A stretch of DNA of 59,692 nucleotides. Origin: a virus. The position numbers and the translations under genes are program-made. Location of the stretch: positions 1-59,692 of IMG/VR virus record IMGVR_UViG_3300042453_002905; one strand, given 5' to 3'. The notes below the pieces were generated by a model. The model was given only the letters and a program-made list of their open reading frames with translations. It was not told the DNA's origin and ran no database searches. Positions within the stretch are counted from its first letter, which is position 1, and each line of letters starts with the position of its first letter. Shown piece by piece: positions 1 through 59,692 of the stretch.

Positions 1-127
1 GCGTTCGATTGGATGCCAGACCGGGCCGGCGTGCTTCGTGACTGGCACCGTGACGGCCTTGAATCGATACGGCGGCCGGTCAGGCGTCAACGTGGCGACG
101 GTGGCGTGGGATGACCCCAACGAGGGA
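1..127. repeat. Terminal direct repeat, left copy
   Basis: Bases 1-127 are identical to 59566-59692. An exact end overlap of a round assembler k-mer size (127) is what a de Bruijn assembler leaves on a circular or circularly permuted molecule. I therefore read it as an assembly overlap, not a true packaged repeat, and the real map is a circle of about 59,565 bp. Reads spanning the join would decide. Confidence 0.9.
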
Positions 128-190
128 ACGGCCGTAAACGTGGCGAACCTCGTTCGCGTTGATGATATGCATCTTGAATCTGTTTTGTGA
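2..190 (+). CDS. Small hypothetical protein, 3' part (gene split by linearisation)
   Basis: This is the downstream part of the gene that begins at 59513. Joined over the 127-bp overlap, the whole product is 80 residues and ends with TGA at 188-190. The central part (GTVTALNRYGG..GVNVATVAWDDP) alternates hydrophobic and polar residues like a small beta-barrel (SH3/KOW-like) fold, a weak inference. It heads the run of small plus-strand genes up to 4945. Function unknown. Confidence 0.75.
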   Translation, partial: RSIGCQTGPACFVTGTVTALNRYGGRSGVNVATVAWDDPNEGTAVNVANLVRVDDMHLESVL

Positions 191-271
191 TGATTGGCGA
201 CTGGACAGCACAACCGGCCGGGCGCGTTGCCCGACCGGCGAAACGATAACCCCGTAGAAGGAAACCCGACG
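191..271 (+). repeat. Intergenic leader with two dispersed GAAAC repeats
   Basis: This short gap contains two copies of the plus-strand dispersed repeat, at 231-245 (CCGACCGGCGAAACG) and 250-268 (CCCCGTAGAAGGAAACCCG). The second includes an AGAAGGA that can serve as ribosome binding site for the ATG at 272. Confidence 0.6.
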
Positions 272-790
272 ATGAAAACGATGCTTGAAACCCTGGAGCC
301 GTACAGCGACGAGTACCGGGACGCGACGATTCACGGGAGGCGAATCGCGATTCCACTGGCCGACTCAATGACACGCGGCGACGACTTGGCCGAAATGGCA
401 CGCGAATGGATGACGACGAACGGCGTGAAAATGACCGCCAGCTTCGACAGTCACGGCAAGATGTTCTTCGATGACAAGAACTGCCGCGACATATGGAAGG
501 TGACCGTTCATCGCGGTCGGCGGTCATTCACCATCCGATTCGGTCAGTCGATTGTCGATTCTGACAACGGCATACCGCCGTGCGTGACCGACGTGCTTTC
601 CTGCCTGCCCAAGACCGAGCCGGAGAGCCTGGAGGACTTCATCGACTCCTACGGATCGTGCGACCCCGGGAGCATGACCGCGAAGGAGCGAGACTCACTG
701 CGGGCGTCGTGGCGAGAACTGCGGCGGCAATGGAGAGCGATGGAGCGTGTTCTGGCCGGCTGCGATCTCGACGGCCTGGAATTGTTTTGA
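272..790 (+). CDS. Hypothetical protein, 172 aa
   Basis: The ATG at 272 is chosen because AGAAGGA precedes it by about ten bases; the open frame upstream (from 194) crosses the repeat-bearing intergenic gap. The product is acidic, with a predicted beta-rich centre (IWKVTVHRGRRSFTIRFGQS), a negatively charged stretch (PKTEPESLEDF) and a basic helical C-terminus (ASWRELRRQWRAMERVL). I recognise no family. Similar-looking proteins with a FxVxxxRGxRxFxxxFGQS block occur in phages, so a conserved phage protein is plausible. Confidence 0.7.
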   Translation: MKTMLETLEPYSDEYRDATIHGRRIAIPLADSMTRGDDLAEMAREWMTTNGVKMTASFDSHGKMFFDDKNCRDIWKVTVHRGRRSFTIRFGQSIVDSDNGIPPCVTDVLSCLPKTEPESLEDFIDSYGSCDPGSMTAKERDSLRASWRELRRQWRAMERVLAGCDLDGLELF

Positions 791-901
791 CGTTGACCCC
801 CGGCACCCGCCCCGACTCGTGGAAACGCGACCGGGGCGGCTCCGGCGGCCACCGTGGCCCCGAACGTGGAAACGAGTAGACCCCGAAAGAGGAAACGAGA
901 A
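791..901 (+). repeat. Intergenic gap with three dispersed GAAAC repeats
   Basis: Three plus-strand repeat copies lie here: 810-827 (CCCCGACTCGTGGAAACG), 858-874 (CCCCGAACGTGGAAACG) and 881-897 (CCCCGAAAGAGGAAACG). The last supplies the GAGGA used as ribosome binding site for the ATG at 902. The CGT-GGAA-ACG core of the first two can fold as a 3-bp stem closed by a GNRA-type loop. Confidence 0.65.
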
Positions 902-1264
902 ATGAGCTACATGAAAAACGCGATCATTGAGATGGCCGAGGCGGGCGCGATTATGGCCGATCCGGCCGAGGTTGTGGCCTGGAGGAATGAGGGGCATGAC
1001 GTGCCCCTGCGATGGGTCGAGATCGACACCTACCGTGGCCGGCAGCCGATGCCGGCGATCGGCTTGGCGACGGCCGAGCGGCTGTCTCACACGATCGCCG
1101 ATGAGGCGGCCCGCGAGAATCTCCGGCAGGCCGTGGCCGACGCCACCGAATATCTCGATCTGATCGGCGGCCCCTGCCGCTGCGACGATTGCGGCTGCCG
1201 TGGGCAGTGGCACTTTTTCGTGAAGAGCCTGGGCGGCGAAACACTGTGCATCAATTGTGCGTGA
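902..1264 (+). CDS. Hypothetical protein with C-terminal zinc-binding cysteines, 120 aa
   Basis: The start at ATG 902 follows GAGGAAACGAGAA; the longer frame from 854 would run through the repeat region. The N-terminal 90 residues are helical and acidic. The C-terminal 30 residues carry CRCDDCGCRG and then LCINCA, six cysteines spaced like a treble-clef or zinc-ribbon knuckle. This suggests metal binding and possibly nucleic-acid or protein contact. No family is recognised. Confidence 0.7.
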   Translation: MSYMKNAIIEMAEAGAIMADPAEVVAWRNEGHDVPLRWVEIDTYRGRQPMPAIGLATAERLSHTIADEAARENLRQAVADATEYLDLIGGPCRCDDCGCRGQWHFFVKSLGGETLCINCA

Positions 1265-1360
1265 CAACCCCGCCCCGGCGCGTTGCCGGGCCGGCGAAAC
1301 GATGAGAGGATGATTTCACCAGACCCCCGGACGGGGGAAAAGATACGAAAGGGAACAACG
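1265..1360 (+). repeat. Intergenic gap with dispersed repeat
   Basis: One clear repeat copy at 1288-1301 (GGGCCGGCGAAACG), followed by GATGAGAGGA. A degenerate form (CCCCCGGACGGGGGAAAAG) lies near 1324-1342 and contains an inverted CCCCCG/CGGGGG that could form a short hairpin before the next start codon. Confidence 0.5.
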
Positions 1361-1597
1361 ATGCGACTTTTTGACAACGATGCGACGGCGAGCCTGACAG
1401 ACCGCGAACGGTCGCTGCTGGAGATGCTGGGGCGGTGCGAGCATTACCTGACCCAGCTTGTTCACTCCCGATTCATCGCCGGAAACGATCCGGCGTCGGC
1501 CGACATGCGTCAGCAGGCCGCGGGTCTTCAGAGGGCGGCCTTCAGCCTGATCGATAGCGACGACGCCACGCGGCGCGCCATGTACGCGGACGGCTGA
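1361..1597 (+). CDS. Hypothetical protein, 78 aa
   Basis: ATG 1361 is preferred because the open frame upstream crosses repeat sequence, and AAAGGGA lies just ahead. The product is a mostly helical acidic protein (LTDRERSLLEMLGRCEHYLTQLVHSRF and a second helix near residues 50-70). No motif or family recognised. It belongs to the same transcription unit as its neighbours. Confidence 0.6.
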   Translation: MRLFDNDATASLTDRERSLLEMLGRCEHYLTQLVHSRFIAGNDPASADMRQQAAGLQRAAFSLIDSDDATRRAMYADG

Positions 1598-1707
1598 TCA
1601 CGACCCGCCCTGGTTTCCCCGGCCGGCGAAACGCTGACGGGGGCGACGGGCGGGCCGACGCGGCCCCGATCGTGGAAACCTGAAACCCTAGATGAGAGGA
1701 AATGACT
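1598..1707 (+). repeat. Intergenic gap with two dispersed repeats
   Basis: Repeat copies at 1617-1633 (CCCCGGCCGGCGAAACG) and 1664-1680 (CCCCGATCGTGGAAACC) show the two sequence variants side by side. GATGAGAGGA at 1691-1700 is the ribosome binding site for the next gene. Confidence 0.6.
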
Positions 1708-2592
1708 ATGACTACCAAGACCCGATACCCAGTGGCCCGAAACTGCAAGTTCTCCACTCGTGAGGATGACCGCGGCAGGCTTGTCTGGAGGGCGATTGAG
1801 TGGGCCGATGCGGGCAAGTTCGATGCGAACGACCGCGACGAGGCGGCCGTGCTTGACGCCCTCGACGAACTGGAGGAGACGCTGGCCGAAAGTGCGGAGC
1901 AGGCTGGCCCAGACAATCCAGACGCCTGCGAGGCGTGCCATGCCGCCGAGGAGGCCGTGGCAGCCCGGCTCGTGGAAACGCGAGCCTGGTTCCTCGACGC
2001 CTTCAACGGGTCGCGGCTCGACGATCCCGATACGGTCGCCGCGCTGGAGAGGGTCGATTGGACTGATTACTACCCCGTGATCGACGGTGACCTGCGGCTC
2101 ACTGGCGAGTGGGTCTACGCAGACCAGGAGAATGCGGAAATGCTCAGCTACGACAACGAAGCGATGATCTCGCGGGACGACGCCGAGGCGGCCGGATGGA
2201 AGATCGACAGCGACGAGAGGACGGCCGAGCCGACGAAGCCAGTGATCGTCGAGTTTGCGGTAGCCACCGAGACGATCCGCGATCGTGGAGGCATCGACGA
2301 GTTCGCCGGGCTTGAGCACCCATACATGACCGAAGCCTGCGAAGCCTACCGGGCGGCGGCGGCGGAAGCCTTGGAGGACGATCACCGCGCTCGCCGGCTT
2401 GTGGTCGAACGCCCACAGGGGCAGCGGATTCTCCATTCAGCGTGGGCGGGCACCTACTGGAAGTATTCAAGCGGTGCAATCGGCACGATGGGCGACCTGA
2501 CCGATGACGAGAAGGCAGCCGTGTCGGCGGCCGACGATGCCGGCCGCGAGGCGGCGAGGAAGCTGATCGAGGAGGCCGACGCGGCTGAATGA
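1708..2592 (+). CDS. Hypothetical protein, 294 aa
   Basis: Two in-frame ATGs occur (1702 and 1708). The second has about eight bases to GAGAGGA and is preferred. This is the largest product of the small-gene run. It is strongly acidic, with helical Asp/Glu/Ala-rich stretches such as DEAAVLDALDELEETL near residues 50-70 and a central segment around YYPVIDGDLRLTGEWVYADQE. No enzymatic motif is visible. Acidic, early-positioned phage proteins sometimes act as inhibitors or DNA mimics, but nothing here proves that. Confidence 0.7.
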   Translation: MTTKTRYPVARNCKFSTREDDRGRLVWRAIEWADAGKFDANDRDEAAVLDALDELEETLAESAEQAGPDNPDACEACHAAEEAVAARLVETRAWFLDAFNGSRLDDPDTVAALERVDWTDYYPVIDGDLRLTGEWVYADQENAEMLSYDNEAMISRDDAEAAGWKIDSDERTAEPTKPVIVEFAVATETIRDRGGIDEFAGLEHPYMTEACEAYRAAAAEALEDDHRARRLVVERPQGQRILHSAWAGTYWKYSSGAIGTMGDLTDDEKAAVSAADDAGREAARKLIEEADAAE

Positions 2593-2664
2593 CCCCCTGA
2601 CCGTGGAAACGAGTGTTCGATAAACCCCTGCCGCCCAGAGCGGCGAAAACCGAGGAGAGGAACG
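2593..2664 (+). repeat. Intergenic gap with dispersed repeat
   Basis: A repeat copy at 2594-2611 (CCCCTGACCGTGGAAACG) and a degenerate one at about 2634-2650 (CCCAGAGCGGCGAAAAC). GAGGAGAGGA just before 2665 is the ribosome binding site. Confidence 0.55.
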
Positions 2665-3060
2665 ATGAAGATGAGCAAGAAAAAGCGAGCGGTCGCCGAC
2701 CGTATCAACGAGGCGACCAAATACTGCCGGGAGTTCGCCCCCGGCCTGGTGATGGCGAGGGCCACGCTCCTGCCATTCGAGGACGTGATCTACGGCGAGT
2801 CGGCTGGTCCGCAGCCTGCCGCCAAAGATTACGACCCCGACGAGGAGCCGTATTTCACGGTCGACATCGACGACCCCGGCAACCCCGGCGGCGAAACGTG
2901 GGCGAAGGTGACGGCCCACGGCGTGGTGATCTCGTACACGGTCAAAACGCCAGACGGCGAGACGTTCCTGGGCGACGAGATAAAGACCACACTTGACGGC
3001 TTGTGGGATTATCTGCGGCAACTGCCGCGATCGGCCGGCGGGTACTTTCGGAACAGGTGA
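2665..3060 (+). CDS. Hypothetical protein, 131 aa
   Basis: Good GAGAGGA ribosome binding site before ATG 2665. The N-terminus is lysine-rich (KMSKKKRAV), then helical; the middle (YFTVDIDDPGNPGGETWAKVTAHGVVISYTVKTPDGETFLGDE) is a plausible antiparallel beta sheet. No family recognised. Confidence 0.7.
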   Translation: MKMSKKKRAVADRINEATKYCREFAPGLVMARATLLPFEDVIYGESAGPQPAAKDYDPDEEPYFTVDIDDPGNPGGETWAKVTAHGVVISYTVKTPDGETFLGDEIKTTLDGLWDYLRQLPRSAGGYFRNR

Positions 3061-3132
3061 ACCCCATCGCCCCGGCGGCCCGCCGCCACCCCGGTGCGAC
3101 GAAACCCCGTGCGGCGAAATGAGAGGTGATTT
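3061..3132 (+). repeat. Intergenic gap with two dispersed repeats
   Basis: Repeat-like copies at about 3089-3105 (CCCCGGTGCGACGAAAC) and 3106-3120 (CCCGTGCGGCGAAAT) lie directly next to each other, followed by GAGAGGTG, the ribosome binding site for the ATG at 3133. Confidence 0.55.
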
Positions 3133-3489
3133 ATGACAGCGAAACCAAAGGATGCGTATTCGATTGTGTTCACGCAGAAACGCACGATGGCGACCTGCCT
3201 GGCGTCATCCGTTGCAGACGGCGGAAACACTTACTACCTCAAGGCGAAGGGCGACCGATCCGCCGGCCACGTCGGCTATGCAATCATCGACAAGCCTGGT
3301 GAGGTGAAGGTATTCACGGCGAGTTGGAAACTCGTCGGCGTTGCGGCCACGCGGGCTGCGGCGGCCGAAATGATTGACTCGTATCACCGTAAGCACAACC
3401 GCGACCGCTACTGGTTGTGGCTCGACAAGCCATTTTGGTGCGGCGGAAAGCTGGCCCGGCCGGCGAAACGGAAGGGGGCGAAGAAATGA
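3133..3489 (+). CDS. Hypothetical protein, 118 aa
   Basis: ATG 3133 follows GAGAGGTGATTT. A beta-rich N-terminal half (YYLKAKGDRSAGHVGYAII, VKVFTASWKLVGV) precedes a basic C-terminus with HRKHNRDRYWLWLDKPFWCGG and a Lys/Arg tail. The last codons overlap the next start (ATGA at 3486-3489). No family recognised; the basic aromatic tail could contact nucleic acid. Confidence 0.65.
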   Translation: MTAKPKDAYSIVFTQKRTMATCLASSVADGGNTYYLKAKGDRSAGHVGYAIIDKPGEVKVFTASWKLVGVAATRAAAAEMIDSYHRKHNRDRYWLWLDKPFWCGGKLARPAKRKGAKK

Positions 3490-3680
3490 CGAATCGCATC
3501 ACCCCCTACGAAGCCGGCTGGCTCTCGATGCTGGTCGCCCGCGGACTGGCGACCGAGGCCGAGGCCCGCGAGGCCCAGCACCGGGTTGCCCGAGCCGCCA
3601 TCGACGAGATGGAGGCCCGCCGTGCGGCGAAACGGGAACTGAAAAAGAGGCTCAAGGGGCGTCGTCCGAAGGACGATTGA
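3486..3680 (+). CDS. Hypothetical small helical protein, 64 aa
   Basis: ATG at 3486 overlaps the previous stop (ATGA) and is preceded by GAAGGGGGCGAAGAA. The product is one or two helices (GWLSMLVARGLATEAEAREAQHRVARAAIDEM) with a basic end (RRAAKRELKKRLKGRRPKDD). A small DNA-binding or scaffold role is possible; unknown. Confidence 0.6.
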   Translation: MTNRITPYEAGWLSMLVARGLATEAEAREAQHRVARAAIDEMEARRAAKRELKKRLKGRRPKDD

Positions 3681-3732
3681 CTACTGGCCGATAGTTTGCA
3701 TAGGCTTCACGCCGTCACAAGGAACCCCGATC

Positions 3733-4065
3733 GTGAAAACCCGAGAAGAACAGGAATACCGATTGTCGCCGCGGGTGACGCTGCGGGCCGGCGACACGAT
3801 CGCCGTGAGCCGTGGGCCGTACTGGCGGGCGGCCGGCGGCGAGAAGCTGCCGATGGCGGCGCGGGGGAAGTTCAGATTCCTCCACGCTCTCCACCGAGGG
3901 CGGCTCGTGTTGCTCGTGGCGGTTGGGAAACAGGGAGTCGCCATCCTTCACGTCGAGGGGCGGCGGCGAAACAAGTTGATACCGGAATTGGTTTGCCGTC
4001 CATATCGGGTGCGGAGAGTCGGCGGCGTTCGCCGGCCCCGTGCGAAGAAACGGCAGGAGGTCTGA
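3733..4065 (+). CDS. Hypothetical basic beta-rich protein, 110 aa (GTG start)
   Basis: GTG at 3733 is supported by AAGGAA about eight bases upstream. The leader (3681-3732) holds one more repeat-like copy (CCCCGATCGTGAAAACCCG), here overlapping the start. The protein alternates short strands (RVTLRAGDTIAVSRGPYWRAAGG, GRLVLLVAVGKQGVAILHV) and is arginine-rich at the C-terminus, like small barrel-fold nucleic-acid-binding proteins. No family recognised. Confidence 0.6.
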   Translation: MKTREEQEYRLSPRVTLRAGDTIAVSRGPYWRAAGGEKLPMAARGKFRFLHALHRGRLVLLVAVGKQGVAILHVEGRRRNKLIPELVCRPYRVRRVGGVRRPRAKKRQEV

Positions 4066-4068
4066 GTT

Positions 4069-4374
4069 ATGGAAGATGGAACGACTGTGTACCTGGGGTC
4101 GGCGTATTTCTCGCCGACGAACGGCGATCTGGTGCATCACATTCAGCAGGTGAAGCGGTTCATCGGGCCGGGCGGGGCCGTGCTCTACGAACGCGAGGAC
4201 GGCAGCCGCGACCGGCAGTGGGGTTTCACCCATGAGTTTCCGGCGCTCGCCGAGGCCGAGGCGTGGTGCGCCGATGAACTGGAAAGGCTCATCGCCCCGA
4301 CCGTGGAAACGATTCGCACGCTCCGCGAGCAGGCCGCCGCCCGCGTTGCCTCCGAGGAGGTGGTGTCTGTATGA
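4069..4374 (+). CDS. Hypothetical protein, 101 aa
   Basis: Follows the previous gene by three bases; GGCAGGAGG precedes ATG 4069. Strand-rich N-terminus and a long C-terminal helix (EAEAWCADELERLIAPTVETIRTLREQAAARV). One repeat copy (CCCCGACCGTGGAAACG, 4295-4311) falls inside this coding region and encodes PTVET, showing that the repeat is tolerated as protein sequence. The end overlaps the next start (ATGA). Confidence 0.65.
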   Translation: MEDGTTVYLGSAYFSPTNGDLVHHIQQVKRFIGPGGAVLYEREDGSRDRQWGFTHEFPALAEAEAWCADELERLIAPTVETIRTLREQAAARVASEEVVSV

Positions 4375-4655
4375 TTGTCATCGTTCGCGACACATGGCGT
4401 GCGGTGCTCGTGATCGTTGTAGTCACAGTGCTTCGGGGTCTGCCGGCCGAAAGGCCGGCGGCCCCGACCGTGGCAACGACGATGCCGCCGTCCCGGCAGA
4501 TGCCGTGGCAGCCGCCACCGCCGCCACCGCCGCCCCAGCCCCAGCCCCAGCAGATTGTCATTCACCAGCAACCCCAGCCCCCAGAGAGGCCGCTGCGGCG
4601 TGTAGCCGCGGCCCTCACAGAAGTCGGCGACAGCGTGATAGGAGTTTTCCGATGA
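4371..4655 (+). CDS. Small membrane protein with proline/glutamine-rich stalk, 94 aa
   Basis: ATG 4371 overlaps the previous stop. Residues about 7-22 (TWRAVLVIVVVTVLRG) form a hydrophobic signal-anchor. Then comes a low-complexity region with eight consecutive prolines and PQPQPQQ (about 47-66), and a short amphipathic end. The layout, an anchor plus an extended proline stalk, resembles spanin or envelope-spanning phage proteins, but there is no lipobox. Start and stop both overlap neighbours. Function unknown. Confidence 0.6.
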   Translation: MIVIVRDTWRAVLVIVVVTVLRGLPAERPAAPTVATTMPPSRQMPWQPPPPPPPPQPQPQQIVIHQQPQPPERPLRRVAAALTEVGDSVIGVFR

Positions 4656-4945
4656 AGATCGATCCTAGCGAGTTCCTGACGGCCGAGCAGGCCGCCCCAG
4701 AGATTGGCGCTCCGAATAAGAGGGCACTCTACCGGGCGATGAAGCGGGCGAGGGAGGCCGGCGAAACGGTAACCGTCGAGCTATTCGGCCGGTCGCTGAT
4801 CCCGAGGTCGAAACTCGCGGTGCTGAAACGGTATTACTACCCCTACTACTCTGACGCCCACCAGGCGATGGTGAAAGAGTGGGGCCGCCGGGGTGGCACG
4901 CAGAAGGGGAAGAACGCAGCCCGAGCGGCGAAACGAGCCACCTAG
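4652..4945 (+). CDS. Excisionase/MerR-like DNA-binding protein, 97 aa
   Basis: ATG 4652 overlaps the previous stop (ATGA). Residues 7-60 have the layout of an excisionase-family winged helix (HTH_17): EFLTAEQAAPEIG as first helices, a recognition-like helix RALYRAMKRA, then VELFGRSLIPRSKLAVL as the wing and following helix. A tyrosine-rich stretch (RYYYPYY) and a basic tail follow. In a genome with a tyrosine integrase (22578-23426) an Xis or small regulator role is reasonable, but it is far from the integrase on the map. Confidence 0.55.
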   Translation: MKIDPSEFLTAEQAAPEIGAPNKRALYRAMKRAREAGETVTVELFGRSLIPRSKLAVLKRYYYPYYSDAHQAMVKEWGRRGGTQKGKNAARAAKRAT

Positions 4946-5229
4946 CGGTTCTCGTGAGCCGTCTTCCGCGAGTGGCACTCGTGGTGCAGTAGTTGGAGAT
5001 TTTCGAGGCGGTCGGTGCCGCCTTGAGACTTCGGGACGACGTGATCGATATGGGGCTGCCCCGTTACGATCCTGCCACACGCTCGACACACACCCCCGTC
5101 CCTGGCAATGACTTGCTTCCGCAGTCGCCGCCACGCTGCCGAGCAGTAGCCACGGGCCGCGGCGGTCGGGCGGTTCTCTGGCGGGCGAACTTGCGATCTA
5201 GGACGAAACGTCGGGATTCTGCGAGGCAT
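4942..5229 (-). CDS. HNH endonuclease, 95 aa
   Basis: The core is CRACG (C48, C51), then HIDHVVPKSQGG (60-71), NLQLLHHECHSRK (78-89): a standard HNH with zinc-knuckle cysteines. It probably makes single- or double-strand DNA cuts. Phage HNH proteins of about this size often sit near terminase and assist packaging; here it is at the 3' end of the leftward operon instead. ATG 5229 has AGGGTGGG upstream. Its stop TAG shares the palindrome CTAG (4942-4945) with the stop of the convergent plus-strand gene, so no spacer or terminator separates the two operons. Confidence 0.85.
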   Translation of the reverse strand: MPRRIPTFRPRSQVRPPENRPTAAARGYCSAAWRRLRKQVIARDGGVCRACGRIVTGQPHIDHVVPKSQGGTDRLENLQLLHHECHSRKTAHENR

Positions 5230-5557
5230 TGGCCCACCCTGCCATGAGGACACGGTGAGAGCCACGCTCCCACCACCATTCAAGCACGAGGCGAACGAGA
5301 TAGTTCGCCAGGACGCTGATCAGAAAACTGGCGAGCACGCCGGAGTAGCGTTCGCGGATGCGAACAGCCACCCGAGCGTGAACAACGTCGGGAATATGCT
5401 CCAGCGGGCAGTCGGTCGGCCACTCCTCGACGATCATTTCGACGATGCGATCACGCAGCCCCCCGTGGATCGCAAAGCGAACGCCAGCGCGTCTCGATAC
5501 GAACGATTTCAGGGGACGATACTTCGCGTCGGCCACTGGCAAGTGCCGTTCGGGCAT
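5198..5557 (-). CDS. Hypothetical protein with C-terminal membrane segment, 119 aa
   Basis: Start chosen at ATG 5557, overlapping the upstream gene by 49 bases; the open frame continues further upstream but without conserved-looking sequence. Residues about 15-75 look like a small folded domain (FAIHGGLRDRIVEMIVEEWPTDCPLEHIPDVV), followed by a hydrophobic stretch (VLASFLISVLANYLVRLVLEW) that is likely membrane-inserted. The product ends shortly after. A holin-like or membrane-regulatory role in the putative lysis cluster is possible. Unrecognised family. Confidence 0.6.
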   Translation of the reverse strand: MPERHLPVADAKYRPLKSFVSRRAGVRFAIHGGLRDRIVEMIVEEWPTDCPLEHIPDVVHARVAVRIRERYSGVLASFLISVLANYLVRLVLEWWWERGSHRVLMAGWANASQNPDVSS

Positions 5558-5862
5558 GGGGCGACGCTCGCTTTCTTGATGGGGGCGGCGGGCTTCTTTG
5601 GCTTTCCAGTGCCATCGCACACAGGGCACTCCACGCTGACTCGTCCATCCGACACGCGGCCGACTCCGTTGCAGTTGGCGCACTTGTCGCCAGGCTGCGG
5701 CGCAGGCGTCGGGCCGGCGTCGGCCGACATCAGCGCATACGCCCCGGCAGCCGCAATCATCGGCTGAAGGTCTTGACGCTGAGTGACCTGAACGCACGAC
5801 ATCGGTGCCACGAGGGCAGCCAGCATGATTGTTGATCCGATGCTGTCGACGATCGCTTTCAT
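5509..5862 (-). CDS. Exported protein with DnaJ-type zinc-finger repeats, 117 aa
   Basis: ATG 5862 overlaps the stop of the peptidase gene (ATGA). Residues 1-25 (MKAIVDSIGSTIMLAALVAPMSC) look like a signal peptide, with a cysteine that is only a weak lipobox. A hydrophobic AAAGAYALMS segment follows. CANCNGVGRVSDG and CPVCDGTGKP are two CxxCxGxG knuckles as in the DnaJ zinc-finger domain, then a Lys/Pro-rich tail with CPNGTC. DnaJ knuckles bind zinc and unfolded protein; what they do outside the cytoplasm here is unknown. It is directly downstream of, and probably co-translated with, the cysteine peptidase. Confidence 0.7.
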   Translation of the reverse strand: MKAIVDSIGSTIMLAALVAPMSCVQVTQRQDLQPMIAAAGAYALMSADAGPTPAPQPGDKCANCNGVGRVSDGRVSVECPVCDGTGKPKKPAAPIKKASVAPCPNGTCQWPTRSIVP

Positions 5863-6857
5863 ATGCGTCCCTTCGCTCCGTAGTCGGGAAGTTTTCTCGC
5901 CGGCCAGCCCGCAACGCTCGACAAGGCAATGCACGAGCATTTGTCGATGGTCGAGGCCAGCGCCCAGAAAGCACCGTGCGGGATATCAATGTTCGTGCCC
6001 ATCACCCGCCGCGGGCCTTTGTTCCAGATCGCCCACGAGTTTTGCCAGCCGACCAGAGCCTGGCCGTACTTGCGGATCGTCTCCGGCCGGTCGTCATACG
6101 AATGAAAAAGTTGGGCGTGGTGCCACACTCCGACCTGGCGACTCACGCCGTCTTCGTTCCGAGTTCGCTCGAATCCCAGAGCACTACAGTTGAAAACGGC
6201 ATAGCCGGCGGCGAGGAAATCTCTCACCTGCTCGCGGCCTTTCACGACCGTGGCCGTGCGGGCGACGTATTGATTCGACTCGTCGAGCCACTTCTGCGAC
6301 GGAGGCTTCGACCCGCCGAGGCGGATCGTGCGTTCGGTGTATCGGGTTAGGTCGATGCCAAGCTCTGGGTATGGCTTGCGAACCAAGAATCCTTGATTGG
6401 TCGCCACCTGGGCAGACTTCGAGCACACCCAGCCGTCGGAATCGTAGCCCCTCCACGCCCAAAGGCTCTCAGGAGCCACGACGCCTTGCGTGATCCCCTC
6501 GGCCGGCAACTCCGGCGGCCCCTCGATGACACCAGTCACCTCGTCGGGCTTGCCGTCATGGATTTCGCAGGCCATCGTCGTGAGCAGACAGTTCGCTGTG
6601 GCTCTGGCGACGCAGTCTCCGGTCAACTGGGTCGGGCCGGGGAACGAGCCAGGGAATACCTTCTCGACGAGTGGGAAGAGCAGCGTCAGCTTGCCGGCCC
6701 CTAGCCCCTCAAAGTCCCACTCAGAGGCCACGGTTCCGCCGTCTGGGTTTCCGCCATGCCGAATGATCGAATCGACGAACTCCTCGTCGGCGCGTAAATC
6801 CTGTCGGCACCCCATGAGGCCGCTGGAATACGCCTCTACGGGGTTGAAGCTACTCAT
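5859..6857 (-). CDS. Papain-like cysteine peptidase (C1 superfamily), 332 aa
   Basis: Counted from ATG 6857, the protein has a Gln-Cys pair in QLTGDCVA (Q77, C82), a histidine in WHHAQLFHSY (H246/H247) and WQNSWAIWNKGP (N273-S274-W275). This is the order Q, C, H, N-S-W of papain enzymes. The N-terminal 75 residues have no signal peptide, and a cysteine pair (CSC) lies near the C-terminus. The gene overlaps both neighbours (8 bases upstream, ATGA downstream) within a cluster of small membrane proteins. It may cleave host envelope protein or peptide cross-links during lysis, or be a virion peptidase; both are inference. No lysozyme, amidase or CHAP endolysin was recognised elsewhere in the genome. 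Confidence 0.75.
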   Translation of the reverse strand: MSSFNPVEAYSSGLMGCRQDLRADEEFVDSIIRHGGNPDGGTVASEWDFEGLGAGKLTLLFPLVEKVFPGSFPGPTQLTGDCVARATANCLLTTMACEIHDGKPDEVTGVIEGPPELPAEGITQGVVAPESLWAWRGYDSDGWVCSKSAQVATNQGFLVRKPYPELGIDLTRYTERTIRLGGSKPPSQKWLDESNQYVARTATVVKGREQVRDFLAAGYAVFNCSALGFERTRNEDGVSRQVGVWHHAQLFHSYDDRPETIRKYGQALVGWQNSWAIWNKGPRRVMGTNIDIPHGAFWALASTIDKCSCIALSSVAGWPARKLPDYGAKGRI

Positions 6858-7332
6858 CCCGGTGTATCCCAAACGTCCACGAAAGAACCCCACACGCCGC
6901 CACCAGCTTCGTGCGGAGGTTGGCGTCGAGAGGCTTCACTTCAGCCCCGGCGGCGGCGAAAAAGACGCTGTCGATCGCCTCGGCCAGGCCGGGGTACTTC
7001 CCGACGTTTGCTTTGTCGATCGCCAGCCGCAGCGTGCCGCTATGGAAATTCACGAACTTCGCCGTGTCGGTGAGCACAGGCTGGTCATAGGTGCCATCAC
7101 GCAGCAGGACGAACGCCATCGAGTCATACAGGTTTTCAAGGTAGGCCCGATCCTTCGGCAGCATCGTCGCGACGACCGGCCGGAGGTCTTTCGCCCACAC
7201 GAGCAACTCCTTCGGTGGCCCCTCGCCGTCGATCACATGGTTCTGCGGGGGCCAAGGAATCTGTAGCTCGGCACCCTTCCACGCAAACAGCAGGAGAACC
7301 GCCACGGCGATGTACCTCACGGTCGAGTTCAC
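6850..7332 (-). CDS. Membrane-anchored hypothetical protein, 160 aa
   Basis: An N-terminal hydrophobic segment (VRYIAVAVLLLFAWKGA, residues 5-21) acts as signal anchor or cleavable signal. The remaining 135 residues are helical and soluble (KELLVWAKDLRPVVATML, LYDSMAFVLLRDGTYDQPVL). Overlaps the genes on both sides by a few bases. Unrecognised. By position it could work with the peptidase at the membrane. Confidence 0.65.
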   Translation of the reverse strand: MNSTVRYIAVAVLLLFAWKGAELQIPWPPQNHVIDGEGPPKELLVWAKDLRPVVATMLPKDRAYLENLYDSMAFVLLRDGTYDQPVLTDTAKFVNFHSGTLRLAIDKANVGKYPGLAEAIDSVFFAAAGAEVKPLDANLRTKLVAACGVLSWTFGIHRDE

Positions 7333-7595
7333 TTCTTGTCGCTCCCGTCGACCAGAGCAAGCGTCAAGGCGTCAATCGCCTGTCGCTGAGAGTCTTCGAG
7401 GTGGCCGGTCGCCACGATCCTCGTCCGAACCAGGCTCAACGCCTCGATCGCTTCCTTGAATGAAGGCATCGGCGAGGTTGTTGACGAGCCTGTCAGCGAC
7501 GGCCACGAAAAGCCGGCGAGCACTTCGCGAATCTTTGGCGAAGCGGCGATGACGATTGCCAAGATGACCGCCGCGTATTGAACCCATACGCTCAT
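7329..7595 (-). CDS. Small membrane protein, holin candidate, 88 aa
   Basis: One N-terminal transmembrane helix (VQYAAVILAIVIAAS, residues 5-19), a short Ser/Pro/Thr linker and a C-terminal amphipathic helix (SFKEAIEALSLVRTRIVATGHLEDSQRQAIDALTLALV region). Size and topology fit a class III-type or small phage holin, but no family is recognised. ATG 7595 overlaps the upstream stop, consistent with coupled translation. Confidence 0.6.
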   Translation of the reverse strand: MSVWVQYAAVILAIVIAASPKIREVLAGFSWPSLTGSSTTSPMPSFKEAIEALSLVRTRIVATGHLEDSQRQAIDALTLALVDGSDKK

Positions 7596-7876
7596 TCCTT
7601 ATCCCCCGTAATCTTTTCGGCAGCCCACTTGAAGAACGCCGCGCCTTCGGGGGTCTTCAGCACGGCCTCAAGGTGAAACAGCGCCTCGTCGTCGAGGGCC
7701 GTCAGGCTCTTCCCCGCGGCCCACTGAAGTGCCTTAACGATGGCGAGAGCCTGGTCATGTGGGGTCTGGGCAGAAGTCACCGCCTGAAGCCTGCCAAGAA
7801 GTGGTGCCCACTCCGCGAGCAGCTTCAACTTCTCAAACAGCGGGAACCCCGCGCCGTAGACTTCTTCATCCGTCAC
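7592..7876 (-). CDS. Hypothetical helical protein, 94 aa (GTG start)
   Basis: GTG 7876 is chosen because it has a perfect AAGGAGGT six bases upstream; the open frame extends further but has no such site. The product is all-helical and acidic (EEVYGAGFPLFEKLKLLAEWAPLLGRL, DQALAIVKALQWAAGKS). This very strong ribosome binding site implies high expression. No family recognised. Confidence 0.7.
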   Translation of the reverse strand: MTDEEVYGAGFPLFEKLKLLAEWAPLLGRLQAVTSAQTPHDQALAIVKALQWAAGKSLTALDDEALFHLEAVLKTPEGAAFFKWAAEKITGDKE

Positions 7877-8063
7877 GCTGCACCTCCTTGTGCTTTTTTC
7901 CGTAGAAGAACCGCAAATAGTCTTCACTCTCGAACCTGTTTCCGCTCGTCCGGTTGCCCCAGTGGCTTGGTGGCGGCTCAGGCACTTTGTTGAACAACGG
8001 CGGCGTGTCGTCTCCCCCGCGAGCGGGCAGTTCGGACTCCTCGATTCGCTCATTACTCGCCAT
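7866..8063 (-). CDS. Hypothetical small protein, 65 aa
   Basis: Short acidic then basic protein with a proline run (VPEPPPSHW) and a C-terminal YLRFFYGKKHKE. It overlaps the strong ribosome binding site of the next gene. Unrecognised. Confidence 0.55.
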   Translation of the reverse strand: MASNERIEESELPARGGDDTPPLFNKVPEPPPSHWGNRTSGNRFESEDYLRFFYGKKHKEVQRDG

Positions 8064-8283
8064 CGCTATCGCCGTAAACGCTGTATTGCATCAGGTCGAA
8101 ACAGTCATCGAACATCGCTCTCGCGATCTCGCCCGCCTCAGTCCGAGACAGCTTCCCGTCGAACGTCCACAGCTCGTCCTCGACGATCGTCTCGCCTGTC
8201 TTGAACACGAGCCGCGCTTCTTTCTGCGCGACGATCAGACGTACTTCCGCCAGCATAGTTGTCTCGTCGTGTGCTCTTTCCAT
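8053..8283 (-). CDS. Hypothetical protein, 76 aa
   Basis: Start ATG 8283 directly follows the upstream stop; a second ATG at 8256 (before LAEVRLIVAQ) is an alternative because GGGAGG lies a little far from 8283. Beta strands (AEVRLIVAQKEARLVFKTGE) then a helix (RTEAGEIARAMFDDCFDLM). Unrecognised. Confidence 0.6.
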   Translation of the reverse strand: MERAHDETTMLAEVRLIVAQKEARLVFKTGETIVEDELWTFDGKLSRTEAGEIARAMFDDCFDLMQYSVYGDSDGE

Positions 8284-8284
8284 T

Positions 8285-8575
8285 CTAGTCGATGGGCCTG
8301 CCTCCCAGGCGTGATTCACGCTCGGCCTGAGTCCAGCCGGCGCGAAAGATCGCACACTGCAAACGAATCTCGTCACGCGACGGCAAATACTGCTCAGGCT
8401 CCGGTCGCTCCCCCAGCCCCAGCGAGTCGGCGAATGCTCGCACCTCGGCGGCTGTCATCGCCGTCTCGTCGCACAACTCGTCGAGCGTGCAGTCCGATGC
8501 CCAGAGGCGTCGAAACTGTCGTTTCTTATTCGCGGCGGCCTTGCCTTCGGGAGTGAGTTTCTTCCCTTCAGGCAT
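8285..8575 (-). CDS. HTH-like regulatory protein with WT/AER C-terminal motif, 96 aa
   Basis: A basic N-terminus (EGKKLTPEGKAAANKKRQ) precedes a helix-turn-helix-like stretch (TLDELCDETAMTAAEVRAFADSLGL). The C-terminus has IRLQCAIFRAGWTQAERESRLGG, which resembles the C-terminal IAERAAEVRRSWPAGEAEKRAVGG of the tandem-HTH protein at 10378-11067. The same Arg..W..xE+.+R layout recurs in small phage DNA-binding proteins. Probably a small regulator; target unknown. Confidence 0.6.
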   Translation of the reverse strand: MPEGKKLTPEGKAAANKKRQFRRLWASDCTLDELCDETAMTAAEVRAFADSLGLGERPEPEQYLPSRDEIRLQCAIFRAGWTQAERESRLGGRPID

Positions 8576-9440
8576 CCTCGCTCCCGTCGAGCCAGAACGC
8601 GATGTAGCGACAGCCGGGGTTCAGAAACATCTGCCAGCCGGCGTCGTGCATTCGCTTGTGGTGCGGGACGTGTTCACAGTCCTCGCCGGAATACCCGCCA
8701 GCCAGATATGCCCGCGTGTAGTAGACGCACAAGCCCCCGAAGGCCGAATTCATCGGCATCGGCCGCGAGCCGACGGGGGGGAGGAACATCGAGAACCAGC
8801 CCATGCCGATCTTGTGCCGGAGGTCATCCCACCAGCAGAGAGGCCGCGCAGCCCACGCATCGTAGTGAGCCACGCGAGGCGTGCCCTTGTCGTTGACCAT
8901 CCAGAGTGAGTAGCTCGCCATCCCTCCGGCCGAGAGGCCGCTGCACCGTAGCGACTCGCTCGCCAGGCACCCGATCGAGTTGAAAACGCCGTCCACGTCG
9001 AAGCCACCGTGGGGATCAAGGTCGAGCACGATCGTCCACGTTGTCTCTGAGGCGTGCTGCCGCACCCACTCTAGGCAGATGTTCCTGGCCCTCGCCAGCC
9101 GCTCCGTTCGCGACTTCTCAAACCCGCGGGTGTCTTCGACTCCAAGAAAATCATGCTGCACCGAGAGCCACGGGTTTCTCTGGGCGAATGCGTCGAGCAC
9201 CTGCGGCGTCGGGTCGGCCGAATCGTTCTCATAGATGAAACCCTTGAAGCTCCTGAACGCCGGGGCCACCTGCTCGACGAGGGCAAGGGTGTTCACGAGA
9301 TGGGGGCAGGCATTCCGGGCGATTCCGACGATGCAGGCGTCGAGGTCTTTTGCTGTCTCGCGGCCGATGCGAACCATCGCGTCGTACCTTTCTTGGTACG
9401 ACGGGTCGACGGGCCAGGCTTCGTTGATGTCAGTGATCAC
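8568..9440 (-). CDS. GT-A type glycosyltransferase, 290 aa (GTG start)
   Basis: GTG 9440 with GGAGGGCAC upstream overlaps the stop of the methyltransferase gene (GTGA). The protein has a nucleotide-sugar binding-like N-terminus (CIVGIARNACPHLVNTLALV), TIVLDLDPHGGFD with a DxD (D140, D142) for the metal-nucleotide, and a distal GEDCEHVPHHKRMHD (252-266), typical of CAP59/CMT1-like mannosyl- or xylosyltransferases. It likely moves a sugar from a nucleotide donor onto an unknown acceptor (host surface glycan, phage protein or DNA). The FkbM methyltransferase next to it may methylate the same sugar. Confidence 0.75.
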   Translation of the reverse strand: MITDINEAWPVDPSYQERYDAMVRIGRETAKDLDACIVGIARNACPHLVNTLALVEQVAPAFRSFKGFIYENDSADPTPQVLDAFAQRNPWLSVQHDFLGVEDTRGFEKSRTERLARARNICLEWVRQHASETTWTIVLDLDPHGGFDVDGVFNSIGCLASESLRCSGLSAGGMASYSLWMVNDKGTPRVAHYDAWAARPLCWWDDLRHKIGMGWFSMFLPPVGSRPMPMNSAFGGLCVYYTRAYLAGGYSGEDCEHVPHHKRMHDAGWQMFLNPGCRYIAFWLDGSEDA

Positions 9441-10057
9441 GTGCCCTCCGAGAAAATCCAGAAGTGCTGCGGATGAGCACCAGGAATCGGGTGCTTCATG
9501 ATCCGAATGTCATCGCGGCAGAGACGGCGCAACTGCTGCCCGACGGCTTCGGCTGTGTCGTGAACCTCGATCAAAAACTTCGTGGAGCGAAACCACTCCG
9601 GCGTCGCCCCGGCCAGCACCAAAGCCTCGGCCCCCTCCACGTCGATCTTGACGAAATCAATCGCCGTCGAGCCACCGCGGTCGCCGCAAATGAATCGCAG
9701 GAAGTCGAGCGGCAGCGTCGTGATACCGACTGTTTCGACAACCGGAGCGTCGGCCTGGCCGCCCGCTCCGATCGGATGATCTACCAGCAGCGACGACTGA
9801 AGGGGGTCCGGCCGGAGGTGGAAATCAGCGACGCCGTGGCGTTCGGAGGCCGCAACATTCAGGCAATGGACATTCTCCGGCACGTTCGCCTGGAGCGTCG
9901 CGAACGCCCGCGGGTCAGGCTCGACGGCCAGCACGAAATCGAACCAGTCGGCCATCCATCGCGTCCACTCGCCGCGATTGGCTCCGATGTCGATGGCAAC
10001 TCGACGCTCGCCGTCAATCGCTCGTTCCTGAAACTCTGCCAGCCACGACTCGCTCAT
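9437..10057 (-). CDS. FkbM-family methyltransferase, 206 aa
   Basis: The SAM-binding motif I is VAIDIGANRGEWT (20-32) and the acidic ribose-binding end of strand 2 is AVEPDPRAF (44-52). DFVKIDVEGAEALVLAGA (134-151) is the FkbM signature. Members O-methylate sugars or amino acids. Start ATG 10057 overlaps the upstream stop (10054) and the end overlaps the glycosyltransferase start, so the two are translated together. Substrate unknown. Confidence 0.85.
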   Translation of the reverse strand: MSESWLAEFQERAIDGERRVAIDIGANRGEWTRWMADWFDFVLAVEPDPRAFATLQANVPENVHCLNVAASERHGVADFHLRPDPLQSSLLVDHPIGAGGQADAPVVETVGITTLPLDFLRFICGDRGGSTAIDFVKIDVEGAEALVLAGATPEWFRSTKFLIEVHDTAEAVGQQLRRLCRDDIRIMKHPIPGAHPQHFWIFSEGT

Positions 10058-10353
10058 TGCATAGCCTCCAAAAACTCTTTGGCATCACCAGCCGAACAGA
10101 CGACCGCCACCGGGCAGCCGAAACCGATAAGTTCTCGATGCCGGTGCGTCTGAATTCGCGTCGGCTCCTCGCCAGGGCGCTTGACCTCCATCCAGGCGAC
10201 GCGGCCGTCCTTGATGCACAAGACGTCAGGCAGGCCGACGACGCTGCCGTAGCCACCGCCGTGGGTCTTCATCACCCACCATCCGGCGGCTTTCGCGGTT
10301 GCCATAACCTTGGCTACGATCGTTCGCTCTAGCGGAGCTTTGCGACCGGGCAT
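10054..10353 (-). CDS. VRR-NUC domain nuclease, 99 aa
   Basis: A stand-alone VRR-NUC (PD-(D/E)XK) domain: E9, LPDVLCIKDGRVAWMEVKRP (P42-D43, E56, K58) and Q68 are the catalytic set. The protein is small and lacks a helicase or FAN1 context. Phage versions resolve or nick branched DNA and may act in recombination or host DNA degradation. The leader is unusual: AGGCGAC-N7-CACAAT lies immediately upstream with only six bases to ATG 10353, so transcripts from it would be nearly leaderless. Confidence 0.88.
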   Translation of the reverse strand: MPGRKAPLERTIVAKVMATAKAAGWWVMKTHGGGYGSVVGLPDVLCIKDGRVAWMEVKRPGEEPTRIQTHRHRELIGFGCPVAVVCSAGDAKEFLEAMQ

Positions 10354-10359
10354 TTGTCT

Positions 10360-10379
10360 ATTGTGACGGCGCGTCGCCT
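10360..10379 (-). promoter_or_regulatory. Promoter-like element AGGCGAC-N7-CACAAT
   Basis: AGGCGAC (10379-10373), seven bases, CACAAT (10365-10360) on the minus strand, followed by AGACAA and the ATG of the VRR-NUC gene. It shares its spacing with four other sites (see the findings). The upstream gene's TAG stop overlaps its first bases. Confidence 0.45.
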
Positions 10380-11067
10380 ATATGTCTACCGCAGTTTCTT
10401 CAAACGCAGCGTAGCGTCCGTCGTAGGAGTATGCCGGCATCTTCCACCTGCTGCGCCGGCCGCCGACCGCACGCTTCTCGGCCTCACCTGCCGGCCAAGA
10501 ACGCCGCACCTCGGCGGCCCGTTCGGCAATCTGCTCAGGAGTCGGATCATCGGGATGAACCGGATCGGCTTTCTCTCGTTTCGGCAATTTGTGTGCCTTC
10601 GCGAGCTTGTAGAGGTGCGACTGGCTGATGCCTCCCAGGCGTCGACAAATCTCGGCCACCGGCATGATCTCGGCCGGCTTGTGCCAGAGCCGAAACAGCG
10701 AGGGAATGTCGACGACGATCAAGTCGTTTCCCCGAGGGCGTCCGACACGCTCGCGATCGGGGAGCCTGAATCGCGACTTGAGCAGCGATGCGGTGCTTGG
10801 GCTGATGCGAAAATGCTGTGCTATCGCCTTTGTCGGCATCGTTGCCGGCGACATCTCCCAGAGGCGTCGAAACTCCGACTCGCTCACGTCGACCTTAATA
10901 CGGCCACGAAGCGGCGACAGTCGCCGCCGTGGCGGCAGCCCGAGACTTTGCCGCATCTCATGGACTTTCGACTCGCCGCACCGCAGCCGCTTCGCGATCT
11001 CGCACGTCGGCATCTCGATACGGTCACGGCTCCACAACTCAATCAGCATCTGCTCATCAGCACGCAT
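10378..11067 (-). CDS. Tandem helix-turn-helix DNA-binding protein, 229 aa
   Basis: Start ATG 11067 has AAGGGAG upstream. Three similar HTH units follow each other: MPTCEIAKRLRCGESKVHEMRQSLGL (about 20-45), MPTKAIAQHFRISPSTASLLKSRFRL and MPVAEICRRLGGISQSHLYKLAKAHKL. Each starts with MP and ends before a basic PxRR/PDRE linker, like the GcrA/homeodomain-like repeats of phage regulators. The C-terminus has the AERAAEVRRSWPAGEAEKRAVGG motif also seen at 8285-8575. Likely a transcription regulator binding an extended or repeated operator. Confidence 0.75.
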   Translation of the reverse strand: MRADEQMLIELWSRDRIEMPTCEIAKRLRCGESKVHEMRQSLGLPPRRRLSPLRGRIKVDVSESEFRRLWEMSPATMPTKAIAQHFRISPSTASLLKSRFRLPDRERVGRPRGNDLIVVDIPSLFRLWHKPAEIMPVAEICRRLGGISQSHLYKLAKAHKLPKREKADPVHPDDPTPEQIAERAAEVRRSWPAGEAEKRAVGGRRSRWKMPAYSYDGRYAAFEETAVDI

Positions 11068-11281
11068 TGTCAGCACTCCCTTCTTTCGGCAGCCGGCGTC
11101 GGTGGCACATGACACACATTTCCGCAGCCCCGAGCAATCGTTCCAGTTCCTCGATCCTGTCCGCCGCCTCCAGTAGGGCGGCTTTCTGCACGTCCTGCGT
11201 GTAGACGCAGGACTTAATTCGCTCGACTAAGTCGGTGCCGGCGTGGTAGCCGGCCACCTCACGAAGTTTTCTTGCGTCCAC
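11057..11281 (-). CDS. Hypothetical helical protein with C-terminal CxxC, 74 aa (GTG start)
   Basis: GTG 11281 lies within the end of the upstream gene, with AGAAGG ahead. The open frame upstream of it is arginine-rich shadow sequence. A coiled helix (DVQKAALLEAADRIEELERLLGAA) is followed by CVMC. Unrecognised; start uncertain. Confidence 0.5.
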   Translation of the reverse strand: MDARKLREVAGYHAGTDLVERIKSCVYTQDVQKAALLEAADRIEELERLLGAAEMCVMCHRRRLPKEGSADNAC

Positions 11282-11672
11282 GCTTGACTGCCTTCTTCGA
11301 TGTGGGCGTCGTCTCAGTGACAACCGGCTCTGGTGGCGCGGTGACGTCAGGCGTCGCGGCGTAGGCAAACAGCTTCGTCACGTCGACGTCGACGGCGACG
11401 GCCGTAGGCGTATCGCTGAAAACATCAACGACCTGCACCTGCTTCGCGAGGTCGCAGTGCTTAATGTCTGCAATGTGGGCGCGGGCCTCCTCGATCGTGT
11501 CGAAGCGTCGCGGGCTGTCGTAGCTCATCGCCACGGCCTCGCCGATATCAAGGACTTTCGTCGTCCACGGCCACGAGCAGTCCCACCGCCAGACGAAGCC
11601 GTAGCGGCTCGACTGCACCTGAAACCACACGTCTCCGTTGCCGTCCTGCATTTGGCAGACTCGATAACGCAT
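11259..11672 (-). CDS. Hypothetical protein with lysine/arginine tail, 137 aa
   Basis: The N-terminus (MRYRVCQMQDGNGDVWFQVQSSRYGFVWRW) is a compact beta-rich domain with many aromatic residues. It ends in a low-complexity Thr/Pro/Glu region and a basic tail (KKAVKRGRKKTS). The 3' end overlaps the next gene. Unrecognised. Confidence 0.65.
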   Translation of the reverse strand: MRYRVCQMQDGNGDVWFQVQSSRYGFVWRWDCSWPWTTKVLDIGEAVAMSYDSPRRFDTIEEARAHIADIKHCDLAKQVQVVDVFSDTPTAVAVDVDVTKLFAYAATPDVTAPPEPVVTETTPTSKKAVKRGRKKTS

Positions 11673-11836
11673 CAGCCTTCTCCCCGTGGGTACTTTTCCT
11701 CAAACTCTTCAATAATTCGACGCATCGAACCCGTCTGGATCGCCCTGGCACACAGGTGCGCCGTGGCTCGGTAGCCGCAGATGCCGCCGCACGCAAAGCC
11801 GCCGATGAACCAGAGGATGCACAGCAGCAAAGTCAC
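11672..11836 (-). CDS. Membrane microprotein, 54 aa (GTG start)
   Basis: Found by reading the gap between two genes. GTG 11836 overlaps the upstream stop as GTGA, and the TGA stop at 11672-11674 overlaps the next ATG. A single transmembrane helix with glycines (LLLCILWFIGGFACGGICGY) is followed by an amphipathic basic helix and an acidic end. The tight overlaps on both sides support a real gene. Function unknown. Confidence 0.6.
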   Translation of the reverse strand: MTLLLCILWFIGGFACGGICGYRATAHLCARAIQTGSMRRIIEEFEEKYPRGEG

Positions 11837-12069
11837 TTCTTCGCCTCCTCGTTCAAAAAACCCGTGGTAAACCGCGCCAACTCTTTGCTGAACACTTGGA
11901 TCGACTCAGCGAGCATGAACGTCGCCATCGCAAGCCCGTCGGCTCCGGCCTCCCGTGCGATCTTGCCATTCGCCTCGGCTAGGTCAGCGACGGTGCGAAG
12001 GGTCTTCATCATCACGAGGAGCCGCTGCAAGATGTCGGTGCGTTCTTCCGGGGTCACGATTGTCGCCAC
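11833..12069 (-). CDS. Hypothetical helical protein, 78 aa (GTG start)
   Basis: GTG 12069 has AAGGAGGG six bases upstream, a much better site than any upstream codon in the long open frame. The product is all-helical (TDILQRLLVMMKTLRTVADLAEAN, TFMLAESIQVFSKELARFTTGF). Unrecognised. Confidence 0.6.
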   Translation of the reverse strand: MATIVTPEERTDILQRLLVMMKTLRTVADLAEANGKIAREAGADGLAMATFMLAESIQVFSKELARFTTGFLNEEAKK

Positions 12070-12491
12070 GACTGGCCCTCCTTGACGTACAGCGTCGGGT
12101 GGTAGCCGGCGGCGCGGGCGACGAGGAGCATGTGCGGATGAAACACCGCGACGGCGTGAGCCGCCTCCTCGTAGAGGTAATCGACGCCAAGAGCGGTCGC
12201 CGCCAGCCGGGAGACGCCGCGGCCACGGTAGTCCTCGTGGACGAACGACTCCAAGGTGTCCCAAGTGATGCCTGTCTCGTGATCCAGCCACTTCTCGGTT
12301 CTCGCCCAGCCGATTAGCCGGCCGTGGTCGCGCACCGTCGCGATCCAGAGTTCGTCGGCCGCGAAGCCGTCGCCGCGGATGATCCAGCCGAGCATCCGAT
12401 GGAAATCGCTGCCACGCTTGGTTAGGTGGCCTCGAAGATAGAGGAGGTCGCGCTCTTCGAGGTCGGCGAGGTGGAGGGTGCGGGTGATCAC
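12054..12491 (-). CDS. GNAT-family acetyltransferase, 145 aa (GTG start)
   Basis: VHEDYRGRGVSRLAATAL (84-101) is the acetyl-CoA pyrophosphate-binding motif A (R/Q-x-x-G-x-G/A), after a beta strand LESFV and before a helix. ELWIATVRDHGRLIGWAR is the typical strand 2-3 region. The GTG 12491 overlaps the upstream stop (GTGA) and uses GGAGGG in the last codons of that gene. Phage GNATs can acetylate host or phage proteins or small molecules; substrate unknown. Confidence 0.7.
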   Translation of the reverse strand: MITRTLHLADLEERDLLYLRGHLTKRGSDFHRMLGWIIRGDGFAADELWIATVRDHGRLIGWARTEKWLDHETGITWDTLESFVHEDYRGRGVSRLAATALGVDYLYEEAAHAVAVFHPHMLLVARAAGYHPTLYVKEGQSWRQS

Positions 12492-12949
12492 TTAGTCACC
12501 CTCCAAATCCTTGAACCCAACTCACTCATCGGCCGCAGCTTGTCTCGTGGAATGAACCGCGACGGGATGCCGTGACCTAGATCGCGAACCTCCGCTCGTT
12601 CGACCTGACTCTTCCACACCCAGCCAACGAGCGTGGCGTGGTCGCCGTGGTTGTCGGCGAGAACGTAGATGTCGGCGGCCACCGGCTTGTCCTGTCGGTG
12701 GATCAGATTCCTCCCAGCCTCCGCGGTCTTCACGTCGACCGTGTAGAGCAGCGGGATCACGAAATCGACGCCACCGTCGCCTTCGTGGCGGTCGAACGAG
12801 AAGTCAGGGCAGACACCACTGAAGTCGCCGAACGCGACCTCACCGAGCAGGCCGATGTCGTCGCAATTGCCGACGATCGCCCGATGCTTCTCGTGCCGGT
12901 CGTTGTGCGACTCGGTGCGCTTCGCGGCGAGGATTGAGATGACGTTCAC
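12488..12949 (-). CDS. PD-(D/E)XK-like nuclease or nuclease-fold protein, 153 aa
   Basis: Counting from GTG 12949, GEVAFGDFSG (E37), GGVDFVIPLLYTVDVKTAEAG (D62, D72, K74) give an E..D..DxK arrangement like restriction-endonuclease-fold enzymes, with the lysine in DVKT. Later residues (YVLADNHGDHATLVGWVWKSQVE) resemble the strand after the active site. Start: GTG 12949 in a GTGA overlap is preferred by analogy with neighbouring junctions; ATG 12964 is an alternative. It may act in host DNA breakdown or recombination. Confidence 0.6.
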   Translation of the reverse strand: MNVISILAAKRTESHNDRHEKHRAIVGNCDDIGLLGEVAFGDFSGVCPDFSFDRHEGDGGVDFVIPLLYTVDVKTAEAGRNLIHRQDKPVAADIYVLADNHGDHATLVGWVWKSQVERAEVRDLGHGIPSRFIPRDKLRPMSELGSRIWRVTK

Positions 12950-13332
12950 TTCGACGCTTCCCATGTGTAGACCGCTTCTTTTGCGTCATCTCGCTGCTCC
13001 CGAAACAGCCGCTCGACGATCTCTGCCTTGTCGAGCTTCTCGACGAGTGCTTCCAGTGCCGTGGCGATGCGGTCGAGTGAGTCAGTCGTCACCTCGGCCT
13101 GCGACTTCTCTGGCCGGCTGCGTTCAGGCTGCGAAAGATGCTCGCGAATGTGGCTTTCGGCTTGCTCCTTGTTAACCAGCCACCGGCCGCTCGTCGAATG
13201 CTGGAAGCCGTCGACATCGCCGTCAGAAATGGCCTGGCGAAGCAGCTTGTATTGCGGCGAGTGCGCCGCCTTCTTGTCCCGCTGCGGGTAATCGAAATCA
13301 GCAAGACTGACATAGCCTGGAATCGTCGTCAC
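12946..13332 (-). CDS. Hypothetical protein with helical C-terminus, 128 aa (GTG start)
   Basis: GTG 13332 overlaps the upstream stop and has GGAGGTG six bases ahead; ATG 13347 is an in-frame alternative. The N-terminal half has a fold like a small helix-turn-helix or MerR domain (YKLLRQAISDGDVDGFQHSTSGRWLVNKEQAESHI), reminiscent of excisionase-like domains. The C-terminal half is a coiled coil (TDSLDRIATALEALVEKLDKAEIVERLF). It ends in AVYTWEASK, nearly identical to the end of the upstream product. Confidence 0.6.
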   Translation of the reverse strand: MTTIPGYVSLADFDYPQRDKKAAHSPQYKLLRQAISDGDVDGFQHSTSGRWLVNKEQAESHIREHLSQPERSRPEKSQAEVTTDSLDRIATALEALVEKLDKAEIVERLFREQRDDAKEAVYTWEASK

Positions 13333-13523
13333 TTTGTCACCTCCCATGTGTAAACAGCCTCTTTTCCTTCCTTGCGATAGCCAGTGAGTCGGTAGTGGCC
13401 GCCACGCAACCTCACGAACAGCTTGATCTGGTCGAACGGCATCGAGCACCAGTTGAGGCCATCCATCGGCCCGCCGAGAAAAATGGGCGTTTGGAAGTAC
13501 GCCGGCTTATCTCTGGCCTTCAC
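13329..13523 (-). CDS. Hypothetical protein, 64 aa (GTG start)
   Basis: GTG 13523 overlaps the previous stop (GTGA). The protein has FLGGPMDGLNW and a strand-rich centre (IKLFVRLRGGHYRLTGYRK), and ends AVYTWEVTK. FLGGPxDG is a short motif of small phage and bacterial proteins of unknown function. Confidence 0.6.
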   Translation of the reverse strand: MKARDKPAYFQTPIFLGGPMDGLNWCSMPFDQIKLFVRLRGGHYRLTGYRKEGKEAVYTWEVTK

Positions 13524-13804
13524 GTTGCCGACGCCTCCATGCGTACACACTCCTCCTCGTGACGCCACGAGAACATTGCGAAGCGATAAAACTGACGCAT
13601 CTCCGGCGTGAAGAACTCCTCGCCTCGCGTCCCCATTGCGTCGAAGAGCATGAACCAGTCCGACGTGTTCATATCGTCGAACCGCTGGTCGCGAACCAGC
13701 CTGACCGTCGTCGAATAGTCGCGACGAGAGATGCCGTCCTCTCGACAATACTCGCGGATGGCTGTGATGGCCGCTTCGATCAGCGTTTTCTTGAATATCT
13801 TCAT
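13520..13804 (-). CDS. Hypothetical protein, 94 aa
   Basis: ATG 13804. Helical N-terminus (KTLIEAAITAIREYCREDG), then an aromatic acidic region (SDWFMLFDAMGTRGEEFFTPEMRQFYRFAMFSW). The last codons encode RMEASAT and contain the GGAGG used by the next gene. Unrecognised. Confidence 0.6.
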   Translation of the reverse strand: MKIFKKTLIEAAITAIREYCREDGISRRDYSTTVRLVRDQRFDDMNTSDWFMLFDAMGTRGEEFFTPEMRQFYRFAMFSWRHEEECVRMEASAT

Positions 13805-13807
13805 TGG

Positions 13808-13909
13808 TCAGTCCCTGGTCATGTACGGAATCAAACTGAGATAAAAACACCCACCCGCGATCACGAGGAGCGTGGCGATGTTCAGCCAGGCGTGGAGAGC
13901 GTCGTGCAT
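13808..13909 (-). CDS. Membrane microprotein overlapping csrA, 33 aa
   Basis: ATG 13909 has AAGGAGGAAGG about four to ten bases upstream, itself inside the csrA 3' end. The product is a single hydrophobic helix (HAWLNIATLLVIAGGCFYLSL) with short polar ends. It overlaps csrA by 28 bases in another frame. The excellent ribosome binding site makes it credible despite its size; function unknown. Confidence 0.55.
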   Translation of the reverse strand: MHDALHAWLNIATLLVIAGGCFYLSLIPYMTRD

Positions 13910-14070
13910 GTGCCTTCCTCCTTGGGCTGAAGCTCGTTGCGAACGATCGCCACATTCGGCGGCGCTTTGATCGCGAGCCTGACGTTGCCGTCCACGATCC
14001 GCGTGACCATGACTTCGATGTCAGGGCCGATCCGAACCTTCTCGCCGCGGCGGCGGGTGATGACAAGCAT
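13882..14070 (-). CDS. csrA: Phage CsrA (carbon storage regulator), 62 aa
   Basis: MLVITRRRGEKVRIG, IEVMVTRIVDGNVRLAIKAPPNV and IVRNEL match the CsrA/RsmA fold end to end, including the N-terminal strand (L2-R7) and the VxR region that contacts GGA in RNA hairpins. CsrA dimers block or stabilise mRNAs at GGA motifs. A phage copy could reprogram host metabolism or control its own transcripts. ATG 14070 has AAAGGA eight bases upstream. The C-terminal extension (about residues 50-62) is encoded by DNA shared with the 33-aa microprotein frame. Confidence 0.9.
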   Translation of the reverse strand: MLVITRRRGEKVRIGPDIEVMVTRIVDGNVRLAIKAPPNVAIVRNELQPKEEGTCTTLSTPG

Positions 14071-14107
14071 TGCTGAGTCCTTTCAGGCAGTTGTGTCGGT
14101 GCGTAGT

Positions 14108-14596
14108 TTAACGAGCGTTCGCGTTGGAGGCAAGCCAAGTTTTCGAGGCTTCTCGGACGGCGTCGATGCCGCACTTTTCAGCGGCCCATTTGATGTAGTC
14201 GACTCTGCCTGTTGCGGCGACCTCGTCGAGCGTCATGCCGACGAAGGTGTCCCGCACGCCTTGCGGCAGCCGGAACACGGCATCCTCGACGATCTCAGGC
14301 TCCTCCTCCTGCTCGATCGCGTCGACCCACTGGCCTGTCCCGCAGAAGCAGCACTCGATGTACCAGCGGCCTCTGGCCTTCTCCCAAATGTCGTGGCACT
14401 CGGCCTGGCACGTTTCGTCGAGGCACCGACAGGTGTTGTCGATCGTGCCTAAAGACTTCGGAATAGCTGCCTCCGACGTCTGCGGCCGATGCGTGAACGC
14501 AGGTTCCTCCGCGAGCGCCGGAGCCTCTTTTCGACGGCCCTTGGCCTTCTTCTTCTGCGGCTCCTCCGTCGGCGAGATGTCGAACAGCAGGCTCAT
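14108..14596 (-). CDS. Hypothetical zinc-binding protein, 162 aa
   Basis: A basic Lys-rich N-terminus (KKKAKGRRKEAP) precedes CRCLDETCQAEC and later CCFCGTGQW, giving a likely zinc site between residues about 56 and 90. The acidic middle (EQEEEPEIVEDA) is followed by a helical C-terminus. It is immediately upstream of csrA and overlaps the helicase stop (ATGA at 14593-14596). Unrecognised; possibly tied to replication by context. Confidence 0.6.
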   Translation of the reverse strand: MSLLFDISPTEEPQKKKAKGRRKEAPALAEEPAFTHRPQTSEAAIPKSLGTIDNTCRCLDETCQAECHDIWEKARGRWYIECCFCGTGQWVDAIEQEEEPEIVEDAVFRLPQGVRDTFVGMTLDEVAATGRVDYIKWAAEKCGIDAVREASKTWLASNANAR

Positions 14597-16230
14597 AGCG
14601 GCAGCCTCATCTTGTAGTCAGCACCTTGCTCCGTGGCGACGATCAGCTTCTTGCGTGCCCTCGTGACGCCGACGTACTCGATGCGCCGCTCCTCGTCGTG
14701 CTGGGCAGAGTCGATGCCTTGGGCCTCGTGGATGCGACGACTGATCGTCGTCGACAGCACGACCGTGTCGGCCTCCATCCCCTTCGCGGCGTGGATCGTG
14801 CCGACCCTAATGGCTGGACGTGTCGCCAATTCTGGGCCGTATTTTTCGGCGGCTCGACGCCAGCGGGCCGCGCCGTGGAACAGATCGCCCCATCCACCCT
14901 TTCGCAGTTTTTCGGCGAACTCAGGCTTCATGCCAGTATCTTCCAAGTCTGCCGGAAACACGACCTCCCACCGCTGGAGCGTATCATCACGCCCCCAGGC
15001 GGCCTTCGTGCCCTTGACCATGTTCCCGGTCGCCGGCAGGAGATCAACCGCCGCCGCGAAGTCCTCGGACGCCGCTGGGTTCCCGTGCTCGATATCCCAG
15101 AGGGCGTTTGCTGCCCGCAGAAACTTCGTATTGTCCTTGGCCTTGAGTTTCGCGAACGGCAGCCGCTTCTTCGCCAGCACCGCCTCCCAAATTTCGGCGG
15201 TGTAGTTGCAGCGGGCGATCACGAGTGTCTGGTCGGTCGCCGACAACCCGGCCGCGACCGTTTCGGCGTACCCGCCGCGAATGACCTCGCCCTCATGGTC
15301 GGCCGGCGAGATGCCTCGATCCCAGTAACCCTCCCGCATTCGCTTTAGGCATGATTCGCCAAGCTGAAGCACCGGAGCCGGGCATCGCCACGTTTTCGGC
15401 ATGATCCTTTGCTTGTGGACGTCCCATGCCATGAAAAGCCGCGAATCCGACCCGCCGAAGCCGAAGATGCTCTGCATCGGGTCGCCGGCCAGGTACACCC
15501 ACTTCACGTTCTCGCCGGCAGCCAGCCGCCGGCAGCACAGATCGACCAGCGGCGAGGCGTCTTGCTGCTCGTCCATCACCCATGCCTTCACACTCGGCGG
15601 CAACTCACCCTCTGGGTCTGTCTGCTCGAACCCCTCCGGCACGAACCGAATCCCCCCGAACCTCGCCAGAAGGTCGGTGAAATCGCAGCGGCGCTCCAGA
15701 CGCTTCGCCGACTCGTACTTCTCGATGTATTGCTTGCAGGCCGCGTAGGAGGGCATAGAATCGCCCAGGCGGGCCGCTCGCCGAATAGTCGACTCCAGAG
15801 GCTCCATCCTTGATCTGGCCTGCTCCCAGGCGTTCAAGGCCGCTGCGGCCGACTTCTCGCCCGTAAACCTCGCGTAGCCGCTGTCCTCGTCGATGATCGT
15901 CCTCACGTTGACGCCGAGAGCGTTGGCGATCCACTCGGCCGACCCCTTGGTGTCGTCGAGCAATTCCCCTTTCTTGACGCCAAGCTGCCTGTAGGCGATC
16001 GAGTGGACGGTTTTGAACCAACCATCTTTCGCCAGCACCTCCGGCGGCACGTTCCAGTTGGCACTAGCCCGCTCGACGGCCTCGGCACGGGCGGCGCGGG
16101 TGAAACTCGTGAACCCGATCGCAAAAGGGCTGCCACCGAGCTTTCCCTTCGCCGTGTCGATGACTCCCATGAGTTCGGTTGTTTTGCCGGTTCCGGCCCC
16201 GCCGACTAGCCGTGCTTTGATTGATTCCAT
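14593..16230 (-). CDS. UvrD/Rep-like superfamily 1 helicase, 545 aa
   Basis: From ATG 16230, Walker A is GGAGTGKTT (10-18) and motif II is WVMDEQQDASPLV. VYLAGDPMQSIFGFGG is motif III (GDxxQSIY type), VGTIHAAKGMEADTVVL is motif V and RRIEYVGVTRARKKL is motif VI. This is a complete ATP-dependent 3'-5' translocase set, somewhat shorter than UvrD (about 720 aa). It likely unwinds DNA in replication or repair. The frame upstream could start at TTG 16293 but ATG 16230 is favoured. Confidence 0.9.
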   Translation of the reverse strand: MESIKARLVGGAGTGKTTELMGVIDTAKGKLGGSPFAIGFTSFTRAARAEAVERASANWNVPPEVLAKDGWFKTVHSIAYRQLGVKKGELLDDTKGSAEWIANALGVNVRTIIDEDSGYARFTGEKSAAAALNAWEQARSRMEPLESTIRRAARLGDSMPSYAACKQYIEKYESAKRLERRCDFTDLLARFGGIRFVPEGFEQTDPEGELPPSVKAWVMDEQQDASPLVDLCCRRLAAGENVKWVYLAGDPMQSIFGFGGSDSRLFMAWDVHKQRIMPKTWRCPAPVLQLGESCLKRMREGYWDRGISPADHEGEVIRGGYAETVAAGLSATDQTLVIARCNYTAEIWEAVLAKKRLPFAKLKAKDNTKFLRAANALWDIEHGNPAASEDFAAAVDLLPATGNMVKGTKAAWGRDDTLQRWEVVFPADLEDTGMKPEFAEKLRKGGWGDLFHGAARWRRAAEKYGPELATRPAIRVGTIHAAKGMEADTVVLSTTISRRIHEAQGIDSAQHDEERRIEYVGVTRARKKLIVATEQGADYKMRLPL

Positions 16231-16330
16231 GTTTTCGACCAACTTTCCAAGGGGGGTGAAAAAACTTGGTAGACGTAAAGGGCTGTCACTCAATGACTTG
16301 CATCAAAAAAACCAACTTTCCACAAATCCA
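16231..16330 (-). other. Intergenic gap between prim-pol and helicase genes
   Basis: Contains a direct repeat GGAAAGTTGG (two copies about 60 bases apart), T-rich runs and a CCAAG..CTTGG inverted repeat enclosing TTTTTT. No convincing promoter consensus. It could carry a regulatory or termination signal for the helicase gene. Confidence 0.35.
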
Positions 16331-18067
16331 TCACTTTTTTTCGATTTCAAAATCGACCTCCTCGTGAATAGAAAAGGCGGTAACGGATTCGGCCCCGAAT
16401 TCACCCGCCGCCAGGCTCTCCAGTGCCCGCAGGTGGGCCGCTGTGAACCGGATGAAGCGACGGCTGCTCCCGCCCTCTCCGGCCCCTCTTGAGGCCGGCA
16501 GAGCGTTCTGGCCGACGGCAGCGAGAATCATCTTCTTGATGGTCTTGATGTCGCCGTCTTCGAGCTTCCGCCGGCCGCGGTCGACCATCTCCCACGCTTT
16601 CATCCAGCCGAACCACAACTCCCAGACCCCGTCGCGACCTCGAACCCACGCTGGCATCCCGGTCACGTCGGGCGAGCCGTCCTCGTCGGCGTCGTCATCG
16701 GGCTTCGGCGACATCGAGAGCACCTCCAGCAGCCACCCAGCCACCGTCGCGAAGCGGCAGTTCTCCGCGGTCGCCGCCTCCTGCGACGCCTCGTCCATGA
16801 GCTTGGCCTTCAGCCCGCGAACCGCCTTCTGGCCCTTCTTCTTGCCCTGCCCGTTCCAAATCCCGAACCACTCCTCCGGCACGGCATCGACGATCACGGT
16901 GTGCGTCGCCTCAAGGATCGCCTGGGCCACCTTGGCCGCCGAGCGAAACGACTCGGCATTCAGCGGCACCGAAACCCGCACTGTCTTCTGCTCGCTGTTG
17001 ACCTCGCGAAAGACCGGCACCGTGAGGGCGTAGGACACCGGGTCGCCGTGGATGACCTTCAGGTGCCACTGCCCAGGCCACCACTCCTCGCCGTCGTACC
17101 GCAGGCCAATAGTCGTGAACGGCAGCGACTTGTCCTCGCCCTCCGTCGGTTGCTCGACACCGTTCTCCATCCGATCGGCCACCGCCTTCGACTTCTCAAC
17201 CTCATCAGCAACCCCTTGAGCACGCTTTCGCGTTGCCCATGACAGTTCGTGCCTGAAGATGTTCTCGATCTCGTCGTCACCCTTTGGTGGATTGCACCTC
17301 TGCTTGTTCATCGCCTTGATGAGTTCGAGCACGTCCTGCTGCTCGACGGCGTCATGCACGTTGAGCATATTGATGCACTGGCGTGCCGCGAACCGCACAA
17401 GCGAGTCGTGCCTATCGCCCTCGCCCATCGGCGTGTAGAGAATCTTGTTGGCCGACGGCTTCCGCTCGACGGCCTCGCCGCCACCGGACTTCTCGCCCAC
17501 CTCGTTGATGATCGCGACCAGTAACTCCTTCGGGATTTCTGCGACCTCGCAGTCCTCGCAACTCATCCCCTCCACCCACGAGTAGCTCGCGCCGCTGGAG
17601 TGCGAACTGGGAGGGAAGATCGACTGAGCACCGCGCTTCCCGCCGCCGATGCGAATCTCCAAGCCGGCGAGCTTGTAGACCGCCTGCTGCGGAAGCCTCC
17701 TGTCCCACTTGAAGAGTCGATGCGTCGAACGCTTCGAGGTGAACGTCGGCGTGTACGCCTTGTCGATGCCGAACCGCTCGGCCGTCTTCCGGCCCTGGTC
17801 GGTGTCAAACTCGATGTCGATGATGCCGCTCTTCTCGCCAAGCTGCACGCCGATGTTGTAGTTCTTGACACCGTCATACCAGTGCGACAGTTCGTCCTCG
17901 TCGGTCATGCTCTTGTGCTGCCATGCGTTCAGCACGGGATGCTTCCCAGGCGTCGAGCAGTTCTCGCTCCGGCAGGTGCATTTCTCGCCGTTCGACCCGT
18001 GGCACGGGACAATGTGCCACCCTTTGGCCGCATAGATGGCGGCCCACCTAAATCTCATATCGCTCAT
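16331..18067 (-). CDS. Primase-polymerase (AEP superfamily, prim-pol), 578 aa
   Basis: ATG 18067 with AAGGAG seven bases ahead. Residues 8-170 are a bifunctional primase/polymerase N-terminal domain. GWHIVPCH opens it, CTCRSENCSTPGKHP (30-43) is a cysteine insertion, GIIDIEFDTD (81-90) holds the metal-binding D84/E86, STHRLF (114-119) is the SxH motif, and GAQSIFPPSSHSSG is the nucleotide site loop. Residues about 240-320 are a helical primase C-terminal-like domain (RHDSLVRFAARQCINML, DEIENIFRHELSW). The rest (about 350-578) is a second domain I do not recognise. It likely primes and may extend DNA with the two helicases. Confidence 0.85.
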   Translation of the reverse strand: MSDMRFRWAAIYAAKGWHIVPCHGSNGEKCTCRSENCSTPGKHPVLNAWQHKSMTDEDELSHWYDGVKNYNIGVQLGEKSGIIDIEFDTDQGRKTAERFGIDKAYTPTFTSKRSTHRLFKWDRRLPQQAVYKLAGLEIRIGGGKRGAQSIFPPSSHSSGASYSWVEGMSCEDCEVAEIPKELLVAIINEVGEKSGGGEAVERKPSANKILYTPMGEGDRHDSLVRFAARQCINMLNVHDAVEQQDVLELIKAMNKQRCNPPKGDDEIENIFRHELSWATRKRAQGVADEVEKSKAVADRMENGVEQPTEGEDKSLPFTTIGLRYDGEEWWPGQWHLKVIHGDPVSYALTVPVFREVNSEQKTVRVSVPLNAESFRSAAKVAQAILEATHTVIVDAVPEEWFGIWNGQGKKKGQKAVRGLKAKLMDEASQEAATAENCRFATVAGWLLEVLSMSPKPDDDADEDGSPDVTGMPAWVRGRDGVWELWFGWMKAWEMVDRGRRKLEDGDIKTIKKMILAAVGQNALPASRGAGEGGSSRRFIRFTAAHLRALESLAAGEFGAESVTAFSIHEEVDFEIEKK

Positions 18068-18783
18068 CGAATCGCTCCTTCTTCTCGCCAGCTTGTTTCG
18101 TTCTCCCTCGCCGAAACCAACCGCAATGTTTTGTTCGCGTCGTGATATCGCTCCCAGCGATCCCGAAGGTCTTCGTCCTGCATAGCCACGCCGCACTGTT
18201 CGTCTGATCGCGTCTGCACGTCGCCCAAGGAAACTCCGGCCCCTTCCAGAAACGAGTCCCGAAGAAACGCAAAGGTTTTCGGGTAGTGGTCAACGCGACT
18301 GTCGCCCCAAGTCAAAGGCTGCCCGCTGGCATCGCTGGTCACGCTGCCGGAGCCGGAAAGAAATCGGAGCCGCTTGTATTCGCAGACTTGGCCGTGAATG
18401 GCTCGACGCATTGCAGAGTTAGCGATTGCCTCCGGCTTGAAGCCTACGCAGCACTTCTTCCAACTGAAGTCGATTTCCATGCCGTTTTCGTAGGCCACAA
18501 ACAGGTGATTCACGTTCGTCGGCGAGTTGCCGTAGAACCGATATCCGTCGTTGTGGCGAACGCGGATGCCTATGACCTCGCCCTCAAGGCCAGGCAGTAT
18601 TTTCTCATGCGGCCTGTCGTGCCGTTCGATGATCAGCGACAGCAAAAACATCGCGTGCTCGGAAGACACAAGCTCACCGCTCGCGTAGCCGCCGATCATC
18701 TCGCGACATCTCCGTTCCAGTGCCGCCTTCGAGGCAAATGTCTCGCCGGCAACAATCACAGGGTTCCGTCCCAGTCTCGGCAT
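18064..18783 (-). CDS. DUF3223/DCL-domain protein, possible nuclease, 239 aa
   Basis: FLLSLIIERHDRPHEKI, GIRVRHND and NGMEIDFSWKKCC (residues about 45-112) match the DUF3223 (plant DCL-like) domain, whose usual ending is DxxDFSxxKCL. The C-terminal part with WGDSRVDHYPKTFAFLRDSFL resembles the HxDH..P.TF block found after DUF3223 in many phage proteins, suggestive of an HNH-like nuclease. Activity is unproven. It overlaps the prim-pol start by four bases, so the two are translationally coupled. Confidence 0.7.
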   Translation of the reverse strand: MPRLGRNPVIVAGETFASKAALERRCREMIGGYASGELVSSEHAMFLLSLIIERHDRPHEKILPGLEGEVIGIRVRHNDGYRFYGNSPTNVNHLFVAYENGMEIDFSWKKCCVGFKPEAIANSAMRRAIHGQVCEYKRLRFLSGSGSVTSDASGQPLTWGDSRVDHYPKTFAFLRDSFLEGAGVSLGDVQTRSDEQCGVAMQDEDLRDRWERYHDANKTLRLVSARENETSWREEGAIR

Positions 18784-18816
18784 GGATCGAATGTCCTCTT
18801 GCTCGCAAGAAAATCC

Positions 18817-18853
18817 CCCTCCCCTCCAGCCTTGGGCTTGCTGGAGGGGAGGG
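18817..18853 (-). terminator. Strong GC hairpin with T-rich tail (minus strand)
   Basis: A perfect 14-bp stem (CCCTCCCCTCCAGC at 18817-18830 against GCTGGAGGGGAGGG at 18840-18853) with a 9-base loop. On the minus strand it is followed by GGATTTTCTT. It lies in the gap 18784-18988 between two minus-strand genes, so it could reduce transcription into the DUF3223/prim-pol genes or protect mRNA ends. The rest of the gap holds nothing I recognise. Confidence 0.6.
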
Positions 18854-18988
18854 AGGAAGAGTCGCCGGTCGTCATGCTGGAAAGGTGGCAGCAGAGGCTC
18901 GACCGACTTCCGCAGTTACGACGCCACGAGCGGCTAGGCGACCGGCCTGCGTTGCAGCAGGTTTCGGGCCGCCGGCCCAGCCGCAAGA

Positions 18989-19771
18989 TCACTCGTCGTC
19001 GTGGTCGCCTCCTGCCTCGACGACGGCACCGGCCGGGGGAGCGTTGAACATCCGCTTCAGAGGCTCGGCGTAGATGCGGTTTGCAACTTCGCCTTCCTCT
19101 TCGCTGATCGTTCCGACCATCCGAGGCACGATCTGGCTATAGGGCTGGCCGTTCTTGCCCTTCGCCTTTTCGAGCCGCAGCCCCACCACGCACTCGTAGT
19201 GGAAGCTCGCCAGCCCCGTCTTCTGGAACTTCATCCAGTTCTGGAGACTGCCAGGCCCGACCGTCACAAGGATCGGCCACGTCTCGCCGTCGCGAAGGAT
19301 CGCAAGAATGCGAGACTCCTTAACCCGCTTGCCGGCCCCGCCGCGAGCGGAGCCGTAGCCGAACTCAGGACTAGTCGACAATGCGTGCCAGTCATATCGC
19401 CGGTCGCCGATCCGGTACTTCTCCAAGGCCGCTGGGTCGATCGAGCCGAGGTCATCGCTGACCCGATAGCCGACCAACAGGTCGTTCGTCACGACCACCG
19501 GCCGCTGATCGGTCGGGTCTTCACTCGGCCAGAGCGTGCCCTGCTTTGCGATCGCCACGAGCAGCCCGACGATCTCACCGCACGTCTCCGTGTTGCCGGC
19601 GATCTCGACGTTCCACTGCGTGCCACCGCCGGCCGGGGTTTTCACCCGCACCAAATCCTGAATCTGAATCGGCTCGCCTTCCAGATTCGCCTCGATGATC
19701 CGCATCTGCCGCGAACCAGGCCGCAGAGCGGCAAAAGAAACACTTGGAACACTCAACGCTGTTGTAGTCAT
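18989..19771 (-). CDS. Conserved phage replication-region protein, 260 aa
   Basis: ATG 19771 with AAGGAG seven bases upstream. The first 120 residues contain LVRVKTPAGGGTQWNVE and GEIVGLLVAIAKQGTLW, and further on FQKTGLASFHYECVVGLRLEKA. This strand-rich layout recurs in phage proteins near primases and is possibly single-strand DNA binding. The C-terminus is acidic (EAGGDHDDE), as in SSB-type proteins that dock partners through an acidic tail. Role inferred only from this and from context between two helicases. Confidence 0.65.
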   Translation of the reverse strand: MTTTALSVPSVSFAALRPGSRQMRIIEANLEGEPIQIQDLVRVKTPAGGGTQWNVEIAGNTETCGEIVGLLVAIAKQGTLWPSEDPTDQRPVVVTNDLLVGYRVSDDLGSIDPAALEKYRIGDRRYDWHALSTSPEFGYGSARGGAGKRVKESRILAILRDGETWPILVTVGPGSLQNWMKFQKTGLASFHYECVVGLRLEKAKGKNGQPYSQIVPRMVGTISEEEGEVANRIYAEPLKRMFNAPPAGAVVEAGGDHDDE

Positions 19772-19809
19772 GCTTTTACTCCTTGCATGAGAACCTCTCG
19801 AACCAAGCG

Positions 19810-20259
19810 TCACCCCACAGTGAGGTGACGCAGTTTCGGCTGGACGTATTCACCGACCAGCCCCTCAAACACCGTCCCTTGTGACCACGGCGTGCGGGCA
19901 TCCGTGCCCGCTTCAGTTGCCATCTCCTTCAGCAGGCTCTTCAGCCTCGCCGTGTTCACTTGCGTGACCGCATCCCGCAGCCCCGCACGCTCTGCGGCCT
20001 CCATGACCGCCTCTTTCCGCGCCTCCGGCACGGAGCACGAGTGAGTCCATTCCACTCGCCACGAACGCCCCGCGGTGCGAACACCGTCGAGACGCTGTGT
20101 TGTCAGTTCCTCGACGGCGATCGACTCCAAGTGATCCCGTCGCTTCTTGAGTTCGTCGATCTGGTCGTTGAGGGCCGCGACCTTCTTGTCGATCTCTGTG
20201 ATCTCAGAAAGCGCCGTTTGTAGCGGCGTGTCGACTAACGAATCCGTCAATGATGTCAC
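19810..20259 (-). CDS. Coiled-coil phage protein, 149 aa
   Basis: Residues 15-52 are a coiled coil (TEIDKKVAALNDQIDELKKRRDHLES), then a beta region (TAGRSWRVEWTHSCSVP) and helices. The size and split coil/small domain are common in a family of unknown function next to phage replication genes. Its 5' end overlaps the SNF2 helicase gene by 56 bases. Confidence 0.65.
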   Translation of the reverse strand: MTSLTDSLVDTPLQTALSEITEIDKKVAALNDQIDELKKRRDHLESIAVEELTTQRLDGVRTAGRSWRVEWTHSCSVPEARKEAVMEAAERAGLRDAVTQVNTARLKSLLKEMATEAGTDARTPWSQGTVFEGLVGEYVQPKLRHLTVG

Positions 20260-21595
20260 TCAAAACCTCCTTCCGCTCCCTAAGAGCCTGGTACACCCGG
20301 CCGTCCACCGTGGCGCGGCCGTTGATCGTTGCAACGAGATGGTAGATGTGCGTGGTGGCGGCCTGCCCCGGCCGGTGGAGGCGGGCGACGGCCTGTTCGT
20401 ACTCGCTCAGGCTGAAGCCGAGGCTGTAGAAAAAGCAGTAGCTCGCCCGCGTCAAATCAATTCCGATGCCGCCAGACTGAATCTGCGCGACGAGGGCATT
20501 CGTTCGGCCCGCCTGCCAGTCGGCCAGTTCGTTCGCGTGGCCGGATAGCTCGCTCACCGCCCGGTTGTTGTCTCGGCACGCAGCCTTTGCGGCGGCGATA
20601 TCACTGGTGAAGCGGCAAAAGATCACAACAGGCTCGTCGGCGGGAAGGTCTTCTAATCTATCAGACAGGACTGCCGCCTTAGACGCCTTCTCGCAAATTT
20701 GGGTGGCTGTCGACGCATCGTCGTATTTCACGCTGCCGCCGCATATCTGTTGGATGCGCAGCAGTTGCACCAGAGCGTTCGACGGTGTCACGGTGCCGGC
20801 CTCGCACACCGCACAAAATTCTGTCTCCACCTCGCGATACAGTCGAGCCTCGCGTGGGTCGAGTTCGCAGGGAATGTCGTCGAACATGATCGGCGGCAGA
20901 TCGAGCACGTCGCCAGACTTCACATGATGCGTCGTCGCGGCGATCTTCGCGTGGGCGTCTTCGAGATTCTTAAATCCCACGACGAACTTCTGTGGGCCGT
21001 TGGCGATAATCGCGTACCTTGCCTTATGGAGCGTGAACGAATCACCGAACGTGACCGGCGGATGCTCGACCGAGGCCCAGACCGCCCATGCGTCAAGGAT
21101 CGAGTGGGGGATCAGCGTTCCAGACAGCCCATAGCGTCGAGCCGTCGGGTTCTTCTTGGTCATTCGTCGTGCCCATCGGCTGGCCGCCCCGCTCGGAGCC
21201 TTGAGCCGGTGAACCTCGTCCCACACCAGCACGTCCCACTTTGCCTTCTCAAGCTCTGGGATTCGCCAAGCCGACTCGTAGTTCACGACGATGATGACCG
21301 GCGAGCGGTCGGCGAGAGCCGCGGCAAGCTGCTTCTGCTTCTTCGCCTTCGTCGAGCCGTCGAGCAGGACGACTCGGATTTCTGGGCACCAGAGGCCAAC
21401 CTGCTTCTTCCAGGCCGGCATCACTGCCTTCGGGCAGCAAACCAGAATGCGAGTCGCCATGAGTTCGGCGATGCAGCGGACGATCAGAGCCAGCGTGGTC
21501 TTCGTCTTGCCGCTGCCCATTCCGTGATTGAGCAAGGCCCAGATGCGGGGCCACGCCCAATCGAACGCTTCCTGCTGATGCTTCCACAAATCCAC
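20204..21595 (-). CDS. SNF2-type DEAD/H helicase, 463 aa (GTG start)
   Basis: Motif I GMGSGKT (25-31), motif II LVWDEVHRLK, motif III LSGTLIP, motif V QSGGIGIDLTRA and motif VI QAVARLHRPGQ make a complete SNF2/SF2 ATPase. The length is typical of stand-alone phage SNF2 proteins. Likely a DNA translocase for replication or recombination. GTG 21595 has AAGGAGAG upstream and a sigma70-like promoter lies 25-53 bases before it. Confidence 0.9.
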   Translation of the reverse strand: MDLWKHQQEAFDWAWPRIWALLNHGMGSGKTKTTLALIVRCIAELMATRILVCCPKAVMPAWKKQVGLWCPEIRVVLLDGSTKAKKQKQLAAALADRSPVIIVVNYESAWRIPELEKAKWDVLVWDEVHRLKAPSGAASRWARRMTKKNPTARRYGLSGTLIPHSILDAWAVWASVEHPPVTFGDSFTLHKARYAIIANGPQKFVVGFKNLEDAHAKIAATTHHVKSGDVLDLPPIMFDDIPCELDPREARLYREVETEFCAVCEAGTVTPSNALVQLLRIQQICGGSVKYDDASTATQICEKASKAAVLSDRLEDLPADEPVVIFCRFTSDIAAAKAACRDNNRAVSELSGHANELADWQAGRTNALVAQIQSGGIGIDLTRASYCFFYSLGFSLSEYEQAVARLHRPGQAATTHIYHLVATINGRATVDGRVYQALRERKEVLSDIIDGFVSRHAATNGAF

Positions 21596-21619
21596 GCGCT
21601 CTCTCCTTGAGGCTGCGTG

Positions 21620-21648
21620 AATCTATCGGCGATCAGGCGACTCGTCAA
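21620..21648 (-). promoter_or_regulatory. Sigma70-like promoter TTGACG-N17-TAGATT
   Basis: On the minus strand TTGACG (21648-21643), 17 bases, TAGATT (21625-21620), followed by the SNF2 gene's ribosome binding site and GTG 21595. It overlaps the end of the upstream gene by a few bases. Five of six and four of six matches to the housekeeping consensus. Confidence 0.5.
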
Positions 21649-22232
21649 CACAACTTTTTTCGAGGCCGCCCAATTTTCTTGCCGGCGGCTTCGATGGAGC
21701 GAACTTGCTTGACGTTTTCGACGCACGATTGACGGGAGATGATGTAGATTCTCGCCGACGAGCCTCGCCTGCTCCACGGCCGCCGGCCGACGATATCACC
21801 GCGGGCGACGAGCCGCGGGATAAAGCTCACGACGACCTTCAAAATCTTCGCAGCCTCGGCGACGCCGATCGCGTCGTTGAAGGCGATCGGCGTCTTCACG
21901 GCCTTCAGGTGCCGGATCGCCTCCGGCCGGAGGTGGAGCCACGCCCGCGGGCGTTTGCCGTGCTCGCCGGAGTCCATGAGGTCTTCGTATTCCTCGAAGT
22001 CCTTCTCGCACTCCCGGCTGTCGTATATGGCCTGGTACTTCGTCAGCTTCGCAACGTGGACACTTTCCTCCACGCGGTGAGCAGACAGCACCCCCTTCTC
22101 GACGAGCTTCTGGGGGCGGCTGTAATGGACGCCCATGAGGGCGGCGGCCTCGTAAGCTCCGACGGCCTGGGGTTCGTAAAGGTGTCCTTTCTGCGTCCTT
22201 GCCGGTTTTACCCGTTTTTCCGGCTTTTTCAT
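21645..22232 (-). CDS. HTH-containing DNA-binding protein, 195 aa
   Basis: ATG 22232 is followed by a basic stretch (KKPEKRVKPARTQKG). Two helix-turn-helix-like parts are visible: YEAAALMGVHYSRPQKLVEKGVL (about 25-48) and GVAEAAKILKVVVSFIPRLVARGDIVGRRPW (about 122-152). The C-terminus is very basic (KKIGRPRKKLC), with an AT-hook-like GRPRK. It is the first gene of the leftward replication block and divergent from the 22325/integrase pair, the classic position for a lysogeny or early regulator. Confidence 0.65.
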   Translation of the reverse strand: MKKPEKRVKPARTQKGHLYEPQAVGAYEAAALMGVHYSRPQKLVEKGVLSAHRVEESVHVAKLTKYQAIYDSRECEKDFEEYEDLMDSGEHGKRPRAWLHLRPEAIRHLKAVKTPIAFNDAIGVAEAAKILKVVVSFIPRLVARGDIVGRRPWSRRGSSARIYIISRQSCVENVKQVRSIEAAGKKIGRPRKKLC

Positions 22233-22324
22233 CTTCGGCCCTTTTGCACTTGCCTCGAAATGGAGGATAGGGGATTCTACATCGCAGGCGGTTACGAAAA
22301 CCACGAAACGGAGTTTTGCCTGCA
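22233..22324. promoter_or_regulatory. Divergent intergenic region, likely early/lysogeny control
   Basis: The only divergent gap besides 57692-58134. It separates the HTH protein (minus) from the small gene and integrase (plus). The minus strand contains TAGAAT as a possible -10 but no good -35; on the plus strand TTGCAC and GATAGG are weak. I see no clear operator repeat. Confidence 0.35.
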
Positions 22325-22531
22325 ATGCACAGGAAGCACTTGGTAATCATCGACTGGATTGATCGCGATGTCGAGGACTCTGACGAAATTATGGTTTTTG
22401 CCGATTCTCCGGCAGAGGCAATTCGCAAGGCTCGTGAAAAATGGCGAGTGACCATCGGTGCCCAGTGGCCGCAATGTCGGATTGTAGAGTCCAAAATTTT
22501 GAAGCAGGGGACGCCCCACCCATTTGCGTGA
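22325..22531 (+). CDS. Hypothetical small protein, 68 aa
   Basis: ATG 22325, about 13 bases after ACGGAG. Strand-helix layout: HLVIIDWIDRDVEDSDEIMVFADSPAEAIRKAREKW, as in small phage proteins with an xAxSxxEAxxxA helix, followed by WPQCRIVES. Its position before the integrase suggests co-expression. Function unknown. Confidence 0.6.
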   Translation: MHRKHLVIIDWIDRDVEDSDEIMVFADSPAEAIRKAREKWRVTIGAQWPQCRIVESKILKQGTPHPFA

Positions 22532-22577
22532 TGCTCTTTCGGGTGGCATTGTCCCTCCAAGGCCACGAGAGATAACC

Positions 22578-23426
22578 GTGAAACTGCTCGATGTAGTCCG
22601 CGACTTGTACGCGCCGCTGAGAGGGATCAGCGACCGCACGGTCGAGATTTACGCCGGCACGTTTCGGCGCTTCGGCGAATTTCTCGGCCACGAGCCGACG
22701 ACCGCCGATCTCGACGAGATCACGCTGGCGAAATACCTCGCCCATAGGGTTCGCACGTCGTCGCCAGGCAGCGCAGCGAAATGCAGGGCCTGCCTGCGGG
22801 CCGTCTGGGAATTCTGTGCGAAACGCAAATTGACCGAAACCTGGCCGGAGGTTCGGACGATTCGCGTGCCGGAGCGAGTTCCGCGGGCTTGGCTGATCGA
22901 GGAGTTTCAGCGGCTGCTCGGAGCCTGCGAGACAGAATACGGCGAAGTCGTCGGCGTGCCGGCGAGGCTCTGGTTTCGAGCGATCGTGCTCACGGCGTAC
23001 TGGACCGGCGAGCGGATCGGCGCGTTGCTGACGCTAGAGTGGGCAGACGTCGAGCCGGAGGCGATCCTGTTTCGAGCCGAAACAAGGAAAGGGCAGCGAG
23101 AAGACATTTACCGACCGATCCCGCCGGAGTGCTATGCAGCGATCCAGGCTATTCGCAGCAAACGCAAGCTGGTCTTCGACTGGGATAGGTCATACACGCT
23201 GATCTGGGGCCGACTCGGCAAAATCTGCGAGCGGGCGGGGTTGCCGAATGACAGGATGAGCAAATTTCATCGCGTCAGAAAAACGTCGGCGAGTTATTTC
23301 CAGGCCGGTGGTGGTTCGGCCCAGGCTCTGATGGGGCATCGGAATCCTGCGACGACCCGGCGATACCTCGACCCTCGGATCGTCAAGACACCGGCCGCGC
23401 CGGAGATTCTGCCGCGAGTTGGCTAG
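22578..23426 (+). CDS. int: Tyrosine recombinase (integrase), 282 aa (GTG start)
   Basis: GTG 22578 is used (the frame upstream offers only TTG). The N-terminal SAM-like domain (SDRTVEIYAGTFRRFGEFLG..TLAKYLAHRV) binds core sites. The catalytic domain has TGERIGALLTLEW (Arg I), TRKGQREDIYRPIP (beta-hairpin Lys), FHRVRKTSASYF (HxxR) and MGHRNPATTRRYLDPR (His and the Tyr nucleophile). The full RKHRHY set is present, so it should be active in site-specific integration. No arm-type N-terminal domain is visible. No attachment site could be identified by eye. Confidence 0.9.
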   Translation: MKLLDVVRDLYAPLRGISDRTVEIYAGTFRRFGEFLGHEPTTADLDEITLAKYLAHRVRTSSPGSAAKCRACLRAVWEFCAKRKLTETWPEVRTIRVPERVPRAWLIEEFQRLLGACETEYGEVVGVPARLWFRAIVLTAYWTGERIGALLTLEWADVEPEAILFRAETRKGQREDIYRPIPPECYAAIQAIRSKRKLVFDWDRSYTLIWGRLGKICERAGLPNDRMSKFHRVRKTSASYFQAGGGSAQALMGHRNPATTRRYLDPRIVKTPAAPEILPRVG

Positions 23427-23450
23427 GTTCTCTATGTGACGGCAGTAGGG

Positions 23451-23612
23451 TCACTTGGCCCGCGTCTTCTTCCTATTCTCGCGGTAGCCGCAAGCCTTGC
23501 ACTTCCCCGTCTGACCGACGAGGTTCCCGTCGCACCCGCTGCACCAAAACAGGCCGCGCTTTGCCGTCCGGCTTTTCTGCCTGTTTGTCAGCGGAAACTC
23601 TTGCCTCGCCAT
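23451..23612 (-). CDS. Zinc-ribbon microprotein, 53 aa
   Basis: Read from the gap after the integrase on the opposite strand. ATG 23612 to TGA 23451. A basic N-terminus (QKSRTAKRG) then WCSGCDGNLVGQTGKCKACGYRE, a complete CxxC..CxxC zinc ribbon, then a Lys/Arg tail. Such proteins bind nucleic acid or RNA polymerase. The AGGTG ahead of the start is weak. It is convergent with the integrase (24 bases apart). Confidence 0.65.
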   Translation of the reverse strand: MARQEFPLTNRQKSRTAKRGLFWCSGCDGNLVGQTGKCKACGYRENRKKTRAK

Positions 23613-23777
23613 GTCTGCACCTGCGGCGTGTAACGTCGGGGCGTCATTCTACCCGGTCGGCAATCGGGCGCAATCGGCTTTCCAGTTTCGCGAAAACGGA
23701 AAGGCCGGATGCTTGTGCGATAGCGCAACTATTCGGAAATCCCGAATGGTTCCCGACGCTCTCTAAGGTGAGTAGTG

Positions 23778-24002
23778 TCATTCGGCAGGCGGCGACGGCA
23801 GTGGCATCCAGTGGGTGACGTACTCAGCGTCACCGTCGCCACCGTAGAACCGTGGCAGCGACCCACCTCCGGTCATGAAGCCGCAGGAAAACACCCCGGC
23901 CCCGTCATACGCCAGAACGTTACACGTCTTTTCGGGGAGCCTGTCCGCGACGGCAACCCATTGATCCGTGAGCGTGTACATCTTGCCGCTGATGACTTCC
24001 AT
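23778..24002 (-). CDS. DUF551 protein, 74 aa (copy 1)
   Basis: WVAVADRLPEKTCNVLAYDG and the C-terminal YVTHWMPLPSPP are the DUF551 start and end blocks. ATG 24002 shares bases with the upstream stop (TGATG) and uses GGAGGTGAC. DUF551 proteins are common small phage and prophage proteins of unknown function. One of three in this interval. Confidence 0.85.
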   Translation of the reverse strand: MEVISGKMYTLTDQWVAVADRLPEKTCNVLAYDGAGVFSCGFMTGGGSLPRFYGGDGDAEYVTHWMPLPSPPAE

Positions 24003-24337
24003 CACGTCACCTCCGGCGGCGCTGGTAGAGGCATCCAGTGGGTCACGTCCTTGAGGTCTTCGCCGCCGTAGTCATCCGCGAAGCGGGGGTCGGCGGGTTC
24101 ATGCGGCAGGCTCCAGTCAACGAACAGCACCTCTTTGACAACTACTTCGCCGTCCTTCCGCCGTACGGAAATCAAAACGCTTGTGTCATGTTCTGGCAGC
24201 CGCTCACTAACGGGAATCCAGCGTGGCAGCATTGCTTCCAGTTTGTCCACCCTGTCTTCAAGTTCGCTGATCTCGTTGTCAGCGTCTGCTAACTCGCTGG
24301 TCGGATTGCGAACGAAATCGTAGTTGCGGTCGCTCAT
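24002..24337 (-). CDS. DUF551 protein with coiled-coil N-terminus, 111 aa (copy 2)
   Basis: A short coiled coil (SELADADNEISELEDRVDKLEAML) precedes WIPVSERLPEHDTSVLISV and DVTHWMPLPAPP, the DUF551 blocks. ATG 24337 follows GGAGAG; GTG 24364 in a GTGA overlap is an alternative start. Confidence 0.85.
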   Translation of the reverse strand: MSDRNYDFVRNPTSELADADNEISELEDRVDKLEAMLPRWIPVSERLPEHDTSVLISVRRKDGEVVVKEVLFVDWSLPHEPADPRFADDYGGEDLKDVTHWMPLPAPPEVT

Positions 24338-24360
24338 GTCCCTACTCTCCGTCGGTAGCG

Positions 24361-24738
24361 TCACTTCGTTCGTTCCAGCAACCCCCGCAGCGTGGCGGCA
24401 ACCCCAGACGGGAACCCGTCCATCTCGTCGTCGTAGGAATCCGTGATTCGGACGGCCGCATCAATCGCCACACGCTCCGCGTCGGTGAGCGATTGCTGGC
24501 GGTAGAGCGGCTCCACGCTCCAGTTCATCTCGTCGGCTGCGGTGCGGGCCTGCTCGTACAGCGAGTAGACCGACTCGCTGCCGTCAGTGTCGTAGACGCG
24601 CCATGCGACAGGCCCCTGCTTCCGCTCATATGCGGCCCAATCGTACCGGCTGCCGTCAGGATTTTGTCGGCAATACCCTGCGGCTGGACTCATGATCCAT
24701 CGGGCAAACAACACCTGTTTTTTTTCGGAATCGCCCAT
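24361..24738 (-). CDS. Hypothetical protein, 125 aa
   Basis: The central block (GPVAWRVYDTDGSESVYSLYEQARTAADEMNWSVEPLYRQQ) matches a widespread phage motif, PVAW+-----VEPLY, found in small early proteins that also sit beside DUF551 genes. The C-terminus is helical. Function unknown, but a member of the same conserved accessory set. Confidence 0.7.
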   Translation of the reverse strand: MGDSEKKQVLFARWIMSPAAGYCRQNPDGSRYDWAAYERKQGPVAWRVYDTDGSESVYSLYEQARTAADEMNWSVEPLYRQQSLTDAERVAIDAAVRITDSYDDEMDGFPSGVAATLRGLLERTK

Positions 24739-24771
24739 CGTTTTTTATGTCCTCACCTTCCGCCTCTAGCG

Positions 24772-25137
24772 TCAGTCGGATGGAGGCTCAAACAGCGGCT
24801 TCCAGTTCGGCGGCTCGGGCGGAAGCGGCATCCAGTGCGTCACGCCAGGGTATTCGTCTGCCTCATCCTGCTCACGCCACTTGCCGTCCCTGTAACAACA
24901 GATTTGGTACCACGCCCAAGGCTTCAGGCAGTAGCCACCGGAGTTCCACACCAGCACCGACTGGTCGCTGTCGGGCGTGTCGTCGTTCACCGAAATCCAC
25001 GGCGACCTCAACGTGGCAATTTCGTCTCGGCACTCAATCAGCAAGTTCGCTGGAAAGCCAACGTCTTCCCAGCCAGCCGTCTCGGCGTCCTCAACGCACT
25101 TATTGATGCGGGCGATGATGTCTTCCATGCCCGCCAT
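24772..25137 (-). CDS. DUF551 protein with helical N-terminus, 121 aa (copy 3)
   Basis: A helical N-terminal part (EDIIARINKCVEDAETAGW..LLIECRDEIATL) is joined to the DUF551 block (PWISVNDDTPDSDQSVLVW ... GVTHWMPLPPEPP). Start ATG 25137 after GGGGGTACA, with ATG 25128 as alternative. TACAAT overlapping the ATG could be a -10, which would make the transcript nearly leaderless. Confidence 0.8.
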   Translation of the reverse strand: MAGMEDIIARINKCVEDAETAGWEDVGFPANLLIECRDEIATLRSPWISVNDDTPDSDQSVLVWNSGGYCLKPWAWYQICCYRDGKWREQDEADEYPGVTHWMPLPPEPPNWKPLFEPPSD

Positions 25138-25209
25138 TGTACCCCCGTCCACCAGCGCGAGCCACCGACATTCCACCAGGCGCGACCACACTTTGCTGGT
25201 GTAGGGCAC

Positions 25210-26001
25210 TCAGCCAACCGGATGAGCCACGGTGCTCGGCGTGAAGTTTGCGGTGTACCGCGCGACGCCCTTTGTTATTCGGTAGTCGTCCAGGTGTCCT
25301 GAAAACGCATTCCCGCTAGGCTCGCCGCCGATCGTCACGGCAGCGGTTGAGCCAGTGCCAATAGTCGCGGACGATGTTGCCAGCGAAGTGCCGACACCAT
25401 CACGGTAGCCCGTGAACGAATTGCCGTTGCGAACGACGGCAATGTGATACCACGTATCTAGCGAAGCAGCGCCAAACGTCACGCCGTTAACGATGTCCCA
25501 TGAAGAAGTTGCGGTAGCCGCCCAAAACGTGAAGTTTCCTGCATTGACCGCCAGCGCCATGTGAGCTATGCCAGCCGTGCGCTTGACATAGATGAGGCGC
25601 AGGTTCGCCGTCGATGTCGTCGGCCTGACCCACGCCTCCAGCGTGAAGTTCCCGCTGCCAACGTCAAATACAGAGTTATTGGCGATCGACAAATAATCGC
25701 CAGAGCCATCGAACAGTCCCGATTGACCGAACTTCGCCTGAGCAGTGCTGATTTGGGCGTTACCGACCGCCGTCACGCTGAGTGCATTGCTGGAGGAATC
25801 GGTAAACGTCGTCGACCCATTGCTGCCGTCCATTTGCAGGAGCAGCGAGACATTGGACCATGACGGATCACCGTTGACCGGCCACTGGCCATCGCGCCGG
25901 CTGCGAAACTGCGACCGAGAATCCCACCAGCCGCTCGCCACTGATGTCGACGGCCCTGTAGGACGAGGCCCGAAATACCCGCCGTTCGATCGCCAACTCA
26001 T
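25210..26001 (-). CDS. LamG-domain virion adhesin, 263 aa (paralogue A)
   Basis: The N-terminus (MSWRSNGGYFGPRPT) resembles that of the second LamG protein at 27219-28268. Residues about 50-255 are a concanavalin-A/LamG jelly roll: VSLLLQMDGSNGSTTFTDSS, FTLEAWVRPTT, WYHIAVVRNG and GHLDDYRITKGVARYTANF. LamG proteins on phage tails bind glycans. It closes the late fibre array. Confidence 0.8.
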   Translation of the reverse strand: MSWRSNGGYFGPRPTGPSTSVASGWWDSRSQFRSRRDGQWPVNGDPSWSNVSLLLQMDGSNGSTTFTDSSSNALSVTAVGNAQISTAQAKFGQSGLFDGSGDYLSIANNSVFDVGSGNFTLEAWVRPTTSTANLRLIYVKRTAGIAHMALAVNAGNFTFWAATATSSWDIVNGVTFGAASLDTWYHIAVVRNGNSFTGYRDGVGTSLATSSATIGTGSTAAVTIGGEPSGNAFSGHLDDYRITKGVARYTANFTPSTVAHPVG

Positions 26002-26477
26002 GTGACGTTACTCGGAGGGATCACCGGGCCAGCAGACAACGCGGCACGAGCCGCACCATACGCGAGCATGATCTGCTCAAACTCAGCGAACGTCATCTGA
26101 TGCGTGACGCCGGCCATGTCGGTGACGATCACCGGCTGCGTGACGCCTAGTTCAGCGGCGCGGCTCGCGAGGACATAGAGTCCGGTGAGCAGGGCCACGT
26201 CATCGGGTTGCCAGCCAAGCCGCCAGCCTAAGCCGGTGTCGAATCCCGCTTCATACGGCGTCGGCAGCGGAGCCGGGGGAGGCGGCGGAAACAATCGATC
26301 CAGATCGTCCTGCGTCAACGTCGAACGGCTCCAGCCGGTTGCCGCCAGCACGGCCTCGTCATTGCCCCACTGGCTCGGATCGGTGCGAGTCGACCCGTCA
26401 GGAAGCCGCACGCGGAACGGGAGATCGATGGCGGCAACGCCGCCCTGACGCCAACAGGGATCACCAATCGCAGCCAT
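25998..26477 (-). CDS. Tail-fibre-associated protein, 159 aa
   Basis: VRLPDGSTRTDPSQWGNDEAVLAATGW and a proline run (FPPPPPAPLP) lead into VIVTDMAGVTHQMTFAEFEQIMLAYG, which is like the DUF4376/tail-fibre-assembly type of helical end. It overlaps the LamG gene start (ATGA). Perhaps an assembly factor or fibre base; moderate certainty. Confidence 0.55.
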   Translation of the reverse strand: MAAIGDPCWRQGGVAAIDLPFRVRLPDGSTRTDPSQWGNDEAVLAATGWSRSTLTQDDLDRLFPPPPPAPLPTPYEAGFDTGLGWRLGWQPDDVALLTGLYVLASRAAELGVTQPVIVTDMAGVTHQMTFAEFEQIMLAYGAARAALSAGPVIPPSNVT

Positions 26478-26849
26478 TTATCCAACCTCCTCATAAGAAA
26501 CAACAATGTGCAGATCGCCCCCGGCGGATGCCTGGGCGGTGATTCGACGGTCTTCCTCCAGCCAGAGGCTCATATCGCGCCCGAACGGAGCGAACGTGGA
26601 GTCGGCGGGAACGACAAGCGTGGACGCCAACGAGTACGCGGTGCCCGCCGTGTCGTCGTTGTAGATTTTCAGCGTTACGTCGCAGTTCGCTGTGCCGTCG
26701 ATGTTGCAGACTGAAAGAAACGTGACTTTCATCGCCTTACCAGAGGAGGCGGTGTTGGTCAGCACCGCCGTCTCGTTGGTGTCGGCGAGGGCGACGAATG
26801 CCGTTTTGCCGACGATCGGCTCGTCACTGTTTAAGTTTGGAGCAGCCAT
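26478..26849 (-). CDS. MAxPN-family virion protein, 123 aa (copy 1 of 3)
   Basis: Starts MAAPNLNSDE and ends AQASAGGDLHIVVSYEEVG, the same plan as the products of 28294-28650 and 33472-33828. A beta-sandwich is likely (VTFLSVCNIDGTANCDVTLKIYN; LASTLVVPADSTFAPF). Similar small proteins occur among marine and freshwater phage tails and probably decorate the virion. Confidence 0.7.
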   Translation of the reverse strand: MAAPNLNSDEPIVGKTAFVALADTNETAVLTNTASSGKAMKVTFLSVCNIDGTANCDVTLKIYNDDTAGTAYSLASTLVVPADSTFAPFGRDMSLWLEEDRRITAQASAGGDLHIVVSYEEVG

Positions 26850-26856
26850 TGATTTG

Positions 26857-27072
26857 TCACCCGAATAGAAGTTTTGCGCCGTAGCCAGTAAGGCCCGGCG
26901 TGGAACTGCCGCCCTCACCGCTCACATACGGCAGAGAGTTGTACGCGGTCACGCCGTCGCCGACCTTGAGTTTGTTGGTGTCCGATTCCCAGACGATCTC
27001 GCCAGCCGCAGGCGTCGGATTGACGCTGGCGAGAGCGGATGCGGTGCCTCGTTTTTGCTGGACTCTTGGCAT
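26857..27072 (-). CDS. Phage tail protein with MTD-type N-terminal motif, 71 aa
   Basis: QKRGTASALASVNPTPAAGEIVWESDTNKLKVGDGVTAYNSLPY is the well-known N-terminal repeat of phage receptor-binding proteins (Mtd/hyaluronidase type: KRGT..NP.L..GE.G.E.DT.K.K.GDG.T.W..LPY). Here it forms almost the whole protein, with a short Gly-rich end. Probably a virion attachment module. Confidence 0.75.
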   Translation of the reverse strand: MPRVQQKRGTASALASVNPTPAAGEIVWESDTNKLKVGDGVTAYNSLPYVSGEGGSSTPGLTGYGAKLLFG

Positions 27073-27093
27073 TAGGTTTGTTGTGTAGCGAAC

Positions 27094-27222
27094 TCAGGGC
27101 GAGTAGGGGGCACAAAACCACGCCACGGACCAGCGGACGAGCCAGACGCCAAACGCACCGCTCACCATGCCGATAGGTATGGCGGCGATCAGCAGGCCGG
27201 CAGCGAAGGCGTCATTGTTCAT
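27094..27222 (-). CDS. Membrane microprotein, 42 aa
   Basis: Found in the gap between adhesin genes. ATG 27222 overlaps the stop of the upstream LamG gene (ATGA). A transmembrane helix (FAAGLLIAAIPIGMVSGAFGVWLV) is followed by RWSVAWFCAPYSP. It could be a holin-like or superinfection protein; the tight overlap supports expression. Confidence 0.55.
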   Translation of the reverse strand: MNNDAFAAGLLIAAIPIGMVSGAFGVWLVRWSVAWFCAPYSP

Positions 27223-28268
27223 GCGTTAGGAAACGCTGCAGTGGGTGGAGTGAAGTTTGCGGTGTATCGCGACACGCCGGGGGTGAATCTAAATTCATCC
27301 ATCGCAGCATCCGCCGGGCCTGAATTGTTCACAGGGTCGCGCAATAGGAAAATAGATGTTTGCAAAAATGGCGCAGCGCCACCTAAATCGTTAGTCAAAG
27401 CTAGCTGTCCGTCTACGAAGGTCTTTATCTCATTGACCTGTCGAACCCAGGCAACGTGGTGCCATGTGCCAGCCGATAGTGGCTGTCCGCTTGCGTCTGC
27501 ACCAAGGCAAAGAACAACACCGGACGAGAGCAGTCGGAGCGTTGCTAACGCCCCTTGGCCGTCATCCCACAAGGCAAAAAGTCCATTCCCAACCGGCGAG
27601 CCACTGATGGTGTTAAATCGCACCCATGCCTCTATCGTCCAGTTGTATCCGACGTTAAACACGCTTCCTGAGCCGCCGCCGTCAGACATTCGCAGCCAGC
27701 CGCCAGATAAACCGCCGGCGCCGAACTTCGCTGCACTTGCGGCCGTCACAGCCCCTGCGCTGGTGGTGAAAGTTAATGAAGTGGACGCTGTATTCGTAAA
27801 CACCGTGCCGCCGTCTGCTCCGTCAAATCGCATCAGGGCGCGGACGGAACTCCAATTTGGGTCTGGCGGCGTTGAGCTTGGTGTCGCCGTCACGCTGCTG
27901 CTGAAATCACCTCGCGTGTGATTCACCGCTGCCACGCGAATGGTGTACTCGGTGCCGTTGGTCAGTCCCGTTAGTGTGTACGACGCAGCAGTGGAGCCGG
28001 TAGCGACAACAGTCGGCGAACCAGCGTTGGGCGTGTATTCAACAATGTAATCCGTAATCGTCCCGTGCGTGGTCGCCGGTGCAGTCCACGTCAGAGCCAC
28101 CTGCCCATCAGTGCCGGTGCCTGCGAGATTTGTGGGAGCAATCGGGCCGCGAGGCCACTGCGCCGCCGCCTTCAAGCCGGCAACGTCGCCGAGCGAGAAA
28201 ATCCCGCTGGTCGCCGTCGTTGTCCAAGTGGGCTTCGGTCCGATGATTCCGCCGGTTCGTCGGCTCAT
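27219..28268 (-). CDS. Fn3 + LamG virion adhesin, 349 aa (paralogue B)
   Basis: The N-terminus MSRRTGGIIGPKPT matches the other LamG protein. Residues about 42-130 are a fibronectin-III domain (PTNLAGTGTDGQVALTWTAPA ... YTLTGLTNGTEYTIRVAAVN). A LamG jelly roll follows (VRALMRFDGADGG, WTIEAWVRFN, WHHVAWVRQVNEIKTFVDGQ, DEFRFTPGVSRYTANF). A tail-surface glycan-binding protein. Confidence 0.8.
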   Translation of the reverse strand: MSRRTGGIIGPKPTWTTTATSGIFSLGDVAGLKAAAQWPRGPIAPTNLAGTGTDGQVALTWTAPATTHGTITDYIVEYTPNAGSPTVVATGSTAASYTLTGLTNGTEYTIRVAAVNHTRGDFSSSVTATPSSTPPDPNWSSVRALMRFDGADGGTVFTNTASTSLTFTTSAGAVTAASAAKFGAGGLSGGWLRMSDGGGSGSVFNVGYNWTIEAWVRFNTISGSPVGNGLFALWDDGQGALATLRLLSSGVVLCLGADASGQPLSAGTWHHVAWVRQVNEIKTFVDGQLALTNDLGGAAPFLQTSIFLLRDPVNNSGPADAAMDEFRFTPGVSRYTANFTPPTAAFPNA

Positions 28269-28293
28269 GTGTCGCTACCGTTGTGAGGTGGGG

Positions 28294-28650
28294 TCAGGTG
28301 ATCTTTTCGTAGGAGATGACCGCTTCGAGGTCGCCCGCAGCCGAGGCGGTCGCGGTGAGCGAGTCGCCTTCCTTGAGATACAGGGGGCGTCCAGAAACGA
28401 CCTCGACGGTCGCATCGGCAGGGACGCTCACGGTGCTCGCGATGCTCCAGGCGTTCGTGCCGGTCGCCAGCTTCACCGTAACGTCAGCGGCAGATGAGCC
28501 GTCGATGTTCGCAACGTACATCGAGACGATTCGGATCGTCGCGCTCGACGCCGTGCCGTTCGACACGATTGTGGTCGCCGACGTGCCTACGGCTGTCGCC
28601 AGCGACAAGCCCTCCACGTTCGTCGGGTCGTTCAGGTTGGGGTGTGCCAT
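28294..28650 (-). CDS. MAxPN-family virion protein, 118 aa (copy 2 of 3)
   Basis: Paralogue of 26478-26849 and 33472-33828: MAHPNLNDP at the start, MYVANIDGSSAADVTVKLA, STVSVPADATVEVVSGRPLYLKEGDSL, and TASAAGDLEAVISYEKIT at the end. Likely a virion decoration or fibre-base protein. Confidence 0.7.
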   Translation of the reverse strand: MAHPNLNDPTNVEGLSLATAVGTSATTIVSNGTASSATIRIVSMYVANIDGSSAADVTVKLATGTNAWSIASTVSVPADATVEVVSGRPLYLKEGDSLTATASAAGDLEAVISYEKIT

Positions 28651-28653
28651 TTA

Positions 28654-28899
28654 TCAATCGCTCCAGTGCCAGTTGCCGTCGAGTGCCTCAGCCCGCCATA
28701 GCGAGAGCGTCGATCCGCCGCCCGGAGACGAGTCGACAATCTCGCCGCAATCCAGATCGAGCAGGCTTGCGATCTGATCGGACGCATCGAGGTAATACAA
28801 GTCGCCGTCCGCACGGTTGATCGCCAACTCGCCCGCCACGAGCGACGACGGAACCGCACCCGGCGTCGAACTCCGCTTGATCTTGATTACGTTTGCCAT
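28654..28899 (-). CDS. GEL-type virion protein, 81 aa
   Basis: Starts MANVIKIKRSS, then PSSLVAGELAINRADGDLYYLDAS. This is a short N-terminal anchoring domain shared with the next two upstream genes (28906-29076, 29076-30074) and akin to the Mtd motif of 26857-27072. A C-terminal Ser/Gly/Trp region (WRAEALDGNWHWSD) is unique. Probably an adhesin or its anchoring part. Confidence 0.7.
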   Translation of the reverse strand: MANVIKIKRSSTPGAVPSSLVAGELAINRADGDLYYLDASDQIASLLDLDCGEIVDSSPGGGSTLSLWRAEALDGNWHWSD

Positions 28900-28905
28900 G
28901 CGTCG

Positions 28906-29076
28906 TCATGCCACGATCTCGCCACAATCAATCGCCACGATGCTCACGATGTTGTTCGACTCGTCAAGGAAATACAGTTCGCCGTCTTGGCGGTTCAGGC
29001 CCAGTTCTCCAGCCGCGAGCGACGAAGGCTTGGCGCCAGAAACGTCGGAGGATTTCACGAGAACTGTGTTCGCCAT
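28906..29076 (-). CDS. GEL-type virion microprotein, 56 aa
   Basis: Read directly between the two neighbours; its ATG 29076 overlaps the stop of the tail-fibre gene. MANTVLVKSSDVSG, PSSLAAGELGLNRQDGELYFLDESN and IDCGEIVA align with the neighbour at 28654-28899, including the DCGEIV end block. So this is a near-minimal copy of the shared N-terminal domain. Confidence 0.7.
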   Translation of the reverse strand: MANTVLVKSSDVSGAKPSSLAAGELGLNRQDGELYFLDESNNIVSIVAIDCGEIVA

Positions 29077-30074
29077 CAGCTATACGTCCCGCCATCAATG
29101 GTCACGCCGGAGATCGTGCCGCCCGTGATCGCGACGTTGTTTGCTGCCTGTGTCGCAATGCTGCCTAAGCCCAAGTTCGTGCGGGCTGTCGAGGCTGTTG
29201 CCGTCAGTTCCGACAGGTTGTTTGCCGTCGTCAGCTTCCCGCCGAGGCTCGTCGAGATCGTCGTGGCGAAGTTGGCATCATCGCCAAGGGCCGCCGCCAA
29301 CTCGTTGAGCGTGTTGAGGGCAGCGGGGGCAGCGTCGACCAGAGAAGAGACGGCACTGTCGACATACGCCGTCGTCGCGATCTGCGTCGAGTTTGTTCCG
29401 GCGTTCGCCGTCGGGGCCGTCGGGGTGCCTGACAGAGCCGGCGACGCCAGCGGTGCGTAGGTGCTGGCAGCCGAGGTCTGCGTCAAGTAGGTACTGCTCG
29501 CCGACGACACCGTCAGGTAGGTTCCTGAAAGGTCTGGAATGTCGGCGGCCACGAGAGCACGGAACGTCGGCGAGCCGTTGGTCCCGTTTGGGGCAGCGAA
29601 GATGCGGTTCGCGGTCTGGCTGGCGAGCGTCGCCGCGAGCGTTCCGCTCGATGTGACGGGAGAACCAGAAACGCTGAAAATATCGGGCAGCGACAAGCCG
29701 ACGCTCGACACGCTGCCGACGCCGAGGGCCGCGATCTCACCCTGAACGTATGCCGTAGTCGCCACGCGAGTCGAGTTGTCGTCGGCGGCTGGCGTCGTGG
29801 CCGTCGCCGCGCCCAGCGAGGTCGTGCCAGAGAATGTCGCCGTGCCGGTAAATGTGTAGTTGCCGGCCGCTGTCTGCGTCAGAGAGTTCGACAGGCCAAG
29901 AAACGCGCCGACGCCACCGATGTCCACGATGCTAGTGGCGCTGCCACCGGCGCCACCGGTGCCTGTCCCGTACACGAGGATATTGCTACCCTCGATGTAG
30001 GCAAGCTCCGCATTTGCGAGGCTCGCAGGACGGTTGCTGGTTGTGGTGCGCTTGATGCGAATCGTGTTAGCCAT
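29076..30074 (-). CDS. Tail fibre protein with repeat domain, 332 aa
   Basis: Starts MANTIRIKRTT and carries ASLANAELAYIEGSN, the same N-terminal anchor. The rest is Ser/Thr/Ala/Gly-rich fibre. It includes the phage fibre repeat YAPLASPALSGTPTAPTANAG and IATTAYVDSAV, a shaft-like TATTPAADDNSTRVATTAYVQG, and a trimer-like end (VAITGGTISGVTIDGGTYS). A receptor-contacting side or tip fibre is likely. Confidence 0.8.
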   Translation of the reverse strand: MANTIRIKRTTTSNRPASLANAELAYIEGSNILVYGTGTGGAGGSATSIVDIGGVGAFLGLSNSLTQTAAGNYTFTGTATFSGTTSLGAATATTPAADDNSTRVATTAYVQGEIAALGVGSVSSVGLSLPDIFSVSGSPVTSSGTLAATLASQTANRIFAAPNGTNGSPTFRALVAADIPDLSGTYLTVSSASSTYLTQTSAASTYAPLASPALSGTPTAPTANAGTNSTQIATTAYVDSAVSSLVDAAPAALNTLNELAAALGDDANFATTISTSLGGKLTTANNLSELTATASTARTNLGLGSIATQAANNVAITGGTISGVTIDGGTYS

Positions 30075-30086
30075 TTCCGCTCCCTG

Positions 30087-30368
30087 TTAAAAATTCCCGC
30101 CATCCGTGAGTTTCGTTTCGGCGTAGTTTCGCCACCTGCTCGACGAGTACCGCAGCACGTCGCCGTCAGCGAGGCCGCTGAATGCCACGTCCGTCGCACT
30201 GCCGATCGCCAGGCTGGCGGCACTGCCCGCCGGCCCCTGCGGTCCCGCCGGCCCGACGCCACCAGAGATCGTCGCACTGACTCTTGACGCGCCGACGCTG
30301 GCCGACACCGACGAGCCGGAGACTCGTGCCGTGATCGGGCTGCTATTCACGCTCGCGGTAATGCTCAT
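30087..30368 (-). CDS. Collagen-like virion protein, 93 aa
   Basis: ATG 30368 (MSITASVNSSPITARVSG) resembles the start of the long fibre at 35312-37294 (MSINVTVVGSTGINATIG). A short collagen-like GVGPAGPQGPAG lies in the middle and SATDVAFSGLADGDVLRYSSSRWRN at the end is a common fibre-tip block. Trimeric fibre component. Confidence 0.7.
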   Translation of the reverse strand: MSITASVNSSPITARVSGSSVSASVGASRVSATISGGVGPAGPQGPAGSAASLAIGSATDVAFSGLADGDVLRYSSSRWRNYAETKLTDGGNF

Positions 30369-30679
30369 CGCGTCACCTCGACGAATCCTTCGAGGGCGGT
30401 GCGCTTGGCTCCGTTGTCCCACTCCAGCCGCCAGCCGTAGGTGCCGGCGGCCAGGGCCGCCGTCTGGGCCTCCGAAAGGCCGACGTTGACCTGGCCCGCC
30501 GCTGCATCGACAAGCGTCGTCGTCACCGAGGCCACCGTGGCCCCCGTCACGAGGCTGACGATGTTCGACGAGACGGTAAAACCAGAGAGCGTCGTGTCGA
30601 AGTCGATCAACGAACTGAACTCGTCGCCGGCTCGAAACGCCAGACTGAGCGGGCCGGGGAGGTTCGAGACAGTGGGCAT
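30365..30679 (-). CDS. BppU-like baseplate/fibre protein, 104 aa (copy 1)
   Basis: PGPLSLAFRAGDEFSSLIDFDTTLSGFTVSS ... GQVNVGLSEAQTAALAAGTYGWRLEWDNG matches the BppU N-terminal-type pattern (GD..., L..xxT..L..G.Y.W.L). A clear paralogue lies at 37291-37662, also directly upstream of a fibre protein. Each pair is arranged the same way. Confidence 0.65.
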   Translation of the reverse strand: MPTVSNLPGPLSLAFRAGDEFSSLIDFDTTLSGFTVSSNIVSLVTGATVASVTTTLVDAAAGQVNVGLSEAQTAALAAGTYGWRLEWDNGAKRTALEGFVEVTR

Positions 30680-30682
30680 GGC

Positions 30683-30937
30683 TTAGTTTTTGTCGTCGGT
30701 CGGGATCGGACTGCCGGCGGTGCGTGGCTGGAGGGCGTACAAGAGTCTGGTTTGTTCCTGAATCGCCTGGCTGATTTCTTTCTGCGTCTCGGTGATGCCC
30801 TTGAGCGTGTCTCGGTGACTCTCCAGCAACGGCAAAATCACGTCCTGGCGAAGAAAATAGCCAAGTGCAATCGCCACGAGCGTAGGGAATCCCCAACGCT
30901 CCAATATGTGCTTGGAAAAGTCGCTCATCTCAGCCAT
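30683..30937 (-). CDS. Small membrane protein, 84 aa
   Basis: One hydrophobic helix (FPTLVAIALGYFLRQDVILPLL, residues 17-38) and an amphipathic coiled coil (RDTLKGITETQKEISQAIQEQTRLLYAL). This resembles the holin/XhlA-like class (single span with cytoplasmic helix), but ownership of the lysis role is uncertain because another membrane-protein cluster lies at 4942-7876. ATG 30937 preferred; ATG 30928 possible. Confidence 0.6.
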   Translation of the reverse strand: MAEMSDFSKHILERWGFPTLVAIALGYFLRQDVILPLLESHRDTLKGITETQKEISQAIQEQTRLLYALQPRTAGSPIPTDDKN

Positions 30938-30948
30938 CCGTGGCCCTG

Positions 30949-31518
30949 CTAAACCTCTATTCTATCGTTCCGTAGCCTTTTAATGGCGGCATCGACCCTG
31001 CCTCGGAGGGCGTCCAGAGTGCCTGTGTTGTCGATTACTGTGTCAATCAGAAACTCAGGAATGCCCGCCTCGCTGGAGTGCTGGGCTGCGTCGTCGGCGA
31101 GGCACCGCTGTCGCCGCTCCACTCGCCATATCTGACCGCCTGCGGCCTTGATGACCTCGACCTCGTTGATGAATCGCACGTCCGTCAGGGCGACGCCGCC
31201 GGCCCCCCGGAGGTACTTCTGGCACGCCTCGACCTGCCGCATGGCGATCGTGATCCAGATGTCCTGGCTGATCGTGTCGCGCCCCCACTCAGTCCCGAGG
31301 GTCTGGAGAAGCTCGCGGGGAGATTTCCCGAGCCACTCGATCTTCTGCTCCTTCGTCGACCGCTCGCGGAGCCGAGGCACGGGGATGCCTGTGATCGACG
31401 AGACTGCCGCGTAGACGGGGTCGGCGAACCCGAACTGAATCCAGCCGTAGCGGGCCTGGAGATGGTCGGCGATCGTGTTCTTGCCGCAGCCAGCAGGGCC
31501 GCACAGTCCAATCAGCAT
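30949..31518 (-). CDS. Deoxynucleoside monophosphate kinase, 189 aa
   Basis: P-loop GPAGCGKNT (7-15), QFGFADPVYAAV, LLQTLGTEWGRD and TDVRFINEVEVIKAAGG are the phage dNMP kinase (T4 gene 1-like) hallmarks. It phosphorylates dNMPs for phage DNA synthesis. ATG 31518 with GGAGGA seven bases upstream overlaps the stop of the upstream gene. Confidence 0.85.
   Translation of the reverse strand: MLIGLCGPAGCGKNTIADHLQARYGWIQFGFADPVYAAVSSITGIPVPRLRERSTKEQKIEWLGKSPRELLQTLGTEWGRDTISQDIWITIAMRQVEACQKYLRGAGGVALTDVRFINEVEVIKAAGGQIWRVERRQRCLADDAAQHSSEAGIPEFLIDTVIDNTGTLDALRGRVDAAIKRLRNDRIEV
30959..30978 (-). promoter_or_regulatory. Promoter-like element AGGCTAC-N7-TAGAAT
   Basis: AGGCTAC (30978-30972), seven bases, TAGAAT (30964-30959), then AGAGG, located in the last codons of the dNMP kinase gene and about 22 bases ahead of the membrane-protein start at 30937. 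Same spacing as at 37671-37690 and 33423-33442. Confidence 0.45.
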
Positions 31519-31739
31519 CAGTTTCCTCCGTCGATCTCGTAGGGTGGTGTGCGCCGCTCCAGCCACTCTGGAGCCGGCCTGGCGTTTTCCATGTACGCGA
31601 CGCGGCAGGTGAGCCGCTCAATCTGCTCTAGCGCCCTGCCGAGGGCCGCCGCAAGCGTGCCAGCGTCGCCTGTCCAGCAGTTCGCTGGGCCGTATTTGTT
31701 GACGAGCGTCCAGGCTCGTTGGATTTCGTCGTGGGTCAC
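31518..31739 (-). CDS. Hypothetical protein, 73 aa (GTG start)
   Basis: GTG 31739 overlaps the stop of the upstream phosphoesterase gene (GTGA) and uses GGAGTG in its last codons. Helical with a conserved-looking YGPANCWTGDAGTLAAALGRALEQIERL block. Unrecognised; likely a nucleotide-metabolism neighbour. Confidence 0.55.
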   Translation of the reverse strand: MTHDEIQRAWTLVNKYGPANCWTGDAGTLAAALGRALEQIERLTCRVAYMENARPAPEWLERRTPPYEIDGGN

Positions 31740-32902
31740 GGCTTCACTCCGGCGATGTGCATACTCACGAGGCCGCCTTCGGGGTCGTACAGAAACGACT
31801 CCATCGCCTGCCTCGATCCGATGAAGCCCATCTGAGAATGCCAGTCGTCTGGAGGACATATGGCAGGGGCTGTCCGCACGATCACGCCATCGAGCGTCTC
31901 GATCGGCCTCTGCCACTCCGCAGCCTGCGAGTGATAGTGGCCGGTGTGAATCTCGCGGTAGGGGCATTTGCTCCACGCATCTGCGGCCTCAAGGGCCATG
32001 ATCTGCGGAAGTTTCTTTTTTGCCCTGTGGCCGTGCGCAAAACCGATCAGGCACTTGCCGGATGTCAGGTACTTTCTGCCCGTGAAGCGACCATCGACGC
32101 TGACTCGCTTGTCGTTGCGGAACCGCTCTTGCATGATCCGTTGCAGCGACCACGTCAGAGCCTCGTCGTGATTTCCATTTACTATGAGCACGTCTGTCTG
32201 GCACGTTTCGGCCGAACGCTCGACGACGCCGATGATCGAGTCGCACCCTGTTTCGATCATCTTTTGCAGCCGGCCGTCGCGGTCAAGCGCAGTGCCGCTG
32301 GTCGTCGTGCCGTGCGGCGAGTCGTAGTGAAAAACGTCACCGAGGAGTGCGATCGTTCGCCTGGCAGGCTTGCCGCTGGCTGCCAGCAATTTCTGCGAAG
32401 CCTCGTTCACCCGCGTGGCGGCAATCTCCAGATCGTAGTCAGCGTCGCCCGTCGTCTTCTGCCACCCATACTTCCCAAAATGAGGGTCGGCGATGATGAG
32501 AACCTGCCAGAGGCCGCTCTTCTGCGGATGCTTCTTCGCCGCTGGACGACGCATCTGCTTCGTGGCCGAAGAGATCATCGCCTCGACTACCTTGATGACA
32601 GTCGGCCCAGCCTTTGGCTTCAGCCTGACGAAGACACGGTGAAGCTCGGTGACAGTCGGCTCGCCGTTGGCGTCGGCTGTCGCCACCTCCCATTTGGTGG
32701 CTTCACTGGCTGCTACATCGAAGCGCTCTAAGTCAGCCTCTATGTGAGCCAGCAAGTCTTCGACGGTCTTGATGCGTCGAGACGTGGATCGCGCCTCAAG
32801 CACGTCTCCATCGCGTTTTTGCGTAATCTGCTCGGCGTCTCGTGGCGGCGAAGGCGCAGGCATTTTTGCGGCGACGCTCTGCGCTATCGTCGTGTCAGCC
32901 AC
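31736..32902 (-). CDS. Phage metallophosphoesterase, 388 aa
   Basis: The calcineurin-like motif series is complete: ADPHFGK (138-144), LGDVFHYD (187-194), NGNHDE (242-247), HGH (290-292) and HTGHYHS (319-325). These bind two metals. A 130-residue N-terminal extension with a helical part precedes it. Found widely in phages next to dNMP kinase or HTH genes; it may hydrolyse nucleotides or DNA ends. Start ATG 32902 overlaps its upstream neighbour. Confidence 0.85.
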   Translation of the reverse strand: MADTTIAQSVAAKMPAPSPPRDAEQITQKRDGDVLEARSTSRRIKTVEDLLAHIEADLERFDVAASEATKWEVATADANGEPTVTELHRVFVRLKPKAGPTVIKVVEAMISSATKQMRRPAAKKHPQKSGLWQVLIIADPHFGKYGWQKTTGDADYDLEIAATRVNEASQKLLAASGKPARRTIALLGDVFHYDSPHGTTTSGTALDRDGRLQKMIETGCDSIIGVVERSAETCQTDVLIVNGNHDEALTWSLQRIMQERFRNDKRVSVDGRFTGRKYLTSGKCLIGFAHGHRAKKKLPQIMALEAADAWSKCPYREIHTGHYHSQAAEWQRPIETLDGVIVRTAPAICPPDDWHSQMGFIGSRQAMESFLYDPEGGLVSMHIAGVKP

Positions 32903-33123
32903 GCGATGACTCCTTGAATGCCTGCCGTCTCCCAGCCACGGTCGCGGGCCGCCTCCATGATTGCCTTGCAGTAGGCCCGCTTTTGATGAATCGCCGGATT
33001 GAACTGACGCTTCGCTTCCTCAAGTTCTCGCTGCACTTCATCCGGCAGGCGATCGAACCACGTCTTGAATCCCGGCTTGCTGCGCCCGGTGCGAGAGATC
33101 ACTTCATCAGCGAATGTCGCCAT
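32884..33123 (-). CDS. Conserved phage protein with TWFDxLP motif, 79 aa
   Basis: SKPGFKTWFDRLPDEVQRELEEAKRQFNPAIHQKRAYCKAIMEAARDRGW is a helical pattern repeatedly seen in phages, with an end of the IQGVIAWL type. Probably helix-turn-helix-like. ATG 33123 is chosen with GGAGGA five bases ahead (a second ATG is at 33126). Function unknown. Confidence 0.65.
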   Translation of the reverse strand: MATFADEVISRTGRSKPGFKTWFDRLPDEVQRELEEAKRQFNPAIHQKRAYCKAIMEAARDRGWETAGIQGVIAWLTRR

Positions 33124-33416
33124 CATTCCTCCGTGATTCTGTAACCGAGCGCCCAAAGAATTCGTGCGATGTCGGCCCCCGCCATCGTGACGGATTCCTC
33201 GCTCATCTGAGGAAACGCGCAGTGGATCGCCTCGTGGACTTCCGTTTCAAGGCGGGTGCGACCTTTGAGCTTCTGGTCGATCAGTACCTTGCGAGTCCCT
33301 TGGTCTGGCTTGCTGGGGTCGGGGAGATACGCCCACCCAGCGGCGCGACCGCGGAGGCGGGTGTACCTCCAGAGCCACTTAATCCCGGCGATCTTGAAGT
33401 GGTGGTCGCTCGCCAT
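33123..33416 (-). CDS. HExxH-containing small metallopeptidase-like protein, 97 aa
   Basis: LETEVHEAIHCAFPQMSEESV contains HExxH (H61, E62, H65), the zinc-metallopeptidase core, followed by a helix rich in Ala/Ile/Leu. N-terminal strands KWLWRYTRLRG and KVLIDQKL complete a compact fold like the phage SprT/ImmA-type minigluzincins. It could cleave a repressor or scaffolding protein. A promoter-like element (TTGACC, AGGCTAC-N7-TACTAT) sits within 40 bases of ATG 33416. Confidence 0.65.
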   Translation of the reverse strand: MASDHHFKIAGIKWLWRYTRLRGRAAGWAYLPDPSKPDQGTRKVLIDQKLKGRTRLETEVHEAIHCAFPQMSEESVTMAGADIARILWALGYRITEE

Positions 33417-33422
33417 GGCTAC

Positions 33423-33453
33423 ATAGTATCGGCCGGTAGCCTGTTGAGGTCAA
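33423..33453 (-). promoter_or_regulatory. Promoter-like element TTGACC / AGGCTAC-N7-TACTAT
   Basis: On the minus strand TTGACC (33453-33448), AGGCTAC (33442-33436), seven bases, TACTAT (33428-33423), then GTAGCC and the ATG at 33416. Read as a sigma70 promoter it is TTGACC-N17-GATACT. The gap 33417-33471 is otherwise empty. Confidence 0.5.
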
Positions 33454-33471
33454 GAGAAAATGCCTGTAAAA

Positions 33472-33828
33472 CTAGGCAATTTCTTCGTAGGAGCCGACGA
33501 TATGGAGAACGCCGGTTGCGGAGGCCGTCACTTGCAACGCCTGCCCCTCCTCAAGGTACACGGGGCTGTTACGGTCGACGATGATGAGCGAGGCGTCGGC
33601 CGGCACCGAAACCGTCGAGCAGATCGCGTGGGTCGTCCCGGCGACGTCGATCCTGGCCGACACGTCGGCGGCATTGCTGCCGTGAATGTTGGCGGCATAG
33701 AGCGTGCTGATTTTCAAAGCGCGATCGGTCGCGCAGGTCACGAGCGTGACGGCAGACGTGCCGACCGTCGAGCGGAGGCTTTTGAGCGTAATCGTAGTCG
33801 ATGATGAGTTGACGTTTGGGGCTGCCAT
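33472..33828 (-). CDS. MAxPN-family virion protein, 118 aa (copy 3 of 3)
   Basis: MAAPNVNSSS, LYAANIHGSNAADVSARI, STVSVPADASLIIVDRNSPVYLEEGQAL and TASATGVLHIVGSYEEIA align throughout with the products of 26478-26849 and 28294-28650. The three copies border different fibre genes, so duplication probably made a family of fibre-base or decoration proteins. Confidence 0.7.
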   Translation of the reverse strand: MAAPNVNSSSTTITLKSLRSTVGTSAVTLVTCATDRALKISTLYAANIHGSNAADVSARIDVAGTTHAICSTVSVPADASLIIVDRNSPVYLEEGQALQVTASATGVLHIVGSYEEIA

Positions 33829-33839
33829 ATTTTTGCTCC

Positions 33840-35303
33840 TTAGATCACCGTGAGTGTTGCTGGCGACGATATGACCGGCTCGGCTCCGCTGGCTGTCACG
33901 ACGCAGCGATACTGGCTGCCGTTGAATGCGGTCGTCGGCTCTCGCACGGTCATCGTCGGCGTTTGCACGCCCGTGGCCGATTGATTGAGCAATACTGTCA
34001 TGTCGGTCCACTCGCCGTTTAACAGACGCTGCCACGAATACGACAGACTGCCACCAGTAACGGATGCGGAAACAGAAAACGTCACGTCATTTCTCACACC
34101 AGCGATTTGCAGGACGCGGAATGCGTTGCTGCCGTTCGTGTCACACGCGAACGTGTACGCCCGCGTTCGTGTGCCGCCGCTGGCAGAAACCGTGTACGAT
34201 TTCGATCGAGGGAACAGCCTGTCTGTCAGGCACGAGGTAGACCGCGTGAACTGCTGCCACGAAGCGCCATCTGCGGACCCAACGAGATACCTGCTCTCTG
34301 TGCCGGCCACGCTCCCCAGCATTAGAAAAAACCTACCTGCCGCGTTCCACAGCGTTCCTCGCCGACCAGATGAAAGAGCTGCTGGTAGCGTCGCTTCCGT
34401 CCACGTTGCTCCGTCCGACGAATAGTTCACGGTGCCGTTGCGCGAGTATGCCACGAGCGCTTGACCAGAAACAGCAACCTGACTGCCGTATGAATAGAGG
34501 CTGCTAATTCCAGAGGCTACAGCCGATGTCAGCAAGTCGGTTTTTTGTAGAGCGCCATCAGCCGTTGCGACGTACCAGTATCCGCCAAATTTTACAACCG
34601 ACTCAATGTTGCCACCGACGCCACCGGCTCCGCGATTTTTGATTTTGATGAACGTCTGCCCATCGGCAGATGCGTACAGCCCGCCCACCGAACTGGCGCT
34701 GCCTGATGGTGGATCGACAGCAAAAAACCAACCGCCGTCCGCATGTCCAAAACTAACACTGCCAGAGTCGAGCGCCGTGGTCGAGGCGAGCGTCCACGTC
34801 GCCGCGTCCGCTGAGTAGTGGACTCCCTGTGCGTCAGACCGGAAAAGCAAGCCACCGCCGAAAAACACATCCCCAGTGCTGCCGCTTCGCGTTTGAGATG
34901 TCCACGAATTGCCACCGTTAGAGGAGACGGCGATTTGCTGGCCTGCCTGCGTGGCGAGTACCGATGACGAATACTGAATATCGCTCCAGCCATTCGTTCC
35001 AGCCAAGGCAGACACACCATCAGTTTTCGCCGAGAATGTCAGTGATGGCGATTCATCGTCTGGGCCGTCCCAAAAAGCCGTCGCCAGAAAATCGCTGTCG
35101 CCATCGTTACCGCTAGCAGCAAAAAATGTGTCGGCGAAACTGCCGGCCAGATTCCATGACGCAACCGGCGAGGGCAATGCTGTCGAAAACTCAGACACAA
35201 CCGGAGCGATGGACGATGTCGCGTCCTGCGGCTGCGACAGAATTGTAATCGTCGGTGGAGGCGGTCGCCGTGTCGGGCGGGCCAGCAGCATTGAGTAGTT
35301 CAT
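33840..35303 (-). CDS. Beta-propeller/Ig-like virion protein, 487 aa
   Basis: ATG 35303. Asp-box repeats of the SxDGxTW type (SSNGGNSWTS, SADAATWTL, SADGQTF, SSDGATWTE, SADGASWQQ) fit a sialidase-like BNR propeller over about residues 90-350. The C-terminal 90 residues (VTFSVSASVTGGSLSYSWQRLLNGEWTDM ... YRCVVTASGAEPVISSPATLTV) are an immunoglobulin-like domain. A receptor-binding or glycan-hydrolysing tip protein is plausible; catalytic residues are not identified. Confidence 0.75.
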   Translation of the reverse strand: MNYSMLLARPTRRPPPPTITILSQPQDATSSIAPVVSEFSTALPSPVASWNLAGSFADTFFAASGNDGDSDFLATAFWDGPDDESPSLTFSAKTDGVSALAGTNGWSDIQYSSSVLATQAGQQIAVSSNGGNSWTSQTRSGSTGDVFFGGGLLFRSDAQGVHYSADAATWTLASTTALDSGSVSFGHADGGWFFAVDPPSGSASSVGGLYASADGQTFIKIKNRGAGGVGGNIESVVKFGGYWYVATADGALQKTDLLTSAVASGISSLYSYGSQVAVSGQALVAYSRNGTVNYSSDGATWTEATLPAALSSGRRGTLWNAAGRFFLMLGSVAGTESRYLVGSADGASWQQFTRSTSCLTDRLFPRSKSYTVSASGGTRTRAYTFACDTNGSNAFRVLQIAGVRNDVTFSVSASVTGGSLSYSWQRLLNGEWTDMTVLLNQSATGVQTPTMTVREPTTAFNGSQYRCVVTASGAEPVISSPATLTVI

Positions 35304-35311
35304 GGTAATGG

Positions 35312-37294
35312 CTATCCAAACAGAAACGAGAAACCCGCGCCGCCGCCGCCACTTCCACCCTGCGACGCTACCTCGTCGGTCAAGACACGCCACCGCCCGC
35401 TGATGCCGTCGTACCACACACTCGCCGAGTCGCCGTCGCCTAGCTCGATGTTGCCAGAGGAAATGGTAAAGCGATTCGTCTCCGCAGAACTGGTGCTCCC
35501 GGTCGCCAGCGTGACAACGTGCGTGCTGACATTGTAGAGCAGACGCACCACGCCGTCCTCGCCCCCGGCGATTCCGGTGAGCGTGACGTTCGCGGACGGA
35601 TTGAGCCGAATGATATTGCCGCTGCCGATCGCGTAGTCGTTCTGGCTGGTCGATAGCGACTTTGTTTCTACCAGGGCTGCTGTCGTGCCGACGATTCCGC
35701 CGTTCGCGCCGATCGTGATCTCGCCCGCCGCCGTATTTCGACTGATCGCAATCCCAGCCCCTGCGACCACGACGGGATCGACGACGCTGTACCGCGTTGC
35801 CCACGAGGCATTGGTGCCATCGGTCGTGAGGAGCCTTGTCGAGTTGCCGCCCTGCGAGGGGAGTGCATCGCCCAGAGCGATCGTCACCACGCCGGTCTGC
35901 CCGTTGACGCTGACCACATTCGCGACGCTGGTCAGGTTCGTGATGTCGCCGGCGACGTGAGTATGGACCGCCGAGGCGGCCGAAACATCAACACTTGTCA
36001 GCGAAACAGTGCCGGTCTTGCCGTTGACGGAGCTAACAGGAAAAGCCAGATCAGTCACGTTAGCCATGACGTGGGTGTGGACGGCCGAGGCGGCCGAAAC
36101 ATCAACGCTTGTCAGCGAAACAGTGCCGGTCTTGCCGTTGACGGAGTTGACCGGAAACGCGAGGTCTGTCACGTCGGCCATGACGTGGGTGTGGACGGCC
36201 GAGGCGGCCGAAACATCAACACTTGTCAGCGAAACAGTGCCGGTCTTGCCGTTGACGGAGCTAACAGGAAAAGCCAGATCAGTCACGTTAGCCATGACGT
36301 GAGTGTGTACTGCCGAGGCGGCCCCAACATCGGCCGCAGATGGCATCTGATGGACGTGATCGGATCGCGCCGCCAATCCGCTGATGCCAGCCGTCGGCGA
36401 GCCAAGAGCCTGGGGGAGTGCGTCAGACAGATCGGCCCCGCCGCCTCCCGTGCCTCCGCTGGCTTCGATGGTGATGCTTGAGCCAGATGTGCTCACGGTC
36501 ACGCCTACGCCACCGACGATTACAGGGGTGCCGGTGATGCCGTTGACAGATACGACGTTCGCGACGCTTGTCAGGTTTGTGATGTCGCTGGCGACGTGAG
36601 TATGGACCGCCGAGGCCGCCGAAACGTCGACGCTCGTAAGGGAGACCGTGCCGGTCTTGCCGTTGACGGAGTTGACCGGAAACGAGAGGTCTGTCACGTC
36701 GGCCATGACGTGAGAATGCACGGCCGACGCCGCCGACACGTCGACACTCGTCAGCGATACTGTGCCGGTCTTGCCGTTGACGGAGTTGACCGGAAACGCA
36801 AGGTCTGTGATTTGGATGACCGAGTGCGTGTGCGATGCTGGCGTGAAGCTGTTGGGAATATTGGAGAGCGACGTGTAGGAGCCACTGGTCGCGACGGGAG
36901 CCAGCCCGCTCACGTCGCCGGCCACCAGCGAGACGACACCCGTGCGGCCTGCCACCGACTGCACCGGAGCGGCTGCCGAGGCAGCGGCAGTGAACCCGAC
37001 GACGTCGGTTGTGCTGTGAGTATGGGCGGCCAGGGCTGCGGTGAGATCAGAGGCGGTCAGGCTGACTGCGCCGGTCTTGCCATTGACGCTCTGCACTGGA
37101 ACGTCGCGGCCGACGATCGTGAAGACGCCAGAAGTCGTCGTGACCGTGATATTCGCGCCGGCTGCCACCTGCAACGACGGCACGCCACCGCCGTTGCCGA
37201 CAAACGTCGTGCCGATCGCGACCTGCACGCCGTCGCTGCTGCCGATCGTCGCGTTGATGCCGGTCGACCCGACGACAGTGACATTAATGCTCAT
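35312..37294 (-). CDS. Long tail fibre with HxH shaft repeats, 660 aa
   Basis: The shaft has near-identical 38-residue repeats, each with VNSVNGKTGTVSLTSVDV, SAASAVHTHV and a DLAFP block, so every unit ends with an HxH pair. Such HxH motifs coordinate iron in trimeric phage needles (T4 gp37 type). The tip (about 530-660) is Gly/Ser-rich with a repeated TGSTSSAET and a GGSGGGGAGFSFLFG end. The repeats cover DNA 35961-36302 and 36600-36830. Confidence 0.85.
   Translation of the reverse strand: MSINVTVVGSTGINATIGSSDGVQVAIGTTFVGNGGGVPSLQVAAGANITVTTTSGVFTIVGRDVPVQSVNGKTGAVSLTASDLTAALAAHTHSTTDVVGFTAAASAAAPVQSVAGRTGVVSLVAGDVSGLAPVATSGSYTSLSNIPNSFTPASHTHSVIQITDLAFPVNSVNGKTGTVSLTSVDVSAASAVHSHVMADVTDLSFPVNSVNGKTGTVSLTSVDVSAASAVHTHVASDITNLTSVANVVSVNGITGTPVIVGGVGVTVSTSGSSITIEASGGTGGGGADLSDALPQALGSPTAGISGLAARSDHVHQMPSAADVGAASAVHTHVMANVTDLAFPVSSVNGKTGTVSLTSVDVSAASAVHTHVMADVTDLAFPVNSVNGKTGTVSLTSVDVSAASAVHTHVMANVTDLAFPVSSVNGKTGTVSLTSVDVSAASAVHTHVAGDITNLTSVANVVSVNGQTGVVTIALGDALPSQGGNSTRLLTTDGTNASWATRYSVVDPVVVAGAGIAISRNTAAGEITIGANGGIVGTTAALVETKSLSTSQNDYAIGSGNIIRLNPSANVTLTGIAGGEDGVVRLLYNVSTHVVTLATGSTSSAETNRFTISSGNIELGDGDSASVWYDGISGRWRVLTDEVASQGGSGGGGAGFSFLFG
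35961..36302 (-). repeat. Three tandem 114-bp repeats in the fibre gene
   Basis: Units start at 35961, 36075 and 36189, each 114 bp and almost identical; the first and third share the longest stretches. A further, diverged pair at 36600 and 36714 has the same period. Repeats this similar in DNA can expand or shrink by slippage, which would change fibre length. Confidence 0.8.
36600..36827 (-). repeat. Second group of 114-bp fibre repeats
   Basis: Two more units (36600, 36714) with the same 114-bp period as 35961-36302 but more diverged, encoding the same SVNGKTGTVSL..HxH module. Sequence drift suggests an older duplication than the first group. Confidence 0.6.
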
Positions 37295-37662
37295 GGGTTA
37301 CGCACCGTCACGGTGCCGGAGAGGACGGTGCGGGTGAACAGCGTCGTATCAACCCAGCGCATATACCAGCGGTAGGCAATAGACGGCGACAGGAGGGCCG
37401 TCTGGGCCTCCGAGAGGCCGATGGTGATCTGGCCGGCAGCGAGGTTATTGTTTGAGATCGAAAAGACTGCGGCCGTGGACCCCACTGTTTCGACAAAACC
37501 GGCCCCGCCGAGGCCGGCGGCGTACACGGCGTTGACATAGATTTTCGTCTCGATCTGAAAGCCCGTAAGGTCGCGGTCGAAATCCAACGCGACCGCCAGT
37601 TCGTCCCCTTGGACGAATTCCAACGATAGCTCTCCCGGTAGCTGGCGGAAAATCTCGCTCAT
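37291..37662 (-). CDS. BppU-like baseplate/fibre protein, 123 aa (copy 2)
   Basis: RQLPGELSLEFVQGDELAVALDFDRDLTGFQIETKIYV ... AAGQITIGLSEAQTALLSPSIAYRWYMRW parallels 30365-30679 block by block (PGxLSLxFxxGDE, LTGF, GQxxxGLSEAQTALL, Y.W...W). It sits directly upstream of the long HxH fibre, as the first copy sits upstream of its short fibre. ATG 37662 is only nine bases from a TACAAT element. Confidence 0.65.
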   Translation of the reverse strand: MSEIFRQLPGELSLEFVQGDELAVALDFDRDLTGFQIETKIYVNAVYAAGLGGAGFVETVGSTAAVFSISNNNLAAGQITIGLSEAQTALLSPSIAYRWYMRWVDTTLFTRTVLSGTVTVRNP

Positions 37663-37670
37663 AAGCCTCT

Positions 37671-37690
37671 ATTGTACCCTTCAGTAGCCT
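37671..37690 (-). promoter_or_regulatory. Promoter-like element AGGCTAC-N7-TACAAT
   Basis: AGGCTAC (37690-37684), seven bases, TACAAT (37676-37671), then AGAGG and the ATG at 37662. The gap 37663-37691 contains nothing else. With -10 this near to the ATG, a transcript would be almost leaderless. Confidence 0.5.
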
Positions 37691-37691
37691 G

Positions 37692-38138
37692 TTACTCAGC
37701 GGCTTCTGCCTTCCGTGCATTCTTGATCGCCCGCTTGACCAGCATCCGGCCCGCCATATCGATGAACGGAAGCCCGCGCTTCGTCGCCTCCTCGCGGAGC
37801 CAGCCGACGATTTCGTCGAGGTTCGCCTCGCACCAATCGCAGCCCTTCTCGTCCATCGTGCGGGCGCGGGCGTTGCAGGAGCAGTCTGGAGATGCCGTGA
37901 TGCCGACGCGGGCAAGGAGTTTCTTCAGTTCGCTGCCTGGCCCGTGCATCGTTGCTGGCGGTGCCTCTGGCGGCGGCTCGTGCCCCGGCTTCGGCGTGGC
38001 GGGATACGCCGGATGCTCGGTGTCAATCGTCCACGAGTCGCCGTCCTGAGCGACCACGCAGGGCATCACCTCGTCAAGCGTGTAGCCACGCTCGCGGCAG
38101 CGGAACTCCAAAAAACTACGGTGGCAAGTGTGGTTCAT
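37692..38138 (-). CDS. Cysteine-rich conserved phage protein, 148 aa
   Basis: FRCRERGYTLDEVMPCVVAQDGDSWTIDTEHPAYP (about residues 12-47) is a motif seen again and again in uncultured aquatic phages. The C-terminus (SELKKLLARVGITASPDC, NARARTMDEKGCDWCEANLDEIVGWL) is a second recurrent module, a cysteine-bearing helical block. Function unknown in both. The Pro-rich linker (KPGHEPPPEAPP) joins them. Confidence 0.75.
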   Translation of the reverse strand: MNHTCHRSFLEFRCRERGYTLDEVMPCVVAQDGDSWTIDTEHPAYPATPKPGHEPPPEAPPATMHGPGSELKKLLARVGITASPDCSCNARARTMDEKGCDWCEANLDEIVGWLREEATKRGLPFIDMAGRMLVKRAIKNARKAEAAE

Positions 38139-39187
38139 GGTAGGGGGTTGCAGTCGCAACCATTGAGGCAAACAAAACTAAAGCTCCATGATGGACTGTT
38201 AACGGGCGTGCCGCCGGGAGTGCCGTCGAACTGGGTAAAAGTAAAACAGTCGCATTCAGGGCCAACCAAAGATTCTGCGCCTTCGTTGCATGGCCCAATG
38301 TATTGCATGACTGCCCCAATCCTAACAGTGATAGTCGCCACCCCGTTTGGCTTGCAAAAGTCCAGCGTGCCCGGCAGTGGCACTTCGCCTTCGCCGTAGT
38401 CTATGGTCACATTCAGCGGGTCGGTTTCGTGTACCCTGGCTTGTCCGATTCGCAATCGTGCGCCACTCACAAAGACACGCGCCGTAAACGGCCCTGACTC
38501 AACGCTGAATGTCACCGTTCGGCCCGTGCCGGCGTTGCACGGGCTGAACGACTGATCGTTAAGTCCGCACGGAGTCGGCGGGACGGATTGGCACTGACGC
38601 TGATTCGGAAAGACGCCAGCGGAGCCGCTTGGGGTGCAGCAAAACGGCTTGCTGTCGGGGCAGCATGACCCGTTTATAGCGCCAGACGCAGGCGACCCAC
38701 TTTGATTTGTGCAGCATATCGTTTGGCAGCACGCACCAGTGCCGTCGTCGACATACGTTGCACGGCAGCACGTACCAGACCATTGCTTTGTTTGCTGGTT
38801 GTAAACGTATGGGTCGCAGGTGGGGCAGCACGGGTTAGGTGAGCAGGGGATATTGTCACCGACGAACACGCCTTGCCTAATAATCGGCGCGAATATTGTG
38901 CCGACATTAAACCCAACTTCGCACTGCTCCTCGCTTTTCTGGTAGCACGTTGGCCCAACGCAGCACGCTCCAACGTTGCATGGATTCGGGCTGCACGAAG
39001 TGCCGACGCCTTGAAAACCAAACCCCTGCGATTCGTCACACTGACACTGCGGCTTGACGCTGCACGTCGTGCCGTTGCAGCAGGCACCCTCCTTGCAGGC
39101 TTCGAGGCACTCGGCTTCGGTGGCGAAGCCTCCGGTGCCAATTTTGCCGTGGCCGGATGGGACGTTGTTGGATTGGTAGCAGGGCAT
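38135..39187 (-). CDS. Cysteine-rich virion protein, 350 aa
   Basis: About 38 cysteines in 350 residues, mostly in the first 210, with repeated GACCxGTTC...CQC...GVGTSC spacing. The second half is a beta domain (RTVTFSVESGPFTARVFVSGARLRIGQARV). Paralogous to the protein at 39212-40105 by the shared cysteine pattern. Such Cys content is unusual for a cytoplasmically folded phage protein. It may be oxidised only once released, or may coordinate metal. Confidence 0.7.
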   Translation of the reverse strand: MPCYQSNNVPSGHGKIGTGGFATEAECLEACKEGACCNGTTCSVKPQCQCDESQGFGFQGVGTSCSPNPCNVGACCVGPTCYQKSEEQCEVGFNVGTIFAPIIRQGVFVGDNIPCSPNPCCPTCDPYVYNQQTKQWSGTCCRATYVDDGTGACCQTICCTNQSGSPASGAINGSCCPDSKPFCCTPSGSAGVFPNQRQCQSVPPTPCGLNDQSFSPCNAGTGRTVTFSVESGPFTARVFVSGARLRIGQARVHETDPLNVTIDYGEGEVPLPGTLDFCKPNGVATITVRIGAVMQYIGPCNEGAESLVGPECDCFTFTQFDGTPGGTPVNSPSWSFSFVCLNGCDCNPLP

Positions 39188-39211
39188 TGTGCGTTTATCG
39201 GTGGCAGGTGG

Positions 39212-40105
39212 TCATGGGAGGGGGTTGGCGGTTATTCTAACACTGGCGCTCCCGCTCATGCCGCCGATGGTCACTTCAGGGAGTTGCACATTCCACATAT
39301 CTGACTCTGTTATCTCCTTCGAGAAGTTGACGCTGATGTTGTCGCAGCCAGGTGGCCTTGGTGAGCGAGCCTCTCCAACAGTTACAAATCCATACAATGT
39401 TCTCGTTCCAAGGCACGGCGCAACTGACTCCACCTGCCAGCCATTTACGTTGTCTATGTCAGAGACATACTGAGCTGACAGCCTCCACTCGTCCTGGCAT
39501 TGATTTCCGTCAAGTAGGGCATGTGAGTAGCTGGCTGTCAGAAACGTAAAGTCTCCGGTGTTGTTTTGTCCGCAGGTTCCTACTACATATCTTGCACACT
39601 GCCCGAAGGAGTCGACGCGAGTGAGTGTGTACGAGCCAGAAACCGCAAGCGATGATCCTAAGTTAGTCTTGTATAGGCCGTTGATAAACGTTCGACCCCC
39701 GATAACCAAGTCTTGTACGTTGATGGAAACTTCTAGGTTTAATGTATTCGGAAAGTCGTAGCAGCACACGTCGCATGGAAGGCACGGCGAGGTTCCCGAG
39801 CATGGTATTGGCCGGTAGATACCGCCGCTTTCTGCACACTGCTCTTGTGTTTTTGAGGTGCAGACAAAGGAGGTTCCATTCCATTCGCAGCAAGATGAAC
39901 ACGCAATTCCCCCACACGTCGTCCCCACCCCTTTAAACACCTCCCCATTCTCCGTATCGCAATCGCACCGCTGCACAACGCGGCATTCCGTCCCGTCGCA
40001 GCACGCCCCAGCGTCAGGGGCGTAGCACGACCAGCCGCAGCAAGTACAGGTTGTCTGAAGCGACCCGCCTTTGACCAACAGTGCTCCATTGCGGACGTTT
40101 AGCAC
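39212..40105 (-). CDS. Second cysteine-rich virion protein, 297 aa (GTG start)
   Basis: GTG 40105 overlaps the upstream stop. The pattern GACCDGTECRVVQRCDCDTENGEVFKGVGTTC repeats the module of the neighbour (GACCNGTTC...CQC...GVGTSC), with about 25 cysteines in all. The C-terminal half is a beta-rich domain ending in GSASVRITANPLP. Sits between tail protein genes, so probably a virion tip or decoration protein. Confidence 0.7.
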   Translation of the reverse strand: MLNVRNGALLVKGGSLQTTCTCCGWSCYAPDAGACCDGTECRVVQRCDCDTENGEVFKGVGTTCGGIACSSCCEWNGTSFVCTSKTQEQCAESGGIYRPIPCSGTSPCLPCDVCCYDFPNTLNLEVSINVQDLVIGGRTFINGLYKTNLGSSLAVSGSYTLTRVDSFGQCARYVVGTCGQNNTGDFTFLTASYSHALLDGNQCQDEWRLSAQYVSDIDNVNGWQVESVAPCLGTRTLYGFVTVGEARSPRPPGCDNISVNFSKEITESDMWNVQLPEVTIGGMSGSASVRITANPLP

Positions 40106-40554
40106 GCTGTCGTCCCCACTGTCTGAACGCTTGCCGTCGCCGTCGCCACGACAGTGACAACGGCCCGCGTGAACTGGAGGCCCGCCGTAGTCAATGTTGC
40201 CCCAGTAATGACGGTCATCGTCGTGTGAACGTCTTGCACCAGATACCACGCCGTGCCGTCTTTCGCGATGGCGCAGGTGCTGTTGCCGTTGTTGGGCAGA
40301 TCGTAGAAAAGATTTACCGCCGACACCGTATTCGGCGTCGATGTCACGCCGCGAAACGTCACCGTCTTCGAGGCGTTGATCGACCACGAGCCGGTGAAGG
40401 TGCAGATGCGGAAGGTCTTGGATTGGGGCTGCTGCAAAGTCTCGAAGCGTGTCTGAATCAGCGTCGTCTTCTGCTGCGACGGCATCCCCTCCACGGTCGC
40501 CAGCGCATTGTCGACTCGCTGCTTATACGGCTCGCTGAGTATGTAGGAGGGCAT
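40099..40554 (-). CDS. Virion-associated hypothetical protein, 151 aa
   Basis: Start ATG 40554. The helical N-terminal quarter (PYKQRVDNALATVEGM) is followed by beta-rich sequence (SKTFRICTFTGSWSINASKTVTFRGVTST) ending in a valine/threonine stretch. Comparable proteins occur in phage tail-fibre clusters; no family name. Confidence 0.55.
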   Translation of the reverse strand: MPSYILSEPYKQRVDNALATVEGMPSQQKTTLIQTRFETLQQPQSKTFRICTFTGSWSINASKTVTFRGVTSTPNTVSAVNLFYDLPNNGNSTCAIAKDGTAWYLVQDVHTTMTVITGATLTTAGLQFTRAVVTVVATATASVQTVGTTAC

Positions 40555-40556
40555 GG

Positions 40557-41810
40557 CTAAAAGGGTGGGAGGCGAAGGTTGAGCGCGCCAAAATTAAAGT
40601 GATCGTGAACGCCGAAGCGGTTTATGATTGGAAACAGCGTGTGCTTCCTTGGGTGGCCGCTGTCGTCCAGAAGCACGGGTTGTGCAGATGGGGTTTGCGA
40701 TGCGCCGCCGCCCTGGTAGGAAAAGACCTTAACCATTGCCCTGTGAATCTCCCCGGCGTCAACTCCCTCAGGAAGCGACAGCGGTTCCTCGATCTTGCCA
40801 TAGTATTCGGTGCCTTCCTTGCCGTGCTTGAGCGGCTGGCCGAAGACGTCTCGCTTGTCGGCGTCCAGAAGGTTTGCAGCAGGCGGGACGTATGTTTTCA
40901 CATTAAATCCTGTCTGCGGCATCGCTATGTCCCAGCCGATAGCGACGTCATGGTCTGGCTCGGCAGGCGCAGGGGGGAATCCCAAGAGGTTAATCGTTAT
41001 GTGCTGGAAGTTCTTTCTGTAAGCGAACTCATACGAAACCATGTATCCGCGATATAGCGTCCCGCCCCATGACTCAACGTGCTGCTCAATGTTGCACGCT
41101 TTGAATAGCGTCGACCTAGGGAATAGGTTCAAGCTGCCGAATGACCCCTGATTCCCGTTTACCATGCCGACTAGGTGGAGCTTCCATGTCGGGTCTGCTA
41201 TCTCAAACTGCCTGAATGAAAAGTTGACGACAGGCTCGTATCGTGAAACCCCATCATAAATGTCTTTGTTTGGGTTCGCCGCTGCCGTTCGCTCGCTTGC
41301 GATGGTGCTGTTCTCAACCCGAAGGGCTTTATTCTCTGCCCCGAAAGGCCCAGCGCCAGGCGGTAGCCACGGTATTTCGGTGATTACAGTTGCCCTGGTG
41401 TACTCGTACCAACTGTACGCCGGCATCTCCATGTACGACGTGCTCACCGAGAACGACGCGAAGCGGAGGTCGGGAGCCGTGGCCCTTGGGTCGCCGCCAC
41501 CACCACCGCCACCACCGCCACCTCCTCCGCTGCTGCCAACGCCAGCCGACGACCGATACTGCGCCGTCACGATCCGCACCAGCCGGCTCTCGCCGTCGGC
41601 TCTGCCCTCGACGCTCACGCACGGGATCGGATTCGACGCTGAATACACGTCGCCGATGTTCACGCCGATCGCGGAGAAAATGTCGAGAGCCTCGTTCGGC
41701 TCATTCAGGATGATTTTGAACGTGCGAGTCGCCGAATCGGCGAGCGCGCCGCCGTCGGATGACCGCGAGAAGGTGTTGCCTTGGGCGAGTTCTGAGACGA
41801 GTTTTGGCAT
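40557..41810 (-). CDS. Tail-associated structural protein with polyglycine linker, 417 aa
   Basis: The N-terminal part (FKIILNEPNEALDIFSAIGVNIGDVYSASNPIPCVS) is a beta domain. Then comes a run of 12 glycines, and a long second domain (VVNFSFRQFEIADPTWKLHLVGMVNGNQ, YRGYMVSYEFAYRKNFQHITINLLGF). A flexible linker between two rigid parts fits a tail-tip/baseplate hub extension. Directly downstream of the tape measure. Confidence 0.6.
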   Translation of the reverse strand: MPKLVSELAQGNTFSRSSDGGALADSATRTFKIILNEPNEALDIFSAIGVNIGDVYSASNPIPCVSVEGRADGESRLVRIVTAQYRSSAGVGSSGGGGGGGGGGGGDPRATAPDLRFASFSVSTSYMEMPAYSWYEYTRATVITEIPWLPPGAGPFGAENKALRVENSTIASERTAAANPNKDIYDGVSRYEPVVNFSFRQFEIADPTWKLHLVGMVNGNQGSFGSLNLFPRSTLFKACNIEQHVESWGGTLYRGYMVSYEFAYRKNFQHITINLLGFPPAPAEPDHDVAIGWDIAMPQTGFNVKTYVPPAANLLDADKRDVFGQPLKHGKEGTEYYGKIEEPLSLPEGVDAGEIHRAMVKVFSYQGGGASQTPSAQPVLLDDSGHPRKHTLFPIINRFGVHDHFNFGALNLRLPPF

Positions 41811-41812
41811 GG

Positions 41813-44800
41813 TTAGACTGCTGCTTTCACTCCGTTGACTCCGTCCTTCACGGTGCGGAGCATTTCTTCAAGTACCGTCGACTGCCGTTGCAGTTCGACG
41901 AGGTTCTGGTCGCGGGCGGCGTCCTCTCCTCGCAGGAGCCGGTTCAGTTCGCGAGCACCCTCTTGCGTCGAGATGTCGGAGACGTTCAGGGCGGCTCGGC
42001 TCAGCCCTTGGAGGATCGCGTTCTCAACGGAGTCGGCGAGGCCGAAGATGGCCGGGGCGGCCTGCCTCGCCTGCTGATTCACGAACCTGTCGATCGCCAC
42101 CTGCTGTGCGGCGAAGTCGACGAGTCCACCGCCCTCGACGGCATCCTGGCCGAACGCCTGGCGAATGTCCTCGATTCCACGAGCCAAGTCTTCGGCCGCC
42201 TGCTGGGCAGGGGTCAGCGAGAGCCGTCGACCACGGGCTGCGGCTTGCCGCTGCTCCTCTTCTTGCGTCGAGGCGTCGCGAGCAGCGACCGCGGCGGGGT
42301 CGGCTGCGATCTGTGCGTCGATGGATGCCTCCAGCGCGGCTCTCTCCTGACGCAGTTGGGCCTGCGCTGAAGCGTCCAATGCGCCAGAAGCCAGTTGCTC
42401 ATTTATCTCACGGATGCGATTAAACGTGCCTTGGAGGGCCGGGTCGTTCTGTGCCTGCTCCTCAAGCCGCGCCCGTGCGTTGGCGATCTCCACCTGAGCC
42501 TGACGCTCCAGTTCGATCTGCCGCTGGAGGGCTGCATCGGCTGCGGCCCGCTCCTCGCGAGTCCTTGGAGTGCTAAATCCAAGGTCTTGCCGGCGAGCAT
42601 CGTCGGCCGCCTGCTGGGCCGACTGAAGGTTTTGGGCTGCTTCCTGAGACGCACGATTGAGTGCTTCGGCAAAACGATTGACGGCGAGTGTTGCCGCCTC
42701 GATGGCGGCGGCCTCGACGGCGAACGCCTGCTCGGCACGCTCTGCCCTTCGGGCGGCGAAGGGATTGTTCGGATCACGCTGGGCTGCTCGCGCCAGGGCG
42801 TCCCGGTTGGCCTGCAACTCGCGGAGGCGTCGAGCCAGTTGGCCCTCGGCTAGGCCAGCACCGGCGAGGTTTTGCTGGGCACGCTCCACGCGGGCCTGAA
42901 GCTGCCGCTGCGGGTCGACCGTGATCTCGCGACGCAGGGCGTCCGTGCGGGCGATGACATCGGCCTGGCGGGCACGGACTCGGTCGATACGGGCTTGGGC
43001 TTCGCCCTGCCGTCGAGTACGTTCATCGACTCCTTCGATTCGCCGAGCCGCCTCAAGGTCGATGAACGCTTGCCGCAGTTGCTCGCCAAGGAAGTTGGCT
43101 TGGGCCTCGAAGATTCTTGCTGAAGGTACTCCGAGCAGAATCGCGTCGGCGACGGCCTGCTGGGCTTGCTCGATTGCAATTGACGACCTGTTCCCAGACC
43201 GAATGATGGCGAGGGCTGCCTGGTCAAGCGCCCCACGAAGCGGGAGTTCAAGAGACGCCAACTGCTGCTGGAGGACATTGAGCCTGGCGGCGGCCCGATT
43301 GGCCTCTGGTGCGAAAAACCCTGCCCCCTCTGCGTCTGGCCGCAGGTTGGCGATTTCTGCTTCAAGAGCGCGACGCTGGGACTGGATCGCTTCCGCGGTG
43401 TCGCCTACATCAATGCCTGCGACCGACTGCTGAACTCTTGCCTCAATCGCCTCCGGAGTGAAGAGCCGCGGGTCAGCCCCCGTCCTCCGCCCTCTGTCGA
43501 ACTCGACGGTGCGCCTGGCCTCTGCAATGGCGTCTCTGATTTCGACGCCAGTGAACCGCCTGCTAAGTGCTGCCTGGGCCGCCTCGCGTTCCCTTCGGCG
43601 AGACTCCTCGACGCTTGCCTGAATAGCGGTCCTGGCACCGATGTCAGTCTGATCCTGTAGCTGACGTTGAAGCTGATTTTGCTGCGCTCGCTCTCGCTGC
43701 ACGGTCGGGTCATTGCCAAAGACAATTTCTTCTCGAAGCTCTCGCTGCTGATCGGCAAATCCAGACAACTGCCCCTCAAACGCCTGCGCCGCCCTCGCAG
43801 ACTCAGAGAAAGCGCGGTCTGAGATCGAGACTCCCAGCGTTGCGAAGGCGTCGGCTAGTTCCTCGACAAGCGTCTTCTGCCTTGCCAGCGAGTCATTCAG
43901 CGCCTTCGTCTGGTCTTCCGCCGTGCGGCCGTTGTTAATGTATTTAACGATCGCGACGGCTGCTTGGCCGGCAAGAACGGCACCGAGGGCGACGAACAGC
44001 CCAGTCGTGCCGCCAGCGACGAAGCCTAGCTGCGTAATGTTATTGCTGATCGCCCGCAGCTTTTGTTCGGGGCCGCCCACGGCTGAGAAGAAGTCGTCGA
44101 TCGCGAACGCCGCCTGGTTCAAGGCCAGGCTGATGTTGTCGGCACCGAAGCGGCCAACGTCGCCGGCTCGCCGAAGCTGGCCGCGAATGCGTCGCTGGGA
44201 GCCGGCACCACGAAGTTGCGACGTGGCTGCGATGGCCTCGTTTCTGGCAGTGTCGACGGCCGCACTTAGTTCGGCGTTGCCTGGATTTTCCAACGACAAC
44301 GCGACGGCCTCGCGAAAGCGGTTGAACGCCTGCACCGCCGGGCCGCTGGCCTGCGCCCCGACACGGCCGAGGATGTTGCGAAGCACCTCAAGCTCGCCAG
44401 CAGCGGAGCGGATGCGGCTGGCATTGATGAACTCGTCGAAATTGCCGAACTGGTCGCGAAGACCTTGAACCGACGAGGCCCGTCGAACGCCCGTCTCGAT
44501 GTCACGAACGCGGGCGGCTGCGGCGGCGATCTGCTCCTCCGTCGCGTCGGCGCTGTTGCGGAGATCAAGAAGCTCTTGTCGAGCCGCGGTCAGGGCAGGG
44601 ACGAAGCGGGACTGAATCGGGGCAGGCAGGCGGTCGAGGGCTGACTCCAGGGAGTTCACCTGGCCGACGATGACGCCGATCTGGCGGGTTGGGTCGGTGA
44701 GTGGCAGGCCGAGGCCGATTTGGTCTGGCGTCAGTGGAGGCGGTGGAGGCGGCGGCAGCGGCGGCCCTTGCGGGCCTTCGGCGATTCCGGCGATCCTGTT

Positions 44801-46507
44801 AAGCCGGTCTGTGTTTCTGGCGAGAGCCGCCGAAACGCGAGGGTCGCCGATCGGCAGGCCGGCGAACCTTTCAGCATCACGCTGCTGAAATCTCCCTGTC
44901 GCCTGCAACTGCCGCTCAAGCTGCGACCGCAGAAAATTGTCTTGTACGTTTGCGACTGCTGATTCCGCGCGTCGCCTCGCAGAGATCATCTCGTCGCCGG
45001 GCGACGGCCCTCTCTGGAGAAGAATCGCAGCCTCGGATGCGAAAACGTCGCGAGTTTGCCTAACGACGCGCAGCCGACGCTCTTCTGCGGCGACGAGGCC
45101 GTTCACCTTGTTCGTCTGCTCGGCGATCGCCAAATCGGCCGCAGCAAGCTCACGCGCATATCGTTCTCGCCCAAGCCTTCCGAATGCCGGCCCCTCGGCG
45201 AAGATTCCATCGCGGCGAGATTGCAATTCCGCGAGGGCCTGCAACTCCTGGGCGATGACGCCCGACCTAAACGCAAACTGCCCCTGACGCTGCTCCTGCG
45301 GAGACAGCTTGAGGGCGTCATCCTGAAGTGCCTTCGCCCGATTGATGGCGGCAAGTGCTTCGGGCTGCGTGAACGCGAACGATGTGCCGGCATTGAAACC
45401 AGCAAGGGCTTGCGTCACCTCGCCGATCCTGTCGACCGCCTCGACGACGCGAAGAGCCGACGCCGCGAGGGCGTTGAACCGTTGCTCGCCGACGGCGACA
45501 CCAGCCTCGATGTCGGCGCGAAGTCTTTCCGCCTGCTCTGAGATAGCATTGAAAGCCGGAGAGAACGCGGCCTGCACGTCGAGGCTGAACGACTCTAGCC
45601 GCTGCCCTGCTTGCGCAAGAGGCTCGCCGATCTGCTTGGCAGCCGAGAACAACGCTCGGACGCGGTTCGTCGCCGCGATGATGTCCTGCTCGCCAAGAAC
45701 ATTGATGACCGCATTGATCTGCTCTGGCGTCGCTCCGCGGAACTTCTCAAGTACCGCATCCAGTTCTGGGACGCCGCCAATCTTGATGAGGGCGTTCAGC
45801 GAGGTGGAACTGACTCCTTGAAGCTCCTCGACGACGCGATCAAGCTGCTCGACGCCGCCAATGCGGAGCAGGAGTCGCAGGTCTTTGCGACTCAGGCCGA
45901 GAGCCTGTTCCTCGACCGTATTGAGTGCCTCTGAGCCGCCGACACGCAGAGCCAAGGCAAGCCGCTCGCCCGAGAGCGAGCGCACTTCCTCCTGAATCTC
46001 ACGAAGCCTCGCCAGACCGCCGGGGCCGGCGTTGACTACCGCTCCGATCGACTGCTGGCTCAGGCTGCCAAGCTCGCGACGAATGTCACGGAGAGCACCA
46101 AGGCCGCCGAAGCGGACGGCGATGTCAAGATCGCGGCCGTCGATGCCCTCGATGGCACGGCGGAACTCGTCCAGCGACCGCATCCCGCTGGCCCGAACCA
46201 CAAGCCCGACCTGGCTCTGCTTGAGCGTTGCCAGTCTCTGCTTGAGGCCGTCGATGTCCTTGATCGCCCCTGCGAACCCGCGGAACGACAACTTCATCGA
46301 CGACGCAGCCTGCAACGCCCGCTCCAGCCGCTGCACCCGCGGGATCATCCCATCGAACGCCTTATTGGCGTCGTTGGTCGCCCGAGTGATGTCACGCTCG
46401 ACGCTGGTGGCGAACCGCCGGAGATCGTTGGCGGCACCGTTCAGGCTCCGACTGAAGCCCGAGGTGTTCGCCGAGACGATCGCCGAGATTTTGCCGAGGT
46501 AACTCAT
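41813..46507 (-). CDS. Tail tape measure protein, 1564 aa
   Basis: ATG 46507 (overlaps the upstream stop, with CAGGAT ahead). Length implies a tail of roughly 0.2 micrometre if the usual 0.15 nm per residue holds. Residues about 98-285 are seven imperfect 27-28-residue helical repeats (IKIGGVPELDAVLEKFRG type). A hydrophobic segment (VALGAVLAGQAAVAIVKYI, about residues 828-857) could insert into the host membrane during DNA ejection. The rest is Ala/Gln/Arg-rich helical, often heptad-like. Confidence 0.9.
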   Translation of the reverse strand: MSYLGKISAIVSANTSGFSRSLNGAANDLRRFATSVERDITRATNDANKAFDGMIPRVQRLERALQAASSMKLSFRGFAGAIKDIDGLKQRLATLKQSQVGLVVRASGMRSLDEFRRAIEGIDGRDLDIAVRFGGLGALRDIRRELGSLSQQSIGAVVNAGPGGLARLREIQEEVRSLSGERLALALRVGGSEALNTVEEQALGLSRKDLRLLLRIGGVEQLDRVVEELQGVSSTSLNALIKIGGVPELDAVLEKFRGATPEQINAVINVLGEQDIIAATNRVRALFSAAKQIGEPLAQAGQRLESFSLDVQAAFSPAFNAISEQAERLRADIEAGVAVGEQRFNALAASALRVVEAVDRIGEVTQALAGFNAGTSFAFTQPEALAAINRAKALQDDALKLSPQEQRQGQFAFRSGVIAQELQALAELQSRRDGIFAEGPAFGRLGRERYARELAAADLAIAEQTNKVNGLVAAEERRLRVVRQTRDVFASEAAILLQRGPSPGDEMISARRRAESAVANVQDNFLRSQLERQLQATGRFQQRDAERFAGLPIGDPRVSAALARNTDRLNRIAGIAEGPQGPPLPPPPPPPLTPDQIGLGLPLTDPTRQIGVIVGQVNSLESALDRLPAPIQSRFVPALTAARQELLDLRNSADATEEQIAAAAARVRDIETGVRRASSVQGLRDQFGNFDEFINASRIRSAAGELEVLRNILGRVGAQASGPAVQAFNRFREAVALSLENPGNAELSAAVDTARNEAIAATSQLRGAGSQRRIRGQLRRAGDVGRFGADNISLALNQAAFAIDDFFSAVGGPEQKLRAISNNITQLGFVAGGTTGLFVALGAVLAGQAAVAIVKYINNGRTAEDQTKALNDSLARQKTLVEELADAFATLGVSISDRAFSESARAAQAFEGQLSGFADQQRELREEIVFGNDPTVQRERAQQNQLQRQLQDQTDIGARTAIQASVEESRRREREAAQAALSRRFTGVEIRDAIAEARRTVEFDRGRRTGADPRLFTPEAIEARVQQSVAGIDVGDTAEAIQSQRRALEAEIANLRPDAEGAGFFAPEANRAAARLNVLQQQLASLELPLRGALDQAALAIIRSGNRSSIAIEQAQQAVADAILLGVPSARIFEAQANFLGEQLRQAFIDLEAARRIEGVDERTRRQGEAQARIDRVRARQADVIARTDALRREITVDPQRQLQARVERAQQNLAGAGLAEGQLARRLRELQANRDALARAAQRDPNNPFAARRAERAEQAFAVEAAAIEAATLAVNRFAEALNRASQEAAQNLQSAQQAADDARRQDLGFSTPRTREERAAADAALQRQIELERQAQVEIANARARLEEQAQNDPALQGTFNRIREINEQLASGALDASAQAQLRQERAALEASIDAQIAADPAAVAARDASTQEEEQRQAAARGRRLSLTPAQQAAEDLARGIEDIRQAFGQDAVEGGGLVDFAAQQVAIDRFVNQQARQAAPAIFGLADSVENAILQGLSRAALNVSDISTQEGARELNRLLRGEDAARDQNLVELQRQSTVLEEMLRTVKDGVNGVKAAV

Positions 46508-47150
46508 CAATCATCCTGAGGTGGTTGCGACAACTTAATCAACTCGCTGATCATCTGATCGCCCGACTGCTCAGGACGCACCGCGGTCGGGATGAAGACG
46601 TTTTCGTCAGGCACCCGTTTGTAGTTCCCGCTTGCCGCCATGACAGTCCTGCAAATCCGTGCGGTCTGCTGCCAGCCATCGGAGATCGGCCACCGCTGGT
46701 CGTAGGCAAACCACTCGCTGAGTTCCTCGCTATCCACCTCCTGAAGCAACCGCTTGACCGACATCCCCAGCGCGAGCGCTAGGCGGAAGTAGAAGCGTCG
46801 CTCTGGTCGGTCGCGGAATCTTTTCCCAGCGTGTCGATGTCCTCGTTACGGAGGGCGTTGAGCGACCACGCCTTATCGAAAATCTTTGCGATCACGACCG
46901 ACGACTTTTTGCCCAGTTCGTTCATCTCTTCGTCGGTGAACAGACGCTGGCCCTTCTCGTCACAGAGGGTCATCACGAGAAACCGCGCCCGAAAGTTCTT
47001 CATCTTCTCGGTCGAGTAGGCATCCTCGAACTTGTCGCGGTCGGTGCCCGAAAGCACCTTCACGAACACCGAGCCGCCCCACTCAGGCACGGCGACCTCT
47101 TCGAGCTTCACGTCTTCTGCGGCGAGAATCTTTGCTTTGTTCAGAGCCAT
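46507..47150 (-). CDS. Tail assembly chaperone GT fusion by -1 frameshift, about 214 aa
   Basis: The slippery heptamer GGGAAAA (46827-46821, minus strand) lies in the zero frame as G|GGA|AAA, exactly the arrangement for a -1 slip. After the slip the frame continues through ERRFYFRLALALGMSVKRLLQEVDSEELSEWFA to 46507. This is the classic RFYFRLA...L...S..E..EW T-domain that contacts the tape measure in lambda-like phages. The upstream 110 residues are shared with the shorter G product. Confidence 0.85.
46779..47150 (-). CDS. Tail assembly chaperone G, 123 aa
   Basis: Zero-frame product, ending just after the slippery site (stop at 46779). VPEWGGSVFVKVLSGTDRDKFEDAY, FRARFLVMTLCDEKGQRLFTDEEMNELGKKSSVVIAKIFDKA fit G-type chaperones before a tape measure gene. 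Most copies end here; some ribosomes slip to make GT. Confidence 0.85.
   Translation of the reverse strand: MALNKAKILAAEDVKLEEVAVPEWGGSVFVKVLSGTDRDKFEDAYSTEKMKNFRARFLVMTLCDEKGQRLFTDEEMNELGKKSSVVIAKIFDKAWSLNALRNEDIDTLGKDSATDQSDASTSA
46821..46827 (-). promoter_or_regulatory. -1 ribosomal slippery site GGGAAAA
   Basis: X-XXY-YYZ heptamer in frame with codons 109-110 of the G gene (GGA, AAA). Any stimulatory downstream structure was not modelled. The position close to the end of G is as in lambda-like phages. Confidence 0.85.
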
Positions 47151-47156
47151 TAAAAA

Positions 47157-47531
47157 TCAACTCCCGTAGTAATCCGTCATCCGAAATCGCAAAGTCCCTC
47201 GCACGATGTCGCCAACCCTGGCTTCTGTCGTTGCCGATTCAAGAATCACGTTTCGGCCAATGCTGTAACCGGGCGACACAAACAGTAGTCTTCCTGTCTG
47301 TCGCACGAGCGACTGCGGGTCGGCCTGCAACGGGCCGGCGTGGATGTAATCCACGGAGATGGTGCCGCCAGACCACTCGCCGGTCGGAACCATGCCGATT
47401 GTGCCGACGGGGTCGACCGCGGAGGCCATATCCGTGACCTCCGCGGTCGGTGTCTCGACGCTGACTCCAGACACGATGGCCTGGACGCCCATGAACGTAA
47501 ATGTCGCGCCGTGGGCAGAGACGCCAGCCAT
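47157..47531 (-). CDS. Tail tube protein paralogue, 124 aa
   Basis: MAGVSAHGATFTFMG starts like the next gene's product (MAGVSAQGLTFTFGG). The rest is beta-rich (GEWSGGTISVDYIHAGPL ... GRLLFVSPGYSIGRNVILESATTEARVGDIVRGTLRFRM), a tail-tube-like barrel. Its position upstream of the chaperones is where the major tail protein belongs. Confidence 0.7.
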   Translation of the reverse strand: MAGVSAHGATFTFMGVQAIVSGVSVETPTAEVTDMASAVDPVGTIGMVPTGEWSGGTISVDYIHAGPLQADPQSLVRQTGRLLFVSPGYSIGRNVILESATTEARVGDIVRGTLRFRMTDYYGS

Positions 47532-47537
47532 GTCGCG

Positions 47538-47873
47538 TTACGCGACGCGGAAGGTCGCGCTCCCCTTGATGAGGTCCCCGACGGAACCGCCGATCGAGGC
47601 AGACGAGCAAGTCGCGTTCCCCGTAAACGAAATCGGCCCGCTGATGGCAAGCGCACCGGACGTGCCGGCCGCCAGGATCGTCGTCGAGATGTAGTCGATC
47701 TGCACTTCGCGATCGGTGGCGAAACCGCCAACGTACTCACGACGCTGATTCGGGCCAATGCCCAGGTGGCTGCCATCAATGAGGTCTTGCGTGTCGTTGA
47801 CCTGCACCGACGTGACCGTCAGTGCCGAGCCGCCGAAGGTAAAGGTGAGTCCCTGTGCCGAAACGCCTGCCAT
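47538..47873 (-). CDS. Major tail tube protein candidate, 111 aa
   Basis: MAGVSAQGLTFTFGG, a beta-sandwich core (REVQIDYISTTIL, GALAISGPISFTGNATCSSASIGGSVGDLIKGSATFRVA). Preceded by AAGGAGG (minus strand, 47883-47877), the strongest ribosome binding site in this part, consistent with a highly expressed tube protein. A paralogue of the neighbour; which one forms the tube is unclear. Confidence 0.7.
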   Translation of the reverse strand: MAGVSAQGLTFTFGGSALTVTSVQVNDTQDLIDGSHLGIGPNQRREYVGGFATDREVQIDYISTTILAAGTSGALAISGPISFTGNATCSSASIGGSVGDLIKGSATFRVA

Positions 47874-47941
47874 AAGTGCGCCTCCTTGCGCTATAAGCCC
47901 TCAAGCGTCCTGCTTTCAGGCGGTGTTGTCTTGTCCAGTCG

Positions 47942-48361
47942 CTAAACACTCCAGCGTAATCGGTACAACTGCCTGACCTCATACGCTGGGGGTAGTTGCG
48001 AACTGCTCTGGATGGGGTCGAGGAAGTCGTCCACCTCCGAGGTCAGCCGCATATCTTGTATTGTAACGCTGGCGAGAGTGCCGCTGTGACCATCAAGGCA
48101 CTGCCAGACCTCGTAGGCGACCTCACGAACGGCGTCATATGTCGGCCCCCAGATCGACAGTTGCATATTCACAAGCGGCTTGATGTCGAGGCCCGCCAAC
48201 TCCGAATCCCGCGAGATGCCGGAACGCCGGTAGATCACAAACGGCATTGCCGCGCCGGTCTTCGGCACCGCCATCGGGTAGACGCCGAAACCGATGTGCC
48301 TCGCCACCGCAGGTGTGGTCACGAGCCGCAGATAGATGTGTTTTTCGGGCAAAAGCAGCAT
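47942..48361 (-). CDS. Tail completion protein (DUF3168/gp17-like), 139 aa
   Basis: PFVIYRRSGISRDSELAGLDIKPLVNMQLSIWGPTYDAVREVAYEVWQCLDG is a typical DUF3168 pattern: strand, central YDAVR/LA helix, short loop. These proteins cap the tail tube and join it to the head. Position after gp10-like and before the tube genes fits. Confidence 0.75.
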   Translation of the reverse strand: MLLLPEKHIYLRLVTTPAVARHIGFGVYPMAVPKTGAAMPFVIYRRSGISRDSELAGLDIKPLVNMQLSIWGPTYDAVREVAYEVWQCLDGHSGTLASVTIQDMRLTSEVDDFLDPIQSSSQLPPAYEVRQLYRLRWSV

Positions 48362-49113
48362 CAGCGAGACGCCTTGTTTATCAGTTGGATCAGTTCCCCC
48401 TCCAGAATCGACTTAACCTGAGCCTGTTTTTGCGCGATGGTCTTCTGCATCAGCCCGAGGGCAGGCATCCCGCCGTAGGTTTCTCCGGGGTGCAATGTCA
48501 TCGGACGCATCTCGTCGTCACCGGCAAGCCGCATGAAGTCGTGCGTGTACCCGCGGCCCATCCTCGCCTGCCTGGTCGGCTCGTTGCGAGAACCCATCAA
48601 AAAGTAATAACCGGCTCCCATCCGGCTGAAGTTTTCGTCGTTCGTCGAGGAGTGCCGAGACATCTTCCCGTTGATGCGTTGGTGGACGTTGATGTACGCC
48701 CGACGATTCTGCGAACCGGGCTTGCGAGGCTTCGATCCGAACTCGACCAGCCAGGCGTGATTGCCACTGGCCCGCTTGATGCTGGCCCCAGCGCTGCCGG
48801 TCTGCTCCGGCCCCGTCACCGCGACGGCGACCTCGCCGCTGCGGTACTTTCTGGGAAGCGTCTTCGTGCTGCGGGCGAGGTTGCCGGTGGCCTCGATGGC
48901 TCGTGCCCTCTGCTTGTAGCCCTCCAGAATCGGCACGCTGGCCTTCTTCACGGCTGCGGCCTTCTCGGCATACGAGACGCTCTGCTCGATCTCGTAGAAC
49001 CGCTTCAGCACCTCGTCCATGCCGTCCATGCCGATGCGGACGAACGCATTGGCAATCTGCTTGCCGGTGCGTCCGTTGAAGTCGATCGGCGTCGGTGTGC
49101 CGCGGTTGATCAC
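48361..49113 (-). CDS. HK97 gp10-like tail/connector protein, 250 aa
   Basis: The N-terminal half (IGMDGMDEVLKRFYEIEQSVSYAEKAAAVKKASVPILEGYKQRAR) and HAWLVEFGSKPRK are typical of HK97 gp10/minor tail proteins. A long C-terminal loop with basic aromatic residues (RRAYINVHQRINGKMSRH, GYYFLMGSRNEPTRQARMG) is larger than in HK97, possibly an adaptation of the neck. Head-tail joining. Confidence 0.75.
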   Translation of the reverse strand: MINRGTPTPIDFNGRTGKQIANAFVRIGMDGMDEVLKRFYEIEQSVSYAEKAAAVKKASVPILEGYKQRARAIEATGNLARSTKTLPRKYRSGEVAVAVTGPEQTGSAGASIKRASGNHAWLVEFGSKPRKPGSQNRRAYINVHQRINGKMSRHSSTNDENFSRMGAGYYFLMGSRNEPTRQARMGRGYTHDFMRLAGDDEMRPMTLHPGETYGGMPALGLMQKTIAQKQAQVKSILEGELIQLINKASR

Positions 49114-49442
49114 TGCTTTTCCCTCGTCATAATCTCAAGGACTGCACGATCCTCTCTGCCATACGAACTGGGACGCTCCATCACGGTGGTGATCTCCAGA
49201 ATCCGGCCCCGCCACAACAGCCGGTGCTCCGGGGTGATCCCGTCTCGATACCGGATATACACCTTGTGACTAATAATCATGTTCACCTGCATCGCCTGGA
49301 GCACGTCGCGGCCCGAGTAGGCGTAGACGTTCGCCCACACGGTCGCCACGTCGTCCCACTGAAGCGTCGTCTCGCCGAGCGTGCTCCGCACGTCGCGAGG
49401 CGCTTGAATCGTCACTCGCTCGCGGAACCTTCCGGCTTCCAT
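49110..49442 (-). CDS. Head-tail joining/head closure protein, 110 aa
   Basis: MEAGRFRERVTIQAP (a very typical start), TTLQWDDVATVWANVYAYSGRDVLQAMQV, HKVYIRYRDGITPEHRLLWRGRILEITTVMERP. This is the SPP1 gp16/HK97 head-closure (phage_H_T_join) fold, a small beta barrel that plugs the connector. Confidence 0.85.
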   Translation of the reverse strand: MEAGRFRERVTIQAPRDVRSTLGETTLQWDDVATVWANVYAYSGRDVLQAMQVNMIISHKVYIRYRDGITPEHRLLWRGRILEITTVMERPSSYGREDRAVLEIMTREKQ

Positions 49443-49445
49443 GCC

Positions 49446-49775
49446 TCACCCGATCCAGATGGCGGAATACGCTGAACTCGACGCCGTCGTTCGCACGGTG
49501 ATCGTGGCTGTCACTGGCAGCACCGCCATTCGGCCTGGCTGGATCGCCATTGCGCCGGCCAGCACGATCGGCTCGGTGCCTGTGTTCTTCACGGCTAGCG
49601 TCGTGAGCGGGCCGCTTCCGACGATTGAAGATGATTGCGTCGTTGCGTTGCCGCTGATGAGTTGAGCCGTCGATGGCGACGAGAAAACGTGATCCGAGAG
49701 CGCCCCCACTGTGAATGCGCTGTCGGTGCGATTGTGAAATACAACATCGGAGTGGATTCTGGCCTGGATGCTCAT
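49446..49775 (-). CDS. Neck-region hypothetical protein, 109 aa
   Basis: ATG 49775 overlaps the connector stop. Beta-rich (MSIQARIHSDVVFHNRTDSAFTV ... LTTLAVKNTGTEPIVLAGAMAIQPGRMAVLPVTATITVRT). Looks like a small decoration or tail-base beta sandwich. No family recognised. Confidence 0.55.
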   Translation of the reverse strand: MSIQARIHSDVVFHNRTDSAFTVGALSDHVFSSPSTAQLISGNATTQSSSIVGSGPLTTLAVKNTGTEPIVLAGAMAIQPGRMAVLPVTATITVRTTASSSAYSAIWIG

Positions 49776-50437
49776 CGGTACGACCCCCACCTGGCTGACG
49801 CCAGCAGCGTCTTCACCGTGTACGGAATATCCATTGCGCTGATGCCCTGGCCGTAAGTCACCGGCTCGCGAGACTCGTACCAGTGACCAGCCAGCATGAT
49901 CACGAGGTGGCGAACGTCGGCCGGCACCTCGTGCGGGTTGCCGTAGCCGGCCACCCAGCGGACGCGAACGCTGTTTTCGTCGCCTCTGGCCGGCGGCCAC
50001 GTCGCCGTGTAGTTCGGGTAGACGCGGCCGGGGATCGAGTAGTGGTCGACGCGGAAGTTTCCGGCGGCTGACGTGATCGTCGTTTCCTGACCACTCACTC
50101 CGCTGACGTAGGTGATTGTCACGCTCGTCGGCTGGATCGGCGGGCGCGGCAGGACGAAGTCCCATGACGGAAAGTCGTCGTAGGTGGCCTCAAGCGTGGT
50201 CGTGATAAGCGTCTGGTCGGTCTGCTCCTCGGCCCACGTCGAGGCAGCCGCGATCAGCCCCATGATGTATGAGTCGTCTTCAGAGATGTCGACGCGGCAA
50301 TGGCTTTTCACGTCGGTGAGCGCGACGGGCCACACCGTCGGCTGCACCACCTTGCGGAGGCTCCTGTACCTCGTGGCGATTGGCGAGAGCGGAGGGGTCG
50401 CCTCGTGGCGGCCGTCCCAGATGCGTCCTGTGATCAT
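49772..50437 (-). CDS. Head-tail connector protein (gp6-like), 221 aa
   Basis: LTDVKSHCRVDISEDDSYIMGLIAAASTWAEEQTDQTLITTTLEATYDDFP and LPRPPIQPTSVTITYVSGVSG are hallmarks of the gp6 connector family (helical N-terminus, then PxPPI..V..I.Y). The C-terminus has VPADVRHLVIMLAGHWYESREPV, the typical connector helix. Confidence 0.85.
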   Translation of the reverse strand: MITGRIWDGRHEATPPLSPIATRYRSLRKVVQPTVWPVALTDVKSHCRVDISEDDSYIMGLIAAASTWAEEQTDQTLITTTLEATYDDFPSWDFVLPRPPIQPTSVTITYVSGVSGQETTITSAAGNFRVDHYSIPGRVYPNYTATWPPARGDENSVRVRWVAGYGNPHEVPADVRHLVIMLAGHWYESREPVTYGQGISAMDIPYTVKTLLASARWGSYR

Positions 50438-50625
50438 TTGCGCCGTTTCCTTGGCTTGCTGTCGATCGATGCGTGCTCGACCTCTGGCTCGACCGTCGCC
50501 GTCTCATCCTCGGCCACCGGCTCGACCAGGCCGCGGGCCACGAAAATGCGGGCCATCCCGTCGGGCCAGTCAAACTCCTGGCCTCGCTTGTACGCCTGAA
50601 ACGCCTGAACGACCCGAATCTTCAT
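50434..50625 (-). CDS. Hypothetical small head-module protein, 63 aa
   Basis: ATG 50625 after GGGGGG. KIRVVQAFQAYKRGQEFDWPDGMARIFVARGLVEPV resembles small head-region proteins (a beta-type FxxYxxGxxxxxP..A..L...G..E.V) found between capsid and connectors. A basic C-terminal tail (SKPRKRRK). Confidence 0.6.
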   Translation of the reverse strand: MKIRVVQAFQAYKRGQEFDWPDGMARIFVARGLVEPVAEDETATVEPEVEHASIDSKPRKRRK

Positions 50626-51350
50626 TTTATCGCCCCCCATGCTGCCTCTGGCGGGATGCGACCGCCGTTCCAAAACTCCGTCGTGTGCTGCTGCACCTTG
50701 CCGCCTTCGACCGAGCGGCTGGGCCAGGTGATCATCAGTTCGGCGTGGCCGACGCTGATGTTCGTCGCGAGGCCCAGCTTGTTGCCAGACTTCGCAAACA
50801 ATTTCCAGAATGCGATGTCCTCATCAACGTGACCGCCGTCGAATTCGCCCCTGTCATTCGCCGCAGCGATGAACCAAGGCTTCGGCATCTTCTTGATCGC
50901 CGCAGTGCGGAGGAACGTCAGGCCGAAGTGGGCCGTCTCCACCGGCTGCACCGGCTTCGTGAAGAATTCCGCCTCGACGCTGGTCTTCTCTTCGGGAGCC
51001 ACGCCTGGCAAGGCGAACATGACCGCGTTGGCCTCCCGCTTCGTCTGGAGCGGTGCAATCGCGTCGTAGCCCGAATACATGAGGAGGGCCAGGAGAGCCT
51101 CGACCGTCTTACTCGTAAAAACGGTGTCGTAGTCGATCGTCAGGATCACGTCGTGCGTGTCGACGACGGTTTCCATCGCCCTTTGGAGGCACTGGCCCCA
51201 GAAGGCTCCGGTCACTTTGATCGGGGCGATGCCGTGCGGAGCCAGAGCGCTCGACACACAGAAGAAGTTGTCGGTGAAGCCCAGCCGCGGGGTGCTCATC
51301 ACCGCTGCGACTTTGACCTCGGCCTCACATGATCCGACTCTGACCAGCAT
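50622..51350 (-). CDS. GT-A glycosyltransferase in the head module, 242 aa
   Basis: VILTIDYDTVF holds the DxD (D73, D75), VMSTPRLGFTDNFF the nucleotide-side strand and GGHVDEDIAFWKLFAKSG a later acidic catalytic-side motif. Similar phage glycosyltransferases sit next to capsid genes in aquatic phages. Sugar may be added to the capsid or to the host surface. ATG 51350 has TAGGAG ahead, behind a hairpin. Confidence 0.75.
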   Translation of the reverse strand: MLVRVGSCEAEVKVAAVMSTPRLGFTDNFFCVSSALAPHGIAPIKVTGAFWGQCLQRAMETVVDTHDVILTIDYDTVFTSKTVEALLALLMYSGYDAIAPLQTKREANAVMFALPGVAPEEKTSVEAEFFTKPVQPVETAHFGLTFLRTAAIKKMPKPWFIAAANDRGEFDGGHVDEDIAFWKLFAKSGNKLGLATNISVGHAELMITWPSRSVEGGKVQQHTTEFWNGGRIPPEAAWGAIK

Positions 51351-51369
51351 ATCGATCGCTCCTATGTAA

Positions 51370-51390
51370 AAGGAGCGGGCGCGCCTCCTT
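51370..51390 (-). terminator. Hairpin with T tract below the capsid gene
   Basis: AAGGAG (51370-51375) and CTCCTT (51385-51390) form a 6-bp stem with a GC-rich loop. On the minus strand it ends with TTTTACAT. It may reduce read-through from the abundant capsid transcript to the glycosyltransferase. Confidence 0.4.
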
Positions 51391-51430
51391 GCGCCTATTT
51401 GGTCATCCTGACCATCCCGCTATACGGGGC

Positions 51431-51468
51431 GATGCCCGGCGGGGGCTGATTGCTCCCCGCCGGGCATC
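51431..51468 (-). terminator. Strong GC hairpin after the major capsid gene
   Basis: GATGCCCGGCGGGG (51431-51444) pairs with CCCCGCCGGGCATC (51455-51468), a perfect 14-bp stem with a 10-base loop, within 21 bases of the capsid gene stop. There is no U tract on the minus strand, so it could be an mRNA-stabilising hairpin or a partial terminator. The gap 51351-51488 has only these two hairpins. Confidence 0.55.
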
Positions 51469-51488
51469 TTGACTTCATTGGCTATTGA

Positions 51489-52847
51489 TCAGCTACCAGC
51501 GACGGCGGCGGTCTTCAGAGCCACCACGGGGCCGACTTCAGTCGTCGAGCCGAGCGAGTGATGGTTGATGTCGAACCGCATCGTGCCCTGCATCAGAAGC
51601 TGATCGGTGGTCGCGTAGACCTGATCGAAGAGCTTCATGCTGAACTCGCGACGAGCCGCGTAGATGCTGGAGAGGCCCAGGTTGCCGAAGAGCACCTTGA
51701 TCGCACTGCCGTCAGCACCCAGCGTGCTGTTGAGGACGTGTACCAAGGTCACTGGATATCCCATGAATGAGAGTCCAGCGTCGCCTGAGAGGTCGCCAAC
51801 GGCGTTGCCGCCGAGAGCGTACTTCAGGCGAGCGATCGACGCGGCGTAGCCAGCGGGGCTGACGTACCACCGAGCACCACTGCGAGCGTAGATCGGCAGC
51901 TTGCCGATCACGGCGAGGAAGTCCTCGACGTCGAGCGTCTCGAAGCCCGTGTTGCCGGAGGCGGCGGTCACGACCGAAGCGGTCGTGGCGTTGCTGCCGA
52001 TGGCACCCACGATGCCAGTGATCGAACCGTCGCCGGAGGTGCCGGCACCATTCCAGCCCACGGAATCGATCTTAAACGCGAGGCTCGTCCCGAATTCCTG
52101 CGTGACTTGATCGGCGATGTTCACATAGCTGGCCGAGTCCTCCAGCACTTCGCTCGACAGGCGGCAAGCCACCGCGAGCTTCTTGCTGTTGAGGGTCACG
52201 ACGTTCCATGCTGGATCGCTCTCGGTGATCGAGCCGCCTTCGGAGACGAAGTAGGCCGTCGTGCCGGTCGTCCGCTTCGGGATCGTCATCACGTCCCGAG
52301 CCAGCGTCACACGCTCGCAAGCCCCCGGCATGGTGCCGAAGGTTTCGACGAGTCGGATCACGCGGGCGGCGAACTCCTGCGGCACGAGATAGCCACCGGC
52401 CGAGTTCGATCCCTCGGAGAGGGCACGAGCCTCGACGCCGTGGTCACGGCACCACCGGATGTCGTCCTGATTCTTGAACACCGTCGCCCGAATCCACCGG
52501 CCGGTGCGATAGGCGTCTTCCACCGCCTGGGGGCCGTCGTTGAACGCCCGCAGTTCGGTGTGGTGTGGCAGCATGTGCCGAATCTCGACCTTCTTCTCGG
52601 CCGGAGCCTCGGCGACCGGAGCAGCCTTCGCAGGGGCGGCGGTTTCCACCACGGCCCGCAGTTCGGCTTCCTTCGCGGCGAGCTTGTGCTCGAAATCAAG
52701 GTCGGTCTTGACGACATCGGCCTCGTCGGAGAGCTTGCGGAGTTCCGCGGTCTGGTCGTCCGAACGCTCGGAGACATCGGTAAGTTCGGTCATCCGAGCA
52801 GCGATGGCCGCTGCACGATCCTGAAGACGCTTGAGATTGCTAGCCAT
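51489..52847 (-). CDS. HK97-type major capsid protein, 452 aa
   Basis: ATG 52847. Residues 1-120 are the helical delta/scaffold domain (NLKRLQDRAAAIAARMTELT ... DDQTAELRKLSDEADVVKTDL). The mature part starts near SEGSNSAGGYLVPQEFAARVIRL, the usual site, and is the HK97 fold (TMPGACERVTLARDVMTIPKRT, NSKKLAVACRLSSEVLEDSA, WYVSPAGYAASIARLKYAL, YPVTLVHVLNS). Cleaved by the protease encoded upstream. A promoter-like element lies 146-165 bases before the start. Confidence 0.95.
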   Translation of the reverse strand: MASNLKRLQDRAAAIAARMTELTDVSERSDDQTAELRKLSDEADVVKTDLDFEHKLAAKEAELRAVVETAAPAKAAPVAEAPAEKKVEIRHMLPHHTELRAFNDGPQAVEDAYRTGRWIRATVFKNQDDIRWCRDHGVEARALSEGSNSAGGYLVPQEFAARVIRLVETFGTMPGACERVTLARDVMTIPKRTTGTTAYFVSEGGSITESDPAWNVVTLNSKKLAVACRLSSEVLEDSASYVNIADQVTQEFGTSLAFKIDSVGWNGAGTSGDGSITGIVGAIGSNATTASVVTAASGNTGFETLDVEDFLAVIGKLPIYARSGARWYVSPAGYAASIARLKYALGGNAVGDLSGDAGLSFMGYPVTLVHVLNSTLGADGSAIKVLFGNLGLSSIYAARREFSMKLFDQVYATTDQLLMQGTMRFDINHHSLGSTTEVGPVVALKTAAVAGS

Positions 52848-53010
52848 AGTGGCCTTGCTCCTAAATGTGAGCCGGCCACGGGGCAAAAAGATGCTCGACG
52901 GCCGGCGGGTGAAAAAGTCCCGCAAGCACGCCGAGCGACGCAGTCCGCGTCACCCTCGCACTGTTCCTCGCAACGTCCGTCGCGAGGCGTGTATTGTCTA
53001 CCCTTGTATC
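52848..53010 (-). other. Leader of the major capsid gene
   Basis: 163-base gap between protease and capsid genes on the minus strand. It contains the promoter-like element at 52993-53012 and AGGAG/AAGG near the ATG; I see no other gene. A T5 run and GC arms near 52900 may fold. Confidence 0.5.
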
Positions 53011-53012
53011 CT
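52993..53012 (-). promoter_or_regulatory. Promoter-like element AGGATAC-N7-GACAAT
   Basis: AGGATAC (53012-53006), seven bases, GACAAT (52998-52993), overlapping the TAG stop of the protease gene and 146 bases from the capsid ATG. Same spacing as the other four elements; here the leader length is normal. Confidence 0.5.
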
Positions 53013-54126
53013 AGCGGGCGCGGCGGGGGCCGTGCAAGTTAGTCAGCATGAGTGTCTTCTTCAGTTGAGCGATCTTGCCCACGAAGTCGGTCGTGTCGAC
53101 GGCGACTTCGACAGTCACGTTCGGCTCGCTTCGCTCTTCGACAGCCGGCTCCTCGCTGCGGTCGGCTTCCATCGCCGCGACCTTCCGAGTGGCCCAGTTC
53201 TTCGCCGGCGTCCCGCCCCACAAGAGCCACGCCACAAATCCCGGCTTCTCTTCGCCCGGCGTGTCCCAGCCGGGCGACTTGCTCGCCGACTCGTGTCGTG
53301 CGAACCAGGCCCGCATCTCGCGGACGTGGTCGTCGGTGAGTTCCTCGCGAGCGGCGATCTTATTGGCACGAGCCACCGTCTCCGGCTTCAGACCGTCGCC
53401 GCTCTTGCCCTCTTTGTGCAGCCGGAGGCCACGCTTCGCCGCGGACGCCATGCCCGTGGTGGGCTTCAGGCTCACCGCACGCTCTTCTTCCTCGTCATCG
53501 ACGAAGCCCTCGATCTCAGTGTCGACGAGAGTGTCGTCAGCATCCTCGACCACAGGGCTATCCTCTCGCTGCTCACTTGTTTCCTCCACATTTTCTCCGC
53601 GGGCAATTTCCATCGCCCGCTTCGACACATACGTCTCGGTGGCGAGGTATGCAGGCTGGTCGACCGGCCCGGCGTCGCCCAGGAACGAGAAAGACCGGAT
53701 GCGTCGAACCTGCCGGCCCTTCGAGTCCTTCTCCCAAACCTCGTCCTTCGGATTCGTGCGGAAGGCGAAGCTCGATCCGCGGACGTCGCCACGCTCGATG
53801 AGTTCGACCACGTCGGCCGCCGAATGGGGCGGGTCGATCTCGTACCGCAGACCGCGATCGTCGACCATGAGTCGCATCGTGCCGCTGCTGGTTCGCCCGA
53901 TCACCCGCTCGTGGTTGTATTTGCCGAACACGTCGGGGCTTGACCGCATGACATTATCGAATGCGCCGCGTTCCACGATCTCGACGAAACCCCCCAAGTC
54001 CTGCGATTCGGACTCAAAGACGGCCGCGTACCCGCGAATGACCGTACGGCCACTCTCGTCCTTCTTTACCTCAAGGCCGGGAGCCTCGGCGAACATCCGG
54101 CGTTCTAGTTCGTGCGATCCGTCCAT
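53011..54126 (-). CDS. HK97 prohead protease with long C-terminal extension, 371 aa
   Basis: ATG 54126. The protease domain is LEVKKDESGRTVIRGYAAVFESES, IVERGAFD, FGKYNHERVIGRT (the catalytic H), GLRYEIDPP, RSFSFLGDAGPVDQPAY (the Ser region). About 190 further residues follow: an acidic linker and KRGLRLHKEGKSGDGLKPETVARANKIAAREELT..HVREMRAWFARH..GFVAWLLWGG, a domain I have seen fused to head proteases and other phage structural proteins. It may be an internal scaffold or DNA-binding part. Confidence 0.9.
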   Translation of the reverse strand: MDGSHELERRMFAEAPGLEVKKDESGRTVIRGYAAVFESESQDLGGFVEIVERGAFDNVMRSSPDVFGKYNHERVIGRTSSGTMRLMVDDRGLRYEIDPPHSAADVVELIERGDVRGSSFAFRTNPKDEVWEKDSKGRQVRRIRSFSFLGDAGPVDQPAYLATETYVSKRAMEIARGENVEETSEQREDSPVVEDADDTLVDTEIEGFVDDEEEERAVSLKPTTGMASAAKRGLRLHKEGKSGDGLKPETVARANKIAAREELTDDHVREMRAWFARHESASKSPGWDTPGEEKPGFVAWLLWGGTPAKNWATRKVAAMEADRSEEPAVEERSEPNVTVEVAVDTTDFVGKIAQLKKTLMLTNLHGPRRAR

Positions 54127-55712
54127 GATTCCGTAACCTCCTCGTATGCCTTGCCACTGCGGTGGCAGTCCAGTAGCAGATCGCGGGACTTCTCGCCCCA
54201 CGCTGCCACGAAGTCGTCAATGTCTCGGCCCGTCGCCTGTGCGGCGTCGCACAGTTCCGTCCGCATCCGCTGCTCGTGGGCCTCTAGCCAGGCCGTTAGT
54301 TTGGCCGGTTTCTTGCGCCGCTCCAGAATCCCGTCAGCCTCGATCGCGGCGAGGCGTCGAAGGGTCGACGTCCACAAAAGTTCTGCGGCGTCGCGGCCCT
54401 CGGAGCCTGGTGACGGCTCGCTCGCCGGGTCTGGCGACCCAGACGGCTCGACGGGTGCTTCGACAGGAGCCACGTCCGGTTCCTCGACCGCCATGCCGGC
54501 CGTCGGGTTCTCCAGCGTGAAGGCGTCGAGGAGTTGCATATTGACTTGGATGAATCGCTTGTCTCCTCGCTCGTCGGGCAGCGGGTTGTATCCGATGGCC
54601 GCGCGAACCTCGTCGACACTGAGGCAGCCCATGTGGAACATTTCACGCAGAAACTGCGAGCGGGCGGCATAATCGCCCGCCATCAGCGAATTGATATCGA
54701 ATTCCACGAAATAAGTTCGATCGTCGGCGATTAAATCCCTCCGAAACACGCCCTGCCAACGCCGCAAATGCGGCATGAGCGAAAACGTGACGAAGTCGAT
54801 CGCGGCCTGCTCGACGGTGGAGTGGCGAACGTCCTGTAGTTCGCCAATTAAATGGGCCGGCACGCGGTAGACCCTCGCCACCTCAAGGCACTGATAGCGC
54901 CTTGTCTCGATAAGCTGGGCGTTGACGTTGTTCGTCGTCAGTTCCTTGACGCTCATGCCATGCGGGAGCACGGCCGTCTTGAACGCCTTGTCGCTGCCGC
55001 GGTGCATATCCTCCCACGACTGCCGAAGCCGCTGGAGCGTTTCCGGCTTGTGTGGCTCACTGGTTTCGATCACCGTGCCGGCCCGAGCACCGTTGCCGAA
55101 GTACGCACCAGAGTGCAACTCAGTCGCCCGAGCCAGGGCAATCGCATCCCGCGATAAGGTCGTCGGGACGTAGCCCGTGACGCCGTCCTGCGAGAGCCAC
55201 CGCAAATGCAGAATCTGGTCTTGGGTGTATTTGTCGGGAACGACCTTATCGGGCGGCGTGTATTCGTAGCGTAGCCGGCCGTTTTCGAGTCGCTTAACCT
55301 CCATCCGCGAGGGATGCAGGGGGATCAGTTCCGTCACCGCCCCGCGCCGGCCTGACTTGATGAAGGCGTAGGCGTTGCCCCACAAGAGCAGCCACGACTG
55401 CATCAATTCGCGAAACTCGAACGAGGTCATCCACGAGTTTGGCTGATGCGCGATAACCTCCTGTAACGGAAGCTCGTCGGCGATCTCCTTGCCGCCACCC
55501 GGCAGCCGCCGGTAGACATTGAGCGGCAGGCTCGCGACGCTCTCGCTGATCACTCGAACGCAGGCCAGCACGGCCGTGCATTCAAGCGAGGTTTCCGGCG
55601 AGATATACACGCCGGCCGTGGTCTGTCGCGTTTCGCGAATCTCCTCGAAGACTCGCGACATTGAGCCGCTTCGCAATTCGACCATATCCTCGGCCACGGC
55701 GTCTTCTGGCAC
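54105..55712 (-). CDS. Portal protein (HK97 family), 535 aa (GTG start)
   Basis: GTG 55712, two bases after the terminase stop. LECTAVLACVRVISESVASLPLNVYRR, FEFRELMQSWLLLWGNAYAFI, HLRWLSQDGVTGYVP, GMSVKELTTNNVNAQLIETRRYQCLEVARVYRVPAHLIGELQDVRHSTVEQAAIDFV and SVDEVRAAIGYNPLP are canonical. The C-terminal 120 residues (LLWTSTLRRLAAIEADGILERRKKP) are a helical extension. A dodecameric DNA channel. Confidence 0.95.
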   Translation of the reverse strand: MPEDAVAEDMVELRSGSMSRVFEEIRETRQTTAGVYISPETSLECTAVLACVRVISESVASLPLNVYRRLPGGGKEIADELPLQEVIAHQPNSWMTSFEFRELMQSWLLLWGNAYAFIKSGRRGAVTELIPLHPSRMEVKRLENGRLRYEYTPPDKVVPDKYTQDQILHLRWLSQDGVTGYVPTTLSRDAIALARATELHSGAYFGNGARAGTVIETSEPHKPETLQRLRQSWEDMHRGSDKAFKTAVLPHGMSVKELTTNNVNAQLIETRRYQCLEVARVYRVPAHLIGELQDVRHSTVEQAAIDFVTFSLMPHLRRWQGVFRRDLIADDRTYFVEFDINSLMAGDYAARSQFLREMFHMGCLSVDEVRAAIGYNPLPDERGDKRFIQVNMQLLDAFTLENPTAGMAVEEPDVAPVEAPVEPSGSPDPASEPSPGSEGRDAAELLWTSTLRRLAAIEADGILERRKKPAKLTAWLEAHEQRMRTELCDAAQATGRDIDDFVAAWGEKSRDLLLDCHRSGKAYEEVTESWTDRTN

Positions 55713-55713
55713 G

Positions 55714-57216
55714 CTAGATCACCATGATTTCTGGTTCGATGTCGGGGCCGCGAGGGTCGGCGCTCGCCAGGCCAATCGCCATGACGAGGGCCACGGCAGC
55801 GTCGATGCGGTATGTCGAGTTCGAGTGTTCTTTCGTGGGCTTTACATTCCCCGCTTCGTCAACCTTTACCTGCACGTTGCTCATCTGCCAAGCCAAGGCG
55901 GGGTTCCCCGCGTGCCTTAATTTTTGGGCCAGAATGAGCGCCTCAAGCGCCTTCGTCGGCGAACTTAAACTCGCGTACCCTTGTCCAAAAGGCTTAACGT
56001 CAATGCCCTCAGTGACCAACTGGGTGGTCAGATGCGTAGCATTCCATCGGTCGATGGCTACGGAACGGACGGAATTCTGCTCGCAGAACGAGAGAACGTG
56101 GTTCCGAATCGTGTCGTAGCAAACGATATTTCCTTCTGTCAGTGTAACAAATCCCTCTTTCTGCCATTGGCGATAAGGCACGCGGTCGGCCTTGCTGGCG
56201 CGATCGGCGTTCTCTTCTGGGACGAAGAGGTGCGCGTAGATGTCGTAGGTGCCGTCATCGTCAGGCCACACCGCCACGAACGCCGTCGTGTCCTGCGTGC
56301 TCGACAAGTCGAGGCCGCAGAAGGCGATTCGATCCGCCGTCGGCCGGAGTTCGCCGCTGTTCGCTTCCCAGGCACCGTGCCGGAGCCACTTGGATTCGGA
56401 ATTGACCCATTGGTTCAGGTGGAGCGTGCGGAAGACGACTTCCTCGGAGGGGGATTGCTTCGCCCTGGTCGACATCTGGTGGAAGTAGTCGGGCTTCAGC
56501 GTCACGTTGTAGTTCGGATTCGCACGCTTCCAAGTGATTTCAGAAAAAGGGTCATCGGAATCGTCGGCCGCGTAGATGCACGGCAGGAACGTCTCATCCT
56601 TGAGCACGCCGTCGCGAATCTTCTCGGCCCGCTGCCAGTCCTTGTAGCAGGGGCCAAGTTTGTCGGTGCCGGCCGTCGTGATGTAGATCGTCAGCGGCTG
56701 CGACCTGGCACCCATGCCCGTTTCGAGGACGTCGACTAGCTCTCGGTCGGGGAAGACGTGGTACTCGTCGATAAGGACACAGCTTGGGTTGTAACCATGC
56801 TTCGTGGCCGAATCACGACTCACCGTAATCATCGTCGAATTGGTTTCAGGGTAGACAATGCTGTTTCGGTATATCCGGCATCGCCTGGCAAGCGAAGGGC
56901 AGCTTTCCACGAACTGCTTCGCTGCGGTGTGAAGAAGGGCGGCCTGCGCCCTGTCGCCGGCCGCAACGATCACTTCAGCCCCGATGTCGTCGCAGCACAT
57001 CATGTAGAGGCCGACGGCGGCTGAAATCGCAGACTTTCCGTTCTTTCGAGGCAGGGCGAGGAGGCTCGTGCGATACTGCCGAAGGCCATCTGGCCGCTTC
57101 GTATTGAGCAGCTTGTCGAGGTACTCATCCTGCCACTGCTCCAGAACGAAGGGCTTCCCGGCGAAGTCTCCGCGGGAGTGCTTGAGCAGGGCGATGAAAT
57201 CGCGGATATCAACCAC
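55714..57216 (-). CDS. terL: Terminase large subunit, 500 aa (GTG start)
   Basis: ATPase: LPRKNGKS (Walker A, 55-62), VLIDEYHVF (Walker B, 147-155), the C-motif ITTAGT. Nuclease: GLDLSSTQD, VAIDRWNA and RIDAAVALVMAI carry the acidic triad. This is the P27/HK97-associated lineage. It cuts and translocates DNA into the prohead. Packaging mode (cos or headful) cannot be told from sequence alone. Confidence 0.95.
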   Translation of the reverse strand: MVDIRDFIALLKHSRGDFAGKPFVLEQWQDEYLDKLLNTKRPDGLRQYRTSLLALPRKNGKSAISAAVGLYMMCCDDIGAEVIVAAGDRAQAALLHTAAKQFVESCPSLARRCRIYRNSIVYPETNSTMITVSRDSATKHGYNPSCVLIDEYHVFPDRELVDVLETGMGARSQPLTIYITTAGTDKLGPCYKDWQRAEKIRDGVLKDETFLPCIYAADDSDDPFSEITWKRANPNYNVTLKPDYFHQMSTRAKQSPSEEVVFRTLHLNQWVNSESKWLRHGAWEANSGELRPTADRIAFCGLDLSSTQDTTAFVAVWPDDDGTYDIYAHLFVPEENADRASKADRVPYRQWQKEGFVTLTEGNIVCYDTIRNHVLSFCEQNSVRSVAIDRWNATHLTTQLVTEGIDVKPFGQGYASLSSPTKALEALILAQKLRHAGNPALAWQMSNVQVKVDEAGNVKPTKEHSNSTYRIDAAVALVMAIGLASADPRGPDIEPEIMVI

Positions 57217-57691
57217 GCTTCTTCAGCAACTCGTCCATCGGATCGAGGACGACCTTCTCGGCGTGATAGCCAAGGCGGGTGCGGTCGGCCGGCGTGAGGC
57301 CGAGAACTGTTTCCAGTTGCCGCAGTTGCTCGTGGCAGTGATTGCTCTGGGACTGCCACTTGGTCGGGCGGCAGAACCGCAGAGAGCCGTCGGGAGCAAG
57401 AATCTCCCGCCAGCACTCACCCGACTTGGCTAGGTTCTTTTCAGCCTCCTGCCACTTGTCCCAAATGATCGCGTATCTCGCGATGACTTGGAGATCGGAT
57501 TCGGCGAGCGTTCCCATTCGCTGCGTGTGCTCGCAGACTTGGGTGAACATCTCGCGGGCCGGCTCTCGCATCCACTCCGGTGCCGGAGGCAGCGACTCAA
57601 GAGGCGTTCCGAGTTCCTCTCGGTAGTTCGCCTCTTTGCTGCCTCGTATCTGGAGGACGTGCTTCGGGAGTGGTGCCGGGCCTTTTGCCAT
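57209..57691 (-). CDS. terS: Terminase small subunit (P27 family), 160 aa
   Basis: ATG 57691. LPKHVLQIRGSKEANYREELGTPLESLPPAPEWM (PLP..L..RG..... P..P.. P...W), MGTLAESDLQVIARYAIIWDKWQEAEKNLAKSG and QLETVLGLTPADRTRL are the P27 signature. It recognises the packaging site. First gene of the late operon. Confidence 0.9.
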   Translation of the reverse strand: MAKGPAPLPKHVLQIRGSKEANYREELGTPLESLPPAPEWMREPAREMFTQVCEHTQRMGTLAESDLQVIARYAIIWDKWQEAEKNLAKSGECWREILAPDGSLRFCRPTKWQSQSNHCHEQLRQLETVLGLTPADRTRLGYHAEKVVLDPMDELLKKRG

Positions 57692-57696
57692 GCCAT

Positions 57697-57716
57697 CTAG
57701 TCTAGTCGCGTCGCCT
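57697..57716 (-). promoter_or_regulatory. Weak promoter-like element AGGCGAC upstream of terS
   Basis: AGGCGACGCGACTAGACTAG (57716-57697) begins with the same AGGCGACGCG as the element at 10360-10379, but the -10-like hexamer is poor (GACTAG at the standard distance, TAGACT two bases nearer). Position right before the terS start is suggestive only. Confidence 0.3.
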
Positions 57717-57900
57717 GTGCGACGGCAAAGGAGTCTGGAGAGGCGTTTTCTCCAAATCGCCGAAAACCGATTTCCCAGGTGATTGGTAGTACTGTCGCTC
57801 GCGGCAGCCTCGGGGAACAGGCGGTCTGCCCGTCGAACGCCCCCCAACGGTGGGGGGCCATCCTTAGGGGGGGGGGTGCGATTTGGCCGGGCTGGGCCGG

Positions 57901-57960
57901 CGTCGTGGCCGGCGTCGTGGCCGGCGTCGTGGCCGGCGTCGTGGCCGGCGTCGTGGCCGA
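57901..57960. repeat. Five tandem 12-bp repeats (CGTCGTGGCCGG)
   Basis: Five head-to-tail copies of CGTCGTGGCCGG at 57901, 57913, 57925, 57937 and 57949 (the last ends A). They are non-coding; the plus-strand open frame through them is an artefact of the 12-bp period. Iterons of this kind occur at phage origins or regulator-binding sites. Confidence 0.85.
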
Positions 57961-57986
57961 GTCTCTCAGCGTACCAAATGTCCAAA

Positions 57987-58032
57987 CACAATATTTTGTG
58001 GCGTTGGCGACAGGCCGCCACAAAATATTGTG
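57987..58032. repeat. 17-bp perfect inverted repeat
   Basis: CACAATATTTTGTGGCG (57987-58003) and its exact reverse complement (58016-58032) flank a 12-base spacer. This AT-rich palindrome stands out from GC-rich surroundings and lies 17 bases before the -35 of the plus promoter. It could be a dimeric repressor or replication-initiator site, or a cruciform; as RNA it would be a strong hairpin. Confidence 0.9.
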
Positions 58033-58048
58033 CTTCTCAACTCTACCA

Positions 58049-58077
58049 TTGACACTGGCCGACCACAACGGTACAAT
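58049..58077 (+). promoter_or_regulatory. Sigma70-like promoter TTGACA-N17-TACAAT
   Basis: Perfect -35 TTGACA (58049-58054), 17-base spacer, TACAAT (58072-58077). It reads toward the Cys-cluster protein at 58135 and, round the circle, the small plus-strand genes. The best promoter match in the window. Confidence 0.8.
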
Positions 58078-58134
58078 GCCACAACCGCGGCCGGAAAACC
58101 GCGGTCACCACAACGTAGGGACAGGAACAATACC

Positions 58135-59148
58135 ATGTCATGCCACACTATCCACAACCGATCGACCGCAAAAACTCATCGGAAAAACAGCCGGAAACGA
58201 CCGGAAGAAAAGGCTTCCACGATCATGCAAGCTAGTGTAACGGTTGCACGTTACAACGGCCGTTTTCCCGTATTCTCGATCACATATACAACCGGGCAGG
58301 GCAAGACGTTCACGGGAGAATGGGATTCACGCCGGCCGATACTTTCAGCCAACAGCAAACTGAAAAAGGGATTCAAACGATTCCGAGCTATCGGGTTGGC
58401 CATGGCCCCATGGAAGTTTGCGGGTGGCGGGAATCTCTGTGCCATGGCATCGGCCGGTTGTATCGATGCATGCAATGGTTTGTGGGCTGGAATGAATGTG
58501 ACACTGTCAACACGGTTGGCGCTGATCGGCCGCGCCCGGTTGTACCTTGAATTCCGTCAGCTATTTCTCGAAAAGCTGACGGAAGAATTGCGGAATTTTG
58601 AAAAGCTTTGTCTACGTACCGGCAGAATTCCGGCCGTCCGTTTAAACGTATCAACCGATATTCCATGGGAGAAGGTAGCGCCCGGAATTTTTGCGGAATT
58701 CCGCCGCATTCGATTCTACGATTATTCCGCATATGCGGCCGATGTTCGCAGTTCGCTTCCAGCGAACTACCAGCTATGCCATAGCTGGAAGGAGCACACT
58801 ACTTTTGCATACGTTGAGAGTGTAATTTCCGCCGGCCGAAACATCGTTGTTCCGTTTGATTCCGCCTACGCTCCATCTCGGAAATTGTTTGGATCGCTCC
58901 CCGAGACGGTCGTTTTCCGCTGCAAGGATACCGGCCGGGAAATCGTTGTTTCCGTCGCGAATGGGGACAAGCATGATTTCAGACTGTCGGAAAATGACGG
59001 CCACGGCGTGTGTGTTGGCTTGCACGGGAAATCCGGCCGGTCGAAGGTAAATTCGGCCGTCGACTCTGGTTTCATGCGTCACCATGCCGAGGGTAAAACG
59101 CTGCGACGGAAAACTCTGCATATTGGAACGGTTGTGGTGCCATGCTAG
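58135..59148 (+). CDS. Cys-cluster phage protein (Gp88-like), 337 aa
   Basis: ATG 58135 after GACAGGAA. A basic N-terminus is followed by TVARYNGRFPVFSITYTTGQGKTFTG. LSANSKLKKG and CAMASAGCIDACNG then make a Cys cluster, and RIPAVRLNVSTDIPWEKV, IRFYDYSAYAADVRSSLPANYQLCHSWKEH follow. This order (SxNxKl..G, C..AxxGC..C, RLN..SD..WE, F.YDY) is that of the phage Gp88/rolling-circle-like conserved family. Activity unproven; cysteines may bind metal. An alternative start is ATG 58225. Confidence 0.65.
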   Translation: MSCHTIHNRSTAKTHRKNSRKRPEEKASTIMQASVTVARYNGRFPVFSITYTTGQGKTFTGEWDSRRPILSANSKLKKGFKRFRAIGLAMAPWKFAGGGNLCAMASAGCIDACNGLWAGMNVTLSTRLALIGRARLYLEFRQLFLEKLTEELRNFEKLCLRTGRIPAVRLNVSTDIPWEKVAPGIFAEFRRIRFYDYSAYAADVRSSLPANYQLCHSWKEHTTFAYVESVISAGRNIVVPFDSAYAPSRKLFGSLPETVVFRCKDTGREIVVSVANGDKHDFRLSENDGHGVCVGLHGKSGRSKVNSAVDSGFMRHHAEGKTLRRKTLHIGTVVVPC

Positions 59149-59512
59149 GGGATCGACCGCCTCGTGTGGCCGGCGTGCTCGAGGATCAGCAGCCGTCGCA
59201 GCCCCCTGGACCATGGAAACCCGAACCATCCCCCGGCCGGCGAAACTCCACGCCCCCGACCATGGAAACCCGAACCATCCCCCGACCGGAGAAACGACAC
59301 GCCCCCGACCGGCGAAACGAGCGCAACCCCCGACCATGCAAACCCAAATTCTCACAATCCCAACTGTCCAACGAACCCCCGATCGTGGAAACCAGCGCAG
59401 AAACCGAGAAAAAGATTTTACACTTGACCCGACTTGTGCCGATGCTACTCTTGTGATGTGGCCGGGCGACCCCGGCCGTGGAAACGAAAACCCCGAATGA
59501 GGAAACGCGACG
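59149..59512 (+). repeat. Non-coding cluster of nine dispersed GAAAC repeats
   Basis: Nine copies of the repeat (59202-59220, 59231-59246, 59254-59269, 59280-59296, 59303-59319, 59328-59343, 59377-59392, 59470-59486, 59491-59507) occupy most of this gap, about 24-50 bases apart. A promoter-like TTGACC-N16-TACTCT (59424-59451) lies between copies seven and eight. The open frames here are period artefacts of the repeats. Likely a regulatory leader or RNA-binding array for the gene at 59513. Confidence 0.7.
59424..59451 (+). promoter_or_regulatory. Promoter-like TTGACC-N16-TACTCT
   Basis: TTGACC (59424-59429), a 16-base spacer, TACTCT (59446-59451), then two repeat copies and the ATG at 59513. 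Four to five of six matches in each hexamer. Confidence 0.5.
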
Positions 59513-59692
59513 ATGAAACGAGACATTCAATCCGGCGACCGCGTGAAGTATGCCGCAAAATTCCTGCGTTCGATTGGATGCCAGACCGGGCCGGCGTGCT
59601 TCGTGACTGGCACCGTGACGGCCTTGAATCGATACGGCGGCCGGTCAGGCGTCAACGTGGCGACGGTGGCGTGGGATGACCCCAACGAGGGA
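59513..59692 (+). CDS. Small hypothetical protein, 5' part (gene split by linearisation)
   Basis: ATG 59513 after GAGGAAACGCGACG. The frame runs open off the end of the window and continues at base 128 (stop at 190), giving an 80-residue protein: a basic start (MKRDIQSGDRVKYAAKFLRS), then TGPACFVTGTVTALNRYGG and VNVATVAWDDPNEGTAVN, likely a small beta barrel. Function unknown. Confidence 0.7.
   Translation, partial: MKRDIQSGDRVKYAAKFLRSIGCQTGPACFVTGTVTALNRYGGRSGVNVATVAWDDPNEG
59566..59692. repeat. Terminal direct repeat, right copy
   Basis: Right copy of the exact 127-bp end overlap. It lies inside the coding sequence of the small gene that begins at 59513, whose frame continues without a break from base 59692 to base 128, which supports circularity. 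Confidence 0.9.

Follow-up and report, generated by a model that had tools for sequence, protein, structure and literature searches.

An AGGCTAC box phased to -10-like hexamers in putative promoters of uncultured tailed phages, a possible phage control element

The middle promoters of phage T4 carry a phage-specific element, the MotA box, upstream of a host-type -10 hexamer, where it replaces the -35 element at scattered promoters; this box has a TGCTT core, is centred at -30 and lies 12 ± 1 bp from the -10 (PMC2988021). The Lpa-activated late promoters of phage P1 are likewise specific promoters with a -10 ahead of late genes, and they are served by a phage regulator that binds RNA polymerase (PMC8198154). 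In mycobacteriophage L5, the operators and stoperators are asymmetric sites that recur across the genome in the direction of transcription; each is bound by a monomer of the L5-type repressor, which has two DNA-binding domains, and 26 stoperator/operator copies are reported in an L5 relative (PMC9283540). The GcrA-type activators of Alphaproteobacteria are associated with sigma70 and are thought to act with it at promoters that have an adjacent recognition site (PMC7987155). Finally, in canonical leaderless sigma70-type promoters the -35 and -10 elements are 16-17 bp apart and the ATG follows 4-8 nt after a -10-like hexamer; the spacer has no conserved box.

Features that recall these designs are found in the DNA analysed here (the window), which is the whole of the IMG/VR record IMGVR_UViG_3300042453_002905 (59,692 bases, 61.5% G+C). 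It codes for a tailed phage whose packaging genes (terminase, portal, protease, major capsid) are of the HK97 type. A terminal repeat of 127 bases (1-127 and 59566-59692) is probably a circular assembly overlap. In the window and its relatives, a box with the sequence AGGCTAC recurs 5 or 7 bp upstream of -10-like hexamers (Table 1). As in T4, a box that appears to be phage-specific lies upstream of a host-type -10, but its sequence and distance differ from those of the MotA box, and at some promoters a -35 coexists with it. The Lpa site of P1 is an inverted repeat centred near -22, whereas AGGCTAC is asymmetric. The L5 sites are also asymmetric, repeated and oriented with transcription; however, they are unrelated in sequence, and the copies described here (about six credible ones in the window, fewer than in the L5 relative) stand in phase with -10 hexamers where genes begin. 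In contrast to GcrA-regulated promoters, there is no GANTC site. The leaderless sigma70-type promoters share the 16-17 bp spacing and the short distance to the ATG, and the box is an addition to them.

Table 1. Box sites and associated features in the window.
Feature	Position	Strand	Sequence or product	Associated gene and remarks
Site A	37671-37690	-	AGGCTAC (37684-37690)-TGAAGGG-TACAAT (37671-37676)	Exact; 8 nt to ATG 37662 of g66, a small unknown gene; no recognisable -35
Site B	30959-30978	-	AGGCTAC (30972-30978)-GGAACGA-TAGAAT	Exact; 21 nt to ATG 30937 of g57; no -35
Site C	33423-33453	-	TTGACC (33448-33453)-N5-AGGCTAC (33436-33442)-N5-GATACT (33425-33430)	8 nt to ATG 33416 of g62
Site D	10360-10388	-	TAGACA (10383-10388, -35-like)-N3-AGGCGAC (10373-10379)-GCGCCGT-CACAAT (10360-10365)	6 nt to ATG 10353 of g21
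Site E	52993-53012	-	AGGATAC-AAGGGTA-GACAAT	145 nt upstream of major capsid ATG 52847; no -35
terS promoter	57697-57716	-	AGGCGAC (57710-57716)-N5-TAGACT (57699-57704)-N7-ATG 57691	Preceded by conserved CTCCTTTGC
Possible left-arm tandem copy	3678-3721	+	TGACTAC-TGGCCGA-TAGTTT, then AGGCTTC	Candidate
Capsid leader hairpin	52966-52987	-	CCTCGCGAC-GGAC-GTTGCGAGG	Major capsid mRNA leader; GGA loop; 5 nt after the site E hexamer
g31	13882-14070	-	Phage CsrA, RNA-binding regulator, 62 aa	Pfam CsrA, E 8e-18
g22	10378-11067	-	DNA-binding protein, three predicted helix-turn-helix units	Next to site D on its upstream side; 3' end on site D

The initial annotation had listed five 20-mers of this type on the minus strand, and every one is present (sites A to E). 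Its statement that they lie directly before a gene holds for four of them and fails for the capsid site. Three exact matches to AGGCTAC-N7-TANNAT occur in the window, all on the coding strand before genes, compared with about 0.01 expected from base composition. In 15 order-2 Markov simulations, 0 exact matches were obtained, with 0.2 matches at one mismatch and 4.1 at two. Because about four two-mismatch sites are expected per window, sites D and E, which have two mismatches each and are not above chance from the window alone, need outside evidence; such support is provided by the orthologous positions in relatives. A plus-strand near-match, noted in the annotation at 21634, has three mismatches, and about 53 sites of this quality are expected per window. 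A relaxed weight-matrix scan of the window gave 24 matches compared with 7 in permuted controls; many of the low-scoring ones are intragenic, and these are not claimed here.

A terminase search yielded 80 related loci, and further records were then read out. In 36 records, the exact pattern was matched 19 times and its reversed control once, and the matches were always on the strand of the terminase gene wherever the terL locus fixes the orientation. In 109 records (1.28 Mb), the distance from AGGCTAC to a -10-like hexamer was 7 bp at 41 unique places and 5 bp at 18, with at most 8 at any other distance; both peaks persisted after loci were added (56 and 28, respectively). The annotation had considered that the spaced pair might be as frequent inside genes as upstream of them. 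This is not the case: 31 of the 41 unique pairs at spacing 7 have a same-strand gene start no more than 150 nt downstream, compared with 8% of random positions, an enrichment that is strong but not exact because the gene starts come from our own simple caller. In addition, 28 of the 41 boxes are intergenic, yet 80% of the DNA is coding. When all 630 permutations of the 7-mer were compared, AGGCTAC ranked first, with 31 compared with 12 for the next. It is therefore very improbable that the pattern is made of chance matches and the common descent of a few promoters, with no functional box. The two weak sites among the five in the window would fit such an explanation, but the first rank of AGGCTAC argues against it, and so does the fact that the non-homologous promoters of g66, g57, g62, g21, the capsid gene, terS, g75 and left-arm genes share both box and phasing.

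The orthologous positions bear this out promoter by promoter. One relative (L084) retains all three exact window sites, with an altered spacer at site A and with TACAAT as the hexamer at site B; the box is also found at site A in L104, L107, L109 and L221. Site B overlaps the 3'-terminal codons of the preceding gene, g58 (dNMP-kinase-like), and its box is kept with a different spacer and flanks in L084 and, with TATAAT, in L103 and L117. The boxes of the g57 and g62 promoters are likewise kept amid variable surroundings in L103, L107, L110, L116 and L117, the g62 copy of L103 being AGGCGAC. About 20 different sequences ahead of g62 orthologs repeat the architecture of site C, with a -35/-10 spacing of 16-17, and the design recurs in g62 and g21 upstream regions that were added to the comparison afterwards. 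At site D, ahead of the endonuclease/resolvase-like gene g21, six relatives (L118, L123, L127, L131, L214, L215) have TTGACC or TTGACA followed after 17 bp by the hexamer, and the box is an exact AGGCTAC in L214 and L215. Most relatives have A(G/T/A)(G/T/A)CTAC-N7-(G/C)ACATT at the position of site E, upstream of the major capsid gene, so the window copy appears to be a degenerate form of a real element. The recurrence of a promoter-associated element ahead of genes, the major capsid gene included, is thus upheld by the relatives and by the position statistics. Sequence comparison thus shows the box, its phasing, its conservation at the putative promoters and its lack of enrichment in the presumed host phylum (described below).

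The spacer was described in the annotation as exactly seven bases. This agrees with the main peak, but there is a second register at 5, which site C fits better. Sites that also have TTGACC or something very like it show a spacing of 17 or 16 bp to the hexamer when the one 5 bp from the box is counted (15 and 5 entries, respectively); at some g21 sites, it is the hexamer 7 bp away that gives 17. Site C itself reads TTGACC-N17-GATACT, whereas the TACTAT of the annotation (33423-33428, AGGCTAC-CGGCCGA-TACTAT) would be at N19. The g62 orthologs of L193 and L194 have TTGACT-N17-GACACT, with CACTAC in the other register, which supports the GATACT register at site C. The spacing-5 and spacing-7 classes overlap, since many spacing-5 sites are double-phase (GATACTAT). 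A -35 is recognisable in a subset only, the majority of box sites having none; at g66, g57 and the major capsid gene, which are among the latter, the hexamer is 7 bp from the box. The hexamer begins with T at 19 of 41 sites without a -35 and at 2 of 14 with one; more T-initial hexamers are expected without a -35 if other contacts must compensate. The box-phased hexamers include TATAAT and TACAAT. Because of the -35 elements at 16-17 bp and the -10 registers, the box is best described as a spacer element on an ordinary-looking sigma70-type promoter.

Other assignments of the box fit less well. The annotation had placed the 7-mer where an extended -10 or an alternative-sigma element would be. 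An extended -10 does not apply, as its TGn belongs 1 bp upstream of the hexamer; the site profile has no conserved TG there, and the preceding base is A in 75%. An alternative host sigma factor is unlikely, since 294 genomes from the phylum presumed to contain the host show no enrichment of the pair. It is also highly improbable that these are promoters of a phage-encoded RNA polymerase or of sigma54. The compact, bipartite motif and the capsid hairpin, which begins right after the hexamer, speak for this, but PHROGs and Pfam scans of the main proteins gave no RNA polymerase, and both assignments are opposed by the -35-like hexamers at 16-17 bp. The GG-N10-GC pair of sigma54 is absent from the site profile, in which the GC positions are mostly A, then G/C/T. 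AGGCTAC was also considered as a -10 in its own right (TAC plus 3 bases). This fits g66 in L104, L107 and L109 and terS in L049/L081, in which the TAC of the box may begin the -10, but fails for g62, g21 and g57. In L219, L223-L241 and L250-L259, the place at which others have AGGCTAC-N7-hexamer, close to the end of the g67 ortholog, is occupied by TTGACA(or G)-N7-(G/C)A(C/T)N(A/C)T; TTGACA likewise has a peak at spacing 7, mostly from one orthologous locus.

The phages form a freshwater family whose hosts are probably planctomycetes. The sole host evidence is a terminase relative (63%) on a contig of a Planctomycetaceae MAG, so a planctomycete host is likely rather than proven. In a scan of all viral contigs for TTGAC-box-hexamer, most matches were unrelated low-GC contigs at chance level, and the credible ones were high-GC freshwater relatives. 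The exact AGGCTAC-N7-hexamer pair does not occur in the 3.5-Mb planctomycete MAG. It was matched in 47 of 294 genomes of that phylum, mostly once each, with the reversed control at least as frequent, so it is not enriched there, the assignment of the host to this phylum being moderately supported. The pair would therefore be a phage signal, unless the host lies elsewhere. The same result weighs against an element intrinsic to the promoter that a host sigma factor, or the host polymerase by way of an unusual contact in the spacer, would recognise without any phage protein. We regard this as unlikely, although the box is common to promoters of both arms and the -10 and some -35 elements resemble standard host-type signals. 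We know of no described promoters of planctomycete phages, and none were found in a literature search on these phages.

Several of these promoters may give leaderless transcripts, as proposed in the annotation, and the short hexamer-to-ATG gaps are compatible with this. At sites A to E, the hexamer of the 20-mer lies 8, 21, 6, 6 and 145 nt from the ATG. Across many phages, the ATG of g62, g21 and terS follows the hexamer after 4-8 nt, with no ribosome-binding site, which fits messages that start at or beside the ATG; this is probably the case for these three genes. The case is less clear for g66, which has a gap of 8 nt and an AGAGG just before the ATG. De novo k-mer searching ahead of possible leaderless starts, which were few and noisy, gave no clear motif.

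Our results would be explained if AGGCTAC were a control box specific to this phage lineage, set in sigma70-type promoters, several of them leaderless, and read by a phage-encoded DNA-binding activator; we give this reading about an even chance. Host RNA polymerase with a sigma70-type factor would read the promoters, in which the box stands within the -35/-10 spacer, separated by 5 or 7 bp from the -10 that follows. At g62 and g21, a TTGACC-like -35, 16-17 bp from the -10, would act beside the box, while at g66, g57 and the major capsid gene the box seems to substitute for it. The activator would bind the box and help the host polymerase to open the promoters, and scattered genes could thereby be co-regulated. 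We favour an activator for two reasons: the box is found in promoters of important late genes that lack a -35, and it is by activation that its closest known counterparts, T4 MotA and P1 Lpa, work. Against it, the distance from box to -10 varies by 2 bp (rarely 3), which is awkward for a rigid contact with polymerase, and the box precedes structural, replication and left-arm genes alike, so it marks no single temporal class. If an activator does read the box, the spacer position and the 2-bp freedom would be unusual among phage activators. The shared box provides a sequence handle on what may be co-regulated genes of a large uncultured phage group. It also permits the correction of gene starts (leaderless ATGs without ribosome-binding sites) and makes the regulon and its regulator directly testable.

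The same 2-bp slide relative to the -10, in a box within the promoter spacer, would suit a repressor. The box might then be a phage operator for lysogeny or global shut-off, placed between -35 and -10 like the operators of lambda or the operators and stoperators of L5, and keep polymerase from many lytic promoters. The integrase-like gene of these phages makes a lysogeny repressor possible. This gene (g41, 22578-23426, plus strand, tyrosine-integrase-like, Pfam E 2e-12) is also present in the relatives examined and suggests a temperate origin. The asymmetry of the box and its orientation with transcription, as in L5 sites (PMC9283540), point in the same direction, as do two exact boxes 22-23 bp apart in L123 and L131, in a left-arm promoter similar to that of the tandem candidate in Table 1. 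However, nearly all gene-proximal boxes are phased to a -10, whereas stoperators also occupy short intergenic spaces. The -35-less promoters would be weak and hardly in need of many repressor sites, and the box lies directly before late structural genes. A repressor is the main rival and a serious one, although distinctly less probable than an activator.

For the activator reading, the protein g22 and its relatives are candidate readers of the box. It matches phrog_323 ('transcriptional regulator, D5-like', E 3e-8) and Pfam HTH_23 and HTH_17, and its AlphaFold2 model has a mean pLDDT of 81.5. Like the L5-type repressor with its two DNA-binding domains, it has several helix-turn-helix units; g18 is a paralog of it. 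A PDB sequence search with g22 gave nothing significant, and Foldseek returned no match below E 0.001. The GcrA DNA-binding domain was among the Foldseek matches (probability 0.82, TM 0.69 by target), but at E 1.9 this is not significant and is generic for HTH folds, and g22 has no Pfam match to GcrA. Shorter g22-related proteins precede g21 in relatives. A simple search had suggested that the presence of g22 matches that of the box, but an iterated profile found more divergent g22-like proteins in G025, a phage with few boxes. The presence of g22 is therefore not diagnostic, its link to the box is only positional, and this finding also speaks against the activator reading. A further candidate reader, g39 (HTH_17), is encoded close to the integrase-like g41. 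In the part of the proteome that was scanned, there was no MotA- or AsiA-like protein.

In the leader of the major capsid message, a 9-bp hairpin with an invariant GGA loop follows the hexamer. An automatic search recovered it in 30 of 31 relatives, and visual inspection added the remaining one (L033). Among 19 distinct sequences, 98.8% of cells are paired and 7 of 9 pairs change on both sides, values reached by no shuffle; Rfam gave no match in the window. Since the outer pairs covary, the RNA should contain the whole stem. The stem begins 1-5 nt after the hexamer (1-2 nt in most relatives), in conflict with a start 7 nt downstream of the hexamer, which also counts against the activator reading. 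Either the capsid transcript starts closer to the hexamer than is normal for a -10, or the hairpin functions in transcripts that read through from further upstream. GGA in hairpin loops is the target of CsrA, and CsrA homologs (g31 in the window) are encoded in all eight of the larger phage genomes examined. A link between phage CsrA and the capsid leader is thus a natural hypothesis. We also consider a bolder and quite unlikely scheme, in which a multi-HTH protein of the g22 family binds host sigma, reads the spacer AGGCTAC at either spacing and drives a largely leaderless regulon, while phage CsrA protects or times the capsid message through the GGA-loop leader hairpin; this would be a new mechanism of host-polymerase takeover.

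The weaker site that the annotation had mentioned ahead of terS is real, in the spacing-5 form given in Table 1, and the box is a perfect AGGCTAC in L044 and L048. The terS promoters align as CTCCTTTGC-N20-hexamer-N7-ATG, with TAGACT as the window hexamer, and they largely account for a peak of TANNNT at -13 from the ATG. In most of about 55 relatives, CTCCTTTGC lies about 33 nt before the terS ATG (window example 57720-57740, minus strand). It is stricter than an ordinary -35 and could be a -35 variant or the site of another protein. In the divergent region upstream of terS, a 12-bp sequence, GGCCGGCGTCGT, is repeated in tandem (57883-57971). An inverted repeat, AAACACAATATTTTGTGGCG / CGCCACAAAATATTGTGCTT, with 20-nt arms 12 nt apart lies at 57984-58035. 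In the left arms of three relatives (G007, G017 and G031, corresponding to L123, L131 and L118), several promoters have box variants (ACCCTAC, AGGCTCC), with G+C-rich inverted repeats, for example GCCGGC..GCCGGC, close behind.
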